A stretch of DNA of 64,000 nt from Polyangiaceae bacterium (GCA_029266615.1 JAQSWN010000025.1:23999-87998); one strand, 5' to 3'. Numbered from the stretch's first letter, positions 1-64,000 are shown. Program-made: numbers and translations. The notes: generated by a model not told the origin, from the letters alone.

Positions 1-657
1 GGTGCTGGTAACGAGCAGGGCAAGCGTCCAAAGGTAGCCGCTGAACTTGACCGGCTCCTGCACGCGGCTGGCGGGGCCGCTCGAGGTGCTGTCGGTCGCG
101 GCGAGTCGCTGTGAGCAAGCCGCGGAGAGCAGGCATATCCCCGCCACCAGCAGCAGCGTGCTGCGCGCGTCGAACCAGTGCGCGCCTCGCTCCATCGCCG
201 CCCCGCCCAGCAGACCGCCCAGGGTCGCGCTGGCCGTGATGCGCCCGACCGAGCGCTTCATGGAGTGCGGATCCAGCCGCTCGTTCACTAGAGACCAGAA
301 GGCGCTGATCATGAGCGCGCCGCCGATGGAGACGTGCAGGTAGACGGTGAGCGCAATGGCATGCGCCGCGAACGGCAGCAGCGCATACTCGGCCACCGAG
401 AGCCCCGCGCTCACCACGAAGAGCAGCGGCGTCAGGCGGTCCGGCCCATGACGCGTCATCAGCCGAGACACGAGGAGGACGACCGGAATCGCGCAGAGCG
501 CCGAGGCGAGCATCACCTTCGGCAGGTCTTGGACCTTGAAGATCGATAGGAAGAGCCCCTCGCGCAGCGATTTCCCGGCCACCTGGTGGGCGATGGCCAA
601 AGCGGCCGTGAGCATCGCGAGCCGGACGGCGTGCCCTTCGGCGCGTGAGCTATCCAC
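1..657 (-). CDS. MFS-like transporter, possibly ATP/ADP-carrier type (3' part cut by window edge)
   Basis: This frame is not in the ORF track because it runs off the left edge. I translated it from the minus strand starting at a GTG at 657, just downstream of an in-frame TAA. About 219 residues are visible. They show several hydrophobic helices separated by short charged loops, including a segment AGKSLREGLFLSIFKVQDLP near the N-terminus. The pattern of a GKSLREGLFL-type first helix followed by Met/Arg-rich loops recalls the nucleotide-transporter-like branch of the major facilitator superfamily (ATP:ADP antiporter-related proteins of myxobacteria). It should sit in the inner membrane. The substrate cannot be told from the sequence, and the C-terminal half is missing. 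The + strand ORFs listed here are shadows. Confidence 0.6.
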   Translation of the reverse strand, partial: MDSSRAEGHAVRLAMLTAALAIAHQVAGKSLREGLFLSIFKVQDLPKVMLASALCAIPVVLLVSRLMTRHGPDRLTPLLFVVSAGLSVAEYALLPFAAHAIALTVYLHVSIGGALMISAFWSLVNERLDPHSMKRSVGRITASATLGGLLGGAAMERGAHWFDARSTLLLVAGICLLSAACSQRLAATDSTSSGPASRVQEPVKFSGYLWTLALLVTST

Positions 658-958
658 CCGGCTTGTTTAACCCAGCCTGACGGTTTGCCGCAATTCGTGC
701 GGGATTGGACCGGATTGTCTGAAGCACGGGACCGTCACCCCCTTGAGCCGTAGCCGTTCACCGGCCGGAGCGTCGGGCCGCTCGTTCACGCTCCGCCCAA
801 ATTGCCGTTGGATTGCCGGCAGTTACGCGCTGCAGAAAAAAAAATGCGCCGCGATGTCGATCGGCGATGCCTCCGTTTGACGTGTCTACAGAGACCGAGC
901 TCTCGTACCGGACGCGGCGTTCGGCACGGAGGCGGTGGAAACAAGGAAAGTGCAGTTC
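658..958. other. Intergenic region between divergent genes
   Basis: About 300 bases separate the divergent transporter and SRPBCC genes and should hold both promoters. I see no convincing coding frame, since the listed ORF 802-1263 is a shadow that runs into the SRPBCC gene. An A9 run lies near 836-844. No clear operator was seen. Confidence 0.5.
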
Positions 959-1513
959 ATGCTCAAGAAAATTCTCGTCGGTGTAGCGGCGCTCCTGGTC
1001 GTGCTGGTGGTCGTGGTCTCACTGCAGCCGTCGACGTTCCACGTCGAGCGGTCCACCACGATCGCGGCTTCACCCGAGGCGGCCCACGCTCAGGTAAACG
1101 ACTTCCACGCGTGGCGCGAGTGGTCGCCGTGGGAGAAGCTGGACCCCGGCATGCAGCGCACCTTCGACGGCGCGCCGAGCGGGGTCGGGGCCAAGTATGC
1201 GTGGGTGGGCAAGAAAGAGGTCGGAGAAGGTCGTATGACCATCGAGAAGAGCGAGCCGAGTGAAATCGTCATCAAGCTCGAATTCTTGAAGCCGTTCGAG
1301 GCCACGAACACGGCCACGTTCACCTTCGCGAAGACGACCGAGGGCACGAAGACGACGTGGGCCATGGACGGCAAGAACAACTTCGTCAGCAAGGCGTTCC
1401 ACCTCGTGATGAACATGGACAAGATGGTCGGCGGCGACTTCGAGCGCGGTCTCGCGGCGCTGAAGGCCAAGGCCGAGGCATCCCCCAAGCCGCCGGTCGC
1501 CACCGCACATTGA
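959..1513 (+). CDS. SRPBCC-family protein with N-terminal membrane anchor
   Basis: The product is about 184 residues. It opens with Lys-Lys and a hydrophobic segment (about residues 5-22) that would anchor it in the membrane or act as a signal. A START/SRPBCC-like domain follows, with the typical opening FHVERSTTIAASPE and the later W-x-x-W-S-P-W-E motif. Members bind small hydrophobic ligands, and the ligand here is unknown. The track begins at GTG 935, but I prefer ATG 959 because AAGGAAAG lies 8-9 bases before it. The YciI gene follows after 16 bases and an ECF42 sigma gene comes next, so this is probably the first gene of a three-gene stress or envelope operon. Confidence 0.75.
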   Translation: MLKKILVGVAALLVVLVVVVSLQPSTFHVERSTTIAASPEAAHAQVNDFHAWREWSPWEKLDPGMQRTFDGAPSGVGAKYAWVGKKEVGEGRMTIEKSEPSEIVIKLEFLKPFEATNTATFTFAKTTEGTKTTWAMDGKNNFVSKAFHLVMNMDKMVGGDFERGLAALKAKAEASPKPPVATAH

Positions 1514-1529
1514 ACCAAGGAGCCCGACG

Positions 1530-1883
1530 ATGAAATTCTTGATGACCTATCAAGGCGACACCTCAGCGCCGCCCTCACCGCAGACGTTGGCCGCGCTCGG
1601 CAAGCACACGCAAGAAATGATCGCTCGAGGCGTGGTCCTCATGACCGGCGGCCTGGTGCGACCAGACCACGGCACCAAGCTCACGCAAGTCGGCGGCAAA
1701 GTCTCGGTCACGGACGGCCCCTTCCCCGAGACCAAAGAGCTCATCGACGGCTTCGCGCTCGTGCGCTGCGACTCCCGAGAGGCCGCCATCGAGATGGCCA
1801 AGGAGTTCATGCGCATCGCGGGAGACGGCCAGGCGGAAATTTTGCAGGTGTTCGACGCGCAGGATACGCCGCCGCGCGGCTGA
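1530..1883 (+). CDS. YciI/DGPF-domain protein (ECF42 partner)
   Basis: This 117-aa protein carries the hallmark DGPF motif (VTDGPFPETKELIDGF), which places it in the YCII-related DGPF family, small alpha/beta proteins of ferredoxin-like fold. GAGCCCGACG lies before the ATG. It sits between the SRPBCC gene and an ECF42 sigma factor. ECF42 sigma factors are known to be encoded next to DGPF genes and in studied cases to drive their transcription. The biochemical activity of DGPF proteins is not settled, so the role is inferred from context. Confidence 0.85.
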   Translation: MKFLMTYQGDTSAPPSPQTLAALGKHTQEMIARGVVLMTGGLVRPDHGTKLTQVGGKVSVTDGPFPETKELIDGFALVRCDSREAAIEMAKEFMRIAGDGQAEILQVFDAQDTPPRG

Positions 1884-1916
1884 CGGCGCGACCGAGACGT
1901 GCTGTGATGCGCCGGC

Positions 1917-3185
1917 ATGAGCTCCGAGACCCATCGGGCCATTCACGCGGTCTGGAGTATCGAGTCGGCGCGTGTCATCGCGACCCTCTCGCGCATCGTA
2001 CGCGACGTGGGCTTGGCGGAGGAGCTGGCGCAAGATGCGCTTCTCGCCGCCCTCGAGCAATGGCCGGCGCACGGCATTCCGGACAACCCTGCGGCTTGGC
2101 TCACCGCAACCGCCAAGCACCGCGCGCTCAGCACCCTCCGCCGCGGGAAGATGCTGCAGCGCAAGCACGAGGACCTGGGCTACGAGCTGGAAGCACTCCA
2201 GGAGCCGGAGCGGCTGATTTCCCAGCTGGAAGCAGCGATGGACGACGACGTCGGCGACGACCTCTTGCGGCTCATCTTCGCCGCCTGCCACCCCGTACTG
2301 GGCACGGAGGCGCGCGTGGCGCTCACCTTGCGCCTCCTCGGCGGGTTGACGACGGAGGAGATCGCGCGGGCCTTCCTGGTGCCGGAGCCCACCATCGCGC
2401 AGCGCATCGTGCGGGCGAAGCGCGCCCTGGCCGAGAAGCAAATCCCGTTCGAGGTGCCACGCGGGGAGGAGCTGTCGGAGCGGCTCTCTTCCGTGCTCGA
2501 GGTCGTCTACCTCATTTTCAATGAGGGCTACTCAGCGAGCGCGGGGGACGACTGCATGCGCCCGGCGCTCACGGAGGAGGCGCTGCGGCTCGGGCGTGTG
2601 CTGGCGGGGTTGGCCCCCGAGGAGCCGGAAGTCCACGGCTTGGTGGCGCTGATGGAGCTCAATGCGTCACGGTCGAAGGCGCGCACCAATGCCGCGGGCG
2701 AGCCGGTGTTGCTCCTCGAGCAAGACCGCGGGCGTTGGGATCAGCTCTTGATCCGACGGGGATTGGCGGCGCTTTCCCGCGCCGAAGAGCTGGCGCAGAG
2801 CCCCGGACCGTATGTATTGCAGGCGGGCATCACGGCTTGCCACGCCCGGGCCACTACTCCGGAGCAGACGGATTGGCCGCGCATCGCCGCCCTCTATGGC
2901 GAGCTGGCAGCACGGCTCGGCTCGCCCGTCGTGGAGCTGAACCGCGCCGTCGCCGTCGCGATGGCCGAAGGTCCCGCGGCCGGGCTTTCGCTGCTCGAAC
3001 CGCTGCTTTCGGAGCCCGCGCTCCGCCAGTACCACCTGCTACCCAGCGCGCGCGCGGAGCTCTTGGAGCGACTCGGCCGCTTCGACGAAGCACGCGCGGA
3101 GTTCGAGCGCGCTGCGGGTATGACGCAGAACGCGCGACAGCGCGAGCGGCTCCTGCTGCGCGCGCGCGCGTCCGGTGCCAGCTAA
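1917..3185 (+). CDS. ECF RNA polymerase sigma factor, ECF42 type, with C-terminal DUF6596/TPR-like extension
   Basis: The product is 422 aa. Residues from about 10 to 180 form sigma2 and sigma4: a region with DVGLAEELAQDALLAALEQW, then a DNA-binding helix-turn-helix around LTTEEIARAFLVPEPTIAQRI. The remaining 240 residues match the long helical extension typical of ECF42 sigma factors, with the motif YLIFNEGYSAS. There is no anti-sigma gene beside it, as expected for this group, which is thought to be controlled through the extension. The upstream YciI gene is 33 bases away. A second copy of the same pair lies at 60002-61650. Confidence 0.9.
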   Translation: MSSETHRAIHAVWSIESARVIATLSRIVRDVGLAEELAQDALLAALEQWPAHGIPDNPAAWLTATAKHRALSTLRRGKMLQRKHEDLGYELEALQEPERLISQLEAAMDDDVGDDLLRLIFAACHPVLGTEARVALTLRLLGGLTTEEIARAFLVPEPTIAQRIVRAKRALAEKQIPFEVPRGEELSERLSSVLEVVYLIFNEGYSASAGDDCMRPALTEEALRLGRVLAGLAPEEPEVHGLVALMELNASRSKARTNAAGEPVLLLEQDRGRWDQLLIRRGLAALSRAEELAQSPGPYVLQAGITACHARATTPEQTDWPRIAALYGELAARLGSPVVELNRAVAVAMAEGPAAGLSLLEPLLSEPALRQYHLLPSARAELLERLGRFDEARAEFERAAGMTQNARQRERLLLRARASGAS

Positions 3186-3196
3186 CGACGTCGCAT

Positions 3197-3325
3197 CATG
3201 TCGATCGCGTCGTCGCTCGGTTGACGCGGACCGACGAAGCGTTGAAGTGGGCCAAACGCTTCCTCGCCGCCGTCGGCCACGGCACCTCCGAGGTGCTGCA
3301 GCTTCACGAGACGCCGGCCGGCTGA
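3197..3325 (+). pseudogene. C-terminal relic of a second YciI/DGPF gene
   Basis: Directly after the sigma factor stop, an open + frame without a start codon reads RTDEALKWAKRFLAAVGHG and then SEVLQLHETPAG before a stop. This lines up with the C-terminal end of DGPF proteins, including the intact one at 1530 (EAAIEMAKEFM...AEILQVFD). The first two thirds of the gene are missing. The relic's last 22 bases overlap the 3' end of the RND permease gene on the other strand, which may have been created or extended by the same deletion. Confidence 0.7.
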
Positions 3326-6300
3326 AGCGGAGGCGTCGGCGCGCGGCGGTGGCGCGCCGCCCACTCACTGAAACGCTCCATGTACAGGTAGAACACGGGC
3401 GTGGCGTACAGGGTAAGCAGCTGCGAGAACAGCAAGCCGCCCACGACCGCGAGCCCCAGCGGCTGCCGCGACTCGGCGCCAGCGCCAATGCCCAGGGCGA
3501 TGGGCAAGGTGCCGAGCAGCGCCGCCATCGTCGTCATCATGATCGGGCGGAAGCGCACGAGGCAAGCGTCGGTGATGGCCTGCTCCGCGCTCACGCTGCC
3601 GTCTTTGCGCGCCTCGATCGCGAAGTCCACCATCATGATGCCGTTCTTCTTCACCAGCCCGACGAGCAAGATGACCCCGACGAACGCGTACACGTTCAAG
3701 TCGATGTCGAAAATCATCAGGGTGACGACGGCGCCAAATCCGGCGAACGGAAGCGCGGACAAGATCGTCAGCGGGTGAATGAGGCTCTCGTACAGCACGC
3801 CGAGGACGAGGTAGATGACCAGCACCGCGATCAGCAGCAGGCCGCCCAAGCCCGTGAGCGATGATTGAAATGCCTCCGCGGAGCCCTGGAACTTGGCGTT
3901 GACGTTCTCCGGCAACAGTCGGTTCGCCGCGCTCTGCGCGACCGCTACCGCCTCGCTCAGGGAGTGACCGGCTTGCACGTTGAACGACAGGGTGGCCGCC
4001 GGCAATTGGCCGGAGTGGCTCACGGTCAACGGTCCCGCGCCCTGCCGGACCTTCGCGAGCGACGTGAGCGGGACGAGCGTGCCCGTGGACGCGCGCACGT
4101 ACAGCGACTCGAGGGCGGCCGGCTCGCGCTGCGTTCGCGGATCGAGCTCCAAAATGACCTGGTACGTGTTGTTGCTAGCGTAGATGCTGGAGACCTGCCG
4201 CGCGCCATACGCGCTGTAGAGCGTGTCCTCCACCTTGGCGACCGTGACGCCCAGCTCTGCGGCGCGGCGGCGATCAATCTCCACGTTGAGCTCGGGGTTC
4301 AAGAGCTGGACGTCCGTGGTCACGTCCTTCAGCACGGACGACTTGGACAGCTCGGCCGCGAGCTTGGGGGTGGCCTCGTAGAGGGCGGCCGTGTCCGTGC
4401 TCTGCAAGGTGAGCTGGAACTCGCTCTTGGTGACGCGGCCGCCCAAGCGAATCGGCGGCGGTGACTGCACGAAGGAGCGCATGCCCGGCACCTTGTTCAT
4501 CTGCTTCGAGAGCTCGGTCGCGATCTGGTCCGCGCTCTTGTCTCGCTCGGCGCGCGGCTTGAGGCGAACTAGAAAACTGCCCAGATTCGCGCCGCCCGAG
4601 CCCTGCCGCGCGCCGACGTTGGACATGAACGCGTCCACGTAAGGATGCTTCCGCAAAACTTGCGCCACCATTTGCTGGCGCTCCGCGACCGCCTCGTAAG
4701 AAATACCCTGCACCGCTTCGGTTGTGACCTGGAGCTGGTCCGTGTCCTCGCTCGGCAAGAAACCCTTCGGCATTCGCACGAACAGCACGACCGTCGTCAC
4801 CAGCACGACGCCAGAAAAAGCGAGCATGAGGCGGCGGTGGCGCAGCGACCAGAGCAGCGTGCGGCGGTACACGGCGAGCCAGGCGTCGAACATGCGCTCG
4901 ACGGCGCGGTAGACGCGCCCCTGTTGCTCGCCTTCATGACCGGGCTTGAGCATGCGGGCGGCCATCATCGGCGTCAGCGTCAACGACACGAACGCCGAAA
5001 CGAGGATGGATACCGCAATCGTTACCGCGAACTCCTTGAACAAGCTGCCCAGGATGCCGCCTAGGAACAAGAACGGCACGAACACCGCCACGAGGGAGAT
5101 GGTCATCGAGACGATGGTGAAGCCAATCTCTTTGGTCGCGTCGAACGCGGCCTGCATCGGCGTCTTGCCCAGCTCGATGTGGCGCACCACGTTTTCCAGA
5201 ACGACGATCGCGTCGTCCACGACGAAGCCGACGCTGAGCGTGATCGCCATGAGCGAAAGGTTGTTCAGCGAGAAACCGAGCAGGTGCATCACCGCGAAGG
5301 TGAAGAGCATCGCCAGCGGCATCGACAGGCTCGGAATGATGGTCGCCGTGATGCGCCGCAGGAACAGGAAGATGACCATCACCACGAGCGCGAGCGTGAT
5401 GACCAACGTGAGCTGCACGTCGTGAACCGAAGCCTTGACCGTTTGGGAGCGGTCGAAGATGACGTCCAGATCGACGGAGCCCGGGATTTCTTGCCGAAAG
5501 GCCGGCAGCAAGCCCATCACCTCCTGGACGACCTCCACCGTGTTGGCGCCCGGCTGTTTACGGATGCCGAGCACGACCGCGCGCGGCATTCCGTTCTTGT
5601 CCCCACGCCAGGCCGCGGTCTTGTCGTTCTCGACGCTGTCTACGGCGCGGCCGACGTCCTTGATGCGTACGGCGGCGCCGTTGCGGTACGTGACGATGAT
5701 GTCCTCGTACGGCTTCGCGTTCCGGAGCTGGCCGTTCGTCTCGATCGCGAAGGCGGTGCGCGGACCGTACAGGGCGCCGTTCGGTAGGTTCACGTTGGCG
5801 CCCTGAATGGCGGCCGCCACTTCGTCCAGCCCGATGCCGAGGGTGGCGAGCTTGTGCGGATCCGCTTGGACGCGCACCGCGAACTTCTGCGAGCCAAAGA
5901 CGCTCACCTGGGCCACGCCCCGCGTCTGCGAAATCATCTGCGCGAGGCGCGTCTCCGCGTACTCGTTCACGACGAAGAGCGGGAGGGTGGAAGAGCTGAG
6001 CGAGAGCAGCAAAATGGCTTGATCAGCCGGGTTCACCTTGCGGTAGCTGGGCGCCTGCGGCATGTCGCGCGGCATGCGAGGGATGGCGCGGGCGATGGCC
6101 GCTTGCACGTCTTGCGCGGCCGAGTCCAGATCGCGCCGCAAGTCGAACTGCAAGGTGACGCTGGTCGCGCCGAGCGAGCTCTCCGAGCTCATGCTCGCCA
6201 TGCCGTCGATGGCCGAGAACTCACGCTCGAGCGGCGTCGCGACGGATGACGCCATCGTCTCCGCGCTTGCGCCGGGCAAGGATGCGCTCACTTGAATGGT

Positions 6301-6429
6301 CGGGAAGTCGACGTCCGGCAGCGCCGCGACGGGGAGCTTCAGGTAGGCCATCAGCCCGAACAGCAAGATCGCCACCATCACCAGGCTGGTGGCGACGGGC
6401 CGCTTGATGAACGGCTCGGAGATGCTCAT
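3304..6429 (-). CDS. RND multidrug efflux permease (HAE1, MdtB/MdtC-like)
   Basis: This 1041-aa protein has the full AcrB-type layout: an N-terminal helix with FIKRPVATSLVMVAI, a large periplasmic loop, a block of helices, a second periplasmic loop and a final block of helices. The proton-relay acidic pair is in GFVVDDAIVVLENVVRH. The lysine of the later helix is in VGLVKKNGIMMVDFA, a form closest to MdtC-type pumps. It should work as a trimer in the inner membrane, exporting toxic compounds by proton antiport. Its start overlaps the adaptor gene by 4 bases, so the two are translationally coupled. No outer membrane channel gene is adjacent, so a shared TolC is likely. The divergent two-component system probably controls it. 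Confidence 0.95.
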   Translation of the reverse strand: MSISEPFIKRPVATSLVMVAILLFGLMAYLKLPVAALPDVDFPTIQVSASLPGASAETMASSVATPLEREFSAIDGMASMSSESSLGATSVTLQFDLRRDLDSAAQDVQAAIARAIPRMPRDMPQAPSYRKVNPADQAILLLSLSSSTLPLFVVNEYAETRLAQMISQTRGVAQVSVFGSQKFAVRVQADPHKLATLGIGLDEVAAAIQGANVNLPNGALYGPRTAFAIETNGQLRNAKPYEDIIVTYRNGAAVRIKDVGRAVDSVENDKTAAWRGDKNGMPRAVVLGIRKQPGANTVEVVQEVMGLLPAFRQEIPGSVDLDVIFDRSQTVKASVHDVQLTLVITLALVVMVIFLFLRRITATIIPSLSMPLAMLFTFAVMHLLGFSLNNLSLMAITLSVGFVVDDAIVVLENVVRHIELGKTPMQAAFDATKEIGFTIVSMTISLVAVFVPFLFLGGILGSLFKEFAVTIAVSILVSAFVSLTLTPMMAARMLKPGHEGEQQGRVYRAVERMFDAWLAVYRRTLLWSLRHRRLMLAFSGVVLVTTVVLFVRMPKGFLPSEDTDQLQVTTEAVQGISYEAVAERQQMVAQVLRKHPYVDAFMSNVGARQGSGGANLGSFLVRLKPRAERDKSADQIATELSKQMNKVPGMRSFVQSPPPIRLGGRVTKSEFQLTLQSTDTAALYEATPKLAAELSKSSVLKDVTTDVQLLNPELNVEIDRRRAAELGVTVAKVEDTLYSAYGARQVSSIYASNNTYQVILELDPRTQREPAALESLYVRASTGTLVPLTSLAKVRQGAGPLTVSHSGQLPAATLSFNVQAGHSLSEAVAVAQSAANRLLPENVNAKFQGSAEAFQSSLTGLGGLLLIAVLVIYLVLGVLYESLIHPLTILSALPFAGFGAVVTLMIFDIDLNVYAFVGVILLVGLVKKNGIMMVDFAIEARKDGSVSAEQAITDACLVRFRPIMMTTMAALLGTLPIALGIGAGAESRQPLGLAVVGGLLFSQLLTLYATPVFYLYMERFSEWAARHRRAPTPPLQPAGVS

Positions 6430-7589
6430 AGGCCCTCGGGGCGCTTTTGCTCGGGGTTGGTGCTCGCGGCCAATTTGGCGGGGGGCGCGGTTTCGGCGAC
6501 CTTCGTGCCCTTACGGAGGCGGAGCAGGCCATCTGTCGCGACCCGCTCGCCCGGCTCGAGCCCGGAGGCGATGAGCGCCTGCGTCTCCGTGGTGCGCAGC
6601 ACCTTTACGGGCCGCGGCGTGACGCGACCGTCTTGCCCGATGACGAAAACGAGCGTCCCCGACTGCGACCGCTGCAGGGCCGGCTCCGGCACGACCGTCG
6701 CGTCCTCGTCCATTCCCATCACCAGCACCACGTCAACGGAGGAGCCGGGCCACAGCTCCTGCCCCGCGTTCGAGTAGGTGGCCTTGAGGGTGACGGTCCC
6801 GGTCGACGCATCCACGCTGTTCTCCAAGAACGTGACCGGTGCCTCGACGGTCTTGGCGCCCTCTCCGCGAGGCGTGACGCGCACCGTGAGCGGCTGCTTG
6901 CCGAGCCGTTCGCGAATCGTGGTCAAATACTCCTGGGGGACCGCGAAGCGCACGTACACCGGCGAGATACTGCGCAACACGACGAGCGGCTGCGCGTCCG
7001 TCGCCTTCACGAGGTTGCCCGGATAGACCAAGAGCGCGCCGGTCCGGCCGTCGATGGGCGCGGTGATGCGGGTGAACGCGACGTTCAGGCTCGCGCTCGC
7101 GATTTGAGCTTGGCCGAGCTTCACGTCCGCGGCGCTGGACGCCGCGTCCGCGTTGGCCTTGGCCACGTCGCGATCGCTCGCCACACCTTCTTGACGTAGC
7201 GCATTAGCGCGCTCCGCTTCCACGCGCATTTGGTCGGCGACGGCGCGGTTGCGGAGCAGCTCCGCCTGCGCCGCGGCGAGAGAGGCGCTGTACGGCCTCG
7301 TATCCACCGTGAACAGCAGCTGGCCTCGCTTCACGAAGTCACCCTCTTTGAAGTGCACCTGCGTGACGAGACCTTGCACCTGCGCACGCACGTCCACCGT
7401 GCTACTCGCGTCGACGCTCCCGAAGACGCGGACCTCACGCGCGACGTTTTTCTTTTCGGCGACCGCGATCGCCACCGGGACGGGTTCCTCGCCTTTAGCG
7501 GCTTTGGAGCGGCTTTCACAGGCGAGCGACAGCGCTGCGCAAGCGAGGAGCACCCACGTCTGAATCCGGCACGAGGACGCGGTCGCCAT
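6426..7589 (-). CDS. RND efflux periplasmic adaptor subunit (membrane fusion protein)
   Basis: This 387-aa protein bridges the RND permease and an outer membrane channel. The N-terminus has a signal with a lipobox-like LSLAC, so it is probably a lipoprotein. Then come a first beta/lipoyl strand region (VRAQVQGLVTQVHFKEGDFVKRGQ), a helical hairpin rich in Ala and Glu (about residues 100-170), the second lipoyl half (ITAPIDGRTGAL), a beta-barrel domain and a membrane-proximal domain. The order and length are normal for the MdtA/AcrA family. It is the first gene of the efflux operon, transcribed away from the response regulator gene. Confidence 0.93.
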   Translation of the reverse strand: MATASSCRIQTWVLLACAALSLACESRSKAAKGEEPVPVAIAVAEKKNVAREVRVFGSVDASSTVDVRAQVQGLVTQVHFKEGDFVKRGQLLFTVDTRPYSASLAAAQAELLRNRAVADQMRVEAERANALRQEGVASDRDVAKANADAASSAADVKLGQAQIASASLNVAFTRITAPIDGRTGALLVYPGNLVKATDAQPLVVLRSISPVYVRFAVPQEYLTTIRERLGKQPLTVRVTPRGEGAKTVEAPVTFLENSVDASTGTVTLKATYSNAGQELWPGSSVDVVLVMGMDEDATVVPEPALQRSQSGTLVFVIGQDGRVTPRPVKVLRTTETQALIASGLEPGERVATDGLLRLRKGTKVAETAPPAKLAASTNPEQKRPEGL

Positions 7590-7632
7590 GTATTTCGCCT
7601 AAGCTCTAGCGCTTTCACGGCTGGGTGGACAA

Positions 7633-7653
7633 TGTGTCGGTTTGTGTAGGGTT
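7633..7653. promoter_or_regulatory. Candidate OmpR-type direct-repeat operator between efflux operon and two-component genes
   Basis: The 100-base divergent region contains TGTGTCGGTT directly followed by TGTGTAGGGTT, two near-identical half sites in the same direction with about 10-base spacing. Dimers of OmpR/PhoB-family regulators typically bind such tandem repeats. The site lies about 45 bases from both start codons, so one site could serve both directions. The repeat is seen directly and its function is inferred. Confidence 0.4.
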
Positions 7654-7689
7654 TTCGCCCGCATCGAAAGCCTCGTGTACGCTTTTCCC

Positions 7690-8388
7690 ATGGCCGCCAT
7701 CCAAGTGCTCCTCGTCGAAGACGACGCAAAGCTGGCGCGGCTTACCAGTGACTATTTGGAGCATCAGGGCATCGTTGTCACACGAGCCTCGGATGGCCCC
7801 TCCGCGATCCGCGAGGGCGTCCGGCCGGACATCGACGTGGTCGTGCTGGACTTGATGCTGCCGGGCTGCGACGGCTTCGAGGTCTGTCGCGAGCTGCGGA
7901 AAACCTCGCACGTGCCCATCATCGCGGTCACGGCGCGGGTCGAGGTCGCCGACCGCGTGCTCGGGCTCGAGCTCGGCGCCGACGACTACATGACCAAGCC
8001 GTTCGCGGCCCGCGAGCTCTTGGCGCGCATCCAAGCCGTGGTGCGCCGGGCGCGCGGCAAGGCCGGTCCGCCCCCACGGGAGCTCACGGTGGGCAAGCTG
8101 GTCTTGGACGTCGCGAGCCTGAACGCGTCACTGGACGGCCGCCCGCTGCACCTCACGTCTTACGAGTTCGCTCTTTTACGCGTCCTGGCCGACCACGCCG
8201 GGCGCGTGCTGAGCCGCGAGCAGCTGCTCGAGCTCGCCAAAGGCAACGCAGACGAAGCCTTCGACCGCTCGATTGACGTGCGCATCTCCCGCCTCCGTCA
8301 CAAGCTGGGCGACGACTCACGCCACCCACAGCTACTCAAAACCATCCGCGGCTCCGGCTACATGCTCACGGCAGGCGAAGAGCGGTGA
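7690..8388 (+). CDS. OmpR/PhoB-family response regulator
   Basis: The product is 232 aa. The receiver has an acidic pair (VEDD), the phospho-acceptor Asp54 in VVVLDLMLPGCDG and the conserved Lys in MTKPFAARELLARI. The C-terminal winged helix includes LTSYEFALLRVLADHAGRVLSREQLL and ends in RGSGYML, as in OmpR-type regulators. I start it at ATG 7690 rather than 7642 because the receiver begins at once after this Met. It overlaps the histidine kinase gene by GTGA. Because it is divergent from the RND operon it is the likely regulator of that pump. Confidence 0.93.
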   Translation: MAAIQVLLVEDDAKLARLTSDYLEHQGIVVTRASDGPSAIREGVRPDIDVVVLDLMLPGCDGFEVCRELRKTSHVPIIAVTARVEVADRVLGLELGADDYMTKPFAARELLARIQAVVRRARGKAGPPPRELTVGKLVLDVASLNASLDGRPLHLTSYEFALLRVLADHAGRVLSREQLLELAKGNADEAFDRSIDVRISRLRHKLGDDSRHPQLLKTIRGSGYMLTAGEER

Positions 8389-9755
8389 AGCGGCCGCGGT
8401 TCGCGCGCTCAGGGCTGCTCCTCCGAGTCTACTTGTACGGCGTGCTCATGTTGGCCCTAGCCGGCGGCGCAAGCTACCTCGTGAGCCGCTTCGTGTTCAC
8501 GCCCGCGGTCGAAGTGCCGGCGCGCCCCGCCACGGCGTGGATCGCCTGGCACTTGCTGGAGACGGTCGACGACCCGGCGCGCCTGCGGAGCGAGATCGCC
8601 GACTTGAAGCGCGTCCGCGTGGCAATGAGCCTATTCACCGCGGACGGCCAGCTGATCGCGAGTAACGCGGCCACGCCACCGCCGCCCCTCCCCCCGGCGG
8701 AGCTCGACGCGTTGCGGGGCCGGACCTCTCAGTTCGGCATGGGCTCCGGCACGGTCGTCCTGCGCGACGAAGCGGGGAAACTGTTGCGCTACGCGCAGGT
8801 TACCTTCCCCACGCCGGACGTGCCGCTCGGCACCGCGATGGCGCAGCTCGCCGCCGCGCTAGTCGTGCTGGCGCTCTTATCCATACCACTCGCGCGTTCC
8901 ATCACCGCGCCGCTCGAGCGCCTAGGCGGCGTGGCGCGCACCTTCGGGTCCGGAAACCTCACCGCGCGCAGCGGCTTCGTGGGCGGCGACGAAATCGCAG
9001 ACCTCGGCCGCTCTTTCGACGAGATGGCCGAGCGCGTGATCAGCCTCCGCAAGTCCGAGAAGGAGATGCTCGCGAACGTGTCGCACGAGCTCCGCACGCC
9101 ACTTCAGCGCATTCGCATGGCGCTCGAGCTGGTGCGCGAAGGCGACAACAAGAGCGCCGCTGGCTACCTGACGGACATCGAAGAGGACCTGCAAGAGCTG
9201 GAGCGACTCTTGGACGACGTGATGACCGCGGCGCGGCTGGACATCTCGCGCGGCACCGGCGGGGACCCGCTGCCCCCGCTGCGGCGCCAAAGGCTCAGCG
9301 CCGCGGAGTTGGTAAACGCCGCGCGGCTCCGGTTCCAGCGTCGCACGGGTCCGCGCAAGCTGAAGGTCGACGTCGCCGAGGATGCGCCGCAGATCGACGC
9401 CGATCCAACGCTCTTGCGGCGCGTGCTCGACAACCTGCTCGACAACGCGGCCAAGTTTTCCGAGCCGGATACCGCGATCGAGCTCACCGCGCAGACCGGC
9501 GACGGCGGCGCGCTGGTTCTTGAGGTGCGCGACCAGGGCATCGGCATCGGTCCCGGGGAGCTGGAGCGCATCTTCGAGCCTTTCTATCGCACGGACAGGA
9601 GCCGCGCGCGCGCTACCGGCGGCGTGGGCTTGGGTCTCGCGCTGGCGCGACGGATCGTGGAGGCGCACGACGGCCGCATCGTCGCGGAGAGCGAGCCGGA
9701 GCACGGCAGCCGCTTTCGCGTCACCATTCCGGCGGCGGCGATTCAGCCGGACTGA
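8385..9755 (+). CDS. HAMP-domain sensor histidine kinase
   Basis: This is a 456-aa inner membrane sensor. Helix 1 is at about residues 10-32, a short periplasmic sensor follows, helix 2 lies at about 148-170, and a HAMP region comes next. The phospho-acceptor His234 is in NVSHELRTPLQRIR. The ATPase domain shows the N box (LLDNAAKF), G1 (DQGIGIG) and G2 (GVGLGLAL). It starts at a GTG overlapping the response regulator stop. The periplasmic part is only about 110 residues and similar to CpxA/RstB-sized sensors. The last 13 bases overlap the end of the convergent BASS-type gene. Confidence 0.93.
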   Translation: MKRPRFARSGLLLRVYLYGVLMLALAGGASYLVSRFVFTPAVEVPARPATAWIAWHLLETVDDPARLRSEIADLKRVRVAMSLFTADGQLIASNAATPPPPLPPAELDALRGRTSQFGMGSGTVVLRDEAGKLLRYAQVTFPTPDVPLGTAMAQLAAALVVLALLSIPLARSITAPLERLGGVARTFGSGNLTARSGFVGGDEIADLGRSFDEMAERVISLRKSEKEMLANVSHELRTPLQRIRMALELVREGDNKSAAGYLTDIEEDLQELERLLDDVMTAARLDISRGTGGDPLPPLRRQRLSAAELVNAARLRFQRRTGPRKLKVDVAEDAPQIDADPTLLRRVLDNLLDNAAKFSEPDTAIELTAQTGDGGALVLEVRDQGIGIGPGELERIFEPFYRTDRSRARATGGVGLGLALARRIVEAHDGRIVAESEPEHGSRFRVTIPAAAIQPD

Positions 9756-10702
9756 CGCGCGAGCTTGCCTGCGAGCCATCCGCCGACTACGAGCTGCAGC
9801 GGGTGGTAAATCATGATCGGCAGGAGCACGATCGCCAGGCTCGGCTGCGCGCCGAAGATGAGCCGCGCCATCGGAACGCCGCTGGCGAGCGTCTTCTTCG
9901 AGCCGCAGAAGAGCGCGGCGATGCGGTCGGCACGCTCGAAGCCGAGCAACTTGCCCGCGCTCCATGTCAGCGCGAGCGCCACCGCCAACAGAAGCACCGA
10001 CGCAGCTACGGAGATGGCGAGCGGCGCGGCCCCGCTCCGCCACACGCCGCCCTGCACGGAGTCGCAGAACGACGTGTAGACGAGAAGCAAAATCGTAAGC
10101 CGATCTGCCACGTTGATGCGTGGCTTGTGACGCGCAGCCCACGCGCCGAGCAGGGGGCGGCACGCTTGGCCCACCACTAGCGGCAGCACTAGCCACAAGC
10201 ATAGGTCCAGCACCACCGCGCCGAACGGCAGCGGTTGGCCCGCGGTGCCGAGCACCAAGCCGAGCCAGAGCGGCGTGAGCACGACGCCCAGCAAGCTCGA
10301 GAGGGTCGCGTTGAACACTGCCGCGGCGACGTTGCCGCGAGCCGCCGCCGTGAGGGCCACCGATGACGATACGGTGGATGGGAGGGCGCACAAGAAAAAC
10401 AAGCCGGTACGCAGCTCCGCAGTGCCGCGTGAGCCCAAGGCCAGGAGCAGCAGGGCGCCCAGGAGCGGGAACAGCAAGAAGGTGGAGCTCTGAATCAGCA
10501 GATGCAGCCGCCACTTGCGGGTGCCCGCGGCGAGAGCTTTCAAGGAGAGCGAAAGCCCGTGCAAAAAGAAGATGAGCGACACCCCGGCCTTGTTGATGAC
10601 CTCTGGACGCAGACTGCCCCCCTTGGCACCGGGCTCCGGAAAGACCCAGGCCAGCGCGACCGCGATGGCCATACCGGTCAGGAACCAATCGGGCTTCTTC
10701 AT
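9743..10702 (-). CDS. Bile acid:sodium symporter family protein (YfeH-like)
   Basis: The 319-aa membrane protein has about ten hydrophobic helices and the short repeated motifs of the BASS/SBF-like group, for example FFLCALPSTVSSSVALTAAARGN, and later GSKKTLASGVPMA, which is characteristic of the YfeH branch. It is an inner membrane sodium-coupled organic anion transporter by family. The true substrate is unknown. The 3' end overlaps the histidine kinase gene tail to tail. Confidence 0.85.
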   Translation of the reverse strand: MKKPDWFLTGMAIAVALAWVFPEPGAKGGSLRPEVINKAGVSLIFFLHGLSLSLKALAAGTRKWRLHLLIQSSTFLLFPLLGALLLLALGSRGTAELRTGLFFLCALPSTVSSSVALTAAARGNVAAAVFNATLSSLLGVVLTPLWLGLVLGTAGQPLPFGAVVLDLCLWLVLPLVVGQACRPLLGAWAARHKPRINVADRLTILLLVYTSFCDSVQGGVWRSGAAPLAISVAASVLLLAVALALTWSAGKLLGFERADRIAALFCGSKKTLASGVPMARLIFGAQPSLAIVLLPIMIYHPLQLVVGGWLAGKLARQSG

Positions 10703-10732
10703 GCGCGAAGCGCGCTCGTAGCAGCTCCGCCC

Positions 10733-11245
10733 TCAGCGAGCGAGCTTGGCGGCTAGCCAAGAATCCACCGCGGCTCGTCCCCCGCCCGAAATCACGAGCG
10801 AGGAGGCCATGGCCAACGCCAGAACATGAAACTCGTAGCCTTCACCATGGGGAGCGCCACCCCAATTCATGAAGAATCCGTTCGGCAGGTGCACGATGAG
10901 CGCGGCGCCGAGCATGACCGCGAACGCGGCCGCCGCCGAGAAGCGCGTGGCGAAGCCGAGCAGGAGCGCGAGCGATCCAAGAAAGTCCGACAAGATGACG
11001 AGCGCACCGAGCAAGCTGGGGATCCCCACGGAGCTGAAGAAGCTCATCGTGCCGTCGATGCCGTAACCGCTGAACCAGCCGAATGCCTTTTGTAAACCGT
11101 GGGCGAAGATCACCCCGCCGAGCGAGAGGCGCAGCAGCGTGGGCACGACACTGTCCGTCGTGGAAAGAAGGCGAATCGACAGCGCCGAAGGCGTGGAAGC
11201 GGAGGTGGGGAGGGCGCCGTGAGGCAGGGAATCGAGGTTTTGCAT
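10733..11245 (-). CDS. DoxX family membrane protein
   Basis: This gives about 170 aa from ATG 11245 (MQNLDSL). The track's longer ORF adds an unlikely 39-residue N-terminal stretch. Four membrane helices carry the DoxX signature: LLRLSLGGVIFAHGLQKAFGWF, and later FLGSLALLLGFATRFSA and HLPNGFFMNWGG. Family members are small integral membrane proteins linked to redox stress or quinol oxidation, but the exact activity here is unknown. It lies downstream of nirD on the same strand, 132 bases away. Confidence 0.85.
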   Translation of the reverse strand: MQNLDSLPHGALPTSASTPSALSIRLLSTTDSVVPTLLRLSLGGVIFAHGLQKAFGWFSGYGIDGTMSFFSSVGIPSLLGALVILSDFLGSLALLLGFATRFSAAAAFAVMLGAALIVHLPNGFFMNWGGAPHGEGYEFHVLALAMASSLVISGGGRAAVDSWLAAKLAR

Positions 11246-11377
11246 GCCGCGAATCTGCGGCCCCAGCAGATAACAATCCAACTCATGTTGCTGATGCGCG
11301 ATATCACCATACTCTATGACTGGCAGAGCGTGGCCAACGTCAGCTCGGGATCGAGTTAGCAACCGCCGGAGAAGGCT

Positions 11378-11713
11378 TCACATGTCGATGAGCACGTGCC
11401 CCTGCGCGGACAGCTGCGTCGGATAAATGCGTAAGCTGCAATCGCCACTCGATGAATGACCCGTGGAAAGGTCGAATTTGAGGGAGTGAAGCGGGCAGAT
11501 CAGCGTGCCGCTGCCGAGCAACCCGTCCGCGAGTGGCCCGTTTTTGTGGGGGCATTCGGCCTGGGTCGCGTACACCGCGCCGTCCCTGCCGCGGAACACG
11601 GCGACGCGGGTGCCGCCCACGTCGAACGTGCGGCCTTCGCCTTCCGGGATGGCGCTGAGCGGGCCGAGCGTGACCCAAGAGCTCATGACGGGCAGGGAGC
11701 GAGCGGCTTGCAT
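11378..11713 (-). CDS. nirD: Nitrite reductase small subunit (Rieske [2Fe-2S])
   Basis: About 111 aa are predicted from ATG 11713, which has AGGAGG four bases upstream. The track's start at 11788 lies inside nirB and is not needed. The Rieske-type cluster ligands are visible as CPHKNGPL and CPLHSLKFDLSTG. NirD partners with NirB in cytoplasmic NADH-dependent reduction of nitrite to ammonium. Its start codon is 8 bases beyond the nirB stop, so the two are co-transcribed. Confidence 0.9.
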   Translation of the reverse strand: MQAARSLPVMSSWVTLGPLSAIPEGEGRTFDVGGTRVAVFRGRDGAVYATQAECPHKNGPLADGLLGSGTLICPLHSLKFDLSTGHSSSGDCSLRIYPTQLSAQGHVLIDM

Positions 11714-11721
11714 AGGGCCTC

Positions 11722-14184
11722 CTATTGAATGACGGGAAGGTGCGACGCGAACTGGTTCACGGTGGCGGGCGTGCTCGCTTCGAGCCACGGATCCCGATAG
11801 GCCTCTACCGAGCTCTGCATCGCCGCGTCGAGCCGCTCCGCGAGGTGCTCGCTATCGTGCACGACCACGGCGCGAATCTTCTCTATACCGATGCGCTCCA
11901 CGAAGCCGTAGGTGCGCTCGAGGTACTTGGCGTGCTCGCGGTAGTATTGAATGAAGCGGCCGGAGATGCGGAGGACGTCCTCGTGCGTCGCCACCGTGCA
12001 CAAAAGATCGCCTTTGCGGACGTGCGCGCCCGCGGCGCCGCCGACGTAGATTTCCCACTTGCCACCCTCGACTGCGACGGCGCCGACGTCTTTGACCATG
12101 GCCTCCGAGCAGTTTCGTGGGCAGCCGGCGGTCGCGAGCTTGAGCTTGCCGGGGGTATCCAGTCCCTGAAAACGCCCTTCGATTTCTTGCGCCAAGCCCA
12201 TGCTGTCGCCGAGCCCGAAGCGACAATAGTCCGTACCGATGCAGCTTTTGCAGGTGCGGTAGCTCTTGCTGTATGCGTAGCCGGAGGGCATGCCAAGGTC
12301 GCGCCAAACGTTCGGCAGTTGGTCGCGCGGCACCCCGACGAGGTCGATCCGCTGGCCGCCCGTGAGCTTCACCAACGGCACCTGGTACTTCTCCGCCACG
12401 TCCGCGATGCGACGGAGCTGCGCGGGCGAGGTGATGCCCCCTGGAAGCTGGGGGATGACACTGAAGGTGCCGTCCTTTTGGATGTTGCCGTGCACACGGT
12501 CGTTGATGAAGCGCGCGTCCCGCTCGTCTTCGTACTCGCCGGCCCAAATCGTCCGTAGCAGGGACGCGAGGCCGGGCTTGCTTCCCGGATCTTCAAGGCC
12601 CCCTGCCAAAGCCGCGAAGACCGACGACACGGACCGCAAGCCCAGCTCGCGGATCTTCGTCACCAGGTCGGGCTTGGACAGGGGCACACCGGGCACGTAG
12701 TAGTCGGCCGCGGGATCGACCTCGGCGGCGCCGCCGCAGGCCCACGCCACCACGTCGGCCACCAAGGCTTTGCACGCGCCGCAGCCCATGCCTGCGCGCG
12801 TGGCCTCCATGACCGTCTTTAGGGTGCGTTTGCCCGCGGCGACACTGCCGATGACGGCGCCCTTGGTGACGCCGTTACAGTTACAAACCTGCATATCTTG
12901 GGGCATTTCATCGATGGTGGCGCGCCCTTTGGGCGCACCGATATCGAACAGCAGGGACAGCCGCTCCTCCGGCAGCGGCGTGTTGCGATCGAATGCCTGC
13001 GTCAGGTACGGCGCCTTGCTGATGTCGCCCAGCAAGATGCTCCCGAGGAGGCGACCATTGCGGATGATGAGCTTCTTATAGGTTCCTTTCTTCGGTTCGG
13101 TGAACTGCACGACTTCGTCACCTTCCTCGGTGGGCTCGGTTGCGCCCATCGAGGCCACTTCGACGCCCATGACTTTGAGGCGCGTCGAGACCTTGGAGCC
13201 CAGATACGCGGCTTCCGCGTTCCGGCCCGTGATGTGATCGGCCAGGACCTTGGCCTGCTCCCAGATGGGCGCGACCAGGCCGTAAACCTGACCGCGGTGC
13301 TGCACGCACTCCCCCAGCGCGTAGATGCGCGAATCGTCCGGCGAGCGCAGCTGGTTGTCGACGACGATACCGCGCTCCACGCTGAGCCCCGCACGCACGG
13401 CCAGCTCGCTGTTCGCCTTGATTCCGGCCGCTATCACGACCAGGTCGCACTCGAGCCGCTCGCCGTCCGCGAACTCCAGCCCCGTTACGCGCTCGTCCCC
13501 GAGAACGCGCTTGGTGTTCTTCTGGAGCAGCACGTTGATGCCCAAATCCTCCAAAGTTTTTTTGAGGATACCGCCGGCGGCTTTGTCCAGCTGCTGGCTC
13601 ATCAGCGTGTCGCTCCGCTGGACGACGTGCACGTCCAGCGAGAAGTTTTGCAGGCCGCGCGCCGCTTCCAGCCCGAGCAAGCCGCCGCCGACCACCGCCC
13701 CCGCCTTCTTGCCCATCGCGTAGCTGGTGATGCTGCGACAGTCGTCTAGATTGCGGAAGAAGAAGACGCCCGGTTTGAGCTGGCCGTCTTCGAAGCGCAC
13801 GCCATCCATCGGCGGGATGAACGGCACGCTCCCGGTCGCGATGATGAGCTGGTCGTACGGCTCCAGGACGCCACCCTCGCCCATGACGGTCTGCGCGTGG
13901 CGTAGGATCTTGAGCACCCGCACGCCCGCGTGCAGCTTGATACCGTGCTCCGCGTACCACGCGAGCGGGTTGAGAAAAATGTCCGACTCTTCGTGGGAGC
14001 CGTTCAGGACGTCCGAAAGCAGGATGCGGTTGTAGTTGCCGTATGGCTCCTCGCCGAACATCACGATCTCGAAGAGGTCGGCTCCGCCGCGCGCCAGGAT
14101 TTCTTCCACCACGCGCGCCCCGGCCATTCCGTTACCGATCACGACCAAGCGGCGTTTGTCGGACAGGGGCGCGGGACTTTCCAC
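11722..14184 (-). CDS. nirB: NAD(P)H-dependent nitrite reductase large subunit
   Basis: The product is about 820 aa from a GTG at 14184 that has GGAGG a few bases upstream and begins 2 bases after the preceding gene's stop. Domain order: FAD/NAD(P)H oxidoreductase (VVIGNGMAGARVVEE, residues 10-40), then the second dinucleotide site, then a BFD-like [2Fe-2S] domain (CNCNGVTKG and GMGCGACKALV). Next come the nitrite/sulfite reductase ferredoxin-like domain and the sirohaem-[4Fe-4S] site (TCKSCIGTDYCRFG and CPRNCSEA). All cluster ligands are present. It reduces nitrite to ammonium in the cytoplasm, for assimilation or detoxification. No nitrate reductase or nitrite transporter gene is in this window. 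Confidence 0.95.
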   Translation of the reverse strand: MESPAPLSDKRRLVVIGNGMAGARVVEEILARGGADLFEIVMFGEEPYGNYNRILLSDVLNGSHEESDIFLNPLAWYAEHGIKLHAGVRVLKILRHAQTVMGEGGVLEPYDQLIIATGSVPFIPPMDGVRFEDGQLKPGVFFFRNLDDCRSITSYAMGKKAGAVVGGGLLGLEAARGLQNFSLDVHVVQRSDTLMSQQLDKAAGGILKKTLEDLGINVLLQKNTKRVLGDERVTGLEFADGERLECDLVVIAAGIKANSELAVRAGLSVERGIVVDNQLRSPDDSRIYALGECVQHRGQVYGLVAPIWEQAKVLADHITGRNAEAAYLGSKVSTRLKVMGVEVASMGATEPTEEGDEVVQFTEPKKGTYKKLIIRNGRLLGSILLGDISKAPYLTQAFDRNTPLPEERLSLLFDIGAPKGRATIDEMPQDMQVCNCNGVTKGAVIGSVAAGKRTLKTVMEATRAGMGCGACKALVADVVAWACGGAAEVDPAADYYVPGVPLSKPDLVTKIRELGLRSVSSVFAALAGGLEDPGSKPGLASLLRTIWAGEYEDERDARFINDRVHGNIQKDGTFSVIPQLPGGITSPAQLRRIADVAEKYQVPLVKLTGGQRIDLVGVPRDQLPNVWRDLGMPSGYAYSKSYRTCKSCIGTDYCRFGLGDSMGLAQEIEGRFQGLDTPGKLKLATAGCPRNCSEAMVKDVGAVAVEGGKWEIYVGGAAGAHVRKGDLLCTVATHEDVLRISGRFIQYYREHAKYLERTYGFVERIGIEKIRAVVVHDSEHLAERLDAAMQSSVEAYRDPWLEASTPATVNQFASHLPVIQ

Positions 14185-14186
14185 CG

Positions 14187-14537
14187 TTACACCTCCACCA
14201 GGCCCATATCGACCAAGACTTGCCCGCTCGCTCCTTCCGGAGCGCCAACGCAAAGCTCCAAATTCGACTCGGGCTCGATGTCGTCCACGATCGCCAGGGG
14301 CACGTGCACGGAGGCCTTCGCGCCGACCGGGAAGTAGCGCATTGGCTTACCGTTCCGGAGCAGCACGAGGTAAATCATGTCCGGCAACGCGTTGCCGGCG
14401 CGCAAGTAGATGAGCTGCGTTCGCTTGTCGAACGGCACGGTGTACTTCACGGGCGGCGAGAGCGGAACGGCGCGTTTCAAGCCCGCACCGTTGAACTCAT
14501 AGAGCCCCTGAATGAATCTCGAGGTTTCGAGCGCCAT
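14187..14537 (-). CDS. Small protein of unknown function, first gene of the nirBD operon
   Basis: This 116-aa protein has no signal peptide or membrane helix and looks mostly beta-stranded. It contains TQLIYLRAGNALPDMIYLVLLRNGKPMRYFP in two blocks and ends in LVDMGLVEV. I do not recognise a family. Its stop codon is separated from the nirB GTG by only two bases, so translation is very probably coupled and the protein may help assemble or regulate NirBD. An alternative is a general stress or metal-binding protein that happens to share the operon. Confidence 0.7.
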   Translation of the reverse strand: MALETSRFIQGLYEFNGAGLKRAVPLSPPVKYTVPFDKRTQLIYLRAGNALPDMIYLVLLRNGKPMRYFPVGAKASVHVPLAIVDDIEPESNLELCVGAPEGASGQVLVDMGLVEV

Positions 14538-14590
14538 TGATGCTCAGTTTGCCGGCGCGCCGTTTCCGACTCTTTTCCGGAGCGAGACTC

Positions 14591-14700
14591 TTAATCGATT
14601 CGTAAGTGTTCGGCGCGCAGCACGGTGGGGGTGGGCGGAAATGCCATCGCGCGCTCGATGACGTTGCGAAGCTCACTGAACGTCAGCTGCACGCAAGTCA
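14591..14700 (-). pseudogene. C-terminal relic of an NtrC-family sigma-54 activator
   Basis: On the minus strand a frame reads SELRNVIERAMAFPPTP then LRAEHLRID and a stop. ELRNVIERA is the strongly conserved end of the AAA+ domain of NtrC-type activators, normally preceded by PGNVR, and the tail resembles the linker that follows it. The rest of the gene is gone: no start, no Walker motifs. It lies next to other relics. The match is by eye to a well-known motif and no search was run. Confidence 0.55.
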
Positions 14701-14739
14701 AAGCCGAGATGGCGGGCCTGGTCTCCAGAGCGCCCACAT

Positions 14740-14934
14740 AAGCCGGGCCAGCTCGCGGATATCGAAGTAGACGCGTTCGAAGGCCACACGCTGAAGGGCC
14801 ATGTGGACAGCCTCGCCGACGGCACCGGCTCGCGATTCTCGCTTTTGCCGCCCGAAAACGCGTCCGGCAACTTTACCAAGGTCGTGCAACGTGTGCCGAT
14901 GTTGCTGCGTTTGGAGGGCGTGGCCGGCCTCTAG
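14740..14934 (+). pseudogene. C-terminal relic of an EmrA/HlyD-type efflux adaptor
   Basis: An open + frame without a usable start reads KPGQLADIEVDAFEGHTLKG, then GTGSRFSLLPPENASGNFTK and VVQRVP, and stops at TAG 14932. The segment FSLLPPENASGNFTKVVQRVP is the diagnostic C-terminal block of EmrA-like adaptors. Only about 64 residues of the normal 350-400 remain. The listed ORF 14801-15106 is in another frame. Confidence 0.75.
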
Positions 14935-15061
14935 CTACGGCCCGGGCGGAGCGCCAAAGTCATGGTCAGCACCAAGTAATCCACAGGCATCCACAGGTAA
15001 TCCCCTGGAGTTATGTAAGAGCGTTGCCCGGGAAACGGCGCAGGTTTCTGGCTCGAAAGCT

Positions 15062-15152
15062 GATGGCGATTATCGACGTCACCATCGTCGACGTCGCGCT
15101 CGATGACATCCGCGCGAGCTTCGATATGCCCATCGATCAACGGGCTACATGA
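15062..15152 (+). pseudogene. N-terminal relic of an EmrB/QacA-type MFS efflux permease
   Basis: Shortly after the EmrA relic and in the same direction, a 29-codon frame reads MAIIDVTIVDVALDDIRASF followed by DMPIDQ and a stop. This matches the end of helix 1 of EmrB-type drug transporters (LDTTIVNVALPHI...). Its order after the EmrA tail is exactly that of a normal emrAB operon, so both are remains of one lost efflux operon. Confidence 0.65.
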
Positions 15153-15249
15153 TCTCTTCGGCATCACCTGCTAGCACTAGCGGTAGTGCATGGCCTCGCT
15201 CCAGTAACCAGCATCTGCCGAAGTGAATTCGGCTGAGCCGCCCCGCACG

Positions 15250-16425
15250 TCACGCTCGCGCGGCAGTGAGAGCGGCGTCCAAGAGCTCGACCGCTTCGTC
15301 TACCTCCGCGCGGCTCACGTTGAGCGCGGGCATGAATCGGAGCGCGTCCTCCCGCGGTGAGTTGACGAGCAGGTTGCGCTCTGCCGCCTCGCGCACGACG
15401 GCTTGGCCGCTCAAGCCGCGCAGCGCGAGCGCCAAAAGCAGCCCGCGGCCGCGCACCTCGCCCTGACCGTGCTTGGTCGACAGCTCGCGCAGGCGACTTT
15501 GGAAGTATTCGCTCGTGGCGCGGACCTGGGCCAGGAATTCCGGCGCCCCGACGGTCTGCAGTACTGCGAGCATGACGGCGCCGATCACGGGGCCGCCGTT
15601 GAACGTGCCCCCCTGGTCCCCAGGCTCGAACACGCACAGGTCTTCCCGGGTGACGAGCGCGGCCGCGGGTAAGCCGCCGCCCAACCCCTTGCCGAGGGTC
15701 ATGATGTCGGGCGTGATGCCGCTCGCCTGGTAGCCCCACATCTGCCCGGTGCGGCCGACACCGGTCTGCACCTCGTCCGCGATGAGCAGGAGTTGCTTCT
15801 CCTTCGTGAGCTCGCGTAAGCCTCGCAAAAAATCGTCCGACGCGGGCACGACCCCGCCTTCGCCTTGGATCGGCTCCAGCATGACCGCGACCGTCTTGGG
15901 GCCGATCGCCGCCTCTACAGCGGCGAGGTCGTTCAGCGGTACTTGCACGAAGCCGGGCACCTTTGGCTCGAAAAGCTCGCGCCACTGCGGCTTGCCGGTG
16001 GCGGACATGGTCGCCAAGGTACGGCCGTGAAAGGCTCCCGCCATCGTGATGATCTCGTAGGCGCCGCGGGACTGGCCCCACTTGCGTGCGAGCTTAATGG
16101 CACCTTCGTTCGCTTCGGCGCCGCTGTTCGTGAAGAACGTGCGATCGCCGAAGGAGAGGCTGGCGATGGTTGCGGCGGCGCGCGCGGCCGGCTCGTTGAA
16201 GTAGGCGGGGCCGCAGTTGATGAGCCGGCTCGCCTGGCGAGTGAGCGCTTCCACCACCACGGGCGGAGAGTGGCCGAGGCAATTGACCGCCCACCCCTGC
16301 ACGAAGTCCAGGTAGCGGCGGCCCGCGCTGTCGGTCAGCCACGAGCCGCTGCCTTCGGCCATCACCACGCCCGGTCGACGCGCGGTGACCATCAAGTAAC
16401 TCAGATCCAGCCCCGGTTCGTTCAT
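15250..16425 (-). CDS. Class III pyridoxal-phosphate aminotransferase (acetylornithine aminotransferase-like)
   Basis: The product is 391 aa from ATG 16425. The track's TTG 16440 adds only five residues. It shows the class III pattern: FTNSGAEANEGAIKLARKW, GAFHGRTLATMSATGK, the PLP-contacting Asp in LLIADEVQTGVGRTG, and the Schiff-base Lys in LGKGLGGGLPAAA. Length and motifs fit ArgD-type enzymes, which convert acetylornithine and 2-oxoglutarate to the semialdehyde in arginine synthesis. No other arg genes are nearby, so another omega-amino donor is possible. It is a cytoplasmic enzyme and appears to be a single-gene unit. Confidence 0.85.
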   Translation of the reverse strand: MNEPGLDLSYLMVTARRPGVVMAEGSGSWLTDSAGRRYLDFVQGWAVNCLGHSPPVVVEALTRQASRLINCGPAYFNEPAARAAATIASLSFGDRTFFTNSGAEANEGAIKLARKWGQSRGAYEIITMAGAFHGRTLATMSATGKPQWRELFEPKVPGFVQVPLNDLAAVEAAIGPKTVAVMLEPIQGEGGVVPASDDFLRGLRELTKEKQLLLIADEVQTGVGRTGQMWGYQASGITPDIMTLGKGLGGGLPAAALVTREDLCVFEPGDQGGTFNGGPVIGAVMLAVLQTVGAPEFLAQVRATSEYFQSRLRELSTKHGQGEVRGRGLLLALALRGLSGQAVVREAAERNLLVNSPREDALRFMPALNVSRAEVDEAVELLDAALTAARA

Positions 16426-16488
16426 GTTCGGCGCGCGCAACTTGCCACGGCCGTTGGTGGTCGGCGAGCAGCGGTCCGAGAAATTCTG

Positions 16489-16914
16489 TCAGGCGGGGGC
16501 GAGCGGCAGGTACAGCTCCGTGGCGAGCTGCTCCTTCGGCACCTCCATCGGGGTATTGACGTATATCTCGTACGTCACGCCTTCCCCGAGGCGCTCGTTG
16601 CAGCGCGGCAACCATTGCCCCATCAGCCGCGCCCAGGCCTCGTGCGTGTCGTAGCCGGCTGCGAGCGCGATAGTGGTGACCGTCGTCTCCTCGCTGCGCA
16701 AACGAAGCGCGGCGCGCTCGAGCCGCAGCCGCCGGTGCAGCTCGAGCGGCGTCTCTCCGAGCATGCCGCGGAAAATTCGATGGAAGTGAAAAGGTGACAG
16801 AGCCGCGACGCGCGCTAAATGGGAGAGATCCAGCGCTTCGTCCAAATGTGTGACCACGTGCTGGAGCGCCCGCTCCACCGCACTTTCATAGAAAGACAGC
16901 GTCTCCGTCTTCAC
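16489..16914 (-). pseudogene. AraC-type regulator with GyrI-like domain, internally deleted in frame
   Basis: The first about 90 residues are the normal N-terminal DNA-binding part of the AraC/GyrI fusion family, through the first helix-turn-helix and into the second (IALAAGYDTHEAW). Directly after this the frame jumps to the last 45 residues of the GyrI effector domain (LMGQWLPRCNERLGEGVTYE, then ELYLPLAPA). About 100-150 residues are missing, namely the end of the second helix-turn-helix and most of the ligand domain. The frame stays open across the junction. I start it at GTG 16914, because the upstream residues in the track's ORF are unlike the family. It is probably non-functional, though an odd short repressor cannot be excluded. 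Confidence 0.7.
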
Positions 16915-17105
16915 GAGGCTTGGTTTAACTCGTCGCGCCAGCTGAGGCTTGACCGCCCTTGCGCATTCGACGCGAGCCGTTCGGCAGCTCGGCCGGTTTG
17001 CGCACGGTGTGGGACGGAAAGCCCGAAGCGAGCCGGTAGACATCCGGACCTCCCGCTGTATGGTTGGGATGCGGAGTCGGATTTGTCGTCGTGGGTAGGT
17101 TCGGA

Positions 17106-18029
17106 GTGAGAGCGACGTGGAAGCACATAGCCTTGGCGGCGCTGGTCAGCGTGGCAGGTTGCTCCTCCGCACCGCCGCCGATTTCCGCCAGCAGCTGCCC
17201 CGCGCCGTGCGCTCGCAGGAGCTCGCCCGTCGCGGGGCTCCGCGTCGTGCTCTCTGAAAGGGCGAGCACCATCTGCATGACGGAAGGCGGCTGCTTGGGA
17301 GAGCCGGTCGGCTCCGTGCGCACCACGCCGCTCCAAGCCCCCCTGCGCGGCGCGATTTCGGAGGCGCTCTCGGACGCCGGCTTCGAGCTCGTTCTAGGCG
17401 ACGCCGAGCGCGACGCCGTCGCTGGGGTCGAGTGGCGCGGAACGGATACGATTGCGCTGGGGTTGCGTGACGCCAACGGCCGCCTGATCGACCAAGCCAG
17501 TTACCGCCGAAGCCTGGAGCCCTGCCGCGCGCTGCCAGAGCTCACCTGGGATACGTGCTGGGCCGCCAACTTCGAGCAGATGAAGCGAGCGCTCTCGCAA
17601 CCGCTTTCGAGCTCTCCCGCCGTGGTCGCGTTCGCCCGCAAAGCGAAGGGCCTCGGAAGTGCGCAAGTGAGCACGCCTGGCCCGGCGGCGCGCGAGGTCT
17701 CCCCACAGCCAAGCTCGGCGGTGCTGGGGGAGCGACTCAGCGACCAGCAGCTTCAGGAGACCGTCGCCCGCTACCGCGAGCAAATTCAGCGCATCTGCTG
17801 GGAGCCCGCACGTGACGCCCGCGAGCCGACGGCGCCTTCTTCGGCGCGCGTCAGCACGTCTATCACCATCGGCGCTTCGGGCAGCGTCCTGGACGTGAAG
17901 ACCGGCGGCGACCCGCCCGGTTATCTACGGCTCGCCGACTGCATCGCGGGACAGGTCCGTGCCTGGCGCTTCCCCGCCTCGAAGAACGCAACGACCGCCA
18001 GCATCCCCTTCGTCTTCGCCGGCGAATGA
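17106..18029 (+). CDS. Lipoprotein with C-terminal TonB/AgmX-like domain
   Basis: About 307 aa are predicted from GTG 17106, giving a signal WKHIALAALVSVAGCSS with lipobox VAGC. The middle part is a nucleotide- or sugar-free region of mixed alpha/beta with several Cys. The last about 100 residues (YREQIQRICWEPARDAR, IGASGSVLDVKTGGDPPG, CIAGQVRAWRFP) resemble the AgmX/PglI-type domain widespread in myxobacterial gliding and secretion-related proteins and related in fold to the TonB C-terminus. It is probably outer-membrane or periplasmic. Its exact role is unknown. There is no operon partner, and the start is not firmly fixed. Confidence 0.7.
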   Translation: MRATWKHIALAALVSVAGCSSAPPPISASSCPAPCARRSSPVAGLRVVLSERASTICMTEGGCLGEPVGSVRTTPLQAPLRGAISEALSDAGFELVLGDAERDAVAGVEWRGTDTIALGLRDANGRLIDQASYRRSLEPCRALPELTWDTCWAANFEQMKRALSQPLSSSPAVVAFARKAKGLGSAQVSTPGPAAREVSPQPSSAVLGERLSDQQLQETVARYREQIQRICWEPARDAREPTAPSSARVSTSITIGASGSVLDVKTGGDPPGYLRLADCIAGQVRAWRFPASKNATTASIPFVFAGE

Positions 18030-18267
18030 AGGGTGCACCACTCTGGTCTCGACCGGCCGAGAGACGGCGCGTTGCAGAAAGGCCCCGCTCGCGCTTCGAG
18101 CGCTGGCCCGCTCCCGACCAGAACGAACGCGTTTGCCGCAACGCAAACCATTGAATTGTATGATCTTTTATGACCCGCCATGAAGACACCAAAAATAATT
18201 TGGGTGGACCGTGTCGATCGCGGTGGAGGAGGCTGCTGCTCTGCGGCCCCCAAAAGGAGAATGAACG

Positions 18268-18702
18268 ATGCGAGTGATGGTGATCGTCAAGGCGAACAAG
18301 AGCTCCGAGTCCGGCAAGCTGCCAACCGAAAGCGACCTGACCACGATGATGAAGTACAACGAGGAGCTCGTGAAGGCGGGCATCTTGCTCGCGGGTGAAG
18401 GCCTGCACCCGAGCATGAAGGGCAAGCGCGTCCTCTTCGGCCAGGGCAAGCCGACCGTGGTGGACGGACCGTTCACGGAGACCAAAGAGCTCGTGGCCGG
18501 GTTCTGGCTTTGGCAGGTCAAGTCGATGGACGAAGCCGTCGAGTGGTTGAAGCGGATGCCGCAGAGCAACGACGAGCACGGGATCTGCAACGTCGAGATC
18601 CGCCCGGTGTTCGAGGCAGAGGACTTCGGCGAAAATCTCACCCCGGAGACACGCGCCAAGGAAGAAGAGCTGCGGCGTCTGTCCGGCGAAGCCAAGCGCT
18701 GA
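18268..18702 (+). CDS. YciI/DGPF-domain protein (orphan copy)
   Basis: This 144-aa protein has AAAAGGAGA before the ATG and a central VVDGPFTETKELVAGFW, the DGPF family motif. It is longer than the copy at 1530 because of a charged helical tail (LTPETRAKEEELRRL). Unlike the other two intact copies, it has no sigma factor gene next to it. An ECF42 factor elsewhere may regulate it. An AT-rich stretch (18145-18200) upstream is the only unusual base composition here. Confidence 0.85.
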   Translation: MRVMVIVKANKSSESGKLPTESDLTTMMKYNEELVKAGILLAGEGLHPSMKGKRVLFGQGKPTVVDGPFTETKELVAGFWLWQVKSMDEAVEWLKRMPQSNDEHGICNVEIRPVFEAEDFGENLTPETRAKEEELRRLSGEAKR

Positions 18703-18780
18703 GCCGACGGGCGCCCCGGACTTCTGCGTACACCTGCCCACCTGTCGCGGCTTTTCCCGCACCTCGGCGCCGGTGCCGGC

Positions 18781-19202
18781 GTGGGCGGTGAGCCGCCCGC
18801 CGCCGGTGGTAGTCTTGGTGGATCCGAAACGAGCGGCGCCTCAGGACACTGCGAGCTCACCTGTTCGCAGCCCGGCCTCGCGAAGGTGTGCAACAACGAC
18901 TGCCAGCAATCGAGCACCTGTACGGCGCACTGCCCCGGCAGCCAAGCGTGCGAGCTGATGTGTGAAGACACCGCCAGCTGCGACGCCGACTGCGCCGCCG
19001 GCAACTGTTCCTACACCTGCACGGATAGCTCGACGTGCCAGGCCGATTGCGAGGGGGGGCGGCTGCGACATGGCGTGCATGCAAGGAGCCAGTTGCACGT
19101 TCACGTGTCCGGGCGGCGGCTGTGTGCTTCCGTTGCTGGGGCAACGGAAGCTGCAACACCAGCTGCGGCGAGCACCAAAACTGCAAAGAGCTCGACGACT
19201 GA
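18781..19202 (+). pseudogene. Frameshifted Cys-rich C-x3-C-x5 repeat protein
   Basis: The frame from 18781 encodes a Gly-rich linker and then about ten-residue repeats with Cys at steps of 4 and 5-6 (CELMC EDTASC DADC...). At a run of seven G (19051-19057) the Cys pattern continues only in the next frame (GGCDMACMQGASCTFTCPGGGC). At TGTGTGC near 19120 it moves to a third frame, CFRCWGNGSCNTSCGEHQNC, which ends at TGA 19200. One G insertion and a two-base TG loss would explain both shifts. The 5' end has no signal peptide. Intact relatives in myxobacteria are secreted Cys-repeat lipoproteins, probably beta-helical. Sequencing error is the alternative. Confidence 0.65.
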
Positions 19203-19222
19203 AGGTGGCGCGCGAGCTCAGC

Positions 19223-20416
19223 TCAGGAAGCGACGGAAGCTACCGGTGCGGGGGGGACAATACTCCCCTGCTGAAAGCCGCGCCCCGGGAAACCGAAGAG
19301 GTAGCCCTGAAGCAAGTCCGCGCCGAGGCGAGCCAACGTATCCCGCTCCTCGATCGTCTCCACGCCTTCGCACACCACGCGCATTCCTAGCTCCTGCGTG
19401 CAGAGGGAGATCATGTTCTTGATGAGGCTGGCCTTGGCCGGAAAGCTGTCGACGTCGTGCACGAGTGAGACGTCCAACTTGACCAAGTCTGGGCCGAGCT
19501 GGCGAAAGCTCGACAGCCCGGCGTGGCTTGCGCCCAAGTCGTCCACCGCGATGCGGTAGCCCAAGTCCCGCAGCTTTCGCATTCGGGAGGGCAGCTGGTC
19601 CACGCGGTAGAGCGCCGCGCGCTCCGTCACTTCCAGGATCACGCGCTCGGCGATGCGCGAGAGCGGCGCGTGGAGGGAGTAAAGGTGCTCGGTCGTGAGG
19701 TCCAGCGCGTGCAGGTTCACGCACAAGAAGGCGCTCGGTGGCGCATGCTCAGCGCCGGCGGCCACCGCGTCTCTAATTCGTTGGCCCAACTCCTGGACTC
19801 GGCCAAGGCGCTCCGCGGCGTCCAGCAGCTTGCCCGGGGTGGAGAGATCGGCGTCGGACGAGCGCACGAGCGCCTCGTAGCCGAACAGCTCCCGACTTGG
19901 CCATGCGACGATCGGCTGGTAGGCGACCCACAGCTTCTCGACCGCGCGCTCGTAGCGAGAGCTCAGGTCCTCCAGGTTTTCGATCAGCCAGCCGCCGGCT
20001 TCGCACACTTCCAACGCTTTGCGCTTCAGCAGCGCCAGCCGATGGTGCGCCGCTGCGTCCTTGACCACCTCGACCAGTTTGTCCGACTCGACCGGCTTGG
20101 CCAGGTAACGGTACCCGCCTTGCTCCATCGCCTCCATGGCAGTGGCCACCGAGGGATTGCCGGTCAAAAAGACGATGGGCACGTCCAAATCCAGCTGCCG
20201 GATTTCGCGCAGGAACTGCATGCCGTCCATTCCCGGCATCATCAGGTCCGAAACGACGACGTCGAAGCGGCGGCCTTGCCGGAAGAGGTCCAACGCGTCT
20301 TCCCCGCTGGGGGCCGTCTCCGCGAGTAGACCGCCGCGCGTGAGCATACGCTCGACGAGGCGCCGCAATTGCTCCTCGTCGTCCACGACCAAGACTCGAG
20401 TGTCGCGAGTCGCCAT
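19223..20416 (-). CDS. Response regulator with EAL c-di-GMP phosphodiesterase domain
   Basis: The product is 397 aa from ATG 20416, preceded by GGAGG at good spacing. Residues about 6-120 are a receiver with the acidic DD pair, acceptor Asp in VVVSDLMMPGMDG and Lys in YLAKPV. Residues about 150-390 are an EAL domain. The catalytic set appears complete: EAL in FGYEALVR, Asn in CVNLHALDL, Glu in LEVTE, the DD pair in AVDDLG, Lys in LVKLDVSL, Glu in CEGVET and Gln in LLQGYLFGFP. It should hydrolyse c-di-GMP in the cytoplasm under control of an unknown histidine kinase, affecting motility or matrix. No kinase gene is adjacent. Confidence 0.93.
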   Translation of the reverse strand: MATRDTRVLVVDDEEQLRRLVERMLTRGGLLAETAPSGEDALDLFRQGRRFDVVVSDLMMPGMDGMQFLREIRQLDLDVPIVFLTGNPSVATAMEAMEQGGYRYLAKPVESDKLVEVVKDAAAHHRLALLKRKALEVCEAGGWLIENLEDLSSRYERAVEKLWVAYQPIVAWPSRELFGYEALVRSSDADLSTPGKLLDAAERLGRVQELGQRIRDAVAAGAEHAPPSAFLCVNLHALDLTTEHLYSLHAPLSRIAERVILEVTERAALYRVDQLPSRMRKLRDLGYRIAVDDLGASHAGLSSFRQLGPDLVKLDVSLVHDVDSFPAKASLIKNMISLCTQELGMRVVCEGVETIEERDTLARLGADLLQGYLFGFPGRGFQQGSIVPPAPVASVAS

Positions 20417-20529
20417 CGTAAACCTCCGCGCCCGCTTGCTGAGCAACGCGAGCTCCTCAATCAATACGCCCACCTAGAGCGCCTGTCCAGGACGGCGCCC
20501 TAGGGAGGGCTGTGTTAGCGAGGCATTAA

Positions 20530-20550
20530 GCGACCCGAGTCTCGGATCGC
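20530..20550 (-). terminator. Inverted repeat after the msr gene, possible terminator
   Basis: GCGACCCGAG and CTCGGATCGC pair over ten positions with one mismatch around a single T. It begins two bases past the stop of the minus-strand MsrB-MsrA gene. There is no T tract, so it may be a Rho-type end or a protein-binding palindrome instead. Confidence 0.35.
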
Positions 20551-20551
20551 G

Positions 20552-21745
20552 TCACTCGGCGGCCTTGGGCAGCTTCGGAAAGTCTCGCAAATAATGGCAG
20601 GTGTAGCCGCCGGGATTCTTCTGCAAGTAGTCCTGGTGGTAGTTCTCGGCGACCGTATAGGGGCCCGCGTCCGCGATTTGCGTCACGAGCGGGCGGGGCC
20701 ATTTGTGGCTCGCATCCACGCGCTTCTTCACACGCTCTGCCGCTTCTCGTTGTTCCAGCGAAGTCGCGAAGATGACGGAGCGGTACTGCGGGCCCACGTC
20801 GTTGCCCTGACGGTCGCGCGTGGTGGGGTCGTGCATGCGAAAGAACCAGTCTTCCAGCAAGCTCTCGTACGAGATTTTCTTCGGATCGAACACGACCCGA
20901 ACTGCTTCCGCATTGCCGGTGGTGTCGTGGTGCATGTCCTCGTACGTCACGCCGGCGCGCCCGCCGGTGTAGCCGACGTCCGTCGACACGACGCCCGGGA
21001 TCTTGCGGATGAGGTCCTGCATGCCCCAGAAGCAACCGCCCGCGAGGATTGCGGTTTCTAGCGTCGGCGTGCAGCCAGGTTGGTCGCCGGGTGCGGGACG
21101 CGCGCAACTGTTGTCCGTAGCCGTGACGGCCGCTGGCGCTTCCTTGCCGAAGAGCGGCAGGTAGTCGCCGTACCCGGACTCGGCCAGCTTGGCGACGGGG
21201 ATGAAGCGTAGCGAGGCGCTGTTGATGCAGTAGCGGAGACCGCTCGGCCGCGGGCCGTCCTCGAAGACGTGACCGAGGTGCGAGTCCCCGGCCTTGGAGC
21301 GCACTTCCGTGCGACGCATGCCGAAGGATGAATCCGTGTGGCTCACCACGCGCGACTCATCCACCGGCTTGGTGAAGCTGGGCCAGCCCGTACCGGACTC
21401 GAACTTGTCGCGCGAGCTGAACAGCGGCTCGCCGGAGGCGACGTCCACGTACAGGCCGTCCTCGTGGTTGTTCCAAAACTGATTGTTGAACGGCGGCTCG
21501 GTCGCGTCGTTCTGCGTGACCTCGTACTGGAGCGGGGTGAGCTTCTGCTTCAGCTCGGCTTCCGTGGGCTTCTTGTACATCTTCTGGGTGTCCAATCTGG
21601 GTGCGACGCGGGACGCCTGATTTTGCGCGGTCGCCGCACCGGTTTCGCTTCCTGATTTTCGCTCACACGCAAAGGTGGTGAGGCCGAGGCTCAGCGTCAA
21701 CGCGAGCCACAGCCAGTGGAGCAAGGCAGGCGCCCGGGGTTTCAT
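20552..21745 (-). CDS. Bifunctional methionine sulfoxide reductase lipoprotein, MsrB-MsrA order
   Basis: The product is about 397 aa from ATG 21745. The signal peptide ends in the lipobox LTTFAC, so the enzyme is exported and lipid-anchored. Residues about 55-190 are MsrB with catalytic Cys in [13 protein letters not shown] and the histidines of DSHLGHVF. The zinc CxxC pair is absent, as in the zinc-free subgroup. Residues about 225-390 are MsrA with catalytic Cys in [10 protein letters not shown], and [13 protein letters not shown]. It repairs both sulfoxide epimers in envelope proteins, perhaps defending against host or prey oxidants. No dedicated redox partner gene is adjacent. Confidence 0.92.
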
Positions 21746-21798
21746 GCTCGAAGGTACGTAACAGCGGGCCCCGAGGTTACAAGCACATTCCAGTGCAA

Positions 21799-22202
21799 CT
21801 AAAGAGTCCGTAATGCCCCAAGCCCCATGAGCGCCGCACCGGCGCCGACCCGCCAGTGACGGGCTCACCCAGGAGCAGCGCCCCGAGCGCGACCGTGAAG
21901 GGCAAGCTCAGCTTGTCCAACGGGGCGACTCTTGACGCGGGACCGAGCTGGAGTGCCTTGAAGTACGCCAGCCAAGACGCCCCGGTGGCAATGCCGGACA
22001 GCACCAAGAAGAGGAGCGCCTTGCCCCGGAGGGACCCCAGAACGTGGTGCTGCTTACCGGCAAGCGCAATCCCCACCGCGAAGACGAGGACGACCGCGGT
22101 GCGAACGACGGTCGCCAAGGCGGCCGGGACGCCCGCAACGCCGAGCTTGGTCAAGATCGCCGTGGCCGCGGCGGCCGCAGCCGCGATCAGCGCGTAAGCC
22201 GC
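21799..22202 (-). pseudogene. EamA-family small transporter, frameshifted and lacking a clear start
   Basis: The frame AAYALIAAAAAAATAILTKL, LVLSGIATGASWLAYFKALQ and [20 protein letters not shown] is a typical one-domain EamA (DMT superfamily) transporter of about 140 aa. After GEPVT the normal ending is found one frame away ([17 protein letters not shown], stop at 21799), so a single T appears lost in GTCACTGGCGG. At the 5' end the frame is open back only to a TGA with no ATG or GTG. The only start inside is a TTG used by the track. It is probably a decaying gene. Sequencing error could explain the 3' shift but not the missing start. Confidence 0.65.
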
Positions 22203-22220
22203 GGGGCGCGCACAGCCCGC

Positions 22221-23330
22221 TCAGCGCACGGCTTTGGCGTCCAGCGTGAGCTGGGCGGAGCCACCCGCCGGATCCGCGGAGAGGTCCGAGAAGCGGACCA
22301 GAAATTTGCTCGCGCCGTCTGCCCCGACGACCAGCCACACGTCGTCGCTCACGGTGAGCGGGTCCGAGCCCGGCTCGAGCCAGCGCCGGCCGAACGCAGT
22401 CACGGCGCCATCCTCCTGGTACTCGGCGCCGAGGAGCGCGTCTGCGTCCGCTTCTTCGAAGACGGCGAGCTCGGAGTCGGCGGTGCGGGCTTGAATCTGC
22501 GCTTCCGTCTCCTCGGCGGTGAGCGCGCCTTGGAGATCCACCGCCGCCATGCCTCGGGGCCCCGAAATGCCGCCATTGACGGAGACCACCTCGCGGCGAA
22601 AGCAGACGTGCCAGTCGTCCGCCTCCATCGCCTCCGCGACCGTGCGGGGCGCGACCTCTTCCGTGTCCAGGTTCAAGCACGCGGAAAGCGCGTCTGCGTC
22701 CGGTTGGCTGCCGCCGGCGGAGGCGTCGATGCCTCGGAGCTCGTGCGTTTCGCCCACGCCGGCCTCGGTGACCTCCGCGTAGCGCACATGATAGAGCGCC
22801 GGGACCGGCCCGCTCGGCTTCTCCGCGTAATAGCCGAGGACCTGCAGCTTGTAGTAGCGCTCGCCGTCTTTGAGGCCGTAGACGTGGTAGCGGCTGAACA
22901 GCTGGTGCGTGGCGCCGCCGTAGTCGTACCAGTCGACGAACGCGCCGCCCGCGCGGTCTTGGAGCATGAGCGGTACCTGGGGCGCCGTGTCCGAAAGAAA
23001 CGTGGGCGCGGAGAGCGGACCAAAGGCGCTACCGTTTCCGGGACCGGAGATGCCGCCATTCGTGAAGATGTCGCGCCCAAGAAACGCCAGATCCCAGGCG
23101 ATCGAGCTTTCCCCCTCCCCTTCTACGGTCACTTCCGAGGGTGACGCGAGCTCCACGAAGCTCCGCGCGTCCGGACCAAGCGTGAGAGTGAGTGACTGAG
23201 TGCGGGTGGCGGGCGCTCCCGCGTCGCCCTGGTTCGCTGGCTCGTTCACGCTCTCGCTCCCACAACCCAGAGGGGCGACGAGCGCGACGAGCGCGACGAA
23301 GGTCAGGTCCACCCGAGCGATCCTGGACAT
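22221..23330 (-). CDS. HmuY-family lipoprotein, apparently with two HmuY-like domains
   Basis: The product is 369 aa from ATG 23330, inside the track's longer ORF. The signal is followed by the lipobox LVAPLGC. The first domain has WDLAFLGRDIFTNGGISGPG then RYYKLQVLGYYAE. The second repeats the pattern (DDWHVCFRREVVSVNGGISG and WLVVGADGASKFLVRF). HmuY proteins are outer-surface haem-binding lipoproteins first known from Porphyromonas, and myxobacteria carry many relatives. The canonical haem-binding His pair is not evident by eye, so ligand binding is not proven. It is divergent, with an 87-base gap, from a protease-HmuY operon. Confidence 0.75.
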   Translation of the reverse strand: MSRIARVDLTFVALVALVAPLGCGSESVNEPANQGDAGAPATRTQSLTLTLGPDARSFVELASPSEVTVEGEGESSIAWDLAFLGRDIFTNGGISGPGNGSAFGPLSAPTFLSDTAPQVPLMLQDRAGGAFVDWYDYGGATHQLFSRYHVYGLKDGERYYKLQVLGYYAEKPSGPVPALYHVRYAEVTEAGVGETHELRGIDASAGGSQPDADALSACLNLDTEEVAPRTVAEAMEADDWHVCFRREVVSVNGGISGPRGMAAVDLQGALTAEETEAQIQARTADSELAVFEEADADALLGAEYQEDGAVTAFGRRWLEPGSDPLTVSDDVWLVVGADGASKFLVRFSDLSADPAGGSAQLTLDAKAVR

Positions 23331-23417
23331 GGTCCAAGGATGTCTGGAGCCGCCGCTTGCCCTCAAGTGGAAACGCGTGTGCTTGACACAAGGGCGCTTT
23401 GGCAGTCGCCTAGAGAG

Positions 23418-24755
23418 ATGCGGTGGCCCAGGAAAGCGCTGGTTCTGCTGGCGGCGCTCACCGTGGCGCCGGCGGCTCGCGGCCAAACCTGCCAAAGCCC
23501 GCGCCCGGATTACGGCCCGGCCGAGCTCGGCGTTTACGACTCCGCGAGCGGGCAGGCGCGGGTTCACTATGCGCTGATGGGGGTCCACGCGCCGCCCGTC
23601 GCCTCGACGCTGGAAGACGGAGCTCCAGACGCGGTCGTGGTCGCGGCACGAGCGGCGGACGAAGCGCTCGACCGGTACGAGGAGCTCGGCTTCGAACGTC
23701 CGCTGAGCGACGCCAGCTCCCCTTGCGCAGACAACGGCGGCAGCGGTGCCTTGGACGTGTACCTGCTGCACTTCAGCGCGGCGGACGGCCAAGCTGGGCT
23801 CGACCACTGCGCCCCCTCCACGCCTCGCCGTTGCGCCGGGTTCGTGCTGGTGGAAAACGACTTCGAAGGCGGTGGCTACGTGACCACGGCCGAAGGCCTA
23901 CGCACCGTCGTGCCGCACGAGGTGTTTCATCTCGTCCAACACGCGTACGACTCGGACTTGGAGCGGTGGTGGGCGGAGGGCTCCGCGCAGTGGGCGGCCA
24001 AACAAGTCTATCCGGAGTTGCGAGATCTGGAGCGCTTCCTCCCCGCCTACTTCGAGGTGCCTTGGCGCCCGCTCAACGTGCCCCCGCCCGGTATCATCAC
24101 CAACTTTCTCTACGCTACCGCGATCTGGCCGGTCTTCCTGCACGAACGCTGGGGCCCCGACATCGTACGCGAGGTATTCGAGCAACTGGACGGAGCCGTG
24201 GACGCCTTGCCGGCGACAGACGCGGCCTTGCAAGCGCGGGGCAGCAGCTTGGGCCAAGAATTTCTGCAATTCGCGGCGTACAACGTGGCAACGGGGAGCC
24301 GTGCCCTAGCGCGCGCGGGCTACGAAAACGCGAGCGACTACCCCGAGGTGCCCGTCGTGACACTGCCGAGCCGCACGCCCACCGACACGGCCTCCGGCTT
24401 GGGCGCCTACTACTATTCGTTGCCAGCGGGCTCGCCCGAGGTCGCGCTGGAGGGTGACCCCGAACGCGTCTCGGCCCTGCTCCTGCCGTTGAACGAGGGC
24501 CGAATCGAGCTCGACTCCGCGCAGGCTTTGCCTGCACGAACCGAGGGCGACGCCATCGTGGTCGTCGCGGCGCAGACGCTTTCGCGGACGGACGCGCCAT
24601 TCAGCGTCGTCTTCACCGGGTCGGCCCCCAGCTCAGAGCCGGAGACTTCCGGCTGCACGGTGGCGACGCGGCGCGGCGCGCTCGGCCCCGCGCTAGCCTT
24701 CTTGCTCGGCGCGGTCGCGGTCCGACGCGCCCGTCGACGAAAGGATCGTGTCTGA
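23418..24755 (+). CDS. MXAN_6640-type putative metalloprotease with MYXO-CTERM tail
   Basis: The product is 445 aa from ATG 23418, giving a signal peptide (ALVLLAALTVAPAARG) that the track's start would bury. A zinc protease motif HExxH appears as HEVFHLVQHAYDSD, followed by WWAEGSAQWAA, where the Glu of WAEG may be the third ligand. This layout matches the MXAN_6640 putative metalloprotease family. The C-terminus has Cys, a hydrophobic helix and an Arg cluster (GCTVATRR...RRARRRK), a MYXO-CTERM surface-anchor signal. Its stop overlaps the next ATG. It is probably cell-surface proteolysis, perhaps on prey or haem proteins. Confidence 0.82.
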   Translation: MRWPRKALVLLAALTVAPAARGQTCQSPRPDYGPAELGVYDSASGQARVHYALMGVHAPPVASTLEDGAPDAVVVAARAADEALDRYEELGFERPLSDASSPCADNGGSGALDVYLLHFSAADGQAGLDHCAPSTPRRCAGFVLVENDFEGGGYVTTAEGLRTVVPHEVFHLVQHAYDSDLERWWAEGSAQWAAKQVYPELRDLERFLPAYFEVPWRPLNVPPPGIITNFLYATAIWPVFLHERWGPDIVREVFEQLDGAVDALPATDAALQARGSSLGQEFLQFAAYNVATGSRALARAGYENASDYPEVPVVTLPSRTPTDTASGLGAYYYSLPAGSPEVALEGDPERVSALLLPLNEGRIELDSAQALPARTEGDAIVVVAAQTLSRTDAPFSVVFTGSAPSSEPETSGCTVATRRGALGPALAFLLGAVAVRRARRRKDRV

Positions 24756-25471
24756 TGCGTGCTCAGCTCGTCTTGATGGCTCTGCTTTCGTTGGCTTGTA
24801 GCTCCGACCCGATAGCGACCGACGGCGCAGCCGGCAGCGGTGGAGGCGCGGCCACGCCGCCACGCGCCTGCAGCGGCGCACTGAAGCAGTCCCTCGGCTT
24901 GGTCGACGAAGTCTCCTCCGCGGCCGTCTCGACGGTCGACGAGCGCGACGAGGAAAAAACCGTGTACGTGGACGCTTCGGCGGGCGGTATCGAAGGGCAA
25001 GACGAGCACGCGTGGGTATACGTCTCGCTCGCGACCGGGCAGGGCGTCGCGCTCACGGACCTCGCGGCCCTCGAGTCTCGCGACTGGGATCTGGCGTTCA
25101 AGCGCTTCGTGGTACGCACCAACAGCGGCGACAGCGGCCCCGGGCGCGGCGGCGCCGTCCGCGTTGCCTTGGACTTTGCGCAGGTAGACGCCGCCACGCT
25201 GGGCAACAAGTCGCTCCCCATCGAAGAGTGGTTCGACGACGACTGCACGCTGAGGGTGGACGAGAACGAAGAGCTCATCACCACCTTCACCGGCTGGAGC
25301 GAATACGACGAGGCGAAGCACGTTCTCAACGCCGCAGACGTGACGTACATCGCGGCCGGCGCAGACGGCGCGCTCTACAAGGTGGCCATCTTGGACTACT
25401 ACGGTACGCCGACGGGCGGCTCCGGCTCCGTCGCGGGTCGCTACTTGGTGCGCGTCGCGCCGCTGCCATGA
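24755..25471 (+). CDS. HmuY-family lipoprotein
   Basis: This 238-aa product has a short signal and lipobox LSLACSS. A single HmuY-like domain covers most of the rest: AWVYVSLATGQGVAL, DWDLAFKRFVVRTNSGDSGP, VTYIAAGADGALYKVAILDY and the end YLVRVAPLP. It should be lipid-anchored on the cell surface. The ATG overlaps the protease stop (TGATG) and its own stop overlaps the serine protease ATG, so the three are one operon. Family knowledge suggests haem or porphyrin binding, but binding residues cannot be assigned here. Confidence 0.85.
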   Translation: MRAQLVLMALLSLACSSDPIATDGAAGSGGGAATPPRACSGALKQSLGLVDEVSSAAVSTVDERDEEKTVYVDASAGGIEGQDEHAWVYVSLATGQGVALTDLAALESRDWDLAFKRFVVRTNSGDSGPGRGGAVRVALDFAQVDAATLGNKSLPIEEWFDDDCTLRVDENEELITTFTGWSEYDEAKHVLNAADVTYIAAGADGALYKVAILDYYGTPTGGSGSVAGRYLVRVAPLP

Positions 25472-26445
25472 GCGCGCTCCGGCTCGCCTGGCTGCTGCCG
25501 CTCTGCATGGCTTGCGGCGCCGAAGAGCCAACCGAGAAGCTCGGCCAAGCCGTCTACGGCGGCGAGCCGGCGCCTTCGGACGAGGCCGTCGTGGCGGTGG
25601 TGAACTTCGCGGGCGGCCAATGCTCCGGCAGCTTGCTCACGCCCACGCTGGTGCTCACCGCGCGACACTGCGTTGCCGGGACCGGCACCGAGAAAACCGG
25701 CGTCGTATGCGGCCAAACGCGCTTCGATCCCCCCGACAGCGCAGGCGCCATCTTCGTCGTTTCGCGCCCCCGGATCACGGAGGACGTGGACGACTACTCG
25801 GCCGTCGAGGACATTCGCATGCCGGACGGCTTGGGCGACGATCTGTGCGGGACGGACGTCGTCTTGCTCCGGCTCGCGGAGCCGCTTTCGGTGGTCACTC
25901 CGCTCGAGCCGCGGCTGGACGCGCCGGTCGTCGCGGGAGAGACGTACTCGGCGGTCGGCTTCGGGGTGGATCCGTCGCTCGAAGGAGAGCCTTCCGGTGA
26001 GCGAAAACGGTTAGATGATTTGCAGGTCGAGTGCCTCGCCGGCGATTGCCACGATCCGGACGTGCGCGACAACGAGTGGCTCGGCTCGGGCGGTCCGTGC
26101 AGCGGTGATTCGGGCGGCCCCGCGCTCGACACCGAAGGCCGCGTGATCGGCGTCGTGTCGCGCGGCACGGGTCGCTGCGGCGAGCCCGTGTTCGGAGACG
26201 TCGCGACGCGCGCGCCATGGTTACGTGCAGAAGCCATCTTGGCGGCCAAGCAGCGCGGCGCGGCGCCGCCGGATTGGGCGCCCTGCGGCGCCGAAGACGG
26301 CTGCGCCCAGAACGTACCGAACGTACAGGGCCCGAAGGAGAGCTGCGCGTTCGGGGCCGCTGCCCCTTCGCCCCTTTCGGCCCCGCTCGGGTTGTTTGGG
26401 GTGGTCGCACTGTGGCTCCGGCGGCCTGGGCGAAAGCGTCGATAA
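25468..26445 (+). CDS. Trypsin-like serine protease with MYXO-CTERM tail
   Basis: The product is 325 aa from ATG 25468. The track's start at 25012 lies inside the previous gene. A lipobox-like CMAC follows the signal. The S1 fold shows VYGGEPAP (the activation-site region), His in LTARHCVAG, Asp in GTDVVLLRL and Ser in GDSGGPALD, so the triad is complete. The C-terminus has Cys then a hydrophobic helix and Arg-rich end (GLFGVVALWLRRPGRKRR), a MYXO-CTERM-like anchor. It is the third gene of the protease-HmuY operon and probably a surface protease. Confidence 0.9.
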   Translation: MSALRLAWLLPLCMACGAEEPTEKLGQAVYGGEPAPSDEAVVAVVNFAGGQCSGSLLTPTLVLTARHCVAGTGTEKTGVVCGQTRFDPPDSAGAIFVVSRPRITEDVDDYSAVEDIRMPDGLGDDLCGTDVVLLRLAEPLSVVTPLEPRLDAPVVAGETYSAVGFGVDPSLEGEPSGERKRLDDLQVECLAGDCHDPDVRDNEWLGSGGPCSGDSGGPALDTEGRVIGVVSRGTGRCGEPVFGDVATRAPWLRAEAILAAKQRGAAPPDWAPCGAEDGCAQNVPNVQGPKESCAFGAAAPSPLSAPLGLFGVVALWLRRPGRKRR

Positions 26446-26478
26446 CGGTCGGTGACGGAGCCGTGCTACGCCGGCCGC

Positions 26479-27483
26479 ATGGCTTTCGGCGAAAACATCG
26501 CGCCCGACGAAGACGAGCAGTTCCAAGCCTTCGGCGAAGAGCTCGGCGCGCTACAGCGCGAACGGGCGGCTGCGCGTGGTGGTGAAATGTCGCGCGCCCT
26601 CCACGTGAAGCACCACCACGGCGCGGTGGGCGAGCTCGTCGTCAAGGCGCCGCCCAACGCACGCCACGGCGTGTTCTCCATGAGCGGCAAGAGCTGGCCC
26701 GTCTACGTGCGCTTTTCCAACGGCAGCAGCCGTCACCAAGGGGACGGAGAGCCGGACGTCCGCGGCTTCGCGCTCAAGTTGGTGGGCGTGCCCGGGAAGA
26801 AGCTCATTCCGGAGCTGGCCGACGCACCCACCCAAGACTTCTTGATGATCGACACGCCCGTCATCCCGTTCCGCAACCCGGCCGAGTTCATGATGTTCGT
26901 GCGCGCCGCCAAGGACGGGCCCGCCAAGCTGCTCCCCCGCCTCATCAGCCAGTTCGGCCTCGGGCGCGCGCTGCACATCCTGTGGGGGGCCCTCAGAACC
27001 GAGAGAGTAAAGAGCTACGCGACGCACGCATTCCATACCGCGGCGCCGGTCGCCTTCGGAAAAACTGCGGCCAAGCTCGCGCTTTTCCCCAACGGCAACC
27101 CGCAAGCGGGCCCTTCCGTGAAGGGCAACGACTACTTGCGCCAAGAGATCGCGGCGCGGCTGAAGCAGGGTCCACTGTCATGGACTTTGCGCGCGCAGCT
27201 GTTCGTGGACGAGACCCAAACGCCAATCGAGGACACGAGCGTGAAGTGGGACGCGCCGTGGGTGGATTTGGCGACGCTCACGTTACCGCAGCAAGACCCC
27301 GACTCCGTGCGTGGGCAGGAGATCTCCAAGCTCGTCAGTCAGCTCTCGTTCGATCCGTGGCACGCGAGCGAAGAACACCGCCCTCTTGGCCAAATCATGC
27401 GCGCTCGCAAGATCGCGTACGGCGTGAGCGTGATCGCACGCCAGGCCGCCGCCGAGCCGAGCTCCGTGCTCAGCCCCGGGTAG
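26479..27483 (+). CDS. Catalase-family haem protein (small y4iL-like group)
   Basis: The product is about 334 aa from ATG 26479. The track's GTG 26452 adds nine odd residues. It is far smaller than true catalases. It keeps the distal His region (LHVKHHHGAVGELV), the distal Asn region (VYVRFSNGSS) and an R-x-x-x-Y proximal haem ligand in RARKIAYGVS, preceded by FDPWHASEEHRPLGQIMRAR. Members of this group are haem proteins with weak or peroxidase-like activity on hydroperoxides. No signal peptide is seen. It follows the serine protease by 33 bases and may belong to the same haem-related operon. It overlaps the convergent DUF2252 gene by 14 bases. Confidence 0.82.
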   Translation: MAFGENIAPDEDEQFQAFGEELGALQRERAAARGGEMSRALHVKHHHGAVGELVVKAPPNARHGVFSMSGKSWPVYVRFSNGSSRHQGDGEPDVRGFALKLVGVPGKKLIPELADAPTQDFLMIDTPVIPFRNPAEFMMFVRAAKDGPAKLLPRLISQFGLGRALHILWGALRTERVKSYATHAFHTAAPVAFGKTAAKLALFPNGNPQAGPSVKGNDYLRQEIAARLKQGPLSWTLRAQLFVDETQTPIEDTSVKWDAPWVDLATLTLPQQDPDSVRGQEISKLVSQLSFDPWHASEEHRPLGQIMRARKIAYGVSVIARQAAAEPSSVLSPG

Positions 27484-28699
27484 CCGGCGCTTGCGGCTCT
27501 GGCCTTTCGCCGCGCGCGAGTAGGCACAGGTCCAAGTACACGGCCTCGTGAATGCCGGCGAGGGTCACCGCGCGCTCCAAGATCCCGCCGCGTTGCCGCG
27601 GCGTCCAAGCCGGGAAATCAGTGCTTCGGCCGCGGCGGTGCGCGGCGCCGAGCAGCGCGCCCAAGTACCGCGAAAGCTCCGGCAATTGCCCCGGCTGGAG
27701 GCGGGAGAGGCTCAGCTTGTCCTCTTGAGGAGTGAGGCGGCGTACCAGGACGTCCGTCACGCCGAGCCGACTCGTGCCGAGCATGCGCGGCGGCTGCTCC
27801 ACGCACGTTCTGAACGCGCTCTCGACTTCATCCGCGCGCGAAGCCACGGCCGGGCGCGGCGCGAGCACGTCGACGCTCGAGCCGGCCTGCTCTTTGAGGT
27901 CGAACAGCCACCCGGTGTCTTCCCCGCCCTTGCCGCGAGTGAGCGCGGCGACGCGCAGCGAGCCGAGACTTCCCGTCCCCGCAATGCGGAACGCCACGTC
28001 CAGCAACTCGAGCTGCTCCGGCCGCGGACCGTCGCGCCGCGCCGTGCGCTCCGCGAAAGTCTGCAACGTGGCGGGCACGGCGGCGGCAACCTCCGGGCTG
28101 ACGTCCGCGTAGCGCTCGCCGCGCAGGAAGTGCCGCGCGGCGCCGCTCGCGACCGTGCGGTCCTCGAGCAGCCGCCGATTGGAGCGCCCGTCCACCTTGG
28201 CGATCAGCGCCGCGACGGCGGGGGGAACGGGAGGCAGCCGCGCTTGCGAGAAGAGAGCCGCGCTGTGGCTTTCGAGCAGGCCCTCACAAAGGCCGAGAAC
28301 CGCGGGGCCGCTTTGCCCGAGCTCCCGACCGGCAAGCAGGAGGCTCGTGGTGAGTCGCAGCACGTCCCAGCGCCAGGCCCCGCGTGTGGCTTCGTCGAAG
28401 TCGTTGAGTTGGAAGGTGGCGTGTCCCTTGCGCCAAGTACCGGCCTCTTCCAAGGCAGGGCTGAACGCTCCGAAATTCTCCAAGTGCGCGTCGCCTTGAA
28501 TGACGCCTTCACCTGCGGGTCCACTCGCGAGCTCCGGATCCGCCGCGAGCATCTCGTAGAAGAGCGGGGCCGCGCCGCGCAGGAACGCGAGCGGCGACGC
28601 GCTCATGCGCGCTTGCTTGCGCAGGAGCAGCGCCGGAAAGCGCGCCGTCCGATGCTGATCGAGCTCGAGCTGTCGTTGGGCGAGGCGGCGGGGCTGCAC
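27470..28699 (-). CDS. DUF2252 family protein
   Basis: This 409-aa protein has the DUF2252 pattern: SPLAFLRGAAPLFYEML, the GDAHLENFGAFS box and FQLNDFDEATRGAWRWDVLRL. These resemble the catalytic loop and metal-binding site of aminoglycoside phosphotransferase-like kinases. The family is widespread and its substrate is not known. No signal peptide is present, so the protein is cytoplasmic. The start is GTG 28699, with an open frame further up but no better start. It is probably single-gene, convergent with the catalase-like gene. Confidence 0.85.
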   Translation of the reverse strand: MQPRRLAQRQLELDQHRTARFPALLLRKQARMSASPLAFLRGAAPLFYEMLAADPELASGPAGEGVIQGDAHLENFGAFSPALEEAGTWRKGHATFQLNDFDEATRGAWRWDVLRLTTSLLLAGRELGQSGPAVLGLCEGLLESHSAALFSQARLPPVPPAVAALIAKVDGRSNRRLLEDRTVASGAARHFLRGERYADVSPEVAAAVPATLQTFAERTARRDGPRPEQLELLDVAFRIAGTGSLGSLRVAALTRGKGGEDTGWLFDLKEQAGSSVDVLAPRPAVASRADEVESAFRTCVEQPPRMLGTSRLGVTDVLVRRLTPQEDKLSLSRLQPGQLPELSRYLGALLGAAHRRGRSTDFPAWTPRQRGGILERAVTLAGIHEAVYLDLCLLARGERPEPQAPATRG

Positions 28700-28959
28700 G
28701 ACTTCGACGCTACAGCGGGCGGCTCGCTACCGCCGCTTCCATTTTCCGTGGTCCGGGCGGCGGTGGCTTGGGCTGCGCCCAAGCGCAAACACGCGATCCT
28801 GGAGGATCCCTAGCGCCGTGGGCGGGCTCGTTACAGCTCCGCCGCACTTCGTCCGCGCGAGTCAGCTGCGTCAGCTCGAAAAGCCGGCGACGACGAGCAG
28901 CAACGTGGATTTTCCCCCGTTGTCGCAGTCGCTCATTAGGGATACGAAGCACTCTGTCC

Positions 28960-31900
28960 ATGTCAAACCGTCGCTTATGGGCTTTTGGAGGCGCGGTGTG
29001 CGTGGCGCTGGTCGTGGGGAGCGGCTGCAGCAGTGAGCAGCCGCGGACGGAGGAAGGGCCGCTGGGGCAAACCAGCGCGGCGCTGTCTCTCTCCACTCCC
29101 GGCTTCGTGGAGACGACGGTCTTCCAAGGCTTGAACGAGCCCACCGTGGTGCGCTTCGCGAGTGACGGCCGGGCCTTCGTCGCGGAAAAGGGCGGTAAGG
29201 TCTGGATCTACGACTCGCTCACCGACACGACGCCCACGCTGTTCACGGATCTCGCCAGCCGCGTTCACGATTTTTGGGACCGCGGCATGTTGGGCATGAC
29301 GTTGGACCCTGCGTTCCCCGCCCAGCCCTATGTCTACGTGCTCTACGCGTACGATGGCGATCCGGGCGGCAGCTCTCCCAAGTGGGGTGACTCGTGTCCC
29401 ACGCCTCCCGGCGCCACCGCGGACGGCTGCATCGTATCAGGTCGGCTTTCTCGCTTTACTGTCACGGACAACACGGCGGGCGCCGAGAAGGTCCTGCTCG
29501 AGGGCTGGCGGCAGCAGTACCCGAGCCACTCCACGGGTCAGGTCGAATTCGGACCCGACGGCGCGCTCTATGCGTCCGGGGGGGACGGGGCGAGCTTCAA
29601 CTTCGTCGACTACGGCCAAGACGGCAATCCGCTCAATCCGCTAGGCGATCCGCCGGTGGCGGTCGGTCAGGTGCAAACGCCGCCGAGCGCCGAGGGCGGC
29701 GCGCTGCGTTCTCAGAGCGTGCGCCGGGCTGCCGGCCCTGTTTTGCTCAACGGCACCGTGATTCGGGTGGATGCGGCAACAGGCGCGGCGTTGCCCGGCA
29801 ACCCGCTCCAAGGGTCGACGGACCCGATCGCCCAGCGTGTCATCGCCTACGGCCTCCGCAATCCCTTCCGCATCGCGGCGCGGCCCGGCAAGAACGAGCT
29901 CTGGGTCGCCGACGTGGGCTGGAACGATTGGGAGGAAGTGAATCGTATCCCGCTCGGCGGAGCGGCCCCGCTCAACTTCGGTTGGCCTTGCTACGAAGGC
30001 GGAAACCGCCAACCCGGCTACGAAGGCGCGGGCCTCGCCCAGTGCGAGTCGCTGTACGCTGCGGGTAGCCACAGCGCGCCCTTCTTCGCGTACAGCCATT
30101 CGGCGGGCGTCTCTGCGAGCGATGCCTGCGGCCGCGGCAGCTCCTCCATCACGGGCATCGCCTTCTACTCCGGAACGAGTTACCCAAAGCCGTATCAAGG
30201 CGCGATGTTCTTCGCGGATTACTCGCGCCGCTGCATTTACGTCATGGAGGCCGGGACTGACGGCGAGCCCGCGGCCGCTACCGCCCGCTCCTTCCATGTC
30301 GACGCGGACGGCCCCGTTTTCCTCACCACCGGGCCCGGCGGCGACTTGTTTTATGCCGCGCTCACCTCGGGGACGATCCAGCGCATCAGCTACTTGCAAC
30401 CGGCGGCGGTGATCAAGGCCGCGCCGGTTCAAGGGCAAGTGCCGCTCATCGTCAACTTCGACGGCTCCGCTTCGACCAAGGCGCTCCCCGGCGACACGCT
30501 GAGTTACGCCTGGGATCTCGACGGCGATGGCGGGTTCGACGACGCGACGGATCTCAAGCCTGCGTACCTCTACGACACGGTCGGCAAATACCCGGTGCGC
30601 CTGAAGGTGACGGACCAGCGCGGCGTCTCGAACGTGAGCCAAGCGCTCGTCGTGGACGCGACCGCAGAGACGCCTCCCGTGAGCACGCCGCCGGAAGTCT
30701 TCATCGATACGCCCCTCACCTCCACACGGTGGAAGGTGGGGGACACGATCGGCTTCAGTGGTCACGCGGTCGACGCAGAGGACGGCAAGCTCCCCGCCTC
30801 CGCGCTGTCCTGGCAAATCGTGATTCAGCACTGCCCGAGCGGCTGCCATTTGCACGACTTGCTTTCCTTCGAGGGCGTCGCGAGCGGCACCTTCCCGGCC
30901 GAAGATCACGAGTACCCCATGCGGCTCGAGGTCATTCTCACCGCGACCGATAAATCCGGCCAGAAGCGCACCGTACGGCGGGAGCTCTTGCCGCAGACGG
31001 TGAGCCTCGTCTTCGACACGGAGCCGAGCGGGCTCTCGCTCGTCGTTGGCTCGACCGAGCAGAAGACGCCGTTTTCTCGTCGAGTGATCGCGGGCTCCGA
31101 GAACACCGTGTCGGCCGCGCTGAGCCAAGCGCTGAACGGCGCAACCTGGACGTTCAGCCAGTGGTCAGACGGCTTGCCGCGCGCTCACACCCTCGCCGAC
31201 GCAACCACCGCGAAGCGGTATGTCGCCACGTACGCGCCCGCCGGCGGCCTCACCGCCCAGTACTTCGATCAGCTCGCGTTTGGCGGCTCCCCGCTCACGC
31301 GGATTGACCCCATCATCGACTTCGACTGGGGCAACGGCTCGCCGGATCCGAGCATCGGCGCCGACACCTTCTCCGCTCGCTGGACGGGTGAGATCAAAGC
31401 CGACTTCGCCCAGACGTACACCTTCCGCACCACGTCGGACGACGGAGTGCGTTTGACGATAGACGGCGTGGCCGTCATCGACCAATTCACCGACCATGGT
31501 CCCACCGCTCACAACGGTGAAATCGCGCTCACGATTGGCTGGCACGACATCGTGGTCGAGTACTACGAAAACGGAGGTGGTGCACAGCTGGAGCTCGGTT
31601 GGTCGAGCCCCTCGCAGCCCTACCAAATCGTGCCGGCGACCCACCTGCGCCCCGGGTGCGCCGCAGGGATTTGCAGCCCGGGCCAAGTGTGCGGCACGGG
31701 CGACCTCTGCACGCCCGCGTGCGACCCCGCGACGTGCAAAGACAGCAAGCACTGCGTGGCCAGCTCTGGCGCGTGCGTCTCGCTCTGCTCGGGCGTGAAG
31801 TGCCCAACCGGCGATAAGTGCGTAACGGGCGGAGTATGCGTGGACGCCTGCACCGGCGTAGCGTGCGAGTCGGACCAGCACTGCGAGCTGGGAAAGTGCG

Positions 31901-32469
31901 TGGACAATCCCCCCGATGGCAGCGGAGGCGCTGGCGGTCAGAGTGGCGCCGGCGGCGAAGGCGGAGAGCTCTCGTCGGGCGGAGCCAGCGGCAACGGCGG
32001 TGCGGCTGGCAACGCTGGAACCGCCAGCAACGGCGGTGCGGCTGGCAACGCTGGAACCGCGAGTAACGGCGGCAACAGCGCAGCCGGTAGCGCCACGGCT
32101 GGCAACGGCACCGGCGGCACCAGTGCGGGTGCGACGAGCGGCGGAGCCCACGCGGATGCAGGCGCGCCCACCGACGGCGGTGTCGCGACGGCTGGCACCT
32201 CCGCCAGCGCCGGCGAGAACGCCGGCGGCACAGGCGCGAGCTCCAGCGGCGGCGCAGGTGCGGAACCCGCGACGAGCGGCTCCGGCGGCACGAACTCCAG
32301 CTCGAACGGCGGCGAGCCCGCGGGCGAGCCCCCAGGTGGTAGCAGCTCCGGCAATGACGAGAGCGGCTGCAGCTGCCGCACCGTGGGCGCACCGCCGAGC
32401 CACGACAACGGTTGGCTTTGGCTCGGCAGCGCGCTCGCCGTCACGCTGACGCGGCGCCGCAAGCGTTGA
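28960..32469 (+). CDS. Giant surface lipoprotein: GSDH (PQQ sugar dehydrogenase-like), PKD, PA14, Cys-rich and MYXO-CTERM
   Basis: The product is 1169 aa from ATG 28960, with lipobox VVGSGC. Residues about 35-470 are a glucose/sorbosone dehydrogenase-like beta-propeller (FVAEKGGKVWIYDS, YGLRNPFRIAARPG). About 482-568 are a PKD domain (YAWDLDGDGGF). About 763-893 are a PA14 domain (GLTAQYFDQ, FRTTSDDGVRLTIDG), which often binds glycans. About 893-985 hold regular Cys pairs, followed by a 150-residue Gly/Ala/Ser-rich linker. The end has Cys, one helix and RRRKR (MYXO-CTERM). It is probably a cell-surface sugar oxidase or adhesin. The enzyme activity is inferred from the fold only. Confidence 0.88.
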   Translation: MSNRRLWAFGGAVCVALVVGSGCSSEQPRTEEGPLGQTSAALSLSTPGFVETTVFQGLNEPTVVRFASDGRAFVAEKGGKVWIYDSLTDTTPTLFTDLASRVHDFWDRGMLGMTLDPAFPAQPYVYVLYAYDGDPGGSSPKWGDSCPTPPGATADGCIVSGRLSRFTVTDNTAGAEKVLLEGWRQQYPSHSTGQVEFGPDGALYASGGDGASFNFVDYGQDGNPLNPLGDPPVAVGQVQTPPSAEGGALRSQSVRRAAGPVLLNGTVIRVDAATGAALPGNPLQGSTDPIAQRVIAYGLRNPFRIAARPGKNELWVADVGWNDWEEVNRIPLGGAAPLNFGWPCYEGGNRQPGYEGAGLAQCESLYAAGSHSAPFFAYSHSAGVSASDACGRGSSSITGIAFYSGTSYPKPYQGAMFFADYSRRCIYVMEAGTDGEPAAATARSFHVDADGPVFLTTGPGGDLFYAALTSGTIQRISYLQPAAVIKAAPVQGQVPLIVNFDGSASTKALPGDTLSYAWDLDGDGGFDDATDLKPAYLYDTVGKYPVRLKVTDQRGVSNVSQALVVDATAETPPVSTPPEVFIDTPLTSTRWKVGDTIGFSGHAVDAEDGKLPASALSWQIVIQHCPSGCHLHDLLSFEGVASGTFPAEDHEYPMRLEVILTATDKSGQKRTVRRELLPQTVSLVFDTEPSGLSLVVGSTEQKTPFSRRVIAGSENTVSAALSQALNGATWTFSQWSDGLPRAHTLADATTAKRYVATYAPAGGLTAQYFDQLAFGGSPLTRIDPIIDFDWGNGSPDPSIGADTFSARWTGEIKADFAQTYTFRTTSDDGVRLTIDGVAVIDQFTDHGPTAHNGEIALTIGWHDIVVEYYENGGGAQLELGWSSPSQPYQIVPATHLRPGCAAGICSPGQVCGTGDLCTPACDPATCKDSKHCVASSGACVSLCSGVKCPTGDKCVTGGVCVDACTGVACESDQHCELGKCVDNPPDGSGGAGGQSGAGGEGGELSSGGASGNGGAAGNAGTASNGGAAGNAGTASNGGNSAAGSATAGNGTGGTSAGATSGGAHADAGAPTDGGVATAGTSASAGENAGGTGASSSGGAGAEPATSGSGGTNSSSNGGEPAGEPPGGSSSGNDESGCSCRTVGAPPSHDNGWLWLGSALAVTLTRRRKR
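31993..32060 (+). repeat. Tandem 36-bp repeat in the Gly/Ala-rich linker
   Basis: A 32-base block beginning AACGGCGGTGCGGCTGGCAA is perfectly repeated at 31993 and 32029, a period of 36 bases or 12 codons, encoding NGGAAGNAGTAS. It suggests recent in-frame slippage that lengthens the linker of the surface protein. Confidence 0.9.
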
Positions 32470-32680
32470 CTCGCCCGTGAGCTGACACGAAACCGCTCAC
32501 CCTACAGGTGAGATTTTCGGCGCCCCGGCGCGGAACAATCCGTCGCTGGCGGCCGCGTTTATGCGCGAATTATCCATGTTTTTCTCGTCGACGAGGGCAC
32601 GTCCGAGAAGGCAAGCTGTATCGAAATCCCACCGAGAGCCGAGCCGCATCCGTGGCTCGCTCGGAACGAGAACGTCAGCC

Positions 32681-33745
32681 ATGACCCGACTTCGCCTAGC
32701 CGCCCTGTGCCCGGTGCTCAGCCTCTTTGCGTTCGCCGCGTGCGGCTCCCCCACGGAGGAAAACAGCCCCGGAGGCGCAGGAGCGGGCGGAAGCGCACCC
32801 ATCGCCGGCACGCCATCGAGCGGATCGAGCGCGGGCGGAGCCACGCTGGGGGGCACGCATTCGGGTGGCTCCTCCACCGGCGGAACGGGCGCCGGCGGCA
32901 GCGGAGCGAGCGGGGGCGCGACTGGCGGCGTGTTCACCGGCGGCGGTGCGGGCAATGGCTCCGGCGGGGGCAGCGCGGCGGGGAGCTCCGCGACCGGCGG
33001 GACCGGTGGAGCCGCGGGAGCGGGCGGGACGGGCTCCGTGGGCGAGCCCGTACTTCATATTTTCATGTTGATGGGGCAATCCAACATGGCTGGCGTTGCC
33101 AAATCCGAAGCGTCCGACAAGAACACGGATGACCGCCTCAAGGTCTGGGGTGGCTGCAACCAAAAGGCCGGGCAGTGGAACCTCGCCAATCCCCCCTTGA
33201 GCGACTGCCCTGGCGGCAGCGGTATCAACCTATCGACGAGCGTCGACCCCGGCATCTGGTTCGCCAAAACCCTGCTGAAGAAGCTCCCCGCGGGCGACAC
33301 CATCGGCCTCGTCGGCACGGCGGAGAGCGGTGAAAGGATCGAGACCTTCATCACCGGCGGCAAGCATCACGACTCGATCATGAAGAAGATTGCGGCCGTG
33401 AAGACCGCGAAGAACGCGCGCTTCGCCGGGGTCATCTTTCACCAGGGTGAGTCCAACACCGGTCAAGGGACGTGGCCGGGATTGGTCAAGCAGCTGTACA
33501 ACGAGGTCAAAGCCGGCTTCGGCGTGACCTACGACGTACCGTTCATCTTGGGCGAGCTCCCCGCGGGCGGTTGTTGCAGTAGCCACAACACGCTCATTCG
33601 CCAAGCGGCCATGCAGCTACCGCTGGGTTCTTACGTTACCCAAGACGGGACCAAAGTCATGGACGAGTACCACTTCGACCACGCCTCCGTGGTCTTGATG
33701 GGTACCCGCTACGGCGACAAAATGCTCGAAGCACTGAAGTGGTGA
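32681..33745 (+). CDS. Lipoprotein with SGNH-type sialate/carbohydrate O-acetylesterase domain
   Basis: The product is 354 aa from ATG 32681, after which the signal ends in lipobox FAFAAC. A Gly/Ser-rich linker of about 105 residues follows. The enzyme domain begins HIFMLMGQSNMAG (block I, nucleophile Ser), has GVIFHQGESN (block III-like Gly and Asn region) and ends with the acid-base pair in DEYHFDHAS. This pattern fits the carbohydrate esterase group with the sialate O-acetylesterase signature. It should remove acetyl groups from plant or bacterial polysaccharides outside the cell. The gene stands alone, convergent to the ABC exporter. Confidence 0.88.
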   Translation: MTRLRLAALCPVLSLFAFAACGSPTEENSPGGAGAGGSAPIAGTPSSGSSAGGATLGGTHSGGSSTGGTGAGGSGASGGATGGVFTGGGAGNGSGGGSAAGSSATGGTGGAAGAGGTGSVGEPVLHIFMLMGQSNMAGVAKSEASDKNTDDRLKVWGGCNQKAGQWNLANPPLSDCPGGSGINLSTSVDPGIWFAKTLLKKLPAGDTIGLVGTAESGERIETFITGGKHHDSIMKKIAAVKTAKNARFAGVIFHQGESNTGQGTWPGLVKQLYNEVKAGFGVTYDVPFILGELPAGGCCSSHNTLIRQAAMQLPLGSYVTQDGTKVMDEYHFDHASVVLMGTRYGDKMLEALKW

Positions 33746-33761
33746 GGAGCCCGCGCCTCGT

Positions 33762-35540
33762 TCACACCAAGTCGGCCGCCGCTGCGCGGAACGTCTGCTG
33801 CTCGTACAGCCGCGCGTAGAGCCCGCGTCGTTCCATCAACGTGCGGTGGCTGCCGACCTCCACGATACGCCCGTGCTCCAAGGAGACGATGCGGTTGGCC
33901 TTCTGAATCGTCGAAAGGCGATGGGCGATGATGAGGCTCGTTCGTCCCGCTAGGAGCGGCTCCAGCGCGGCCTGAATGAGGCGTTCGTTCGTCGAGTCCA
34001 GCGCGCTGGTCGCTTCGTCCAGGATGAGGATCTTGGGGTCACACAGGATGGCGCGGGCGATGGCGAGGCGTTGCCGTTCTCCGCCGGACAAGCGGTAGCC
34101 GCGCTCGCCGACGAGAGTTTCGTAGCCCTGGGGCAAGCCCGCGATGAAGTCGTGGATCTGTGCGGCCCGCGCGGCTTGCTCGACCGCCTCTTGGCTCGCG
34201 TCCGGCCGGGCGTAGCGGAGGTTGTCCGCGATGCTGGCGTGGAACAGGTACGTTTCCTGAGAAACGACCGCGATGTGCTGGCGCAAGGTTTTGAGCTTGA
34301 GCGCGCGGTAGTCGTGGCCATCCAGGAGGACCCGCCCCGCGGTCGGATCGTAGAGCCTGAGCGCGAGCGCCGCGAGCGTGCTCTTGCCGGCGCCGGACGG
34401 GCCGACGACGGCCACGGATTCACCGGGGGCGATGTCCAACTCTATGTCCTGGAGCGTCGCGGGCGCGTCCCCGTAGGCAAAGCTCACTTGCTCGAATTTC
34501 AATGCGCCCTGCACGTCTTGGAGCGCCACGGCGCCGGGCGCATTCTTGATCTGCGGCTCCAAATCCAGCACCTGCAGAACGCGCTCGAAATAACCGTAGG
34601 ACGTAACGATGTCCACGTGCACGCCGGCTAGGTCCGACGCTGGCGAGTAGAGCTTCTTGAGCAGCGTGACGAACGCCAGCACCGTGCCGAGCCCGATCTC
34701 GCCGATGATGACGAGGTAGCCGCCGACGCCGAACACCACCGCCGGCCCCAGGTCTTCGAAGAGCTTCATGAGCATCTGAAACCAGCGCCCGACCAAGTTC
34801 TGCTTGAGGGAGGCCGCTTGCAGCTCGCGCGCCTTCTCGCGAAGACGCTCGGTTTCGCGCTTGCGCGCGCCGAACACCTTGATGAGCAGCACGCCGGACA
34901 CGCTCAGCGTCTCCATCAAGATGCCGGTGAGCTCCGCCATGCGTGCCTGAGTTTGTTTCTTCAGCTGCTTGCGCTGCCGCCCCACCCTGCGCGCCGGGAG
35001 CACGAAGAGGGGCAATGCGGATAGCGCGACGAGCGCGAGCCGAAAGTCCAGCGCGAAGACGAGCGCGACGGACACGCTCAGCGTGAGCGCGTTTTGCATC
35101 AGCTTGACGAGGTTGTCCTGCAGCGCCTGACCGATACCCTGCACGTCCGTGAGCACGCGCGAGATGACCTCACCCGGCTTCGCATTCGCGAAGAATGCCA
35201 ACGACTGGCGCTGCACGTGGGCGAACAGCTCGAGCCGGAGGTCGTACATCACCTGCTCGCCGATCCACGCCGCCAAGTATTTGTGGGCGACGCCGAGCAG
35301 CCCCGCCAGGAGCGGCCCCACCACCATGCCCGCGCAGAGCCAGGCCAGCTCTTGATAGTGCCGGCCGGGGATCGCATGGTCTACGATGCGCTTGATGAAA
35401 AGTGGGGGCAGCCCTCCCGCCAGCGCCGCGAGAGCGATGCTGGTCGTCACCAGCAGCACCTGCTTCCGGTAGGGCCTGAAGTAGAGAAAGATCCGCGAGA
35501 GCGTGGCTCGCTCGATCGGCTGCGGAATCTCCTGCGGCAT
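33762..35540 (-). CDS. ABC exporter, fused membrane and ATPase domains (MsbA-like half transporter)
   Basis: The product is 592 aa. Residues about 20-310 are the six-helix ABC transmembrane domain. About 340-580 are the ATPase with Walker A GPSGAGKST, signature LSGGERQRLAIARA, Walker B ILILDEATSALD and switch His in IIAHRLST. It should act as a homodimer in the inner membrane exporting a lipid, drug or peptide. No partner gene or peptidase domain is present, so the substrate cannot be told. It is a single-gene unit between a convergent esterase and a divergent small secreted protein. Confidence 0.92.
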   Translation of the reverse strand: MPQEIPQPIERATLSRIFLYFRPYRKQVLLVTTSIALAALAGGLPPLFIKRIVDHAIPGRHYQELAWLCAGMVVGPLLAGLLGVAHKYLAAWIGEQVMYDLRLELFAHVQRQSLAFFANAKPGEVISRVLTDVQGIGQALQDNLVKLMQNALTLSVSVALVFALDFRLALVALSALPLFVLPARRVGRQRKQLKKQTQARMAELTGILMETLSVSGVLLIKVFGARKRETERLREKARELQAASLKQNLVGRWFQMLMKLFEDLGPAVVFGVGGYLVIIGEIGLGTVLAFVTLLKKLYSPASDLAGVHVDIVTSYGYFERVLQVLDLEPQIKNAPGAVALQDVQGALKFEQVSFAYGDAPATLQDIELDIAPGESVAVVGPSGAGKSTLAALALRLYDPTAGRVLLDGHDYRALKLKTLRQHIAVVSQETYLFHASIADNLRYARPDASQEAVEQAARAAQIHDFIAGLPQGYETLVGERGYRLSGGERQRLAIARAILCDPKILILDEATSALDSTNERLIQAALEPLLAGRTSLIIAHRLSTIQKANRIVSLEHGRIVEVGSHRTLMERRGLYARLYEQQTFRAAAADLV

Positions 35541-35703
35541 GTGCTCGCCATTGTACCCGCGTCGTGACTGAAGCGATCACAACTGGGGCGCTTTTGTCAC
35601 GCACGGCACCACTCGTAGGCTCAAAACACGGCGAATTTGCGATCGAGCGGGTTGGACGTGCTGGCCCACGCCTTGCTCTAGCGACTGAGGACTGGAGCTA
35701 AAG

Positions 35704-36150
35704 ATGAACCTCAAATTGACCGGCCTTGGCTTGCTCGTTGCCGCTTGTTTGGCGGCTCCGCTCACCTCGAGCGAGACCGCGCGTGCGGCGACCACCGCTG
35801 AGGCCTCGAAAGCGGAGCTGCACCGCGCGCTACAAGAAGCCGTGACGCGTCACGTGTCGCAGAGCGGAATTGGGAGCTCGCTCCGCGGCTACGCGCTCGC
35901 TCCCGCGATCGTGCAGCTTCGACGCTACGCCGAGCCCGGCACGAAGCAGACGAAAGTCGTTTGCATCGTGAGCCTCGCGGTCAAAAACCAGCGTGAGGAG
36001 CTGGTCGCGGATGTGCGCGGCAGCGCCTCGGCCATCGGCGGTTCATCGCTGGACGCGGTAGACGCCGCCGCCAGCTCCGCCGTCTCGCGGGTGCCCGCCG
36101 TGTTGAGCAAGCTCGAAGGCGCACCCATCGAGCGCGTCGCCCGGCGTTGA
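35704..36150 (+). CDS. Small secreted protein of unknown function
   Basis: This 148-aa protein has a clear signal peptide (LGLLVAACLAAPLTSSETARA) with GGAG before the ATG. The mature part is about 120 residues with REELVADVRGSASAIGG and a C-terminal SKLEGAPIERV. I do not recognise the family. Pairs of short strands and an Ala-rich helix are visible. It may be periplasmic. It is flanked by an ABC exporter on the other strand and a 407-base gap. Confidence 0.65.
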   Translation: MNLKLTGLGLLVAACLAAPLTSSETARAATTAEASKAELHRALQEAVTRHVSQSGIGSSLRGYALAPAIVQLRRYAEPGTKQTKVVCIVSLAVKNQREELVADVRGSASAIGGSSLDAVDAAASSAVSRVPAVLSKLEGAPIERVARR

Positions 36151-36557
36151 ACGGGAGTCATCGCTGAGCGGAGAGGTACGGCGGGTCACCACCCCCACCC
36201 ACACCCCTCCGCTGCCGATGGAAAAGGACCGTTGTCGAGAGCGCGGCAATCACTCCGGTCCAGCAGACATTGAATCCGCGGCAGACGCGCCAGACGCGCC
36301 GACGCGCCAGACGCACAAACGCCAGAGCGGAGTGCGTCGCAACGGACCACCCGCGCGCGCGGCGACGTGAGCGTAAGGTGCGAGTGGTTCACGTCGAGCA
36401 TTCGTCCCAATTTGAGGAAACGCGAGGCGTTTCTCCTGGCGCCCGTGCGAGCGAGAACCTCTTGATTCAAGTCCCGCCTGAGCCTACCGTTATCTAGTTT
36501 TGGACTGCGGCGCTCGCTGAGCTTCTTGGGCGAAGCGTCCGGTGCGGTCGAGGGAAC
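36151..36557. other. Intergenic region with a short tandem repeat
   Basis: This 407-base stretch has no convincing gene and the listed ORFs are low-complexity shadows. It contains a GACGCGCC tandem repeat (36282-36322) and a sequence CCGATGGAAAAGGACCG (36215-36231) that is nearly repeated at 42884-42901 in another intergenic region. Confidence 0.5.
36282..36322. repeat. Short GACGCGCC(A) tandem repeat
   Basis: GACGCGCC occurs at 36284, 36293 and 36301, with a degraded copy at 36310. It may be slippage in noncoding DNA or a cluster of protein-binding sites. Confidence 0.6.
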
Positions 36558-37064
36558 ATGTCAAAGGCTCAGGCTCTCGAGGAACAAGCCGCGGCAAGTC
36601 ACGGAAGGGTGCTCTTGGTCGACGACCAACCGGAGCTCCGACGTCTATTTCGCCGCAGCCTCAACAAGGCCGGCTACGTCGTCATCGAAGCGTGGAACGG
36701 CCGCGTCGCGGTCGAGCTCGCTCAGCAGCTCTCGTTCGACGTCGTGATCAGTGACGTGCACATGCCGGACATGAGCGGGATCGAGCTCCTGGAAACCCTC
36801 GCCGAGCTGGATCGAGACTTACCCGTCATCCTCACTTCGGGCTCGCCGGGCCCCCACACCCCGCTCGAGGTCGGCGAGCACGAAGCCTTCGCCTACTTGG
36901 TAAAGCCGGTTCCGTTCGACGTCATGCACGAGACCGCTCGGAAAGCGGTGCAGGTGCGGCGCCAGCGGGCGGCGAGCCGGGAGCTCTTCGAGCCGTATGC
37001 GTCGGTCGAGCGGCTGCGGGTACCGCGTCCTCCGGGTGAAGACGACGAGCCGTCGTCAACGTAG
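36558..37064 (+). CDS. Single-domain response regulator
   Basis: This 168-aa protein is a receiver with the acidic pair in LLVDDQPELRR, acceptor Asp in VVISDVHMPDMSG, Thr/Ser in ILTSGSPG and Lys in YLVKPVPFD. It is followed by a 40-residue basic tail with no output domain, so it probably works by phosphotransfer or protein contacts, as in chemotaxis or phosphorelay. GAGGG lies before the ATG. No kinase is adjacent. It overlaps the convergent gene by 9 bases. Confidence 0.87.
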   Translation: MSKAQALEEQAAASHGRVLLVDDQPELRRLFRRSLNKAGYVVIEAWNGRVAVELAQQLSFDVVISDVHMPDMSGIELLETLAELDRDLPVILTSGSPGPHTPLEVGEHEAFAYLVKPVPFDVMHETARKAVQVRRQRAASRELFEPYASVERLRVPRPPGEDDEPSST

Positions 37065-37925
37065 CCCTAAAATCCAGCCTCTCACCGCACTGACCGCGGC
37101 CGCATCTATCCGCTCGGTTCCGAGCGGCGGTATCTGCAGGAGGAAGCCTCGCCTGGACATGAGCTCGACCAAGAGGCTGGCATCGGGGGCGCCAGGCTCG
37201 AACGCCGTACCCTGAGCGGTCCGATACGCGGCCGTGTCTTCCACCGCGCCGAGCTCCCCCGCGAGGTCTCGCAGGCGCAAAAGCCCCGGCTCCGTCTCCC
37301 GCGAGAGCTGGATCGCCGAAAGCCCGAGCGCGAAGCTCTTTCGTCCGTCACGCACCTCGGGCCTGTCTTCTCCGGTCTCCGAAAGCTTGTTCGGAAGCAA
37401 GTCCAGCCGCGAGCGGTCCGGTGTCGCGCACACGCCAAATCGACTGCAGCCGCAGAGCGAGAGGATGAACAGCGTGCAGGCAAGGAAGCTCGCCACGCCG
37501 CGCACGTGGTTGCACACCGACCAGCGCGCCACGAAGCGCTCCCAGAGCGCCGCCGCTTGCGGTGTGTCCGGCGCCAGCCGCATCAGCGCGTCATTGTACG
37601 GAATGTTTCCGACTCGAGTGACCACGACGCACCCCACCAAATAAAACAAGCTGCCCGCCAGCGCGAGCCGCGCGCTCGTCGAGGAGTCTGCCGTAGCGCG
37701 GAGCGCGAGCACGATCGAGCAAGCCGCGGTGCCCAAAAAGACGCCCAGAAACGAGCGATTGAGCACGACCACGTTGATGCTCTGCATCGCCGAGATGCCG
37801 TGAGCCGCCGGCAATCGCGCCAAAGCCGGCAACACGAAGCTGCTGAACGCGAAGAAGACCCCGGCGATCAGGCCAGAGCCGAGCGCCGCCACGACCTCAA
37901 GGAGGGAAAATGGCCGGAAGGACAT
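37056..37925 (-). CDS. DUF1772 (anthrone oxygenase-like) membrane protein fused to an unrelated C-terminal segment
   Basis: This 289-aa protein is nearly twice the normal family length. Residues 1-160 form the usual four-helix DUF1772 unit (ALGSGLIAGVFFAFSSFVLP, RVGNIPYNDALMRL, RFVARWSVCNHVRG). The remaining 125 residues follow a Cys-rich CGCSRFGVC and read like the C-terminus of myxobacterial cytochrome-type lipoproteins: PGAPDASLLVELMSRRG and IPPLGTERIDAAAVSAVRGW. No CxxCH haem site remains. The joint is a probable gene fusion following a deletion. The N-terminal unit may still act in membrane redox chemistry. Confidence 0.65.
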   Translation of the reverse strand: MSFRPFSLLEVVAALGSGLIAGVFFAFSSFVLPALARLPAAHGISAMQSINVVVLNRSFLGVFLGTAACSIVLALRATADSSTSARLALAGSLFYLVGCVVVTRVGNIPYNDALMRLAPDTPQAAALWERFVARWSVCNHVRGVASFLACTLFILSLCGCSRFGVCATPDRSRLDLLPNKLSETGEDRPEVRDGRKSFALGLSAIQLSRETEPGLLRLRDLAGELGAVEDTAAYRTAQGTAFEPGAPDASLLVELMSRRGFLLQIPPLGTERIDAAAVSAVRGWILGLR

Positions 37926-38036
37926 GCCCCGGAGGATGCTCGGTGCATAGTTGCATCGCTACCTGGCAAACCTCACAGCTACGTTGCGATAATGCAAGGC
38001 GATGATGCTCCCCAGGGTGAGCGGGTCAGCCGCAGG

Positions 38037-38624
38037 TCAGCTTGGGCCGCACCAGGCCTTCGCGTTCGGCGCCCAGAGCTCGCGGTCGAAGCCGGTAATC
38101 CAATGCGTCGAGTAGTCACCCAGTTGCACGAGGTCCCTGCCGGCGACGCGTCCTGCCATGTCGAAATGGAGCACGCGCGCCTGCCCGACCTGAGCAACCA
38201 CCTGCAGCTCGAACTCCGCGCCGTCTTGAGGGCGTTCGGGGGTGGGGACGCTGCGAAGGCTCGCCAAATTGTCGAGCGCGCGCTCCAGTCGTGCGGGTGA
38301 GACCTGACAGCCGTTTGGCCCGCTGACGACCCAGCCCCCCTCCTCCTTGCGGATGATTACCGCTCCCACGTGGGCCATGACTCGGAGGGTCGTGAGCTCG
38401 GCGCGCGCCTGGGGCGCGAGCGCAGTCGCCGTCGCCACCGGAGGACCGGGTGAAGGGGGGTGAGCCTCGCCGTGGCCCGATTCGTCCGAGTCGCTCGCGG
38501 CTGCGTGCGGCGCCCCCTGCGCGACGGCGGCCCCTCCGTCAGAAGGAGCCGCGCGCAGCTTGGGACGCCCGTCGCAACCCGCTACGAGCGATGCGAGCAG
38601 AGCCAGCGGGACGGCGACGTTCAT
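38037..38624 (-). CDS. Lipoprotein of unknown function
   Basis: This 195-aa product has a signal with lipobox SLVAGC and an Ala/Pro-rich linker to about residue 70. The domain that follows (RVMAHVGAVIIRKEEGGWVV, then ARVLHFDMAGR) looks beta-rich, with one C-terminal Cys in KAWCGPS. It resembles DUF4340-like domains only weakly, so I give no function. It starts 12 bases after the porin-like gene stop on the same strand and is probably its operon partner. Confidence 0.6.
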   Translation of the reverse strand: MNVAVPLALLASLVAGCDGRPKLRAAPSDGGAAVAQGAPHAAASDSDESGHGEAHPPSPGPPVATATALAPQARAELTTLRVMAHVGAVIIRKEEGGWVVSGPNGCQVSPARLERALDNLASLRSVPTPERPQDGAEFELQVVAQVGQARVLHFDMAGRVAGRDLVQLGDYSTHWITGFDRELWAPNAKAWCGPS

Positions 38625-38636
38625 GACGCCGCAAGC

Positions 38637-40028
38637 CTACCACTCGAGCGTGACGCCGCCGTTTACGATGTGAACGGTCTGCTGAACGTCGACGTAGCGG
38701 GACCCGGTCGCAGACGACGCGTCGGCGATATTGCGAGGGTCGAACGCGTAGTGGGCGTTGAAGTAGTCCAGCGCGAGGACGATTTGGTCGATTCGATGGA
38801 AAACGCCGGTGCTGATGCCGGTTTGGGTGCGCAGCAACGGGGCGGCGTCGACGGTCGAAACCGGGGCGTCGAGCGCCATTCTATCGAAGCGCGCCTGTCC
38901 GAAGCCGCCCATGACCCACGTGTTGCCGAACTTGACGGAAGCCTGCGCGAGGAAGCCGCGCGTCGGTCGGAACTTACGCTCGTAGTTCTTCACCTCGCGG
39001 CCGTTCACCTCCGAGCCGAGGCTGATGTAGATCGGGTTGAAGGTGAAGGTCGTAAAGCCGTCCATACCCTGACCGTTGTAGCCAGAGAGCCCCGCTTTGA
39101 CGGGCCCGAGATTGGCCTGAAGACCTCCGCCGATACCGTACGCGCTTTGCCGAAAGTTCCGGCGCGCCGAGTTGTTCGTCATGGGGTCATTGTCGGGATC
39201 CACGGATTCGGTGGTCCCGATGCTCTGCTGGAAGCCGTTGGCCCACAGCTTGAAGCCCCAGCCCTCGCGCCAGCTGTAGTTGGCTACGGCCTCGGCTTCG
39301 AAGCGAGGCAGCGGGGTTTGGAACCACTCGTAGGTAGGAATCGAACGGGGGTCGAAGACGCCGACGCTGACGCTGAAGATCTTCGCGATCGTGGGCGTCG
39401 TGTACGTCAGTTGCGCGCGAAAGTCCGGCCAGAGCGTGCCGAACCCGACGTGACCGCACGAGCCGCCAAACATCTTGTCGTACGCGCAGGGGAACCCGAG
39501 GCCGTACGCGTGGCCGATCTCGTAGTTCATGAGCAGGTTTTGGCGCGGGAACAAGCTGAGGTCGCGGCCGCCCCGCACGCCTCCCCACTTGCCCGAGACG
39601 TCAAGGTACACCGAACGGGGATCCATCCACGTTGGGTCCGCGACGGCCGAGGGGTCGATGTTGGTGATCTGCATCCCCACCTCGACCCGGCTCGCGAGCT
39701 TCAGGTTCTCGCTGACCTCTTTTCGGAAGTTGAACGCGAGCGTCGAAGGCACGTAACCAGAACGAATCTTGGTCTTGCGCAGCTGGCCGGCCGCGTCCGC
39801 CTGCGAGGACGAAGTGGACTCGTTGAAGCCCACCCAGTTCAGGCTGTTCAGACCCTCCGGCCGATTGTCGCCCCAAACGTGCGACACGAACGCGTTCACG
39901 CGGCCATCCGTCGTAACGATCCAACCGCCGGCCTCGGCCAACTTCACTTCTGCGCGAGGCGCAGACGACCACAACGTCGCGATCGCCGCTAGAGCGAAGG
40001 CGCTCGCCTTCTTAGTACTGACCCACAT
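38637..40028 (-). CDS. Outer membrane porin-like beta-barrel protein
   Basis: This 463-aa protein has a signal peptide (SAFALAAIATLWSSAPRAE) and many alternating short hydrophobic strands, and it ends in the aromatic VTLEW typical of BAM-inserted barrels. Strand-like segments such as RVNAFVSHVWGD and LKLASRVEVGMQI recur throughout. It is about the size of the 16-stranded porins of Myxococcota and Bacteroidota. Because it is downstream of isomerase and ThuA genes on the same strand it may transport a sugar or sugar acid, but specificity is inferred only. Confidence 0.75.
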   Translation of the reverse strand: MWVSTKKASAFALAAIATLWSSAPRAEVKLAEAGGWIVTTDGRVNAFVSHVWGDNRPEGLNSLNWVGFNESTSSSQADAAGQLRKTKIRSGYVPSTLAFNFRKEVSENLKLASRVEVGMQITNIDPSAVADPTWMDPRSVYLDVSGKWGGVRGGRDLSLFPRQNLLMNYEIGHAYGLGFPCAYDKMFGGSCGHVGFGTLWPDFRAQLTYTTPTIAKIFSVSVGVFDPRSIPTYEWFQTPLPRFEAEAVANYSWREGWGFKLWANGFQQSIGTTESVDPDNDPMTNNSARRNFRQSAYGIGGGLQANLGPVKAGLSGYNGQGMDGFTTFTFNPIYISLGSEVNGREVKNYERKFRPTRGFLAQASVKFGNTWVMGGFGQARFDRMALDAPVSTVDAAPLLRTQTGISTGVFHRIDQIVLALDYFNAHYAFDPRNIADASSATGSRYVDVQQTVHIVNGGVTLEW

Positions 40029-40127
40029 CCATCGCCCTTTCGGTCTTCGCGCAGACGTTCTCCGGCGCTGGCGACCCCGCGACGAGCGGAGTGCGCCAGC
40101 GAGTGAAGCGCAGCGCTAAGGTGACTG

Positions 40128-41216
40128 TTACTTAATCAAATGCTCACGACGCACGGCCCACATGATGCCGCCGGTAATGTGCTTTTTGACGGTGGCGTCT
40201 TGAAACACGACACCATCGTGACCGATGGCCGTGTAAAACGAGCGGAAGTTACCATACTCGCGCGTCCACATGATGGGTTGACCATCCGCCGCCTTCTTGC
40301 CCAAGATCTTGAAGCCAGGCTTGGCGCTCCACTGCTGCCAAGAATTGAACTTGTACCACTCTTCGTTGCGCTGCCACGGGTTGGGCACGCCCTTCAGCGC
40401 GGGGAACTCCAGCATCGTTGACTCGAGCTGGATCTGATCCGCGGTGCCCGCGTTGCCGTGACCGTTGTAGTACTGACCGGTCACCTCCGAATAGAAAGCC
40501 CAGCCGTTCTCCGTGTCGGTGGCCGCGTGGACGCCGGCGAACGCGCCGTTCTTCTGCGTCATCCAGTCTTCGTAAGTCTTTTGCTGGGCGTCGTTGAAGA
40601 TGTCACTCGTCGAGTTCAGGAAGAAGATGATCTCGAATTGGGCAAGCCCCTCGGGAGTGATGTACTTCGTGTTGTCCGCGTCCGTCTCCACTTGGACGAT
40701 ATCGAAGCCCTGCGCCAAACCGATTTCGGCGAGCATGGTCTTGCCGGTGCCGATGGCGGCGGCGTGACGGTACCCGCCCGGCCCCTGGCGCGAGTACACC
40801 ATCATCTTGAAGGTGCCCGAACGCGGCGCGTAGGGGCCTGTGGCTCCACCACCGCTTCCGCCTCCGCCCCCCGTGCCCGTGCCGCCGCCAGTGGCGGCGC
40901 CGCCCGTGGTGCCCGCACCGGCGGAACCAGCCGTCGCGCTGCCGCTGCCGCCGCTACCGCTGCCTCCAACCGGAATGGCGCCCGAACCGGAGCTGCCGGC
41001 CGTGCCCACGGACGAGCCGCTCGTGCCATCGACGCTTCCGCTGCCAGACACGCTCGAGCTACCGCTGCTGGCGCCGCCGCCGGCGCCGTTCATCTGGCCG
41101 GCGCTGCTCGGCGGATTCTGGTTGAGGTCATCGGCGCTGGGCCCGTCCGCGCCGCATGCGCTCGCCCCGAGGAGGGCAAGGAGCAAAGAGACACTGAGAG
41201 TCGTGGTGGTTCGCAT
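40128..41216 (-). CDS. ThuA-domain lipoprotein
   Basis: The product is 362 aa with lipobox LGASAC and a Gly/Ser-rich linker to about residue 128. Then comes a ThuA-like domain of the type found in trehalose utilisation and in soil bacteria with many copies: MMVYSRQGPGGYRHAAA, FLNSTSDIFNDAQQKTYEDW, GAFAGVHAATDTENGW and TREYGNFRSFYTAIGHDGV. It should lie in the periplasm or on the cell surface and hydrolyse or bind a sugar-related ligand. The sugar phosphate isomerase gene ends 58 bases upstream on the same strand. Confidence 0.85.
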   Translation of the reverse strand: MRTTTTLSVSLLLALLGASACGADGPSADDLNQNPPSSAGQMNGAGGGASSGSSSVSGSGSVDGTSGSSVGTAGSSGSGAIPVGGSGSGGSGSATAGSAGAGTTGGAATGGGTGTGGGGGSGGGATGPYAPRSGTFKMMVYSRQGPGGYRHAAAIGTGKTMLAEIGLAQGFDIVQVETDADNTKYITPEGLAQFEIIFFLNSTSDIFNDAQQKTYEDWMTQKNGAFAGVHAATDTENGWAFYSEVTGQYYNGHGNAGTADQIQLESTMLEFPALKGVPNPWQRNEEWYKFNSWQQWSAKPGFKILGKKAADGQPIMWTREYGNFRSFYTAIGHDGVVFQDATVKKHITGGIMWAVRREHLIK

Positions 41217-41273
41217 GGAGTTGGCCTTTGCGGGGGGTACGGTTCGAATAGAGCGGCAGAGTGTTGATGCTGA

Positions 41274-42515
41274 TCAGGAGCGGTAGGCTTCGCGGCCTCG
41301 CCCCTGAACCGGAATGCCCTGCGCGGCCATGACCTCGGCCTGTAGGGCGTACATGCAGGCAGCCGCTTCGTCGACTTTGCGGGTAAATGCCAGCGAGCCC
41401 GCCAAAATGGGCTTCAATTTCTCTTTGTCCTGCGTGCGCGCGGGGCCGTACTCGTGCTCGACGATCAGCGGGGCACTGGTGAAGTCCAGCGAGAGGAGCT
41501 CGCGCGCCGCCAATTGGTGGTCGAGCCAGTCCACAGATCGATTCTGCAGGTACGCGAGCGGGTCGTGGCGCGCCGTACCCGGCAGCTCGTGCTCGCACAG
41601 GACGGTTTGCTTCTTCCACGCGTTCAGTTGGTCCGCCGGATTCTCCGAAGGCTTGCCGCCGACCCAGTCACCGCGGTTCATGGTTTGGCCGCCGTAGCCC
41701 CAGGCGGAAACGCCCTTGGCATCGATAACCTGACCTTTGACGTGGAAGCCGTCCACCAGAAACGCGTAGTCGTTGTCTTTGAGGAACTGAAAAATCGAGC
41801 GCGTGTCCTGCCCCATGAGGATCGCGTGCGAGGGGTCGTAGTGGACGCGCAGCTGGTCCCCCACCCCGTGCCGCTCGCAGATGCGATGGAGGGCGATCCA
41901 TGCGCCCGGCGCGTAGCCGATGTTGTTGTGGAAGTTGTCGCCCGTCGTCCACCCCGGCATCGGGCACTGCTCCAAGCGGTAGCGGATGCCTCGCGCTTTG
42001 GCGTCTTTGAGCAGCGGCACGAAGATGGCCTCGAACGCCTCGAGGTTTTGGTCCATGCTCTTGGTCTGGTCGCGGCCGACGAAGCCGCACACCGCGGGCG
42101 CCCCGAGCAGCGCGGCCGCGTCGAAGACCCGTCGCATGAAGGCGAGCTTCTTCTCGCGAATGGCACGGTCGTCGTGGAGCAGGTTGTCGAAGTAGGCGAT
42201 GTCGCTGATACCGACTTTGGACTCCTTGACCGCAGCCTCCACGCGGTCGCGACGGGCGGCGTCGAACGGCGCGCGAAGATCCAGCGTGTTGGCGACGGGG
42301 TCGAGCATGGCCTCGGCCGGTACGTCGCTCTCCGACGGGTGGAGCGCGGCCGAGAGCTGGAGCACGTCCGCCCCCACTTCGCGGCCGAAGTACAGCCAGT
42401 CTTCGATGGCACGATCCGGGTCGGGGTCGCGCACATTCCGGGGCGTGAGCTCCTGCAGCGCGGCCGTCAGCACGCCCACCTTCATGAATTTTGGCTCGAA
42501 CTTGCGGACGTTCAT
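41274..42515 (-). CDS. Sugar phosphate isomerase/epimerase (xylose isomerase-like TIM barrel)
   Basis: The product is 413 aa from ATG 42515 with GGAGGAG upstream. Family blocks: [22 protein letters not shown] with the metal-site region, [16 protein letters not shown] and [11 protein letters not shown], and a last block in LIVEHEYGP. Glu/Asp/His ligands for a divalent metal look present. Members interconvert ketose and aldose sugars, often from plant or inositol compounds. Upstream is a 656-base gap, and downstream is the ThuA gene, so it starts a sugar-related operon. Confidence 0.88.
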
Positions 42516-43171
42516 GGCTGTTCTCCTCCGAGCGCGGCGCGACAGACTCACCCTACCTCGACATGCGATTTGGGTCTTGGATCGTAGCGGCGGAGATATG
42601 TAAAAAATCCGCATCTGGCACTTCGCGCCGCTCGCGGCTAGTGGGAAAAATCCGTCAAATCCGATCTTTTGCTTCCGGCAATCCACGCACGCGGTCGCCT
42701 GACATCCACGCCGCGTCGCGCCGTGAGACGTCGAGTGCACTGACCGCTTCGACTCGTGCCTACGCCGCGAGCGCGCGTGATTCGCGACCGCATAACGCAT
42801 CTCGCGTATCGCACATCGAGCCGTGTTCCCACGACGTAGCCGAGGACACGACCGGGGCTCTCACGGCTTGACGCGGCACTTTCCCGATGGAAAAAGGACC
42901 GCGCAGGGGCAGCTGCGCCCAGCTTAGATGCCGCGAAGCGCCAAACTCTGGCCGGGACAACACCGGTTGCTCAGACCGCAACTAGGGCCGTGACAGCGAA
43001 TGATGCCCCTAAACGGCGTGGACGCGTCGCCCCAGGGGCAGAGCGAGGGCTCGGCCACGTCGAGGGGGATACGGCGCCTGGAGCTCGCGACGAGAGCGCG
43101 CCCGCCCTGCGCCCCCACTGCGTTTCCTTGAAGGAAAGTCAGTACTGCTGGGGGCGCGAGCGGGCTTCAGA
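42516..43171. other. Long intergenic region upstream of the isomerase operon
   Basis: This 656-base gap holds no convincing gene; the ORFs listed there are shadows or have unlike composition. It should contain the isomerase promoter. It carries CCGATGGAAAAAGGACCG at 42884, near-identical to a sequence at 36215, and a nested hairpin at 43109-43157 (separate entries). Confidence 0.5.
43109..43157 (-). terminator. Nested hairpin downstream of the DUF1552 gene
   Basis: GCGCCCCCA (43109-43117) pairs perfectly with TGGGGGCGC (43149-43157), and inside lies TTTCCTTGAAGGAAA. It begins 15 bases past the DUF1552 stop on the minus strand. It is probably the transcription end of the DUF1592-DUF1552 operon, though there is no U tract. 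Confidence 0.45.
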
Positions 43172-44608
43172 TCACGTCCACAGCTCGGGCATCGTCTTAC
43201 TGGTCCTGTCCCAGCTGCCCCAGCTCTCCACGTTCAAGCCCATGATTTGCTGCAGGGTGAGGACGAGCTCTGTCACTTTGCGTCCGGGGAGGCGAACGTG
43301 GCGATTGCCGGGGAGCTTGCCGCCTCCGTGCCCCATCAGAACCATGTGATAGTTCTTCATGACGTGATCGTGGGGCTCGGCGACTTCGCTGACGCCGTAG
43401 ATGAGCGTCTTGTCGAGCACGGTTCCGGCGCCCATGGGAGTCGCCTTCATGACCTTCGCGAGATCCGCGTATTGGCTCATGATGTAGCGTTCGATCTTCC
43501 TCGGCTCCTGCCCATCGTCACCATGCGTGTATGCGTGGTGAGCGCCGTTGAGCTGGATGACCGGATAGGAGCTATCGCTACGGGGGCCGGACCACATGTG
43601 CGAGTAAACGCGCGTCAAGTTGCAGGAGAGCGCGGCCACGAGCAGACGGTTGATCGTCTGGCTCTTCGCGGTGATGTCCGCGAGGGTAACCGGGGGTGCT
43701 TCGGGAGGCGTGCACATCGTACCCGTGCTGCCCGTACCGCCTGCGCCGCCGGTACCGTTTGCGTTCGGAATGCGGTTTTCCAGCTCCCGAATGCCGTCCA
43801 TGTGAGCGTCGATGCGCTTGGAGTCTTCTGCGCCAAGGGTCATCTTCAGCCGATTGGCGTCTTGCATGACCGCGTCGAGCACGCTTCGGCGGGTCTTGAA
43901 GGAGATGTCCGAGGGAACGCCGGCTGAGCCTCCAGCGCCACTGCCGCCGCCTCCGGGAGCCGGAGGTGCTACCGCCGAGAACAACTCGTCGAAAATGGCC
44001 TTTGGATCCCGCCTAGGCGCGAGGAAGTTGCTGGGGCCGCGGTGAGCGAGGTTGCTGCCAACGGTGCCCATGGCCACGTCGCCCGTGAACGGGATCATGC
44101 CCGTTTCGTACGACTTGAACGGCTCGTTCGTATGGAGGGCGTCGGCGATGGTTTGATCGACGGTAGGCTGATACTGCGTCTGCCGCGAGGTCTCGAACTG
44201 GTTGCCGCCCCGATCGATGTCGGACGTCAAGCTACACAGGTTGCCGTCGCCGCCCGCGAGCACGTAGGCCACGCCCCAACCGTGCCCTTTGAACTTGGCG
44301 TCGAGCATGTCCAGCCCGGTCACCAGCGTCATGGCGTCTTTGACTTCGGCAAAGTCTTGCAGGTTCGTGGGGAGCTGCCACGCGTCCCCGCTGCCGGCGG
44401 CCTTCGGCGTCCAAACGTCCGTGTGGATGCCGTTGCCCCAGAACCAGATGCCGAACGAAGTGGGGAGCGCCTCCCCTTGGGCGAACGCCGTGCCGTTGTT
44501 GTTACACATCGCGTCCAGCACGGGCAGCCACATGGCAACCCCGATACCGCCGAGCGCGCCGCGGAGCGCAAACCGCCGAGAAACCCTCAGTTTATTTAGC
44601 AGCTCCAT
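43172..44608 (-). CDS. DUF1552 domain protein, exported
   Basis: This 478-aa protein starts with a twin-Arg-like signal (SRRFALRGALGGIGVAMWLP). The DUF1552 body follows: GIWFWGNGIHTDVWTP, MTLVTGLDMLDAKFKGHGWG, SHMWSGPRSDSSYPVIQLNG, AEPHDHVMKNYHMVLMGHGG. The domain is related in fold to alkaline phosphatase/sulfatase enzymes. Members come paired with DUF1592 cytochrome-like proteins, mainly in Planctomycetes and Myxobacteria, and the substrate is unknown. Its ATG lies 6 bases past the DUF1592 stop, so they are co-translated. Confidence 0.9.
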   Translation of the reverse strand: MELLNKLRVSRRFALRGALGGIGVAMWLPVLDAMCNNNGTAFAQGEALPTSFGIWFWGNGIHTDVWTPKAAGSGDAWQLPTNLQDFAEVKDAMTLVTGLDMLDAKFKGHGWGVAYVLAGGDGNLCSLTSDIDRGGNQFETSRQTQYQPTVDQTIADALHTNEPFKSYETGMIPFTGDVAMGTVGSNLAHRGPSNFLAPRRDPKAIFDELFSAVAPPAPGGGGSGAGGSAGVPSDISFKTRRSVLDAVMQDANRLKMTLGAEDSKRIDAHMDGIRELENRIPNANGTGGAGGTGSTGTMCTPPEAPPVTLADITAKSQTINRLLVAALSCNLTRVYSHMWSGPRSDSSYPVIQLNGAHHAYTHGDDGQEPRKIERYIMSQYADLAKVMKATPMGAGTVLDKTLIYGVSEVAEPHDHVMKNYHMVLMGHGGGKLPGNRHVRLPGRKVTELVLTLQQIMGLNVESWGSWDRTSKTMPELWT

Positions 44609-44614
44609 GATCTT

Positions 44615-46348
44615 CTACTTAGTCCCCGCTGTTAGAGGCGCCGCGGGCGCGGAACGGAAGGCGTCGCTCACGACGAATTCGGCGACGAGGTCACGCCAGA
44701 CGTAGTTCTTCGCGGCCAGGGTCAGTCCCAGCGCATCGATTTGGGCCGCATCCGCGTCCGCTTCCACGCGCCCGTTCGCCTCGGAGTAATAGTTCTTCAT
44801 CATGCACCGCAGGGCGACCGCGCTCTGTCGAAGCGCCGCCCCCATCTGCGCGGCTCCGTCGAACGGCACTCCGTCCAGCGTTCCGGTGGCGTCGATGGTG
44901 AGGCCATGCTCCGTAGCACGGTACTTGCCGATCGAGTCCAAGTGCTCGAGCCCGAAGCCGAGCGGATCGAAGAGCTGGTGGCACCCCTTACAGGATGCGT
45001 CCGTTCGGTGCAGGTCCAACCTTTGGCGCTCGGTCTTGGTCGGATCCAGCGGCAGCGTCGTGATGACGCCGTCCGGGGGTGGAGGAGGCGTCCTGCAAAG
45101 AAAGTTCTGGGCGATGAACACGCCGCGACGGGTGGGCGAGTTGTGGTCGGGCTGCGAGTGGCCCGCGAGGACCGCGGCTTGGCCCAGGATGCCCGCGCGC
45201 CCCGTCTCGGGGGGCAACTTGATTTGAGCGAAACCAGAAGCAGGCGCGGTGACTTCGTAGATGGGCGCCAAGTTCGCGTCCACGAAGGTCTGATCGCTGT
45301 CGAAGAAGGATCGAACGTCCGCGCCGGGCGCGAGCACGATGTTCCTGATGAACAGCTGCGTGCCTTGCAGCATCGAGTTTCGCAGCGGAAGGTTGAAGGT
45401 CGGGAACATCTCTTGGCTCTTCTCGACCACCATTACGAGATTCGCCTGAGAGAATTCGTCGAAGAACCCCGCCATCCGTCCGATGGCCCGGGGGTCGTTC
45501 ATGAGTGCGGCCGCCGCCGTCCTCACGCCCTCGACGGTATCGAGCTGGCCGGCTGCGGCCGCCGCGAGGAGAGCGTCGTTCGGGTGGGAGCCCGTGAGCA
45601 GGAAGGCCAAGCGCGTCGCCATGGACGGGCCGTCGTACTTGAGGCGGCCGATGCTCTCGTCCAGCTTGTTGATCTCTATTCGATACAAGAAGTAGGGGGA
45701 TTGAAGCAGGCCGGAGACGATGGCGGAGAGGCCATGCGCCGCGCTGGTCGACAGTTGCGCCGCTTGCTTGCCCACGAGCAGCCACTGTTGGACCTCGTCC
45801 GCGGCCAACTCGCGCCGGAACGCGCGCCTGCCGAAGGTTTGGACGAAGGTAGTCACGCAAGCGTCGCTGAGGTCCACTTGCGGTTGGCAGCCGACGAGCG
45901 TCTGCCAACGCGTCGCGTCAGCGAAGACTTCTGCCGCCACCGCTCGGCTGGCGGTCTCGTAGAAAGCGACGGCCGGAGAGTTGATGGCCTTCTCCGAGCT
46001 GCCGATGGCGATGAAGCCAGCGGTCATCAAATCGTCCGGTAGGATGAGCTGTGTGGTTGTGGGCCCCACCAGGTCCGCCACGGCGGCCCGGTACTCCGCT
46101 TGGCTGAGGACCCGCAACTTAGGCCCGCCTAGGCCTAGCGGACCTGCGCCTCCGCCACCCCCCGTACTGGGACCGGCAGCTGCGCCGTTGCCACCCGCGC
46201 CGGGGGACCCCGCCGTTTGGCCTGCGGCACCTGACCCGGGCCCACCATCGCCATTCAGCCCGCCCGTGCAAGCGAGCGACGAAAGGCCCATGAGGCCCAG
46301 GACGGCGACTGCCGAGCATGTTCGAGCCACGCAAGGGACGAGGTTCAT
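44615..46348 (-). CDS. DUF1592-type lipoprotein (DUF1587/1595/1592/1588/1585)
   Basis: The product is 577 aa with a signal and lipobox LSSLAC, a Gly-rich linker, and then the usual block order. DUF1587 comes at about 75 (LRVLSQAEYRAAVADLVGP), DUF1595 at about 130-190 (CVTTFVQTFGRRAFRRELA), and DUF1592 at about 190-330. DUF1588 runs to about 440 with CRTPPPPPDGV. DUF1585 follows. A CxxCH haem-type motif is present as CKGCHQLFDPLGFG. It is probably a periplasmic electron-transfer or polysaccharide-linked oxidase partner of the DUF1552 protein. Confidence 0.9.
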   Translation of the reverse strand: MNLVPCVARTCSAVAVLGLMGLSSLACTGGLNGDGGPGSGAAGQTAGSPGAGGNGAAAGPSTGGGGGAGPLGLGGPKLRVLSQAEYRAAVADLVGPTTTQLILPDDLMTAGFIAIGSSEKAINSPAVAFYETASRAVAAEVFADATRWQTLVGCQPQVDLSDACVTTFVQTFGRRAFRRELAADEVQQWLLVGKQAAQLSTSAAHGLSAIVSGLLQSPYFLYRIEINKLDESIGRLKYDGPSMATRLAFLLTGSHPNDALLAAAAAGQLDTVEGVRTAAAALMNDPRAIGRMAGFFDEFSQANLVMVVEKSQEMFPTFNLPLRNSMLQGTQLFIRNIVLAPGADVRSFFDSDQTFVDANLAPIYEVTAPASGFAQIKLPPETGRAGILGQAAVLAGHSQPDHNSPTRRGVFIAQNFLCRTPPPPPDGVITTLPLDPTKTERQRLDLHRTDASCKGCHQLFDPLGFGLEHLDSIGKYRATEHGLTIDATGTLDGVPFDGAAQMGAALRQSAVALRCMMKNYYSEANGRVEADADAAQIDALGLTLAAKNYVWRDLVAEFVVSDAFRSAPAAPLTAGTK

Positions 46349-46743
46349 CTCTAACGGCAGTGCTCCGCGGCCGTGAATCTGTCATTAAATCGACAACGCC
46401 TCTCGCCAGACGCGATTGGAGGGCACGAATCAGTCAGCGACTGCGTGCATTTTACATTTTATCGCTCGGAAGCTCGGGACTCGCAGACGAGACGCTCTAC
46501 GACGACGCCAGGTTCGAGCGTGCAACTTCGAGGTTGGCGGCGCGTCGAGCCGTGAACGTAGGAAGCGGCTTCAATCGTGCTCCGCGCGCATCGAGCGCGG
46601 TGTATCGATCGGCATCATCCGACTGAGCGCGATGCGCGACGTGAGCTGTGCGCTCGCGCCGCGATGCACCTGTGTCCGAGCGCGGCGCGGCATGCTGGAA
46701 TTTTTCAGCGTGCGTGCGACTGCTGCCCCAAGCTCGAGGCTTT
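46349..46743. other. Intergenic region upstream of the DUF1592 operon
   Basis: This 395-base gap lies between the DUF1592 start and the end of the next minus-strand gene. It has a short AT-rich part near 46440 (CATTTTACATTTTATCG) that could be a promoter for the DUF1592 operon. No gene was seen. Confidence 0.45.
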
Positions 46744-47949
46744 TTAGCAGCGGTCGGCGACGACACTCGCCACGACCACCGTGCGCCCGTGCGGTTTGCT
46801 GCGGGTGGGAACGACGTGACGCCACTCCCATTGGCCGGCGAGCACTGGGCGCGCCTGCAAGCGCGGCACTAGTGCGTTCAAGGTCGGCGCGCCGAGCAAT
46901 GGGAGCTGGGTAGAGGCCTCAACCACGTTGCCAATCGCGTTCAGTGACGTGTATCGACTCGTCGTGTCGCTGCTGAGCGCGATGCAGGGCGCCGCCGCCA
47001 GCAGCGACCGGACGTGCGCCAGCTGCAGCCGGTGCGAGAACTGTCCGAGCGCGAGCTGAAACTCGCGGGTGTGCGTGCGCTCACTCGTTGGGAAGCGCCG
47101 AGCGAAGCGCTCGAGCACGTATTGCGTGAGGGGCGTCGCCAGCTGAGACAAGACCATGGACGAGCACGCGAAGTCGGGGGGGCCATCCATCGCGCCGTCC
47201 GGAAAGAGCCGCGGTGGCTCGTCGAGACGGTACTCGTGAAGGAGGCGAAGCAGCGCTTCGTAAACCTCGAGCTCTGCGTCCCTCCCGAGGGCGTCGCGCG
47301 CTCTCTCTACGAAGACGTCGTTGATGCCCGTGACGTCCGCTTGCACGAGGGACAAGCGCGCTTGAAGCCTCGGCTCCAGGCCGACCTGTTTGACACTGTC
47401 CGCCAAGGCGGCCGCGTCGATATCGACGAGCAGCAGCTGCTCGAAGCGCTCCGCCAGCTTGCGCAACGGAATGTCGTACAGCTTGCCAGCGCCGATCACG
47501 ACTGCGCGCGCCCCGGCGGCGCGCTCGGCGGCTCGTACCAAGACCTGCCTGTTGTTCTCCGCGTGCTCTCGCCAAGCGGCGGAGTTCGAATCGCGAACCC
47601 GCGTGATGGAGGCGGACGTAGCCGCGTAGCCGAGCTCGGTGAAGGTGCTTTCCGCCACCGTTTCGTGGGTCGGCCACGCCGCGACCGCGCCCTCCCGAAG
47701 CTCGTCCAGCGCTTGAAGCACGTCCCCGACGTTCAGGAGCGCGGGCAGATCCGGTAAGGTCAGGCGCGCCAAGGCATAACCGAAAGCGCGGAGCGGCTCG
47801 TAGTGCTCGAAGCTCCACGGCTCCTGACCGCCAAAGACTCGCTCCAGCGCGGCGAGCTGGTGCTCACTGAGCTGCCCCTGGACGCTCATTCCCTGATCGG
47901 TGGCCCACGCGAGCACCTGGCGTAGCGGAGGAAGGGACAGGGGCGCCAT
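46744..47949 (-). CDS. Protein of unknown role with a Rossmann/methyltransferase-like domain
   Basis: This 401-aa protein has no signal peptide. Near the middle is a SAM-methyltransferase-like glycine-containing strand-loop (AVVIGAGKLYDIPLRKL) followed after about 20 residues by an acidic end of strand 2 (LLLVDIDAAAL) and later VQADVTGIN. This suggests a class I methyltransferase-like fold with a helical N-terminal region of about 130 residues. I cannot name the substrate. It may begin at ATG 20 codons later. It stands alone on the minus strand. Confidence 0.55.
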   Translation of the reverse strand: MAPLSLPPLRQVLAWATDQGMSVQGQLSEHQLAALERVFGGQEPWSFEHYEPLRAFGYALARLTLPDLPALLNVGDVLQALDELREGAVAAWPTHETVAESTFTELGYAATSASITRVRDSNSAAWREHAENNRQVLVRAAERAAGARAVVIGAGKLYDIPLRKLAERFEQLLLVDIDAAALADSVKQVGLEPRLQARLSLVQADVTGINDVFVERARDALGRDAELEVYEALLRLLHEYRLDEPPRLFPDGAMDGPPDFACSSMVLSQLATPLTQYVLERFARRFPTSERTHTREFQLALGQFSHRLQLAHVRSLLAAAPCIALSSDTTSRYTSLNAIGNVVEASTQLPLLGAPTLNALVPRLQARPVLAGQWEWRHVVPTRSKPHGRTVVVASVVADRC

Positions 47950-48068
47950 ATTCGCCGACTATAGCCTCTCTCGACGTCTGCCCGGGTTAGCTAGGAGCGC
48001 CGCGCGCCCGTTAGCCGACGCGCGTTTCTTACAAATGCCGGACGTCGGGGGGCGGGGCCCGGCAAGCG

Positions 48069-50174
48069 CTAAGAGCGGAAGCCGATACGGGCGTGTGTGC
48101 CGTCACAGAACGGCTTCGTCGCGCTTCCGCCGCAGCGGCAGAGCCGAGCCTGCGTCAGCCTCGCCACGACGCGACCGGTGCCGCTCGTGATCTCCAGGTT
48201 CCCACGCACCTGATAGGGCCCGTCCGGCTGCGGCTCGACCTCCAGCGGTCCGTCCCGCACCTCGAGCATGTCGGCCTGACCGGTGGGCGGCTCGCCCGTG
48301 GCGGAAAATCCGATCTCTTTGTGGGAGCCGTCGCAGTACGGCTTGTTTTTGGAAGCGCCGCAGCGGCACAGGGTCGCGCGGAAGCTGGTTGTGTCCCCCC
48401 CCACCGATAGGGCGCCGCGGACCGCGTAGGGCCCACTTTCGCGCACTGAAAGCAAGTTGACGGGGGGAGCCGTTTCGTCCGGCTCGCCGTCGCGTCGCTC
48501 GTAACGAATCGCCCCCGACGGGCAAGCGTGGGCCAGCTCTATGAGCCGAGGTGTGTCGATGCCGTCCGGATCGATCCACGGACCTTCGATATTGGCGATG
48601 AAGACCTTGGGCGCGCCCGTGACGCAGAAACGTGCGTGGATGCAGCGCTTGCCCTCGTAGACGAGCGTGAGGCGCTTGCTGTCGATGTAGTCGACGCCGT
48701 CTTCGCTGCGAGGTATCGGGATGCCGGCCTTCGTGCGCGCAGGCTCGCCGGGGGCTCCCGCCGCCGCGGCCGGTTTCGGCGGTGACGCGGCAGCAGCCGG
48801 GGCGACCACGGTATCCGTGCCTCGCGCGTTGGCCGCGGCAAAGCCTCGTTTGGCGCGCTCCAGGAGCGCTTCTAGCGCGCGCTGAGCGCGCACGGTGCGG
48901 TCGTCGCCGCTCTCGGCTAGTTGACGAGCAGCCGCCACCATCTCCTCGAGCCGCTCGACGAAGGCGTGGCGGGCGCCGGCGCTAGGTGGGAACGCGCCCG
49001 CGTCTCGGAGCGCGGTGAAAGAGACGCCGGCATGGCAATCGGGATTGGAGGGACCGGCCGGGAGACGCACCGCGCGCTCCGCGAGCAACGTGAGCGCGTG
49101 CATGAGCCCGAGCGACAAGTCCACGGCCAGCCCCTTTTCCGGATTGGGACGTGGCAAGAGATACGAGTAGGCGAGCAGCCGCAGCATCAGGGCGTACGCG
49201 GTGTTCGCCAAATCTACGGTGGATGCGGCGACCTCGTCTTCGATCCACACGCGACCTTCCGGCCGCAGCGGGCGGCGGAGCACCGGGTTGTGCGCGGCGG
49301 GAAACGCGGGACTAAACTTCGGATTTTCCGCCTTGAGCGCGGCAAGCTCTCGCTGAATGTCTCGAAAACGCGCGAAGTGGGAGGTTTCCAAGTGCTCGGC
49401 TGCGCCCTCACCCTGCTCGCGAATCGTGATGAACGCGCCGAGCGCGGTCTTCGAGCAGATCACGGGCTTGGCGCCGAGGAGCTGGACCTCGTTCTGCGAC
49501 AGCTGGAGCGCCGCGTCTCCGCAGAACGCGACCTTCTCGCCGTGGTGCGTCGCGAACGCCTGTAGGCAATCCCCGAGCTGAGCGTAAAACTCACCCACGG
49601 TCTCGTAGTCGGTGACGCTCGGGGTGAGCCGCCTGCTCGGCAGGCCTCGCTTGAAGTCGAACATGGGCAGAAAGCCCGCGCCGTCCGGCTCGTTCGAGGA
49701 GACGGGCCGCTCCAGGTGCACGAAGTGCTGCAGCACGTCTTCCCCGAACGGCGCTAGCCGAACCACGATGCCAGCCGGCAAGAGGCCCGGGTCGAGCGGG
49801 AAGTTGTCGCGATTGAACCGCGGCGAGCCGCCGAGCGCGGAGCTGATGTTCCAGACCGCCGTGAGGTGACTCATCTCCTCGACCGCAATCTGCACGATGG
49901 TGCGTCGCCAGCGCGACACCGCGTCGGCCTCCTTCGCGCTGAGCCCGTCTGCTTCGCCGTCCTTCAGACTGAACGCGGCGTAGAGGTAGGTGCACATCAA
50001 CGAGTGCTCCAGCTCCGCGGCTTCGTACAGGTTGAAGAGGAGCTGCTCGCGGCTCGGGAGTTTTGGCTCGGTCACGGCACCGCTGTACCAGCTGCGCCCA
50101 CGCTCGCCAACCAGCTGAGCGGGTAGGTCCATAGAAAACGACGGCAAGCGAATTGCTCCTGTGGCTCTCGCCAT
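48069..50174 (-). CDS. Multidomain iron protein: ferritin-like diiron, Fer4_19-type 4Fe-4S and two CDGSH domains
   Basis: The product is 701 aa. Residues about 40-260 are a ferritin-like domain with E-x-x-H pairs in EAAELEHSLMC and VQIAVEEMSHL, probably a diiron site as in VioB-like proteins. About 505-575 form a divergent 4Fe-4S mono-cluster domain (CIHARFC and ACPSGAIRYERR). Two CDGSH [2Fe-2S] domains follow (LCRCGASKNKPYCDGSH and LCRCGGSATKPFCDGTH), both with full 3Cys-1His ligand sets. ATG 50174 has GGAGG upstream, but a start at GTG 50075 is possible. The role may be redox or iron handling, or oxidation of an unknown substrate. Confidence 0.85.
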   Translation of the reverse strand: MARATGAIRLPSFSMDLPAQLVGERGRSWYSGAVTEPKLPSREQLLFNLYEAAELEHSLMCTYLYAAFSLKDGEADGLSAKEADAVSRWRRTIVQIAVEEMSHLTAVWNISSALGGSPRFNRDNFPLDPGLLPAGIVVRLAPFGEDVLQHFVHLERPVSSNEPDGAGFLPMFDFKRGLPSRRLTPSVTDYETVGEFYAQLGDCLQAFATHHGEKVAFCGDAALQLSQNEVQLLGAKPVICSKTALGAFITIREQGEGAAEHLETSHFARFRDIQRELAALKAENPKFSPAFPAAHNPVLRRPLRPEGRVWIEDEVAASTVDLANTAYALMLRLLAYSYLLPRPNPEKGLAVDLSLGLMHALTLLAERAVRLPAGPSNPDCHAGVSFTALRDAGAFPPSAGARHAFVERLEEMVAAARQLAESGDDRTVRAQRALEALLERAKRGFAAANARGTDTVVAPAAAASPPKPAAAAGAPGEPARTKAGIPIPRSEDGVDYIDSKRLTLVYEGKRCIHARFCVTGAPKVFIANIEGPWIDPDGIDTPRLIELAHACPSGAIRYERRDGEPDETAPPVNLLSVRESGPYAVRGALSVGGDTTSFRATLCRCGASKNKPYCDGSHKEIGFSATGEPPTGQADMLEVRDGPLEVEPQPDGPYQVRGNLEITSGTGRVVARLTQARLCRCGGSATKPFCDGTHARIGFRS

Positions 50175-50198
50175 TTAGCCTCCGCACGGAGCCTCTGC

Positions 50199-50810
50199 AT
50201 GATCATCAGATTGGACCAGGATCCGCGACGCGGCGTGACCTCTCTGTTGCTTTTGAGTTTCGCCCTGGCTTGCAGCAGCGCGACTCCGAAAGGGCAAACC
50301 ACGGACGGCGCAGGAGCGACCGTCGGCGGTGGCGGCACCAGTGGCGCTGGCGGCATGTCGTCGAGCGGTGGCAACCCGTCGTCACGCAGCTGCGAGACAC
50401 CCGGCCTAGTTTGGAAAACCGCCCGCAAGACCTGGTACGAATCGTATCCAGACCCCGGCAGTGAGGAGTGCGTCAAGTACAACGGCTGCATGTGGGCCGG
50501 GCAATTCGCGGCCTGCGAAGGCAAAAAGCCGGAGGCGTGGGTGCAGGCGCGCAACATCGTGGCGGCGTTCCCCGGCTTCGACGCTCTTGCCCTTCACGAC
50601 CTCTGCTTGAAGAGCGGCGACAAGACCATCGTCGTGACCGTGCTGGATACGTGCGGGGACGCCGACTGCGGCGGCTGCTGCACCAAGAACCAAGGCGACG
50701 CGGACGCGCTCATCGACCTCGAGAAGCACACCAACGAGCGCTGGGGCGTGCAAGACGGCCAAATCCGGTGGGCGGATCTCGGCCCCACGCGCGGCACCGG
50801 CTGCCAGTAG
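50199..50810 (+). CDS. Lipoprotein with expansin/double-psi beta-barrel-like domain
   Basis: The product is 203 aa with lipobox FALACSS and a short Gly/Ser linker. The domain after residue 80 has YNGCMWAGQFAAC, VQARNIVAAFPGF and VVTVLDTCGDADCGGCC, with Asp and paired Cys like the DPBB fold of expansins and RlpA. LIDLEKHTNERWG comes near the end. It is probably a secreted cell-wall or polysaccharide binding or loosening protein, or an RlpA-like glycan protein. GGAG lies upstream and the gene is divergent, 24 bases apart, from the diiron protein. Confidence 0.7.
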   Translation: MIIRLDQDPRRGVTSLLLLSFALACSSATPKGQTTDGAGATVGGGGTSGAGGMSSSGGNPSSRSCETPGLVWKTARKTWYESYPDPGSEECVKYNGCMWAGQFAACEGKKPEAWVQARNIVAAFPGFDALALHDLCLKSGDKTIVVTVLDTCGDADCGGCCTKNQGDADALIDLEKHTNERWGVQDGQIRWADLGPTRGTGCQ

Positions 50811-50822
50811 CTCCGAGCCGCG

Positions 50823-51731
50823 TCAGCGCGATCCCCAACGCTCGAGCAGCAAGTCCCAAACGACTCGCACGCGCGGCACGTCTCTCAGCGCGCGGTGCGT
50901 CACCAGGTAGAGCTCGTCCACGGGCCAATCTGCGGCCGCGGGCTGCAGCGCCTTACTCAGCTTCACAGGAACGAGGCCGAAGTGCTTGACGCTCGGCTCC
51001 GGCACGAGCGCTACGCCTACCCCGGCGCGAGCCGCCGCCAAGTGCAGCCGCATGCTGTCCGAGCGCACCACCGGCTCCACCCCCCGCACGTGTCTGGCGA
51101 ACCAGCGCGCCACGTGGATGCCGGCGAGCGCCTCCCCCGGCCCGATCCAGGGCGCAGCCGCGAAGTCTCGCAAAGTGCCGAGCTTTTTGGCCAACCCCGG
51201 CGACGCGACTAGCACCCAGCGTGCGCTCGTGAGCCGTGTCATCACCAAATCCCCACTTTGCGGTCGCACCGTGCGCAGCGCGAGGTCCGCCTCGCGTCGC
51301 GTCAAGTCCAGCACGGATTCGCCAGGCATCAACGACACGCGCAGCCCCGGGTGCGTTCCCAAGAGCTCCTCCAACAGCGGCACCACCACGACCTCTGCCA
51401 CGTCGGGCGGGCACGTTACCCGCACCAAGCCGGACGCTTCGCGCTCGAGCGAGTCTACTTGATTGGCGAACCGCGCCACCCCTTGTTCGATCTCTTCCGC
51501 GACCGACAAGAGCTGCTCGGCCGCTTCGGTGGGCGTTATGCCGTCGCGGCTCCGCTCGAAGAGCGCGGTGGCCAATGTTTCTTCCAACGCGGCTAGCCGC
51601 CGCGACACCGTCGAGGCATCCACGCCGAGCGCGCGCCCCGCCTTGCCCACCGTACGGCTCCGGCACAGCGCGAGAAAGAGCCGCACGTCGTCCCACTGCA
51701 GGTTCTGGAGCGCGTCCGCTTTACGTTGCAT
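50823..51731 (-). CDS. LysR-family transcriptional regulator
   Basis: The product is 302 aa from ATG 51731; the track's 506-aa version adds shadow sequence. The helix-turn-helix (VRLFLALCRSRTVGKAGRAL, then STVSRRLAALEE) is at about residues 15-60, and the substrate-binding domain occupies the rest (VRVTCPPDVAEVVVVPLLEE). The pattern, including STVSRRLA, resembles the GcvA/AmpR-like subgroup of LysR regulators. The regulated genes are not clear. The gene lies between a lipoprotein on the other strand and the kinase-sigma operon. Confidence 0.9.
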   Translation of the reverse strand: MQRKADALQNLQWDDVRLFLALCRSRTVGKAGRALGVDASTVSRRLAALEETLATALFERSRDGITPTEAAEQLLSVAEEIEQGVARFANQVDSLEREASGLVRVTCPPDVAEVVVVPLLEELLGTHPGLRVSLMPGESVLDLTRREADLALRTVRPQSGDLVMTRLTSARWVLVASPGLAKKLGTLRDFAAAPWIGPGEALAGIHVARWFARHVRGVEPVVRSDSMRLHLAAARAGVGVALVPEPSVKHFGLVPVKLSKALQPAAADWPVDELYLVTHRALRDVPRVRVVWDLLLERWGSR

Positions 51732-51811
51732 GAGCGCAATACTAAGCCCAATTTCGCAGCTTCGTGTGCAACCACGCCTGGCCACGCCGAAAGCCCGCTC
51801 ACGTGCGAACT

Positions 51812-53878
51812 CTAACCGCCCGCCGTCAGCCGGGCTCCGCGGAGCCGCAAACTGGCGAGTAGCCCGGCAAACAGGACCGCGCCCAGCGCGAGCGGAACTC
51901 CCAGGTAAGAGCGCGCTCTCTCCAGCATTCGGTCCGTGAGCTCTCGTACGGCGCTGGTAGGCGTCGCGACCACGACGACGAGCCCGGTACGGCCGACGGG
52001 CGCGAAGGCGCCGAGGAGCGCCCGCCCCGAGACCGGATCGATGAAGTCTTCGACGAGCGGCCGCACGTTGGCGCGAGCCGTAAACTGAGCGCGCGGCGCG
52101 GGCGTGCAGCCGATGCGCTGGCAGATCTTGCGAGATAGTGCGATGTCCAGTGCTACCTCCTGCCCGGTGCGAAGCTCGGGCGCCGCGATGAAGCTGATGC
52201 CGGGAGGCTGCGGTGCGCCGGCGTCGTCGCGGTCGCGCGCCGCCAGCAGACCGGTCAAGCACGCGCCACCGCCGGCGCAGTTCATCTGCACGGCTCCGAA
52301 AGTCGAGCGGGCGGGGCGAGCACCGGCTGCGACCCCAATCCACTTGCCGTTGACATCGAACATGGGAGTGACGAGCTCGAGATCCAGGTGACCTGTCGTC
52401 TGGGACCGGATCACACGCGATACGTAGAGCTCCCGAAGGCCCTCACGGGCAAGACCGGCCGCGCCTTGGAAATAATCGCGGAACGAAAAGTCGTCCGTGC
52501 GCGGGCGGACCCGCAAAACTGGCCAGCGGGCCCTGGCGAAGCCGTCGGTCGAGAACACGATGAGGTTGTCGATGTCGGCCGTGGCGAAGCGACCGAGCTC
52601 CGGGCTGGGTACGTAGAGAGCCTCGCTAGCGGCCAAGGCCTGGACCTCCGGCTGCTTGGCCATGGTCATCAAGCGGTCGGCAAAGTCGCGCAGCTCGTTC
52701 ATCACCGCGCCGGCCTGATGCAGCGCCGCGTTCGCGTTCTGCTCCTCCAGCACCGCTCGGCTCTGACCGAGCACGAGGAAGGGGACGAGCGGGAGGTACA
52801 AGAGCAGCAGGCTTAGCTCTACCCCGGCCAGCGCGAGGAGCTTGTGCCGACTCACCCAGAGAGCCAGTCGTCGGAGTGGCCGCGTGCTCTCGGACAGCAA
52901 CGGACGCCCCGCCAGCGCGCGGCTCACCTCTTCCGCCAGCTGCGCCGCCGTTTGATAGCGCCGCGCCGGGTCTTTCTGGAGCGCTTGCCGGCAAATGCTC
53001 GCGCACTCCCCTTCGAGCTCGCGTGAAAGGCCCCGCGGCGCGATGCACGGCGGTGGTTCGAGGTACTGCACGCGCTGCTCGTAGTCGGGGCCCGTGCCAA
53101 AGGGGGGCTCGCGCGTAACGAGCCAATGCAAGATCACGCCAAGGCTGAAGACGTCCGAGGCGACGGTCAAAGCCGCCGGGCTGCCGTCGGACGGGGGCGA
53201 GCTGTTCGTGCTCAAACCGCGAGCCTGCTCGGGCGACATCCAACCTCGCGTTCCCCCCAGGGCCATGGCTTTCGACGAGCCCGGGCCCGCGAGCGGCTGC
53301 CCCACTCCGAAATCCGCCAAGTGTGGCCCTCCCTTCGCGTCGAACAGGATGTTGTCCGGCTTGAGGTCACAGTGGAGAACCGCGCGCGCGTGCGCGCTCG
53401 CGAGCATACTGGCGAGCCTTCCCACGAGCGCCAACCCGGAGCGACCGTCCGCGTACCTGCCGGCCGCGACCGCGTCCATGAGGCTGCCCCCTTCCATGAG
53501 CTGCAGAACGAGAAAATCTTCGCCGTCGTCGCTCCGCCCATGATCCACGACTCCGACGACGCCCGCGTCGCAGCCTTCCAGTCGGCGCGCGTTGTTCAGC
53601 TCGTTCTGAAACGCCAGGCCGGCGTGCTGCGCCTCGGGCCTAGCGAGCTTCAAGGCGAACAAGTCCCCGCGGCCGATGCGCTCGGCGAGATGCACCACCG
53701 CCGAGCCTCCTTGGCCGATTTCTCCCAATAAGCGGTAGTTGCCGACGACGCGGCCACCGGGACCGCTCATCAGTGAAAACCAGCACCCCGCGCAATCCAG
53801 TGCGTCGTCGTCGTCGTGGAGCGCGGCGCCGCAACGCGGGCACACCGGACCCGGTGCCGGCTCGTGTGAACCATCCAT
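51812..53878 (-). CDS. Ser/Thr protein kinase with zinc ribbon, transmembrane helices and extracellular cache-like sensor
   Basis: The product is 688 aa from ATG 53878, GGAGG upstream. A short zinc ribbon (CPRCGAAL and CAGC) precedes the kinase domain at about 45-330. Glycine loop GEIGQGGSAVVHLA, Lys in FALKLARP, catalytic loop HCDLKPDNILF and DFG are all present, so it should be active. A helix at about 350-372, a dCache-like periplasmic region at about 380-640 and a second helix near 665 follow. It probably senses an external ligand and signals to the ECF sigma factor encoded 11 bases upstream. Confidence 0.9.
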   Translation of the reverse strand: MDGSHEPAPGPVCPRCGAALHDDDDALDCAGCWFSLMSGPGGRVVGNYRLLGEIGQGGSAVVHLAERIGRGDLFALKLARPEAQHAGLAFQNELNNARRLEGCDAGVVGVVDHGRSDDGEDFLVLQLMEGGSLMDAVAAGRYADGRSGLALVGRLASMLASAHARAVLHCDLKPDNILFDAKGGPHLADFGVGQPLAGPGSSKAMALGGTRGWMSPEQARGLSTNSSPPSDGSPAALTVASDVFSLGVILHWLVTREPPFGTGPDYEQRVQYLEPPPCIAPRGLSRELEGECASICRQALQKDPARRYQTAAQLAEEVSRALAGRPLLSESTRPLRRLALWVSRHKLLALAGVELSLLLLYLPLVPFLVLGQSRAVLEEQNANAALHQAGAVMNELRDFADRLMTMAKQPEVQALAASEALYVPSPELGRFATADIDNLIVFSTDGFARARWPVLRVRPRTDDFSFRDYFQGAAGLAREGLRELYVSRVIRSQTTGHLDLELVTPMFDVNGKWIGVAAGARPARSTFGAVQMNCAGGGACLTGLLAARDRDDAGAPQPPGISFIAAPELRTGQEVALDIALSRKICQRIGCTPAPRAQFTARANVRPLVEDFIDPVSGRALLGAFAPVGRTGLVVVVATPTSAVRELTDRMLERARSYLGVPLALGAVLFAGLLASLRLRGARLTAGG

Positions 53879-53889
53879 CGTCGCCTCCT

Positions 53890-54627
53890 TCAACGCCCGA
53901 ACGCCGCTTCGCTTACCCACTCTTCGCACAGGCTCGTGCACAGCTGCCGCAGCTCGCGCTGAACTGCCTGCTCGCGTTCGCCTTCATCCGAGACTTCGTC
54001 GGGCTCCAACGTGTCCGCCACCGCTTCGTTCAGGCACTCTCGGAATTGCGTGCGCAGGTCGTAGATGGCTTTGCGCGTCGCGACGGCGGTTAAGCCCAAG
54101 CGGCGCGAGACGGACGCGATCTCCTCCAAGTTCATGTCCGGTCCCGGCAAGAAGTGACGCAAGGCCTCGAAGCGTTCGCGGTTGGAGGACCGGCTCCGCT
54201 GGAGTCGCGCCGCATGCTTGAGTGTGTCGATCGCGAAGGTGCGCAAGAGCTCGTGCTCCGCGGTGTAGGAAGTGCTCGGCTCCAGGATGTCGGAGCAGTC
54301 AGTGGCGGGCCCGGGGTTGCTCTTCGCCCACCAGCGCCTGCGGGCGTTGCAGATGTAGCTGTGCATGGCGCAGCTCAACCAGCCGCGGAACCGGCCCCGA
54401 CCCTCGACGACTCGCGGCAGGTCCTTGAGGAGCTGCTCCAGGAACTCCTGCTTGGCGTCCTCGACCGTCAGGTCAGGTGGGCGCCGAGCGCGGCGCAGCG
54501 CGGCCTCGATGAAGGTGTCGTAGCGTCGCACCAGTTGCTCCAGCGCGGCCCGCGCCTCGGGGCCGCCGGCCTGAGCCCTGCGGATCACGCTCCAACGCGT
54601 CGAGTGACAAGAGGGCTTCGCTGTCAT
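53890..54627 (-). CDS. ECF-type RNA polymerase sigma factor paired with a Ser/Thr kinase
   Basis: This 245-aa sigma factor has sigma2 (VEDAKQEFLEQLLKDLP, then GRFRGWLSCAMHSYI) and sigma4 (EEIASVSRRLGLTAVATRKA). The C-terminal extension of about 60 residues is acidic. The gene precedes the kinase by 11 bases. Kinase-linked ECF groups (such as ECF43 and related planctomycete and myxobacterial groups) are activated by phosphorylation of the sigma factor instead of by anti-sigma release. The group assignment here is inferred from context and not from a tree. No anti-sigma gene is present. Confidence 0.85.
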   Translation of the reverse strand: MTAKPSCHSTRWSVIRRAQAGGPEARAALEQLVRRYDTFIEAALRRARRPPDLTVEDAKQEFLEQLLKDLPRVVEGRGRFRGWLSCAMHSYICNARRRWWAKSNPGPATDCSDILEPSTSYTAEHELLRTFAIDTLKHAARLQRSRSSNRERFEALRHFLPGPDMNLEEIASVSRRLGLTAVATRKAIYDLRTQFRECLNEAVADTLEPDEVSDEGEREQAVQRELRQLCTSLCEEWVSEAAFGR

Positions 54628-54657
54628 GTGCGGTAGAGAACCAATGCGCGTCGCGCG

Positions 54658-55578
54658 TTACCGAGGAAGGGGCGCTTTTCTTCTACGTCCGACGCTGCAG
54701 TCGTTGGTGCGGAACATGGCCCGCCACGTCCCGGGCGTAATTCCGTAGTGTGCCTTGAACACCCGACATAGGTACGCTTCGTCGCGGTAGCCGAGCTCCG
54801 AGGCGATCATACTCAATGACCTACCCCGTTCTAGCTCGCGCTGGGCACGACGGAGACGAAGCGCGTTCCAGCACTTACCGATACTCGTCCCGTAACTCTG
54901 ATTGAAGCGCGCGCAGAGCCGCCACTGAGACAGCCCGCTCACTTGCTCGAGCTCTTCCAGCGTGGGGCGCCGGTCGAGATGGGAGGCGAGGTAGTCGTTG
55001 ACGCGCCGCAGCCTATAGTCGCGCTCCGCGGAAAGGGAGAGCCCATGCGGCCGCGGCTGCTCACCCAAGCGCGTGATTACGTTCGTGAGCGCGTGGGTGC
55101 AAGCGTCAGCGACCGCGAGCGTCCCCTCCCCGCGCGCCACGGTCGCGACGAAGCGATCCAAAGCTTCGAAAACGAGCGGATCTTCCGCGGCGGGGCTACG
55201 GAAGTGAAAGTCACCTCGGTAGCCCAGCTCGCGTGAGGCGCGGGCGAGCAAAGTTGGGGAGAAGCGGATGACGTCGAAGTCAGCCACGCCGACGCGGGCG
55301 CGTACGCGTTGGGTCACGTGCACGTCCCCTGGCTCGATGAGCATCAAGCCGCCGCGCTCGGTGGAGAGGGAGCGGCAACGAGTCCGCCATTCGGCGACTA
55401 ACTCGCCTTGCTCTCGATGAACGAGCGCGACGGTGAAGCCGTCGTGAGCCTCGCACCAGTGGCGGTGCGAGCCTTGTACCGAGACGATCTCGATGTCCGA
55501 CTGCGGCCTGGTGACGGACATGCGCTCACCGGGGCGATCCGTCCCTTCCCAGACGCGGCCGTCGCTTCTCCGCGTCAT
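54658..55578 (-). CDS. AraC-family transcriptional regulator
   Basis: The product is 306 aa from ATG 55578; a later ATG at 55521 is also possible. Residues about 30-160 are a cupin-like effector domain (GGLMLIEPGDVHVTQRV). The last 100 residues are the AraC helix-turn-helix pair (TLEELEQVSGLSQWRLCARF, then IASELGYRDEAYLCRVFKAHYG). The typical PGTWRAMF end follows. It is probably an activator of a catabolic or stress gene. Its target is not clear from neighbours. Confidence 0.88.
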   Translation of the reverse strand: MTRRSDGRVWEGTDRPGERMSVTRPQSDIEIVSVQGSHRHWCEAHDGFTVALVHREQGELVAEWRTRCRSLSTERGGLMLIEPGDVHVTQRVRARVGVADFDVIRFSPTLLARASRELGYRGDFHFRSPAAEDPLVFEALDRFVATVARGEGTLAVADACTHALTNVITRLGEQPRPHGLSLSAERDYRLRRVNDYLASHLDRRPTLEELEQVSGLSQWRLCARFNQSYGTSIGKCWNALRLRRAQRELERGRSLSMIASELGYRDEAYLCRVFKAHYGITPGTWRAMFRTNDCSVGRRRKAPLPR

Positions 55579-55652
55579 GAGGCCCAAGGTAGCGTGTTAT
55601 CCGACGCGGGAGCAACTGCGCCGCTTGCACTGGCTTGCTGGGTTGGACCGAG

Positions 55653-55934
55653 CTAGGGGGCTTTGCCGGGGTCGGCGTCACCCGGCGTCGAGTCGGCATC
55701 CGAGGGCGGGTCCGCAATGGCCTCCGGCGGCGGCGGCGGAGCGCCCGGGGCCGGTTCCGGTTGTGGAGCGACGGCCGGCAGTGGCTCGGCGGGGCGCGTC
55801 TCCGGCGTGCTCGCACTCCATGTCTCCGGCGATTCCGGGGGGCTTTGCGGGTCGTAGTCGTCGCCGTTCTTGAGCCGACTGCAACTGCTCGTGTTGACGA
55901 ATCCATAGATGGCCGAGCTCACGAACAACACCAT
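55653..55934 (-). CDS. Small membrane-anchored Pro-rich protein, uncertain
   Basis: A 93-aa frame starts at ATG 55934 just after a TAG. The first 18 residues are a short hydrophobic segment (VLFVSSAIYGFV). The rest is Pro, Glu and Ser rich. No family is recognised and codon use does not settle the case. It may be a small membrane-anchored protein or a chance open frame in GC-rich DNA. Confidence 0.4.
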   Translation of the reverse strand: MVLFVSSAIYGFVNTSSCSRLKNGDDYDPQSPPESPETWSASTPETRPAEPLPAVAPQPEPAPGAPPPPPEAIADPPSDADSTPGDADPGKAP

Positions 55935-56220
55935 GAAAGCCGACCCCTAGCGCGACGTCCGCTTCTCGGCTGACGGGTGCGCTCGGACTGTCGTAGACGC
56001 TGTCCGAGGCGGTGGCCGCGAGCCCGGTGCGTACCAACTGCAGCGCACCGAACGCAGTATCGAACCCTGGAGCAAGCCTCGAGCTCGTGCAATCTGGGGA
56101 GCTCACCCGTGACACCACCCGACCCGTGGACGAGGTCGTTCGCTGGTTCGGCAGAGTATCGCGCGGTTGCCTCGTAGGTCATGGCACCCGCTTGCTGGAT
56201 TCGAGTTCGTGGCGCGAGCC

Positions 56221-56625
56221 TCAGGGCTTCCACCACAGTAGGGTGCCGAGCAATGGGCCCTGCGCGAGAAAGATTGAGAGCAGCAATCCATGCAACGTGC
56301 GCAGTCGTCGGGGCCAGGCGAGGCTCAATGCTCGCAGCTGACGGTACAGGCGCCAGCTCCAAAAGGCCGCGAGTAGCGAGGCAAGCTCGCGCGCCGTGCC
56401 GGCACGGAACACGTCTTCGGGGCGCAGCGCGAGCAGCAGACCGAGCGTCGTCGGCAGCGCGACCGAAGCGACGGCCATATTGTGCAGCACCGCCGCCATC
56501 AACGGCGGTTGATCGGCCAGGAAGCGACGCAGATCGAGGCCACGAGAGCTCGCCAGCAAGAATGTCAGGGGCGGCTGCAGCACGTGCGACCACCCGATCC
56601 AACGAACCAGCTCGGTTTCGCTCAT
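56221..56625 (-). CDS. Small membrane protein, third gene of the thiamine-diphosphate enzyme operon
   Basis: This 134-aa protein has about four hydrophobic helices (ELASLLAAFWSWRLYRQL, LLLSIFLAQGPLLGTLLWW) and no known motif. Its start overlaps the preceding gene stop by 4 bases, so its function should relate to the split thiamine-diphosphate enzyme. It may be a membrane anchor or transporter-like partner. I do not recognise the family. Confidence 0.65.
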   Translation of the reverse strand: MSETELVRWIGWSHVLQPPLTFLLASSRGLDLRRFLADQPPLMAAVLHNMAVASVALPTTLGLLLALRPEDVFRAGTARELASLLAAFWSWRLYRQLRALSLAWPRRLRTLHGLLLSIFLAQGPLLGTLLWWKP

Positions 56626-57722
56626 GCGCGTGACTCTCCGAGGGTGAGGAAGCGATCCCCGGCCGGGATTGACGCGAGCGGATCGATGCGCGCTTCGATG
56701 AGGACCGGGCCGGGGCCGCGAAGGCCTTCGGAGACGGCTCGCTGCAGCGTTCGAACGTCGGTGGCGACCACCCCGTGGGCCCCGAAGCTCTCCGCGAGGC
56801 GCGCGAAGCTAGGTGGTCGCCGCCAGCGCCACGCGGACTCCGGGACCTGCAGGCCCTGTTGCGCGATCCCGGCGCCGATGAACGCGCCCCCGCCATTGGC
56901 CCACACGACGACCACGTAGCGATCGAGCCCGAGCTCGACGGCAGTGTGGAGCTCGGCCGGAACCATCAGTTGGCCCCAGTCTCCCACCAGCGCCAGCGTT
57001 GGTAGACTGGACGCGAGCCGCACGCCCAAAGAAGCTAGAACCGCCTCGCCCATGCACGCGCTCTGCTCGACGCTGGAGAATGCTCGTTGCGCAGGCGTGA
57101 GGCGCCACTGCTCATAGCAGTAGAGCGCCGCGGAGGTGACGTCGAGGCAAACCCGAACGCGCTCGGGAAGCGCAGCTTCTATTGCCAGCGCGGCGTCCTC
57201 TGGGTGCATGTGCTCCGACCGAAGCGTGAGATGTTTGCCGCGAGCTCGCGGTGGCAGGGGGTCGGACCACGCCGGTCGCGCCCCGCGCAGGCCTCCGGTC
57301 AGCCGCGTACGCAATCGCGTCAGAATCTCCTCGATAGGCCCGACAATCGCGATTTCGGGCTCCCGCTTACGACCCAGGCACACGTCGCTGTCGATGACTT
57401 GAATGACCGTGCGCCCTGCGAGCCCCTCGCCGAGCCGGCACGTGAATTCGCTCAGGTCGCTCACCGCCAAGACGAGGTCGGCGCGCTCCAAGGTGTGCCG
57501 GGCGTGCGGCGACGCGCCGAAGCTATAGACCCCGCAAGATCGCCGCCCGTCAATCACCGACAGCGCATCAGGCGTAGTGGCCAGGGGGGCGCCGAGCAAG
57601 TCCGCGAGCTCCAGCAATACGGCGCGAGCGTTCGAGCCTTGGGGGCCCACGAGGATCACCGGTCGACTGGCCATGAGCAGCAACTCCACCGCACGCTCAA
57701 TCATCGTCGTCATGGGCGTCAT
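56622..57722 (-). CDS. Thiamine-diphosphate enzyme, C-terminal subunit (central and PP domains)
   Basis: The product is 366 aa from ATG 57722. The longer ORF in the track runs into the shadow of the upstream gene. Residues about 5-160 are a TPP central domain with VILVGPQGSNARAVL and ADLVLAVSDLSE. The rest is the PP domain with a metal and diphosphate site resembling the GDG-NN motif: VGDWGQL and about 25 residues on WANGGGAF. Both changes from the consensus are noted. The start overlaps the PYR gene stop (ATGA), so together they form one enzyme in two chains. Confidence 0.82.
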   Translation of the reverse strand: MTPMTTMIERAVELLLMASRPVILVGPQGSNARAVLLELADLLGAPLATTPDALSVIDGRRSCGVYSFGASPHARHTLERADLVLAVSDLSEFTCRLGEGLAGRTVIQVIDSDVCLGRKREPEIAIVGPIEEILTRLRTRLTGGLRGARPAWSDPLPPRARGKHLTLRSEHMHPEDAALAIEAALPERVRVCLDVTSAALYCYEQWRLTPAQRAFSSVEQSACMGEAVLASLGVRLASSLPTLALVGDWGQLMVPAELHTAVELGLDRYVVVVWANGGGAFIGAGIAQQGLQVPESAWRWRRPPSFARLAESFGAHGVVATDVRTLQRAVSEGLRGPGPVLIEARIDPLASIPAGDRFLTLGESRA

Positions 57723-58309
57723 GGGGCGTCGCTCCTCTGCACGGCCAGCGGCACGTTGACGTGGACCGGCCTTTGGCTCGCCGCAGCCAGCGCGACGCCG
57801 CGCCGCAGCGCCCGTACGGCGAGCTCGGGCGTGGTCGCGTCGAAGCTCCAAGCCGTTAGTGCGCGCGTTACCTGAGTGACGGATGGCCCGTCCCAACCCT
57901 CTCCGGCCTGAACACTGCCACAGCCGACACCCGCGACCTCTCCGGAGATCACCACCACGGGGCGCCGATTCACGAACGCCGCGTGCAGCGCTTGCATCAG
58001 CCCGTAAACGCCTACGGAGGTGATGACCAAACACAGCGTGGGCCGCCCGGACTCCCAGGCGATCCCGTTCGCGAGAAACCCTGCCCCGAGCTCCGACCGC
58101 GTCGGAATCGGCCGATAGCCGAGCGCGTAGGCGGCTTCGAGCCAGGGCATGTCATTGCCCCCTGCGACGACGGGCATGAGGCTGTGGACTTGCGCGCGGA
58201 CCTGATCGAGGGCCGCGAGCGCTACATTGCGCGGTCGACTCGCGACTTGCGTGGGAAGAGCGAGCGTCTTCGAGGCGACCGGCGTCGCTCGAGCGGTTGG
58301 AGGGACCAT
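57719..58309 (-). CDS. Thiamine-diphosphate enzyme, N-terminal subunit (PYR domain)
   Basis: This 196-aa product is just the PYR domain of the acetolactate synthase/decarboxylase superfamily. It has the cofactor-activating Glu in SELGAGFLANG (where a His is usual before it, there is Ser) and the typical ITSVGVYGLMQALHAAF and RPVVVISGEV. Separate PYR and PP genes occur in, for example, sulfopyruvate and phosphonopyruvate decarboxylase-type enzymes. The reaction could be decarboxylation or carboligation of a 2-oxo acid. Confidence 0.8.
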   Translation of the reverse strand: MVPPTARATPVASKTLALPTQVASRPRNVALAALDQVRAQVHSLMPVVAGGNDMPWLEAAYALGYRPIPTRSELGAGFLANGIAWESGRPTLCLVITSVGVYGLMQALHAAFVNRRPVVVISGEVAGVGCGSVQAGEGWDGPSVTQVTRALTAWSFDATTPELAVRALRRGVALAAASQRPVHVNVPLAVQRSDAP

Positions 58310-58384
58310 GCCGTATACAGAACCGCCACGAGGGGTCCGGTTACGCCGCAGGCAACGTCGATAAAAAGTGCTATCGGGTCGAGC

Positions 58385-59257
58385 ATGACGCCCCCCGCCT
58401 CACTTCCGTCCGTCTTCGCTCCCGGTAACGTCGCGGTGATCACCGGCGCGGCGAGCGGCATTGGTTTGGCCGCAGCCAAAAGGTTCGTGCAGCTGGACAT
58501 GTTGGTCGTCTTGGCGGACCTGCCTGGCCCCGCGCTGACGGGCGCCGCGCAGCAAGTTGCGGCGCTCGGCGACGTGCAAAACGTGCTGGCCATGCCGACG
58601 GACGTGACCCGCGCCGGGGACCTGCTGCTACTCCGTGAAGCGACGACCGAGCGGTTCGGCCCGGTGTCGGTGCTCATGAACAACGCGGGGGTGGGCAACA
58701 ATCCAGGTTTGCCTTGGGAGAACGGCGCGGCGTGGAAGGCGCTCGTGGACGTGAACCTCTGGGGGGTAGTGCACGGAGTGGAGGCGTTCGTGCCGGCGAT
58801 GCTGGCAGCGGACAAGCCGGCGCTCGTCATCAACACGGGCTCGAAGCAGGGCATCACGAGCCCGCCCGGCAACTCCGCCTACAACATGTCCAAGGCGGCG
58901 CTCCGCAACTTCACGGAGTCGCTGGCGCACGCGCTGCGCAGCGCGGCTCCCGGGCGTGTGACCGCTCATCTGCTGATTCCAGGCTTCACGCATACGGGCA
59001 TGACGGGCGCGGTGGAGAAGCCGGCCGCGGCGTGGACGAGCGCGCAAGTGGTGGAGTTCATGCTGGAGAGCCTTTCGCGCGGCGACTTTTACATCCTCTG
59101 CCCTGACGGCGCCGTAGACCGCAAGACGGACGAGCTGCGGATGCAGTGGTCCATCGACGACCTGATCAAGAACCGGCCCGCCCTCTCGCGCTGGCATCCA
59201 GACTACGAAGCGGCTTTTGCCGAGTACATCGCGCGGAACACGGAGCAAGCGCGGTGA
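58385..59257 (+). CDS. Short-chain dehydrogenase/reductase (SDR)
   Basis: The product is 290 aa from ATG 58385. The cofactor site TGAASGIG, the NNAG strand and the catalytic Ser (INTGS) and YxxxK (YNMSK) are all seen, so it should be active. The C-terminal 40 residues are an extension (DDLIKNRPALSRWHPDY) not usual in classical SDRs but known in a subgroup. NAD(P)-dependent oxidoreduction of an alcohol or ketone is predicted, with the substrate unknown. It is followed by a GST gene with a GTGA overlap. It lies 75 bases from the divergent TPP operon. Confidence 0.9.
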   Translation: MTPPASLPSVFAPGNVAVITGAASGIGLAAAKRFVQLDMLVVLADLPGPALTGAAQQVAALGDVQNVLAMPTDVTRAGDLLLLREATTERFGPVSVLMNNAGVGNNPGLPWENGAAWKALVDVNLWGVVHGVEAFVPAMLAADKPALVINTGSKQGITSPPGNSAYNMSKAALRNFTESLAHALRSAAPGRVTAHLLIPGFTHTGMTGAVEKPAAAWTSAQVVEFMLESLSRGDFYILCPDGAVDRKTDELRMQWSIDDLIKNRPALSRWHPDYEAAFAEYIARNTEQAR

Positions 59258-59895
59258 TCCTGTACCACTTCACGACCTCCCCGTTTTCGCGGCGGGTGCG
59301 GCTCGCGCTCGCGCACAAGAAGCTGTCGGCGGAGTTGCGTGACGCCCGCGCCGTGGCCGAGCATCGCGCGGAGGTCAACCGCCTGAATCCGCTGCACACC
59401 GTACCCGTCCTGGTGGACGGCGAAGTCGTGGTCAGCGACTCCACCGCCATTCTCCACTACCTCGAGCGTAAGTTCCCGGATCCGCCGCTCTGGCCGGGCG
59501 GTATCACCGGCGCAGAGACGTTTGCCGTGATGGCGCTCTGCGATGCGGTCTCGAACATCTTGAGTGACTGCGGAATGCGCTATCACGCCCTCAGCGGAGA
59601 CCCGCAATTTCCCCAGGTGCGAGACCTAGTCGTCGGTCGCGCTCAGCGCGCGCTCGAGGCGCTTTCGGCTCGCGTCGCGGCGCGCGGTCTCGGTCGCCCC
59701 CTGTGCGGGACCAGCTGGAGTGCGGCGGACATGTCCGTGTACTGTTTGGTCACTTGGCTGACGGGCCTTCCGGTGCGAGCCGCGAGCTTCGCTCCGGCCG
59801 CACAGGTGCTGTCGCTCGGCTGGTCGCTGCCGGTCGCGCTCACGGCCTGGGCAGAGCAGCACCACACCCGCTCGGACGTGGTCGCTTTAGGCTAA
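59254..59895 (+). CDS. Glutathione S-transferase
   Basis: The product is 213 aa from GTG 59254 overlapping the SDR stop. The thioredoxin-like N-terminal domain has YHFTTSPFSRRVRLAL with a catalytic Ser, the cis-Pro in VPVLVDGEVV and the SDSTAILHYLE gamma-glutamyl site. The helical C-terminal domain follows (WSAADMSVYCLVTWL). It should conjugate or reduce small electrophiles in the cytoplasm. The coupled SDR suggests detoxification of a carbonyl or epoxide compound. Confidence 0.9.
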   Translation: MILYHFTTSPFSRRVRLALAHKKLSAELRDARAVAEHRAEVNRLNPLHTVPVLVDGEVVVSDSTAILHYLERKFPDPPLWPGGITGAETFAVMALCDAVSNILSDCGMRYHALSGDPQFPQVRDLVVGRAQRALEALSARVAARGLGRPLCGTSWSAADMSVYCLVTWLTGLPVRAASFAPAAQVLSLGWSLPVALTAWAEQHHTRSDVVALG

Positions 59896-59907
59896 AAAAG
59901 CCGAAGC
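59884..59907 (+). terminator. Hairpin at the end of the SDR-GST operon
   Basis: GCTT-TA-GGCT and AGCC-G-AAGC pair around AAAAA and overlap the GST stop codon, followed by AATTTAG. This is a plausible weak terminator. Confidence 0.4.
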
Positions 59908-60001
59908 AATTTAGACGGTTAGGGGAAAGTTTCGAAATTCGAGCCGCGCGCTGTCGAGAATGGCGCGCCCGCTCCGACGTCTCAGCGAAAGAAGGTCCGA
60001 A

Positions 60002-60403
60002 ATGAAGTTCATGTTGATGATGAATGCGCCGCGCGGTGATGGTGACTACGGCGTGAAGAACTGGACGATGGACGAGCTGAAGGCTCATGTCGGCTTCATG
60101 AAGGAGCTCAACGTCGACCTGCGAAAAGAAGGCGTGTTAGTCACGGCGGAGGGGCTGGCGCCGCCGGGGCAGGCTCGCTTGGTGCGTGCCTCCGCCAAGG
60201 ACGGCTCTCCGGAGGTGACGGACGGCCCATTCGCGGAAGCCAAGGAGTTCTTGGCCGGCTACTGGATCGTGGACGTGGAGAGCCCGGAGCAGGCGTACGC
60301 GATCGCGGGACGCGTCTCCGGAGCGCCGGGCCCGGGCGGCAAGCCCATCCGGATCGCGGTCGAGGTGCGTGAGGTCATGTGCAGTCCGCCGGTGGAGCCG
60401 TAA
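60002..60403 (+). CDS. YciI/DGPF-domain protein (second ECF42 module)
   Basis: The product is 133 aa from ATG 60002, starting MKFMLMMN, and has VTDGPFAEAKEFLAGYW, the DGPF motif. It resembles the copy at 1530 and forms the same pair with an ECF42 gene, whose likely start lies three bases past this stop. It should be regulated by that sigma factor. Confidence 0.88.
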   Translation: MKFMLMMNAPRGDGDYGVKNWTMDELKAHVGFMKELNVDLRKEGVLVTAEGLAPPGQARLVRASAKDGSPEVTDGPFAEAKEFLAGYWIVDVESPEQAYAIAGRVSGAPGPGGKPIRIAVEVREVMCSPPVEP

Positions 60404-60405
60404 GG

Positions 60406-61650
60406 TTGAGTGAAGTCGGCGAGCACTTGCTGCGAGACCTTGCGCCGCAGGTGCTGGGCGCCGTGGTCCGGCGCTACCGCGACTTCGAAGCTGCGGAGGA
60501 TGCCGTGCAGGAAGCGCTCCTCGCGGCGTCCACGACGTGGCCGCGCGACGGCGTGCCGGAAAATCCGCGGGCGTGGCTGATTCAGGTCGCGGCGCGGCGC
60601 ATCACGGACCAGCTACGCTCGGAGATCGCGCGGCGGCGCCGGGAAACGGTGCTCGCCGTCAGCGCCGAGGACGACTTCGCCCCCTCCCCCGATTCGGAGC
60701 ATGAGCCGGAGAAGGAAGACACGCTGCTCCTGCTGTTCATGTGCTGTCATCCCTCGTTGACGCGCACGTCGGCAATCGCGCTCACGCTGCGCGCGGTGGC
60801 AGGCCTCACCACCGCCGAGATCGCGCACGCTTTCATGGTGCCAGAACCGACGATGGCTCAGCGCATCAGCCGGGCCAAGCAGCTAGTCAAGAAGAGCGGT
60901 GCGGGCTTCCAGATGCCGACCGCGGACCAGCGTGGCGAGCGGCTGAGCGCGGTGTTGCACGTGCTTTACCTCATCTTCAACGAAGGTTATTCCAGCAGCA
61001 GCGGGGATGCGCTTTCGCGCGTGGATCTCTCGAGCGAAGCGATTCGGCTTGCGCGCGGCGTGCAGCAGCTCTTGCCGAACGATCCCGAAGTCGCGGGGCT
61101 GCTCGCGCTCATGCGGCTGACGGACGCGCGCCGCCGAGCCCGTACGGGGCTGGACGGCGAGCTCATCCCGCTCGACGAACAAGATAGGAGCCTTTGGGAC
61201 CGCGAGGCCATCGCGGAGGGCGTACAGCTGGTGACGCAGGCGCTGTCGCGAGGAGCGGTCGGCGCCTATCAGCTGCAAGCGGCGATCGCGGCGTGCCACG
61301 ACGAAGCGGCGAGCACGCAGTCTACGGACTGGCCGCAGATCCTGGCGCTCTATGGATTGCTGGAGCGCGTTTCCGGTGACAACCCGATGCTCACGTTGAA
61401 CCGCGCGGTAGCCCTCGCGATGGTGGAGGGCCCCCAAGCCGCGCTGCGCTTGCTGGAGCCGCTGAGCCTGGACGCGCGGGTCGCGACGCACCATCGCCTC
61501 TCTGCGGTACGCGGCCACCTCTGCGAAATGTCCGGCCAGCACGCGCTAGCGGTGACTCACTATCAAGACGCCGCTGCGCACACCGCGAGCACGCCGGAGC
61601 GAAACTACCTGCTGATGAAGGCCGCGCGCTTGCGCGACCAAGCACGCTGA
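60406..61650 (+). CDS. ECF RNA polymerase sigma factor, ECF42 type (second copy)
   Basis: The product is 414 aa if translation starts at TTG 60406, directly after the YciI stop, with GGTGGAG upstream. The track starts at GTG 60379 inside YciI. It has sigma2 (RDFEAAEDAVQEALLAAST), sigma4 (LTTAEIAHAFMVPEPTMAQR) and the long ECF42 extension with YLIFNEGYSSS. The C-terminus follows the family to AARLRDQA. It is related to but clearly diverged from the first copy. Its 3' end abuts the convergent hydrolase gene. Confidence 0.9.
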   Translation: MSEVGEHLLRDLAPQVLGAVVRRYRDFEAAEDAVQEALLAASTTWPRDGVPENPRAWLIQVAARRITDQLRSEIARRRRETVLAVSAEDDFAPSPDSEHEPEKEDTLLLLFMCCHPSLTRTSAIALTLRAVAGLTTAEIAHAFMVPEPTMAQRISRAKQLVKKSGAGFQMPTADQRGERLSAVLHVLYLIFNEGYSSSSGDALSRVDLSSEAIRLARGVQQLLPNDPEVAGLLALMRLTDARRRARTGLDGELIPLDEQDRSLWDREAIAEGVQLVTQALSRGAVGAYQLQAAIAACHDEAASTQSTDWPQILALYGLLERVSGDNPMLTLNRAVALAMVEGPQAALRLLEPLSLDARVATHHRLSAVRGHLCEMSGQHALAVTHYQDAAAHTASTPERNYLLMKAARLRDQAR

Positions 61651-62493
61651 TCAGACGCCGTGAGCCTTGAGCCAAGCCGCCAGGCGCTTGAAGCCGTCCT
61701 CGGCGTCTTCCTTGCGGTAGCTCGGGCGGTAATCGGCCGCGAAGGCGTGACCGGCCTCGGGGTAGACGTGAATCTCGGCCTGCTTGGCGGCTGCGCTCCC
61801 GCTCTCGAGCGCGCTCTTCATTTGCTCGAGCCCTTCCACCGGAATGCCTTGATCTTTGCCGCCGTATAGCCCGAGTACGGGAGCCTTTAGCTCGCCCACG
61901 AGGTCGATCGGGCTTTTGGGATGCAGTGGATCCTTATCGCCGACGACTTTTCCATACCAGGCGACGCCAGCTTTGACCCTCGGTTGGTGCGCGGCGTACA
62001 GCCACGTGATGCGGCCGCCCCAGCAAAAACCCGTGATCGCAAGGCGCGAAGCGTCCGCTTCGGCTTGCCTCGACGCCCACGCCACGGTGGCGTCCAGATC
62101 GCCCGCGACCTGCGCGTCCGACGCTTGGGAGACAATCTGGGCCCGGAGCTGGCTGATGTCGGCGATTTTCGTAGCGTCCCCGTGCCGCGCGAACAGATCC
62201 GGTGCGATCGCCAGGTAACCGAGCTTGGCGAAGCGCCGGCACATGTCTTTGATGTGCTCGTGCACCCCGAAGATCTCGTGGACGACGAGCAGCACCGGCA
62301 GCTTGTTCTTCGGGCTGCCCTTGGGATACGCGCGGTAGGCGGGGATATCACCGGCCGCGGTAGCAATTTTTACGTCCCCTGCTTCCAAACCCTGGGCACT
62401 CGTGGCGAGCACCGTGGTGGCAATCGGAACGACCGCGAGCGCGAAGCCGCTGCTGAGGCCGTGCTTGATGAGGTCGCGTCGCGAAGCCACCAT
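61651..62493 (-). CDS. Dienelactone hydrolase family protein, exported by TAT-like signal
   Basis: This 280-aa protein has a twin-Arg-type signal (SRRDLIKHGLSSGFALAV) and the DLH pattern: nucleophile Cys in GFCWGG, a catalytic Asp in GGKDQGIP and the His in AGHAFAADY. It is an alpha/beta hydrolase acting on lactones, dienelactones or esters. Export makes it different from the cytoplasmic dienelactone hydrolases of aromatic catabolism. It may act on a wall or lipid ester. It is a single gene. Confidence 0.9.
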   Translation of the reverse strand: MVASRRDLIKHGLSSGFALAVVPIATTVLATSAQGLEAGDVKIATAAGDIPAYRAYPKGSPKNKLPVLLVVHEIFGVHEHIKDMCRRFAKLGYLAIAPDLFARHGDATKIADISQLRAQIVSQASDAQVAGDLDATVAWASRQAEADASRLAITGFCWGGRITWLYAAHQPRVKAGVAWYGKVVGDKDPLHPKSPIDLVGELKAPVLGLYGGKDQGIPVEGLEQMKSALESGSAAAKQAEIHVYPEAGHAFAADYRPSYRKEDAEDGFKRLAAWLKAHGV

Positions 62494-62677
62494 GGGCCGA
62501 GGTTAGCCCGCGCCGTCGAGCCATACACGGAGATTCACTCGCGGCGGAGCGCGTCTCCGGGGAGAACGTCGAGGTCCGCTAGCGGCAAGGGAATTGTCTT
62601 TGCCGAGAGAGGCAGTGGGGCCATACTTCCGCTCGGCTGCGGACTGGTCCTGACCGGCCGAGCCAGAAAACGGGAAG

Positions 62678-64000
62678 ATGGGGCGCGATAGCTCTACCCA
62701 AGGACCGGCCGACGAGGTTCGGAAACTCCAAGATCGCTTGCGCGCGATCTCCGATGTAACCCGTCGCTTCGCGGAAGAGACGACGGACTACGCGCGCCTT
62801 CTGGACACGGTCGCCGAAACGCTGGGGGACACCCTGCGCGACAGCTGCATGGTGTTCCTGCTGGACGACTCGCAGCAGTCCGTCACGGCCGTCGCCATGC
62901 ACGCGCCGGATCCGCACGTGCTGAGGGAGTTCCGAGACAGCTTCCGCGACCGAAAGATTCCGCTCGCCGCTCAGCCGTCATTCCATCGGGTCATCACGAG
63001 CGGTGAGCCGATCCTGGCGCCACGGCTTTCCGCTACCACCGAGTCGAGTCCGGAGCGGGCGCGCTGGCAGGAGAAGCTCGGGTTGCACAGCGCGCTGCTC
63101 GTTCCGCTGCAGGTGCAAGGTCGCTCGCTCGGCATCCTGTCGTTGGCTCGCTTCCGACCGGAGTCGCCGCCGTTCGACGAGCAGGATCAGGAGCTCGCGC
63201 AGAACCTCGCCGACCACGCCGCGCTCGCGCTCGAAAATGCCCGGCTGTTCGCGGCCGCCGAGCAGATGACGGCCGCCGTGCATCGGTCCGAGGAAGCCCG
63301 GCGCCAGTTCATCGAAGCGAGCCCCATCGCGCGCTTCGTGATCGCGGTCAAAGATTTCCGCGTCGTGGAGGTGAACGAAGCCGCGCTCGCACTTTACGGC
63401 TACACGCGAGAAGAGTTTCTGGCGCTGAGCCTGGATGACTTGCGACACCCAGACGATCGAGAGCGGCTGGTGGCGGCGCTGGATGCGGCGGGCGACGAGC
63501 ATACCGCCGGGCTCGCCAAGCACCGACGCCGAGACGGGGCGGTTCTGTTCGTGGAAGGTAGCAGTCAACTCTCCACCTACCGCGGGGAGCCGGCCCGCTT
63601 CGTAGTGCTGTCGGATCAGACGAAGCGCGTGCGCGCGGAGCAGGAGCGCGACCAAACCGCGGAGCGACTGCGCACCACGCTGGACAGCATGAAAGAGGGG
63701 TACACGATCATGGATCGTAGCCTCCGCTATGTGTACGTGAACCGCGCCGGCGCCGAGCAAACGCACCTAACCCGCGAAGAGCTGCTCGGCCGCACGCCGG
63801 TGGACCTTTACCCGGGCTTCGAAGGAACCCCCATTCACCAAGCACTGCAAGGGGCGTTGGACACGGGGCAGCCCCAGCGGGTCGAGAATCGGTTCCTGCA
63901 TAGCGACGGGGAGACCGGCTTTTTCGAGCTCAACATTCAGCCGGTTCCGGAGGGGTTGGTCGTGCTGTCCGTGGACCAGACCGACCAGCGCCGCGCGGAG
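62678..64000 (+). CDS. GAF/PAS sensor protein, probably a histidine kinase, cut by the window edge
   Basis: About 441 residues are visible from ATG 62678, the first start after an in-frame TGA. A GAF domain occupies about residues 15-190 (DSCMVFLLDDSQQSV, LLVPLQVQGRSLGILSLAR). A first PAS follows (SPIARFVIAVKDFRVVEVNE, LRHPDDRERLVAA) and a second PAS begins near 330 (MKEGYTIMDRSLRYVYVN). The output domain is beyond the edge. Kinase or diguanylate cyclase output are both possible, kinase being more usual for this layout. Confidence 0.8.
   Translation, partial: MGRDSSTQGPADEVRKLQDRLRAISDVTRRFAEETTDYARLLDTVAETLGDTLRDSCMVFLLDDSQQSVTAVAMHAPDPHVLREFRDSFRDRKIPLAAQPSFHRVITSGEPILAPRLSATTESSPERARWQEKLGLHSALLVPLQVQGRSLGILSLARFRPESPPFDEQDQELAQNLADHAALALENARLFAAAEQMTAAVHRSEEARRQFIEASPIARFVIAVKDFRVVEVNEAALALYGYTREEFLALSLDDLRHPDDRERLVAALDAAGDEHTAGLAKHRRRDGAVLFVEGSSQLSTYRGEPARFVVLSDQTKRVRAEQERDQTAERLRTTLDSMKEGYTIMDRSLRYVYVNRAGAEQTHLTREELLGRTPVDLYPGFEGTPIHQALQGALDTGQPQRVENRFLHSDGETGFFELNIQPVPEGLVVLSVDQTDQRRAE

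Follow-up and report, generated by a model that had tools for sequence, protein, structure and literature searches.

The window considered here, a stretch of 64,000 nucleotides from a Polyangiaceae bacterium (GCA_029266615.1 JAQSWN010000025.1:23999-87998), harbors between positions 22221 and 27483 two HmuY-family lipoprotein genes, two protease genes and a catalase-family gene, arranged as follows (L180 denotes the sister locus):

22221-23330, minus strand: HmuYA, a lipoprotein of 369 aa with two HmuY domains (PF14064 in two stretches)
23331-23417: divergent intergenic region, with a TTGACA motif in common with L180 and without a Fur box
23418-24755, plus strand: M6640, an HExxH metalloprotease of the MXAN_6640 family (NF045524), 445 aa, with a signal peptide and a C-terminal Cys-TM-Arg tail
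24755-25471, plus strand: HmuYB, a lipoprotein of 238 aa with one HmuY domain (PF14064)
25468-26445, plus strand: a trypsin-fold serine protease (PF00089), 325 aa, with a lipobox-like N-terminus and a Cys-TM-Arg tail
26480-27483, plus strand: a small catalase-family haem protein (PF00199), related to PDB 3e4w

This gene order, with HmuYA divergent from M6640, HmuYB, the trypsin-like gene and the catalase-family gene, had been proposed in the first-pass annotation, and the Pfam and NCBIfam matches agree with it. The overlaps of one to four bases reported for the three central genes were also observed: 1 base between M6640 and HmuYB (TGATG at 24755) and 4 bases between HmuYB and the trypsin-like gene (ATGA, 25468-25471). 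Two starts were corrected; M6640 most likely begins at 23418 and not at 23340, with support from L180, and the catalase-family gene begins at the ATG at 26480, the same as in L180. HmuYA and HmuYB were the only HmuY genes returned by a search of the whole genome. Beyond the cluster, a gene downstream of HmuYA (20552-21745, minus strand) was named by eye as an MsrA-MsrB-like methionine sulfoxide reductase fusion with a lipoprotein-like N-terminus, sharing 92% protein identity with its counterpart at L180 (dN/dS 0.05), and on the other side (28768-32469, plus strand) a gene encodes a large secreted protein that combines glucose/sorbosone dehydrogenase, PKD and PA14 domains and ends in a Cys-TM-Arg tail.

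M6640 scored 189 bits against NF045524 (cut-off 140), and its HExxH...E residues (H167, E168, H171, E187) are unchanged in 17 homologues; no sequence relative of it was found among solved structures. The serine protease (PF00089, E=6.9e-19) is complete, as had been claimed, its triad H67/D130/S215 being intact and conserved among homologues. Since its equivalent of residue 189 is a Gly, the cutting after Lys or Arg characteristic of trypsin and of gingipains is not predicted and appears unlikely. Homologues of this enzyme lie immediately 3' of M6640 in Labilithrix-type operons. Both proteases end in a Cys, a hydrophobic stretch and an Arg-rich terminus; the MYXO-CTERM-like anchors described earlier are therefore visible by eye, but neither tail was matched by the NCBIfam MYXO-CTERM model. 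The catalase-family protein, for which no signal peptide was seen by eye, matched PF00199 weakly (33 bits, cut-off 25) and PDB 3e4w with E=1.1e-12. Its place in the operon is probably peripheral, because the gene is kept only at L180 and is absent beside HmuYA in other loci.

Against PF14064 the two lipoproteins scored 47.0 and 55.2 bits (curated cut-off 27), with E-values of 3.9e-12 for HmuYA, in two stretches, and 1.2e-14 for HmuYB. The AlphaFold model of HmuYB reached a pLDDT of 84.9, and its top 12 Foldseek matches were all HmuY-family structures, with Bacteroides fragilis BfrB (8b6a) first, followed by Porphyromonas gingivalis HmuY. The model of the two-domain HmuYA, built on 9 sequences, was too poor for a judgement of fold alone, and its loops were therefore mapped by sequence alignment. 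In PMC12106395, the iron ligands of the HmuY family are given as His-His, His-Met or Met-Met pairs; 8b6a is described there as binding haem via tyrosines, without iron ligands, 8b61 as binding neither haem nor porphyrin, and B. fragilis HmuY-3 as an example that family members can be without haem binding. The paired His/Met pocket looked for in these proteins is matched as far as the HmuY fold of HmuYB, but the residues are not conserved: by alignment, neither HmuYA nor HmuYB has conserved counterparts of the P. gingivalis haem ligands His134/His166 or of Tyr89/Tyr165, through which B. fragilis HmuY-2 binds porphyrin, and the myxobacterial HmuYA and HmuYB alignments (A1, A2) contain no conserved His/Met pair. 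In the relevant HmuYA loop, His142 is unchanged in 23 of 23 sequences and His149 nearly so; by sequence, neither occupies the P. gingivalis position. The B. fragilis protein that binds neither haem nor porphyrin (Bf-3) is among the nearest HmuY structures. As the known ligands are not conserved, haem binding is backed by genomic context and not by residues.

That context is broadly conserved. Within the same family (98 genomes), 36 of 38 MXAN_6640 matches above the cut-off adjoin a HmuY gene, and in the two exceptions HmuY was found on a different contig. Across the phylum (379 genomes), at least 79 of the 100 listed matches above the cut-off adjoin HmuY, a count made up of 51 with a listed HmuY no more than 7 kb away, 27 of 40 others with HmuY within about 4 kb, and locus L078 (genome G349); several of the remainder lie at contig ends, and eight that score just above the cut-off and lack the N-terminal part of the model were counted as not adjacent. 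A named collection provided 27 M6640 loci, among them those of Labilithrix, Minicystis rosea and six genomes of Nannocystis; a HmuY neighbor is present in 24 of the 26 with called genes, and in the other two the contig starts a short way upstream of the protease gene. The conservation of the neighborhood on which the earlier proposal depended is accordingly strong, and the uncharacterised MXAN_6640 protease family appears, from gene order, to be a standing partner of the HmuY family in Myxococcota. Chance pairing was considered as well and is ruled out by the linkage counts, chance adjacency in genomes of about 8 Mb being well under 1%.

In the relatives, the usual order is TonB receptor, HmuYA, HmuYB and M6640, followed by the trypsin-like protease in Labilithrix-type genomes and elsewhere by a periplasmic binding protein, a FecCD permease, an ABC ATPase and HemS; in Nannocystis, the order is binding protein, FecCD, ABC, HmuY and M6640. 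Representative partner genes, such as those of the FecCD/Peripla_BP_2/ABC importer, were assigned by Pfam. Among HmuYA orthologues in 30 other loci, 27 are accompanied by a TonB receptor and eight have HemS within six genes; HemS occurs in 11 of the 98 family genomes and adjoins HmuY in nine of these. The top NCBIfam match of the relatives' receptor, below its cut-off, is a haem/haemoglobin receptor family. All 27 distinct receptors beside HmuYA share the motif F/Y-R-A/V-P followed by 10 residues and a His, which was not found in receptors near other HmuY types; by the example of HemR-type receptors, we take this His to be linked to haem receptors. Several rearranged variants were also seen: M6640 and a Peripla_BP_2 binding protein occupy one open reading frame at L089:9942-12167 (by Pfam) and, judged by gene size and layout, at L074:9928-12105; at L083:6413-7918, M6640 ends in FecCD-permease-like residues, suggesting a deletion of the binding protein and permease; and in two loci of the same family (L071:9090-10172 and L077:3639-4508) DUF6607 proteins, a possible haem-operon component, lie between HmuYB and the TonB receptor.

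Iron control is likewise indicated in the relatives. Upstream of their receptors, 16 of 28 regions agree with the Fur consensus of E. coli in 13-17 of its 19 positions, a level reached by 0-1 of 50 shuffles per region; some genomes in this set are closely related to one another, which brings the independent Fur-box events below 16. A matrix derived from these sites also gave strong hits ahead of HmuY or transporter genes at other loci. At the window locus, the best intergenic match to the E. coli consensus was 9 of 19, a level reached by 42 of 50 shuffles, and no Fur box was found there, at L180 or in the HmuYA regions of the same-genus loci L062 and L063.

The window locus also has no TonB receptor beside HmuYA, and the three of 30 HmuYA loci without one are L062, L063 and L180. 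At L062:662-3526 and L063:4597-7470, the place of the receptor is taken by an M28 aminopeptidase gene (with PD40, PA and PDZ domains) that abuts or overlaps HmuYA. In the genome of the window, in which other TonB receptors are present, we found neither an orthologue of the relatives' receptor nor HemS, although these absences are provisional because the assembly comprises 444 contigs with 7% contamination. At the level of sequence, the iron response that had been anticipated is thus not apparent in this genome, with no Fur box, linked receptor or HemS. The single FecCD permease, which was checked as a possible unlinked haem importer, lies among housekeeping-type genes with no receptor near; it scores best as BtuC (B12), below the cut-off. 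The same holds for the permeases in the haem operons of the relatives, and the score therefore does not settle its substrate. A ferrochelatase is present, and haem auxotrophy is therefore probably not the case. The genes of the locus are nevertheless under purifying selection: at L180, which belongs to a metagenome-assembled genome, the whole neighborhood is kept at 78% DNA identity, with dN/dS values of 0.29 for HmuYA, 0.26 for M6640, 0.21 for HmuYB, 0.24 for the trypsin-like gene and 0.10 for the catalase-family gene.

The earlier reading of the cluster as a haem-scavenging module therefore holds better for the system than for this copy of it. In the relatives, the receptor, the FecCD/Peripla_BP_2/ABC importer, HemS and, mostly, Fur boxes make a haem role well supported, whereas here the receptor, HemS and Fur box are absent and the ligands are not conserved. 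On balance, the window locus is probably a derivative, without receptor and without Fur control, of a haem-uptake operon widespread in Myxococcota. We infer haem as the ligand, the substrates of the proteases, the location at the surface and prey as the source. The MXAN_6640 metalloprotease, joined in some lineages by the serine protease, would be anchored at the cell surface beside the HmuY lipoproteins, where the proteases would cut haemoproteins of prey or dead cells and the HmuY proteins would capture the freed haem, or the haemoprotein itself; the TonB receptor would then import the haem, and the FecCD-type ABC transporter together with HemS would finish uptake and iron release. In the present genome, the half concerned with capture and cutting would be retained and import would proceed via an unlinked receptor; alternatively, the module may serve haemoprotein breakdown or haem sequestration with no dedicated import.

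A change of function at the level of the genus, in which the HmuY proteins would be general surface-binding lipoproteins of a secreted proteolysis unit without haem import, is in our estimation rather unlikely. It would account for the fact that this genome, L180 and the two same-genus genomes have lost both receptor and Fur box, for the lack of HemS here and for the purifying selection that nonetheless acts on the genes, and B. fragilis HmuY-3 provides a precedent for a family member without haem binding (PMC12106395); on the other hand, both HmuY genes and both proteases have been kept together, and other TonB receptors of the genome could import haem. Somewhat less probable still is the explanation that M6640 is not a haemoprotein degrader and instead matures or sheds its HmuY partner, by trimming or by release from the lipid anchor, a proteolytic release having been put forward for the HmuY of P. 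gingivalis. A dedicated protein partner would fit the tight linkage and translational coupling that M6640 and HmuY show also at loci without a receptor close by, and PMC2671838 describes a possible site of protease cleavage in the P. gingivalis protein. The second, trypsin-like protease in several operons, however, and the M28 aminopeptidase with which HmuYA is coupled in two genomes of the same genus suggest the digestion of external protein as a theme.

We regard it as highly unlikely that the cluster serves haem detoxification or the response to oxidative stress, with HmuY sequestering haem released by predation and the catalase-family protein and MsrAB handling peroxide and oxidised methionine. 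The catalase-family gene and the MsrA-MsrB-like fusion do flank the cluster and are both kept at L180, but the former does not accompany HmuYA in other loci and its product has no signal peptide by eye.

In P. gingivalis, gingipains assist HmuY (PMC3040768), and this HmuY/HmuR system (PMC3040768, PMC2671838) has several features in common with the one described here: an HmuY-fold lipoprotein, a TonB receptor partner (here in the relatives) and a proposed cooperation with proteases. The differences are that the proteases coupled to HmuY in the operon are of the HExxH metalloprotease and trypsin-fold types instead of being cysteine gingipains, that His134/His166 are absent and that this genome has no linked receptor. 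Among solved structures, B. fragilis HmuY-2 (BfrB, PDB 8B6A) is the HmuY closest in both sequence and fold; it has no His/Met coordinating the iron of the haem that it binds, and the Tyr89 and Tyr165 with which it contacts porphyrin are not conserved in the proteins described here. Within the phylum, HmuY-HmuR pairs in Myxococcus, Stigmatella and Plesiocystis were mentioned in 2009 as unpublished data (PMC2671838); these are pairs of the same family, and in the available part of that text no protease partner is described, so that the HmuYA/HmuYB pair and the coupling to MXAN_6640 are what is added here. In M. xanthus, an iron-linked six-gene hemin transport regulon, MXAN_1316-1321, has been reported (PMC3986340), which is plausibly the same operon as a six-gene TonB-HmuY-SBP-FecCD-ABC-HugZ-like cluster in genomes G058 and G214, a cluster without an M6640 protease. 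Such a six-gene cluster, possibly the M. xanthus operon, occupies L219:3839-10890 and L220:3801-10715 in large Myxococcota genomes, with genes for a TonB receptor, HmuY, a binding protein, FecCD, ABC and a HugZ-like (CREG/DUF2470) protein; the HmuY at L219 has three domains. In one figure legend on a Porphyromonas cluster, a gene for an S8 peptidase is listed close to the hmu genes (PMC12106395). In the portions of the literature available, no report of an HmuY-coupled MXAN_6640 protease and no mention of MXAN_6640 was found. Set against the HmuY-HmuR pairs already known from myxobacteria, the new element would be the protease that is built into the HmuY-type haem-uptake system.

More tentatively, MXAN_6640 proteins may be dedicated partner proteases of haemophores, and Myxococcota may have independently evolved an operon-encoded form of haem extraction by protease and HmuY, with a HmuY pocket from which the known ligands are missing, two-domain HmuY proteins included, and, in one genus, the capture half without its receptor; this wider proposal is possible, though we would not yet favor it. 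Our analyses give an uncharacterised and widespread protease family a function that can be tested, for which culturable relatives are available. They point to a possible second origin of the partnership between protease and HmuY, so far demonstrated for P. gingivalis, and suggest that predatory bacteria may exploit the haem of other cells as an iron source.
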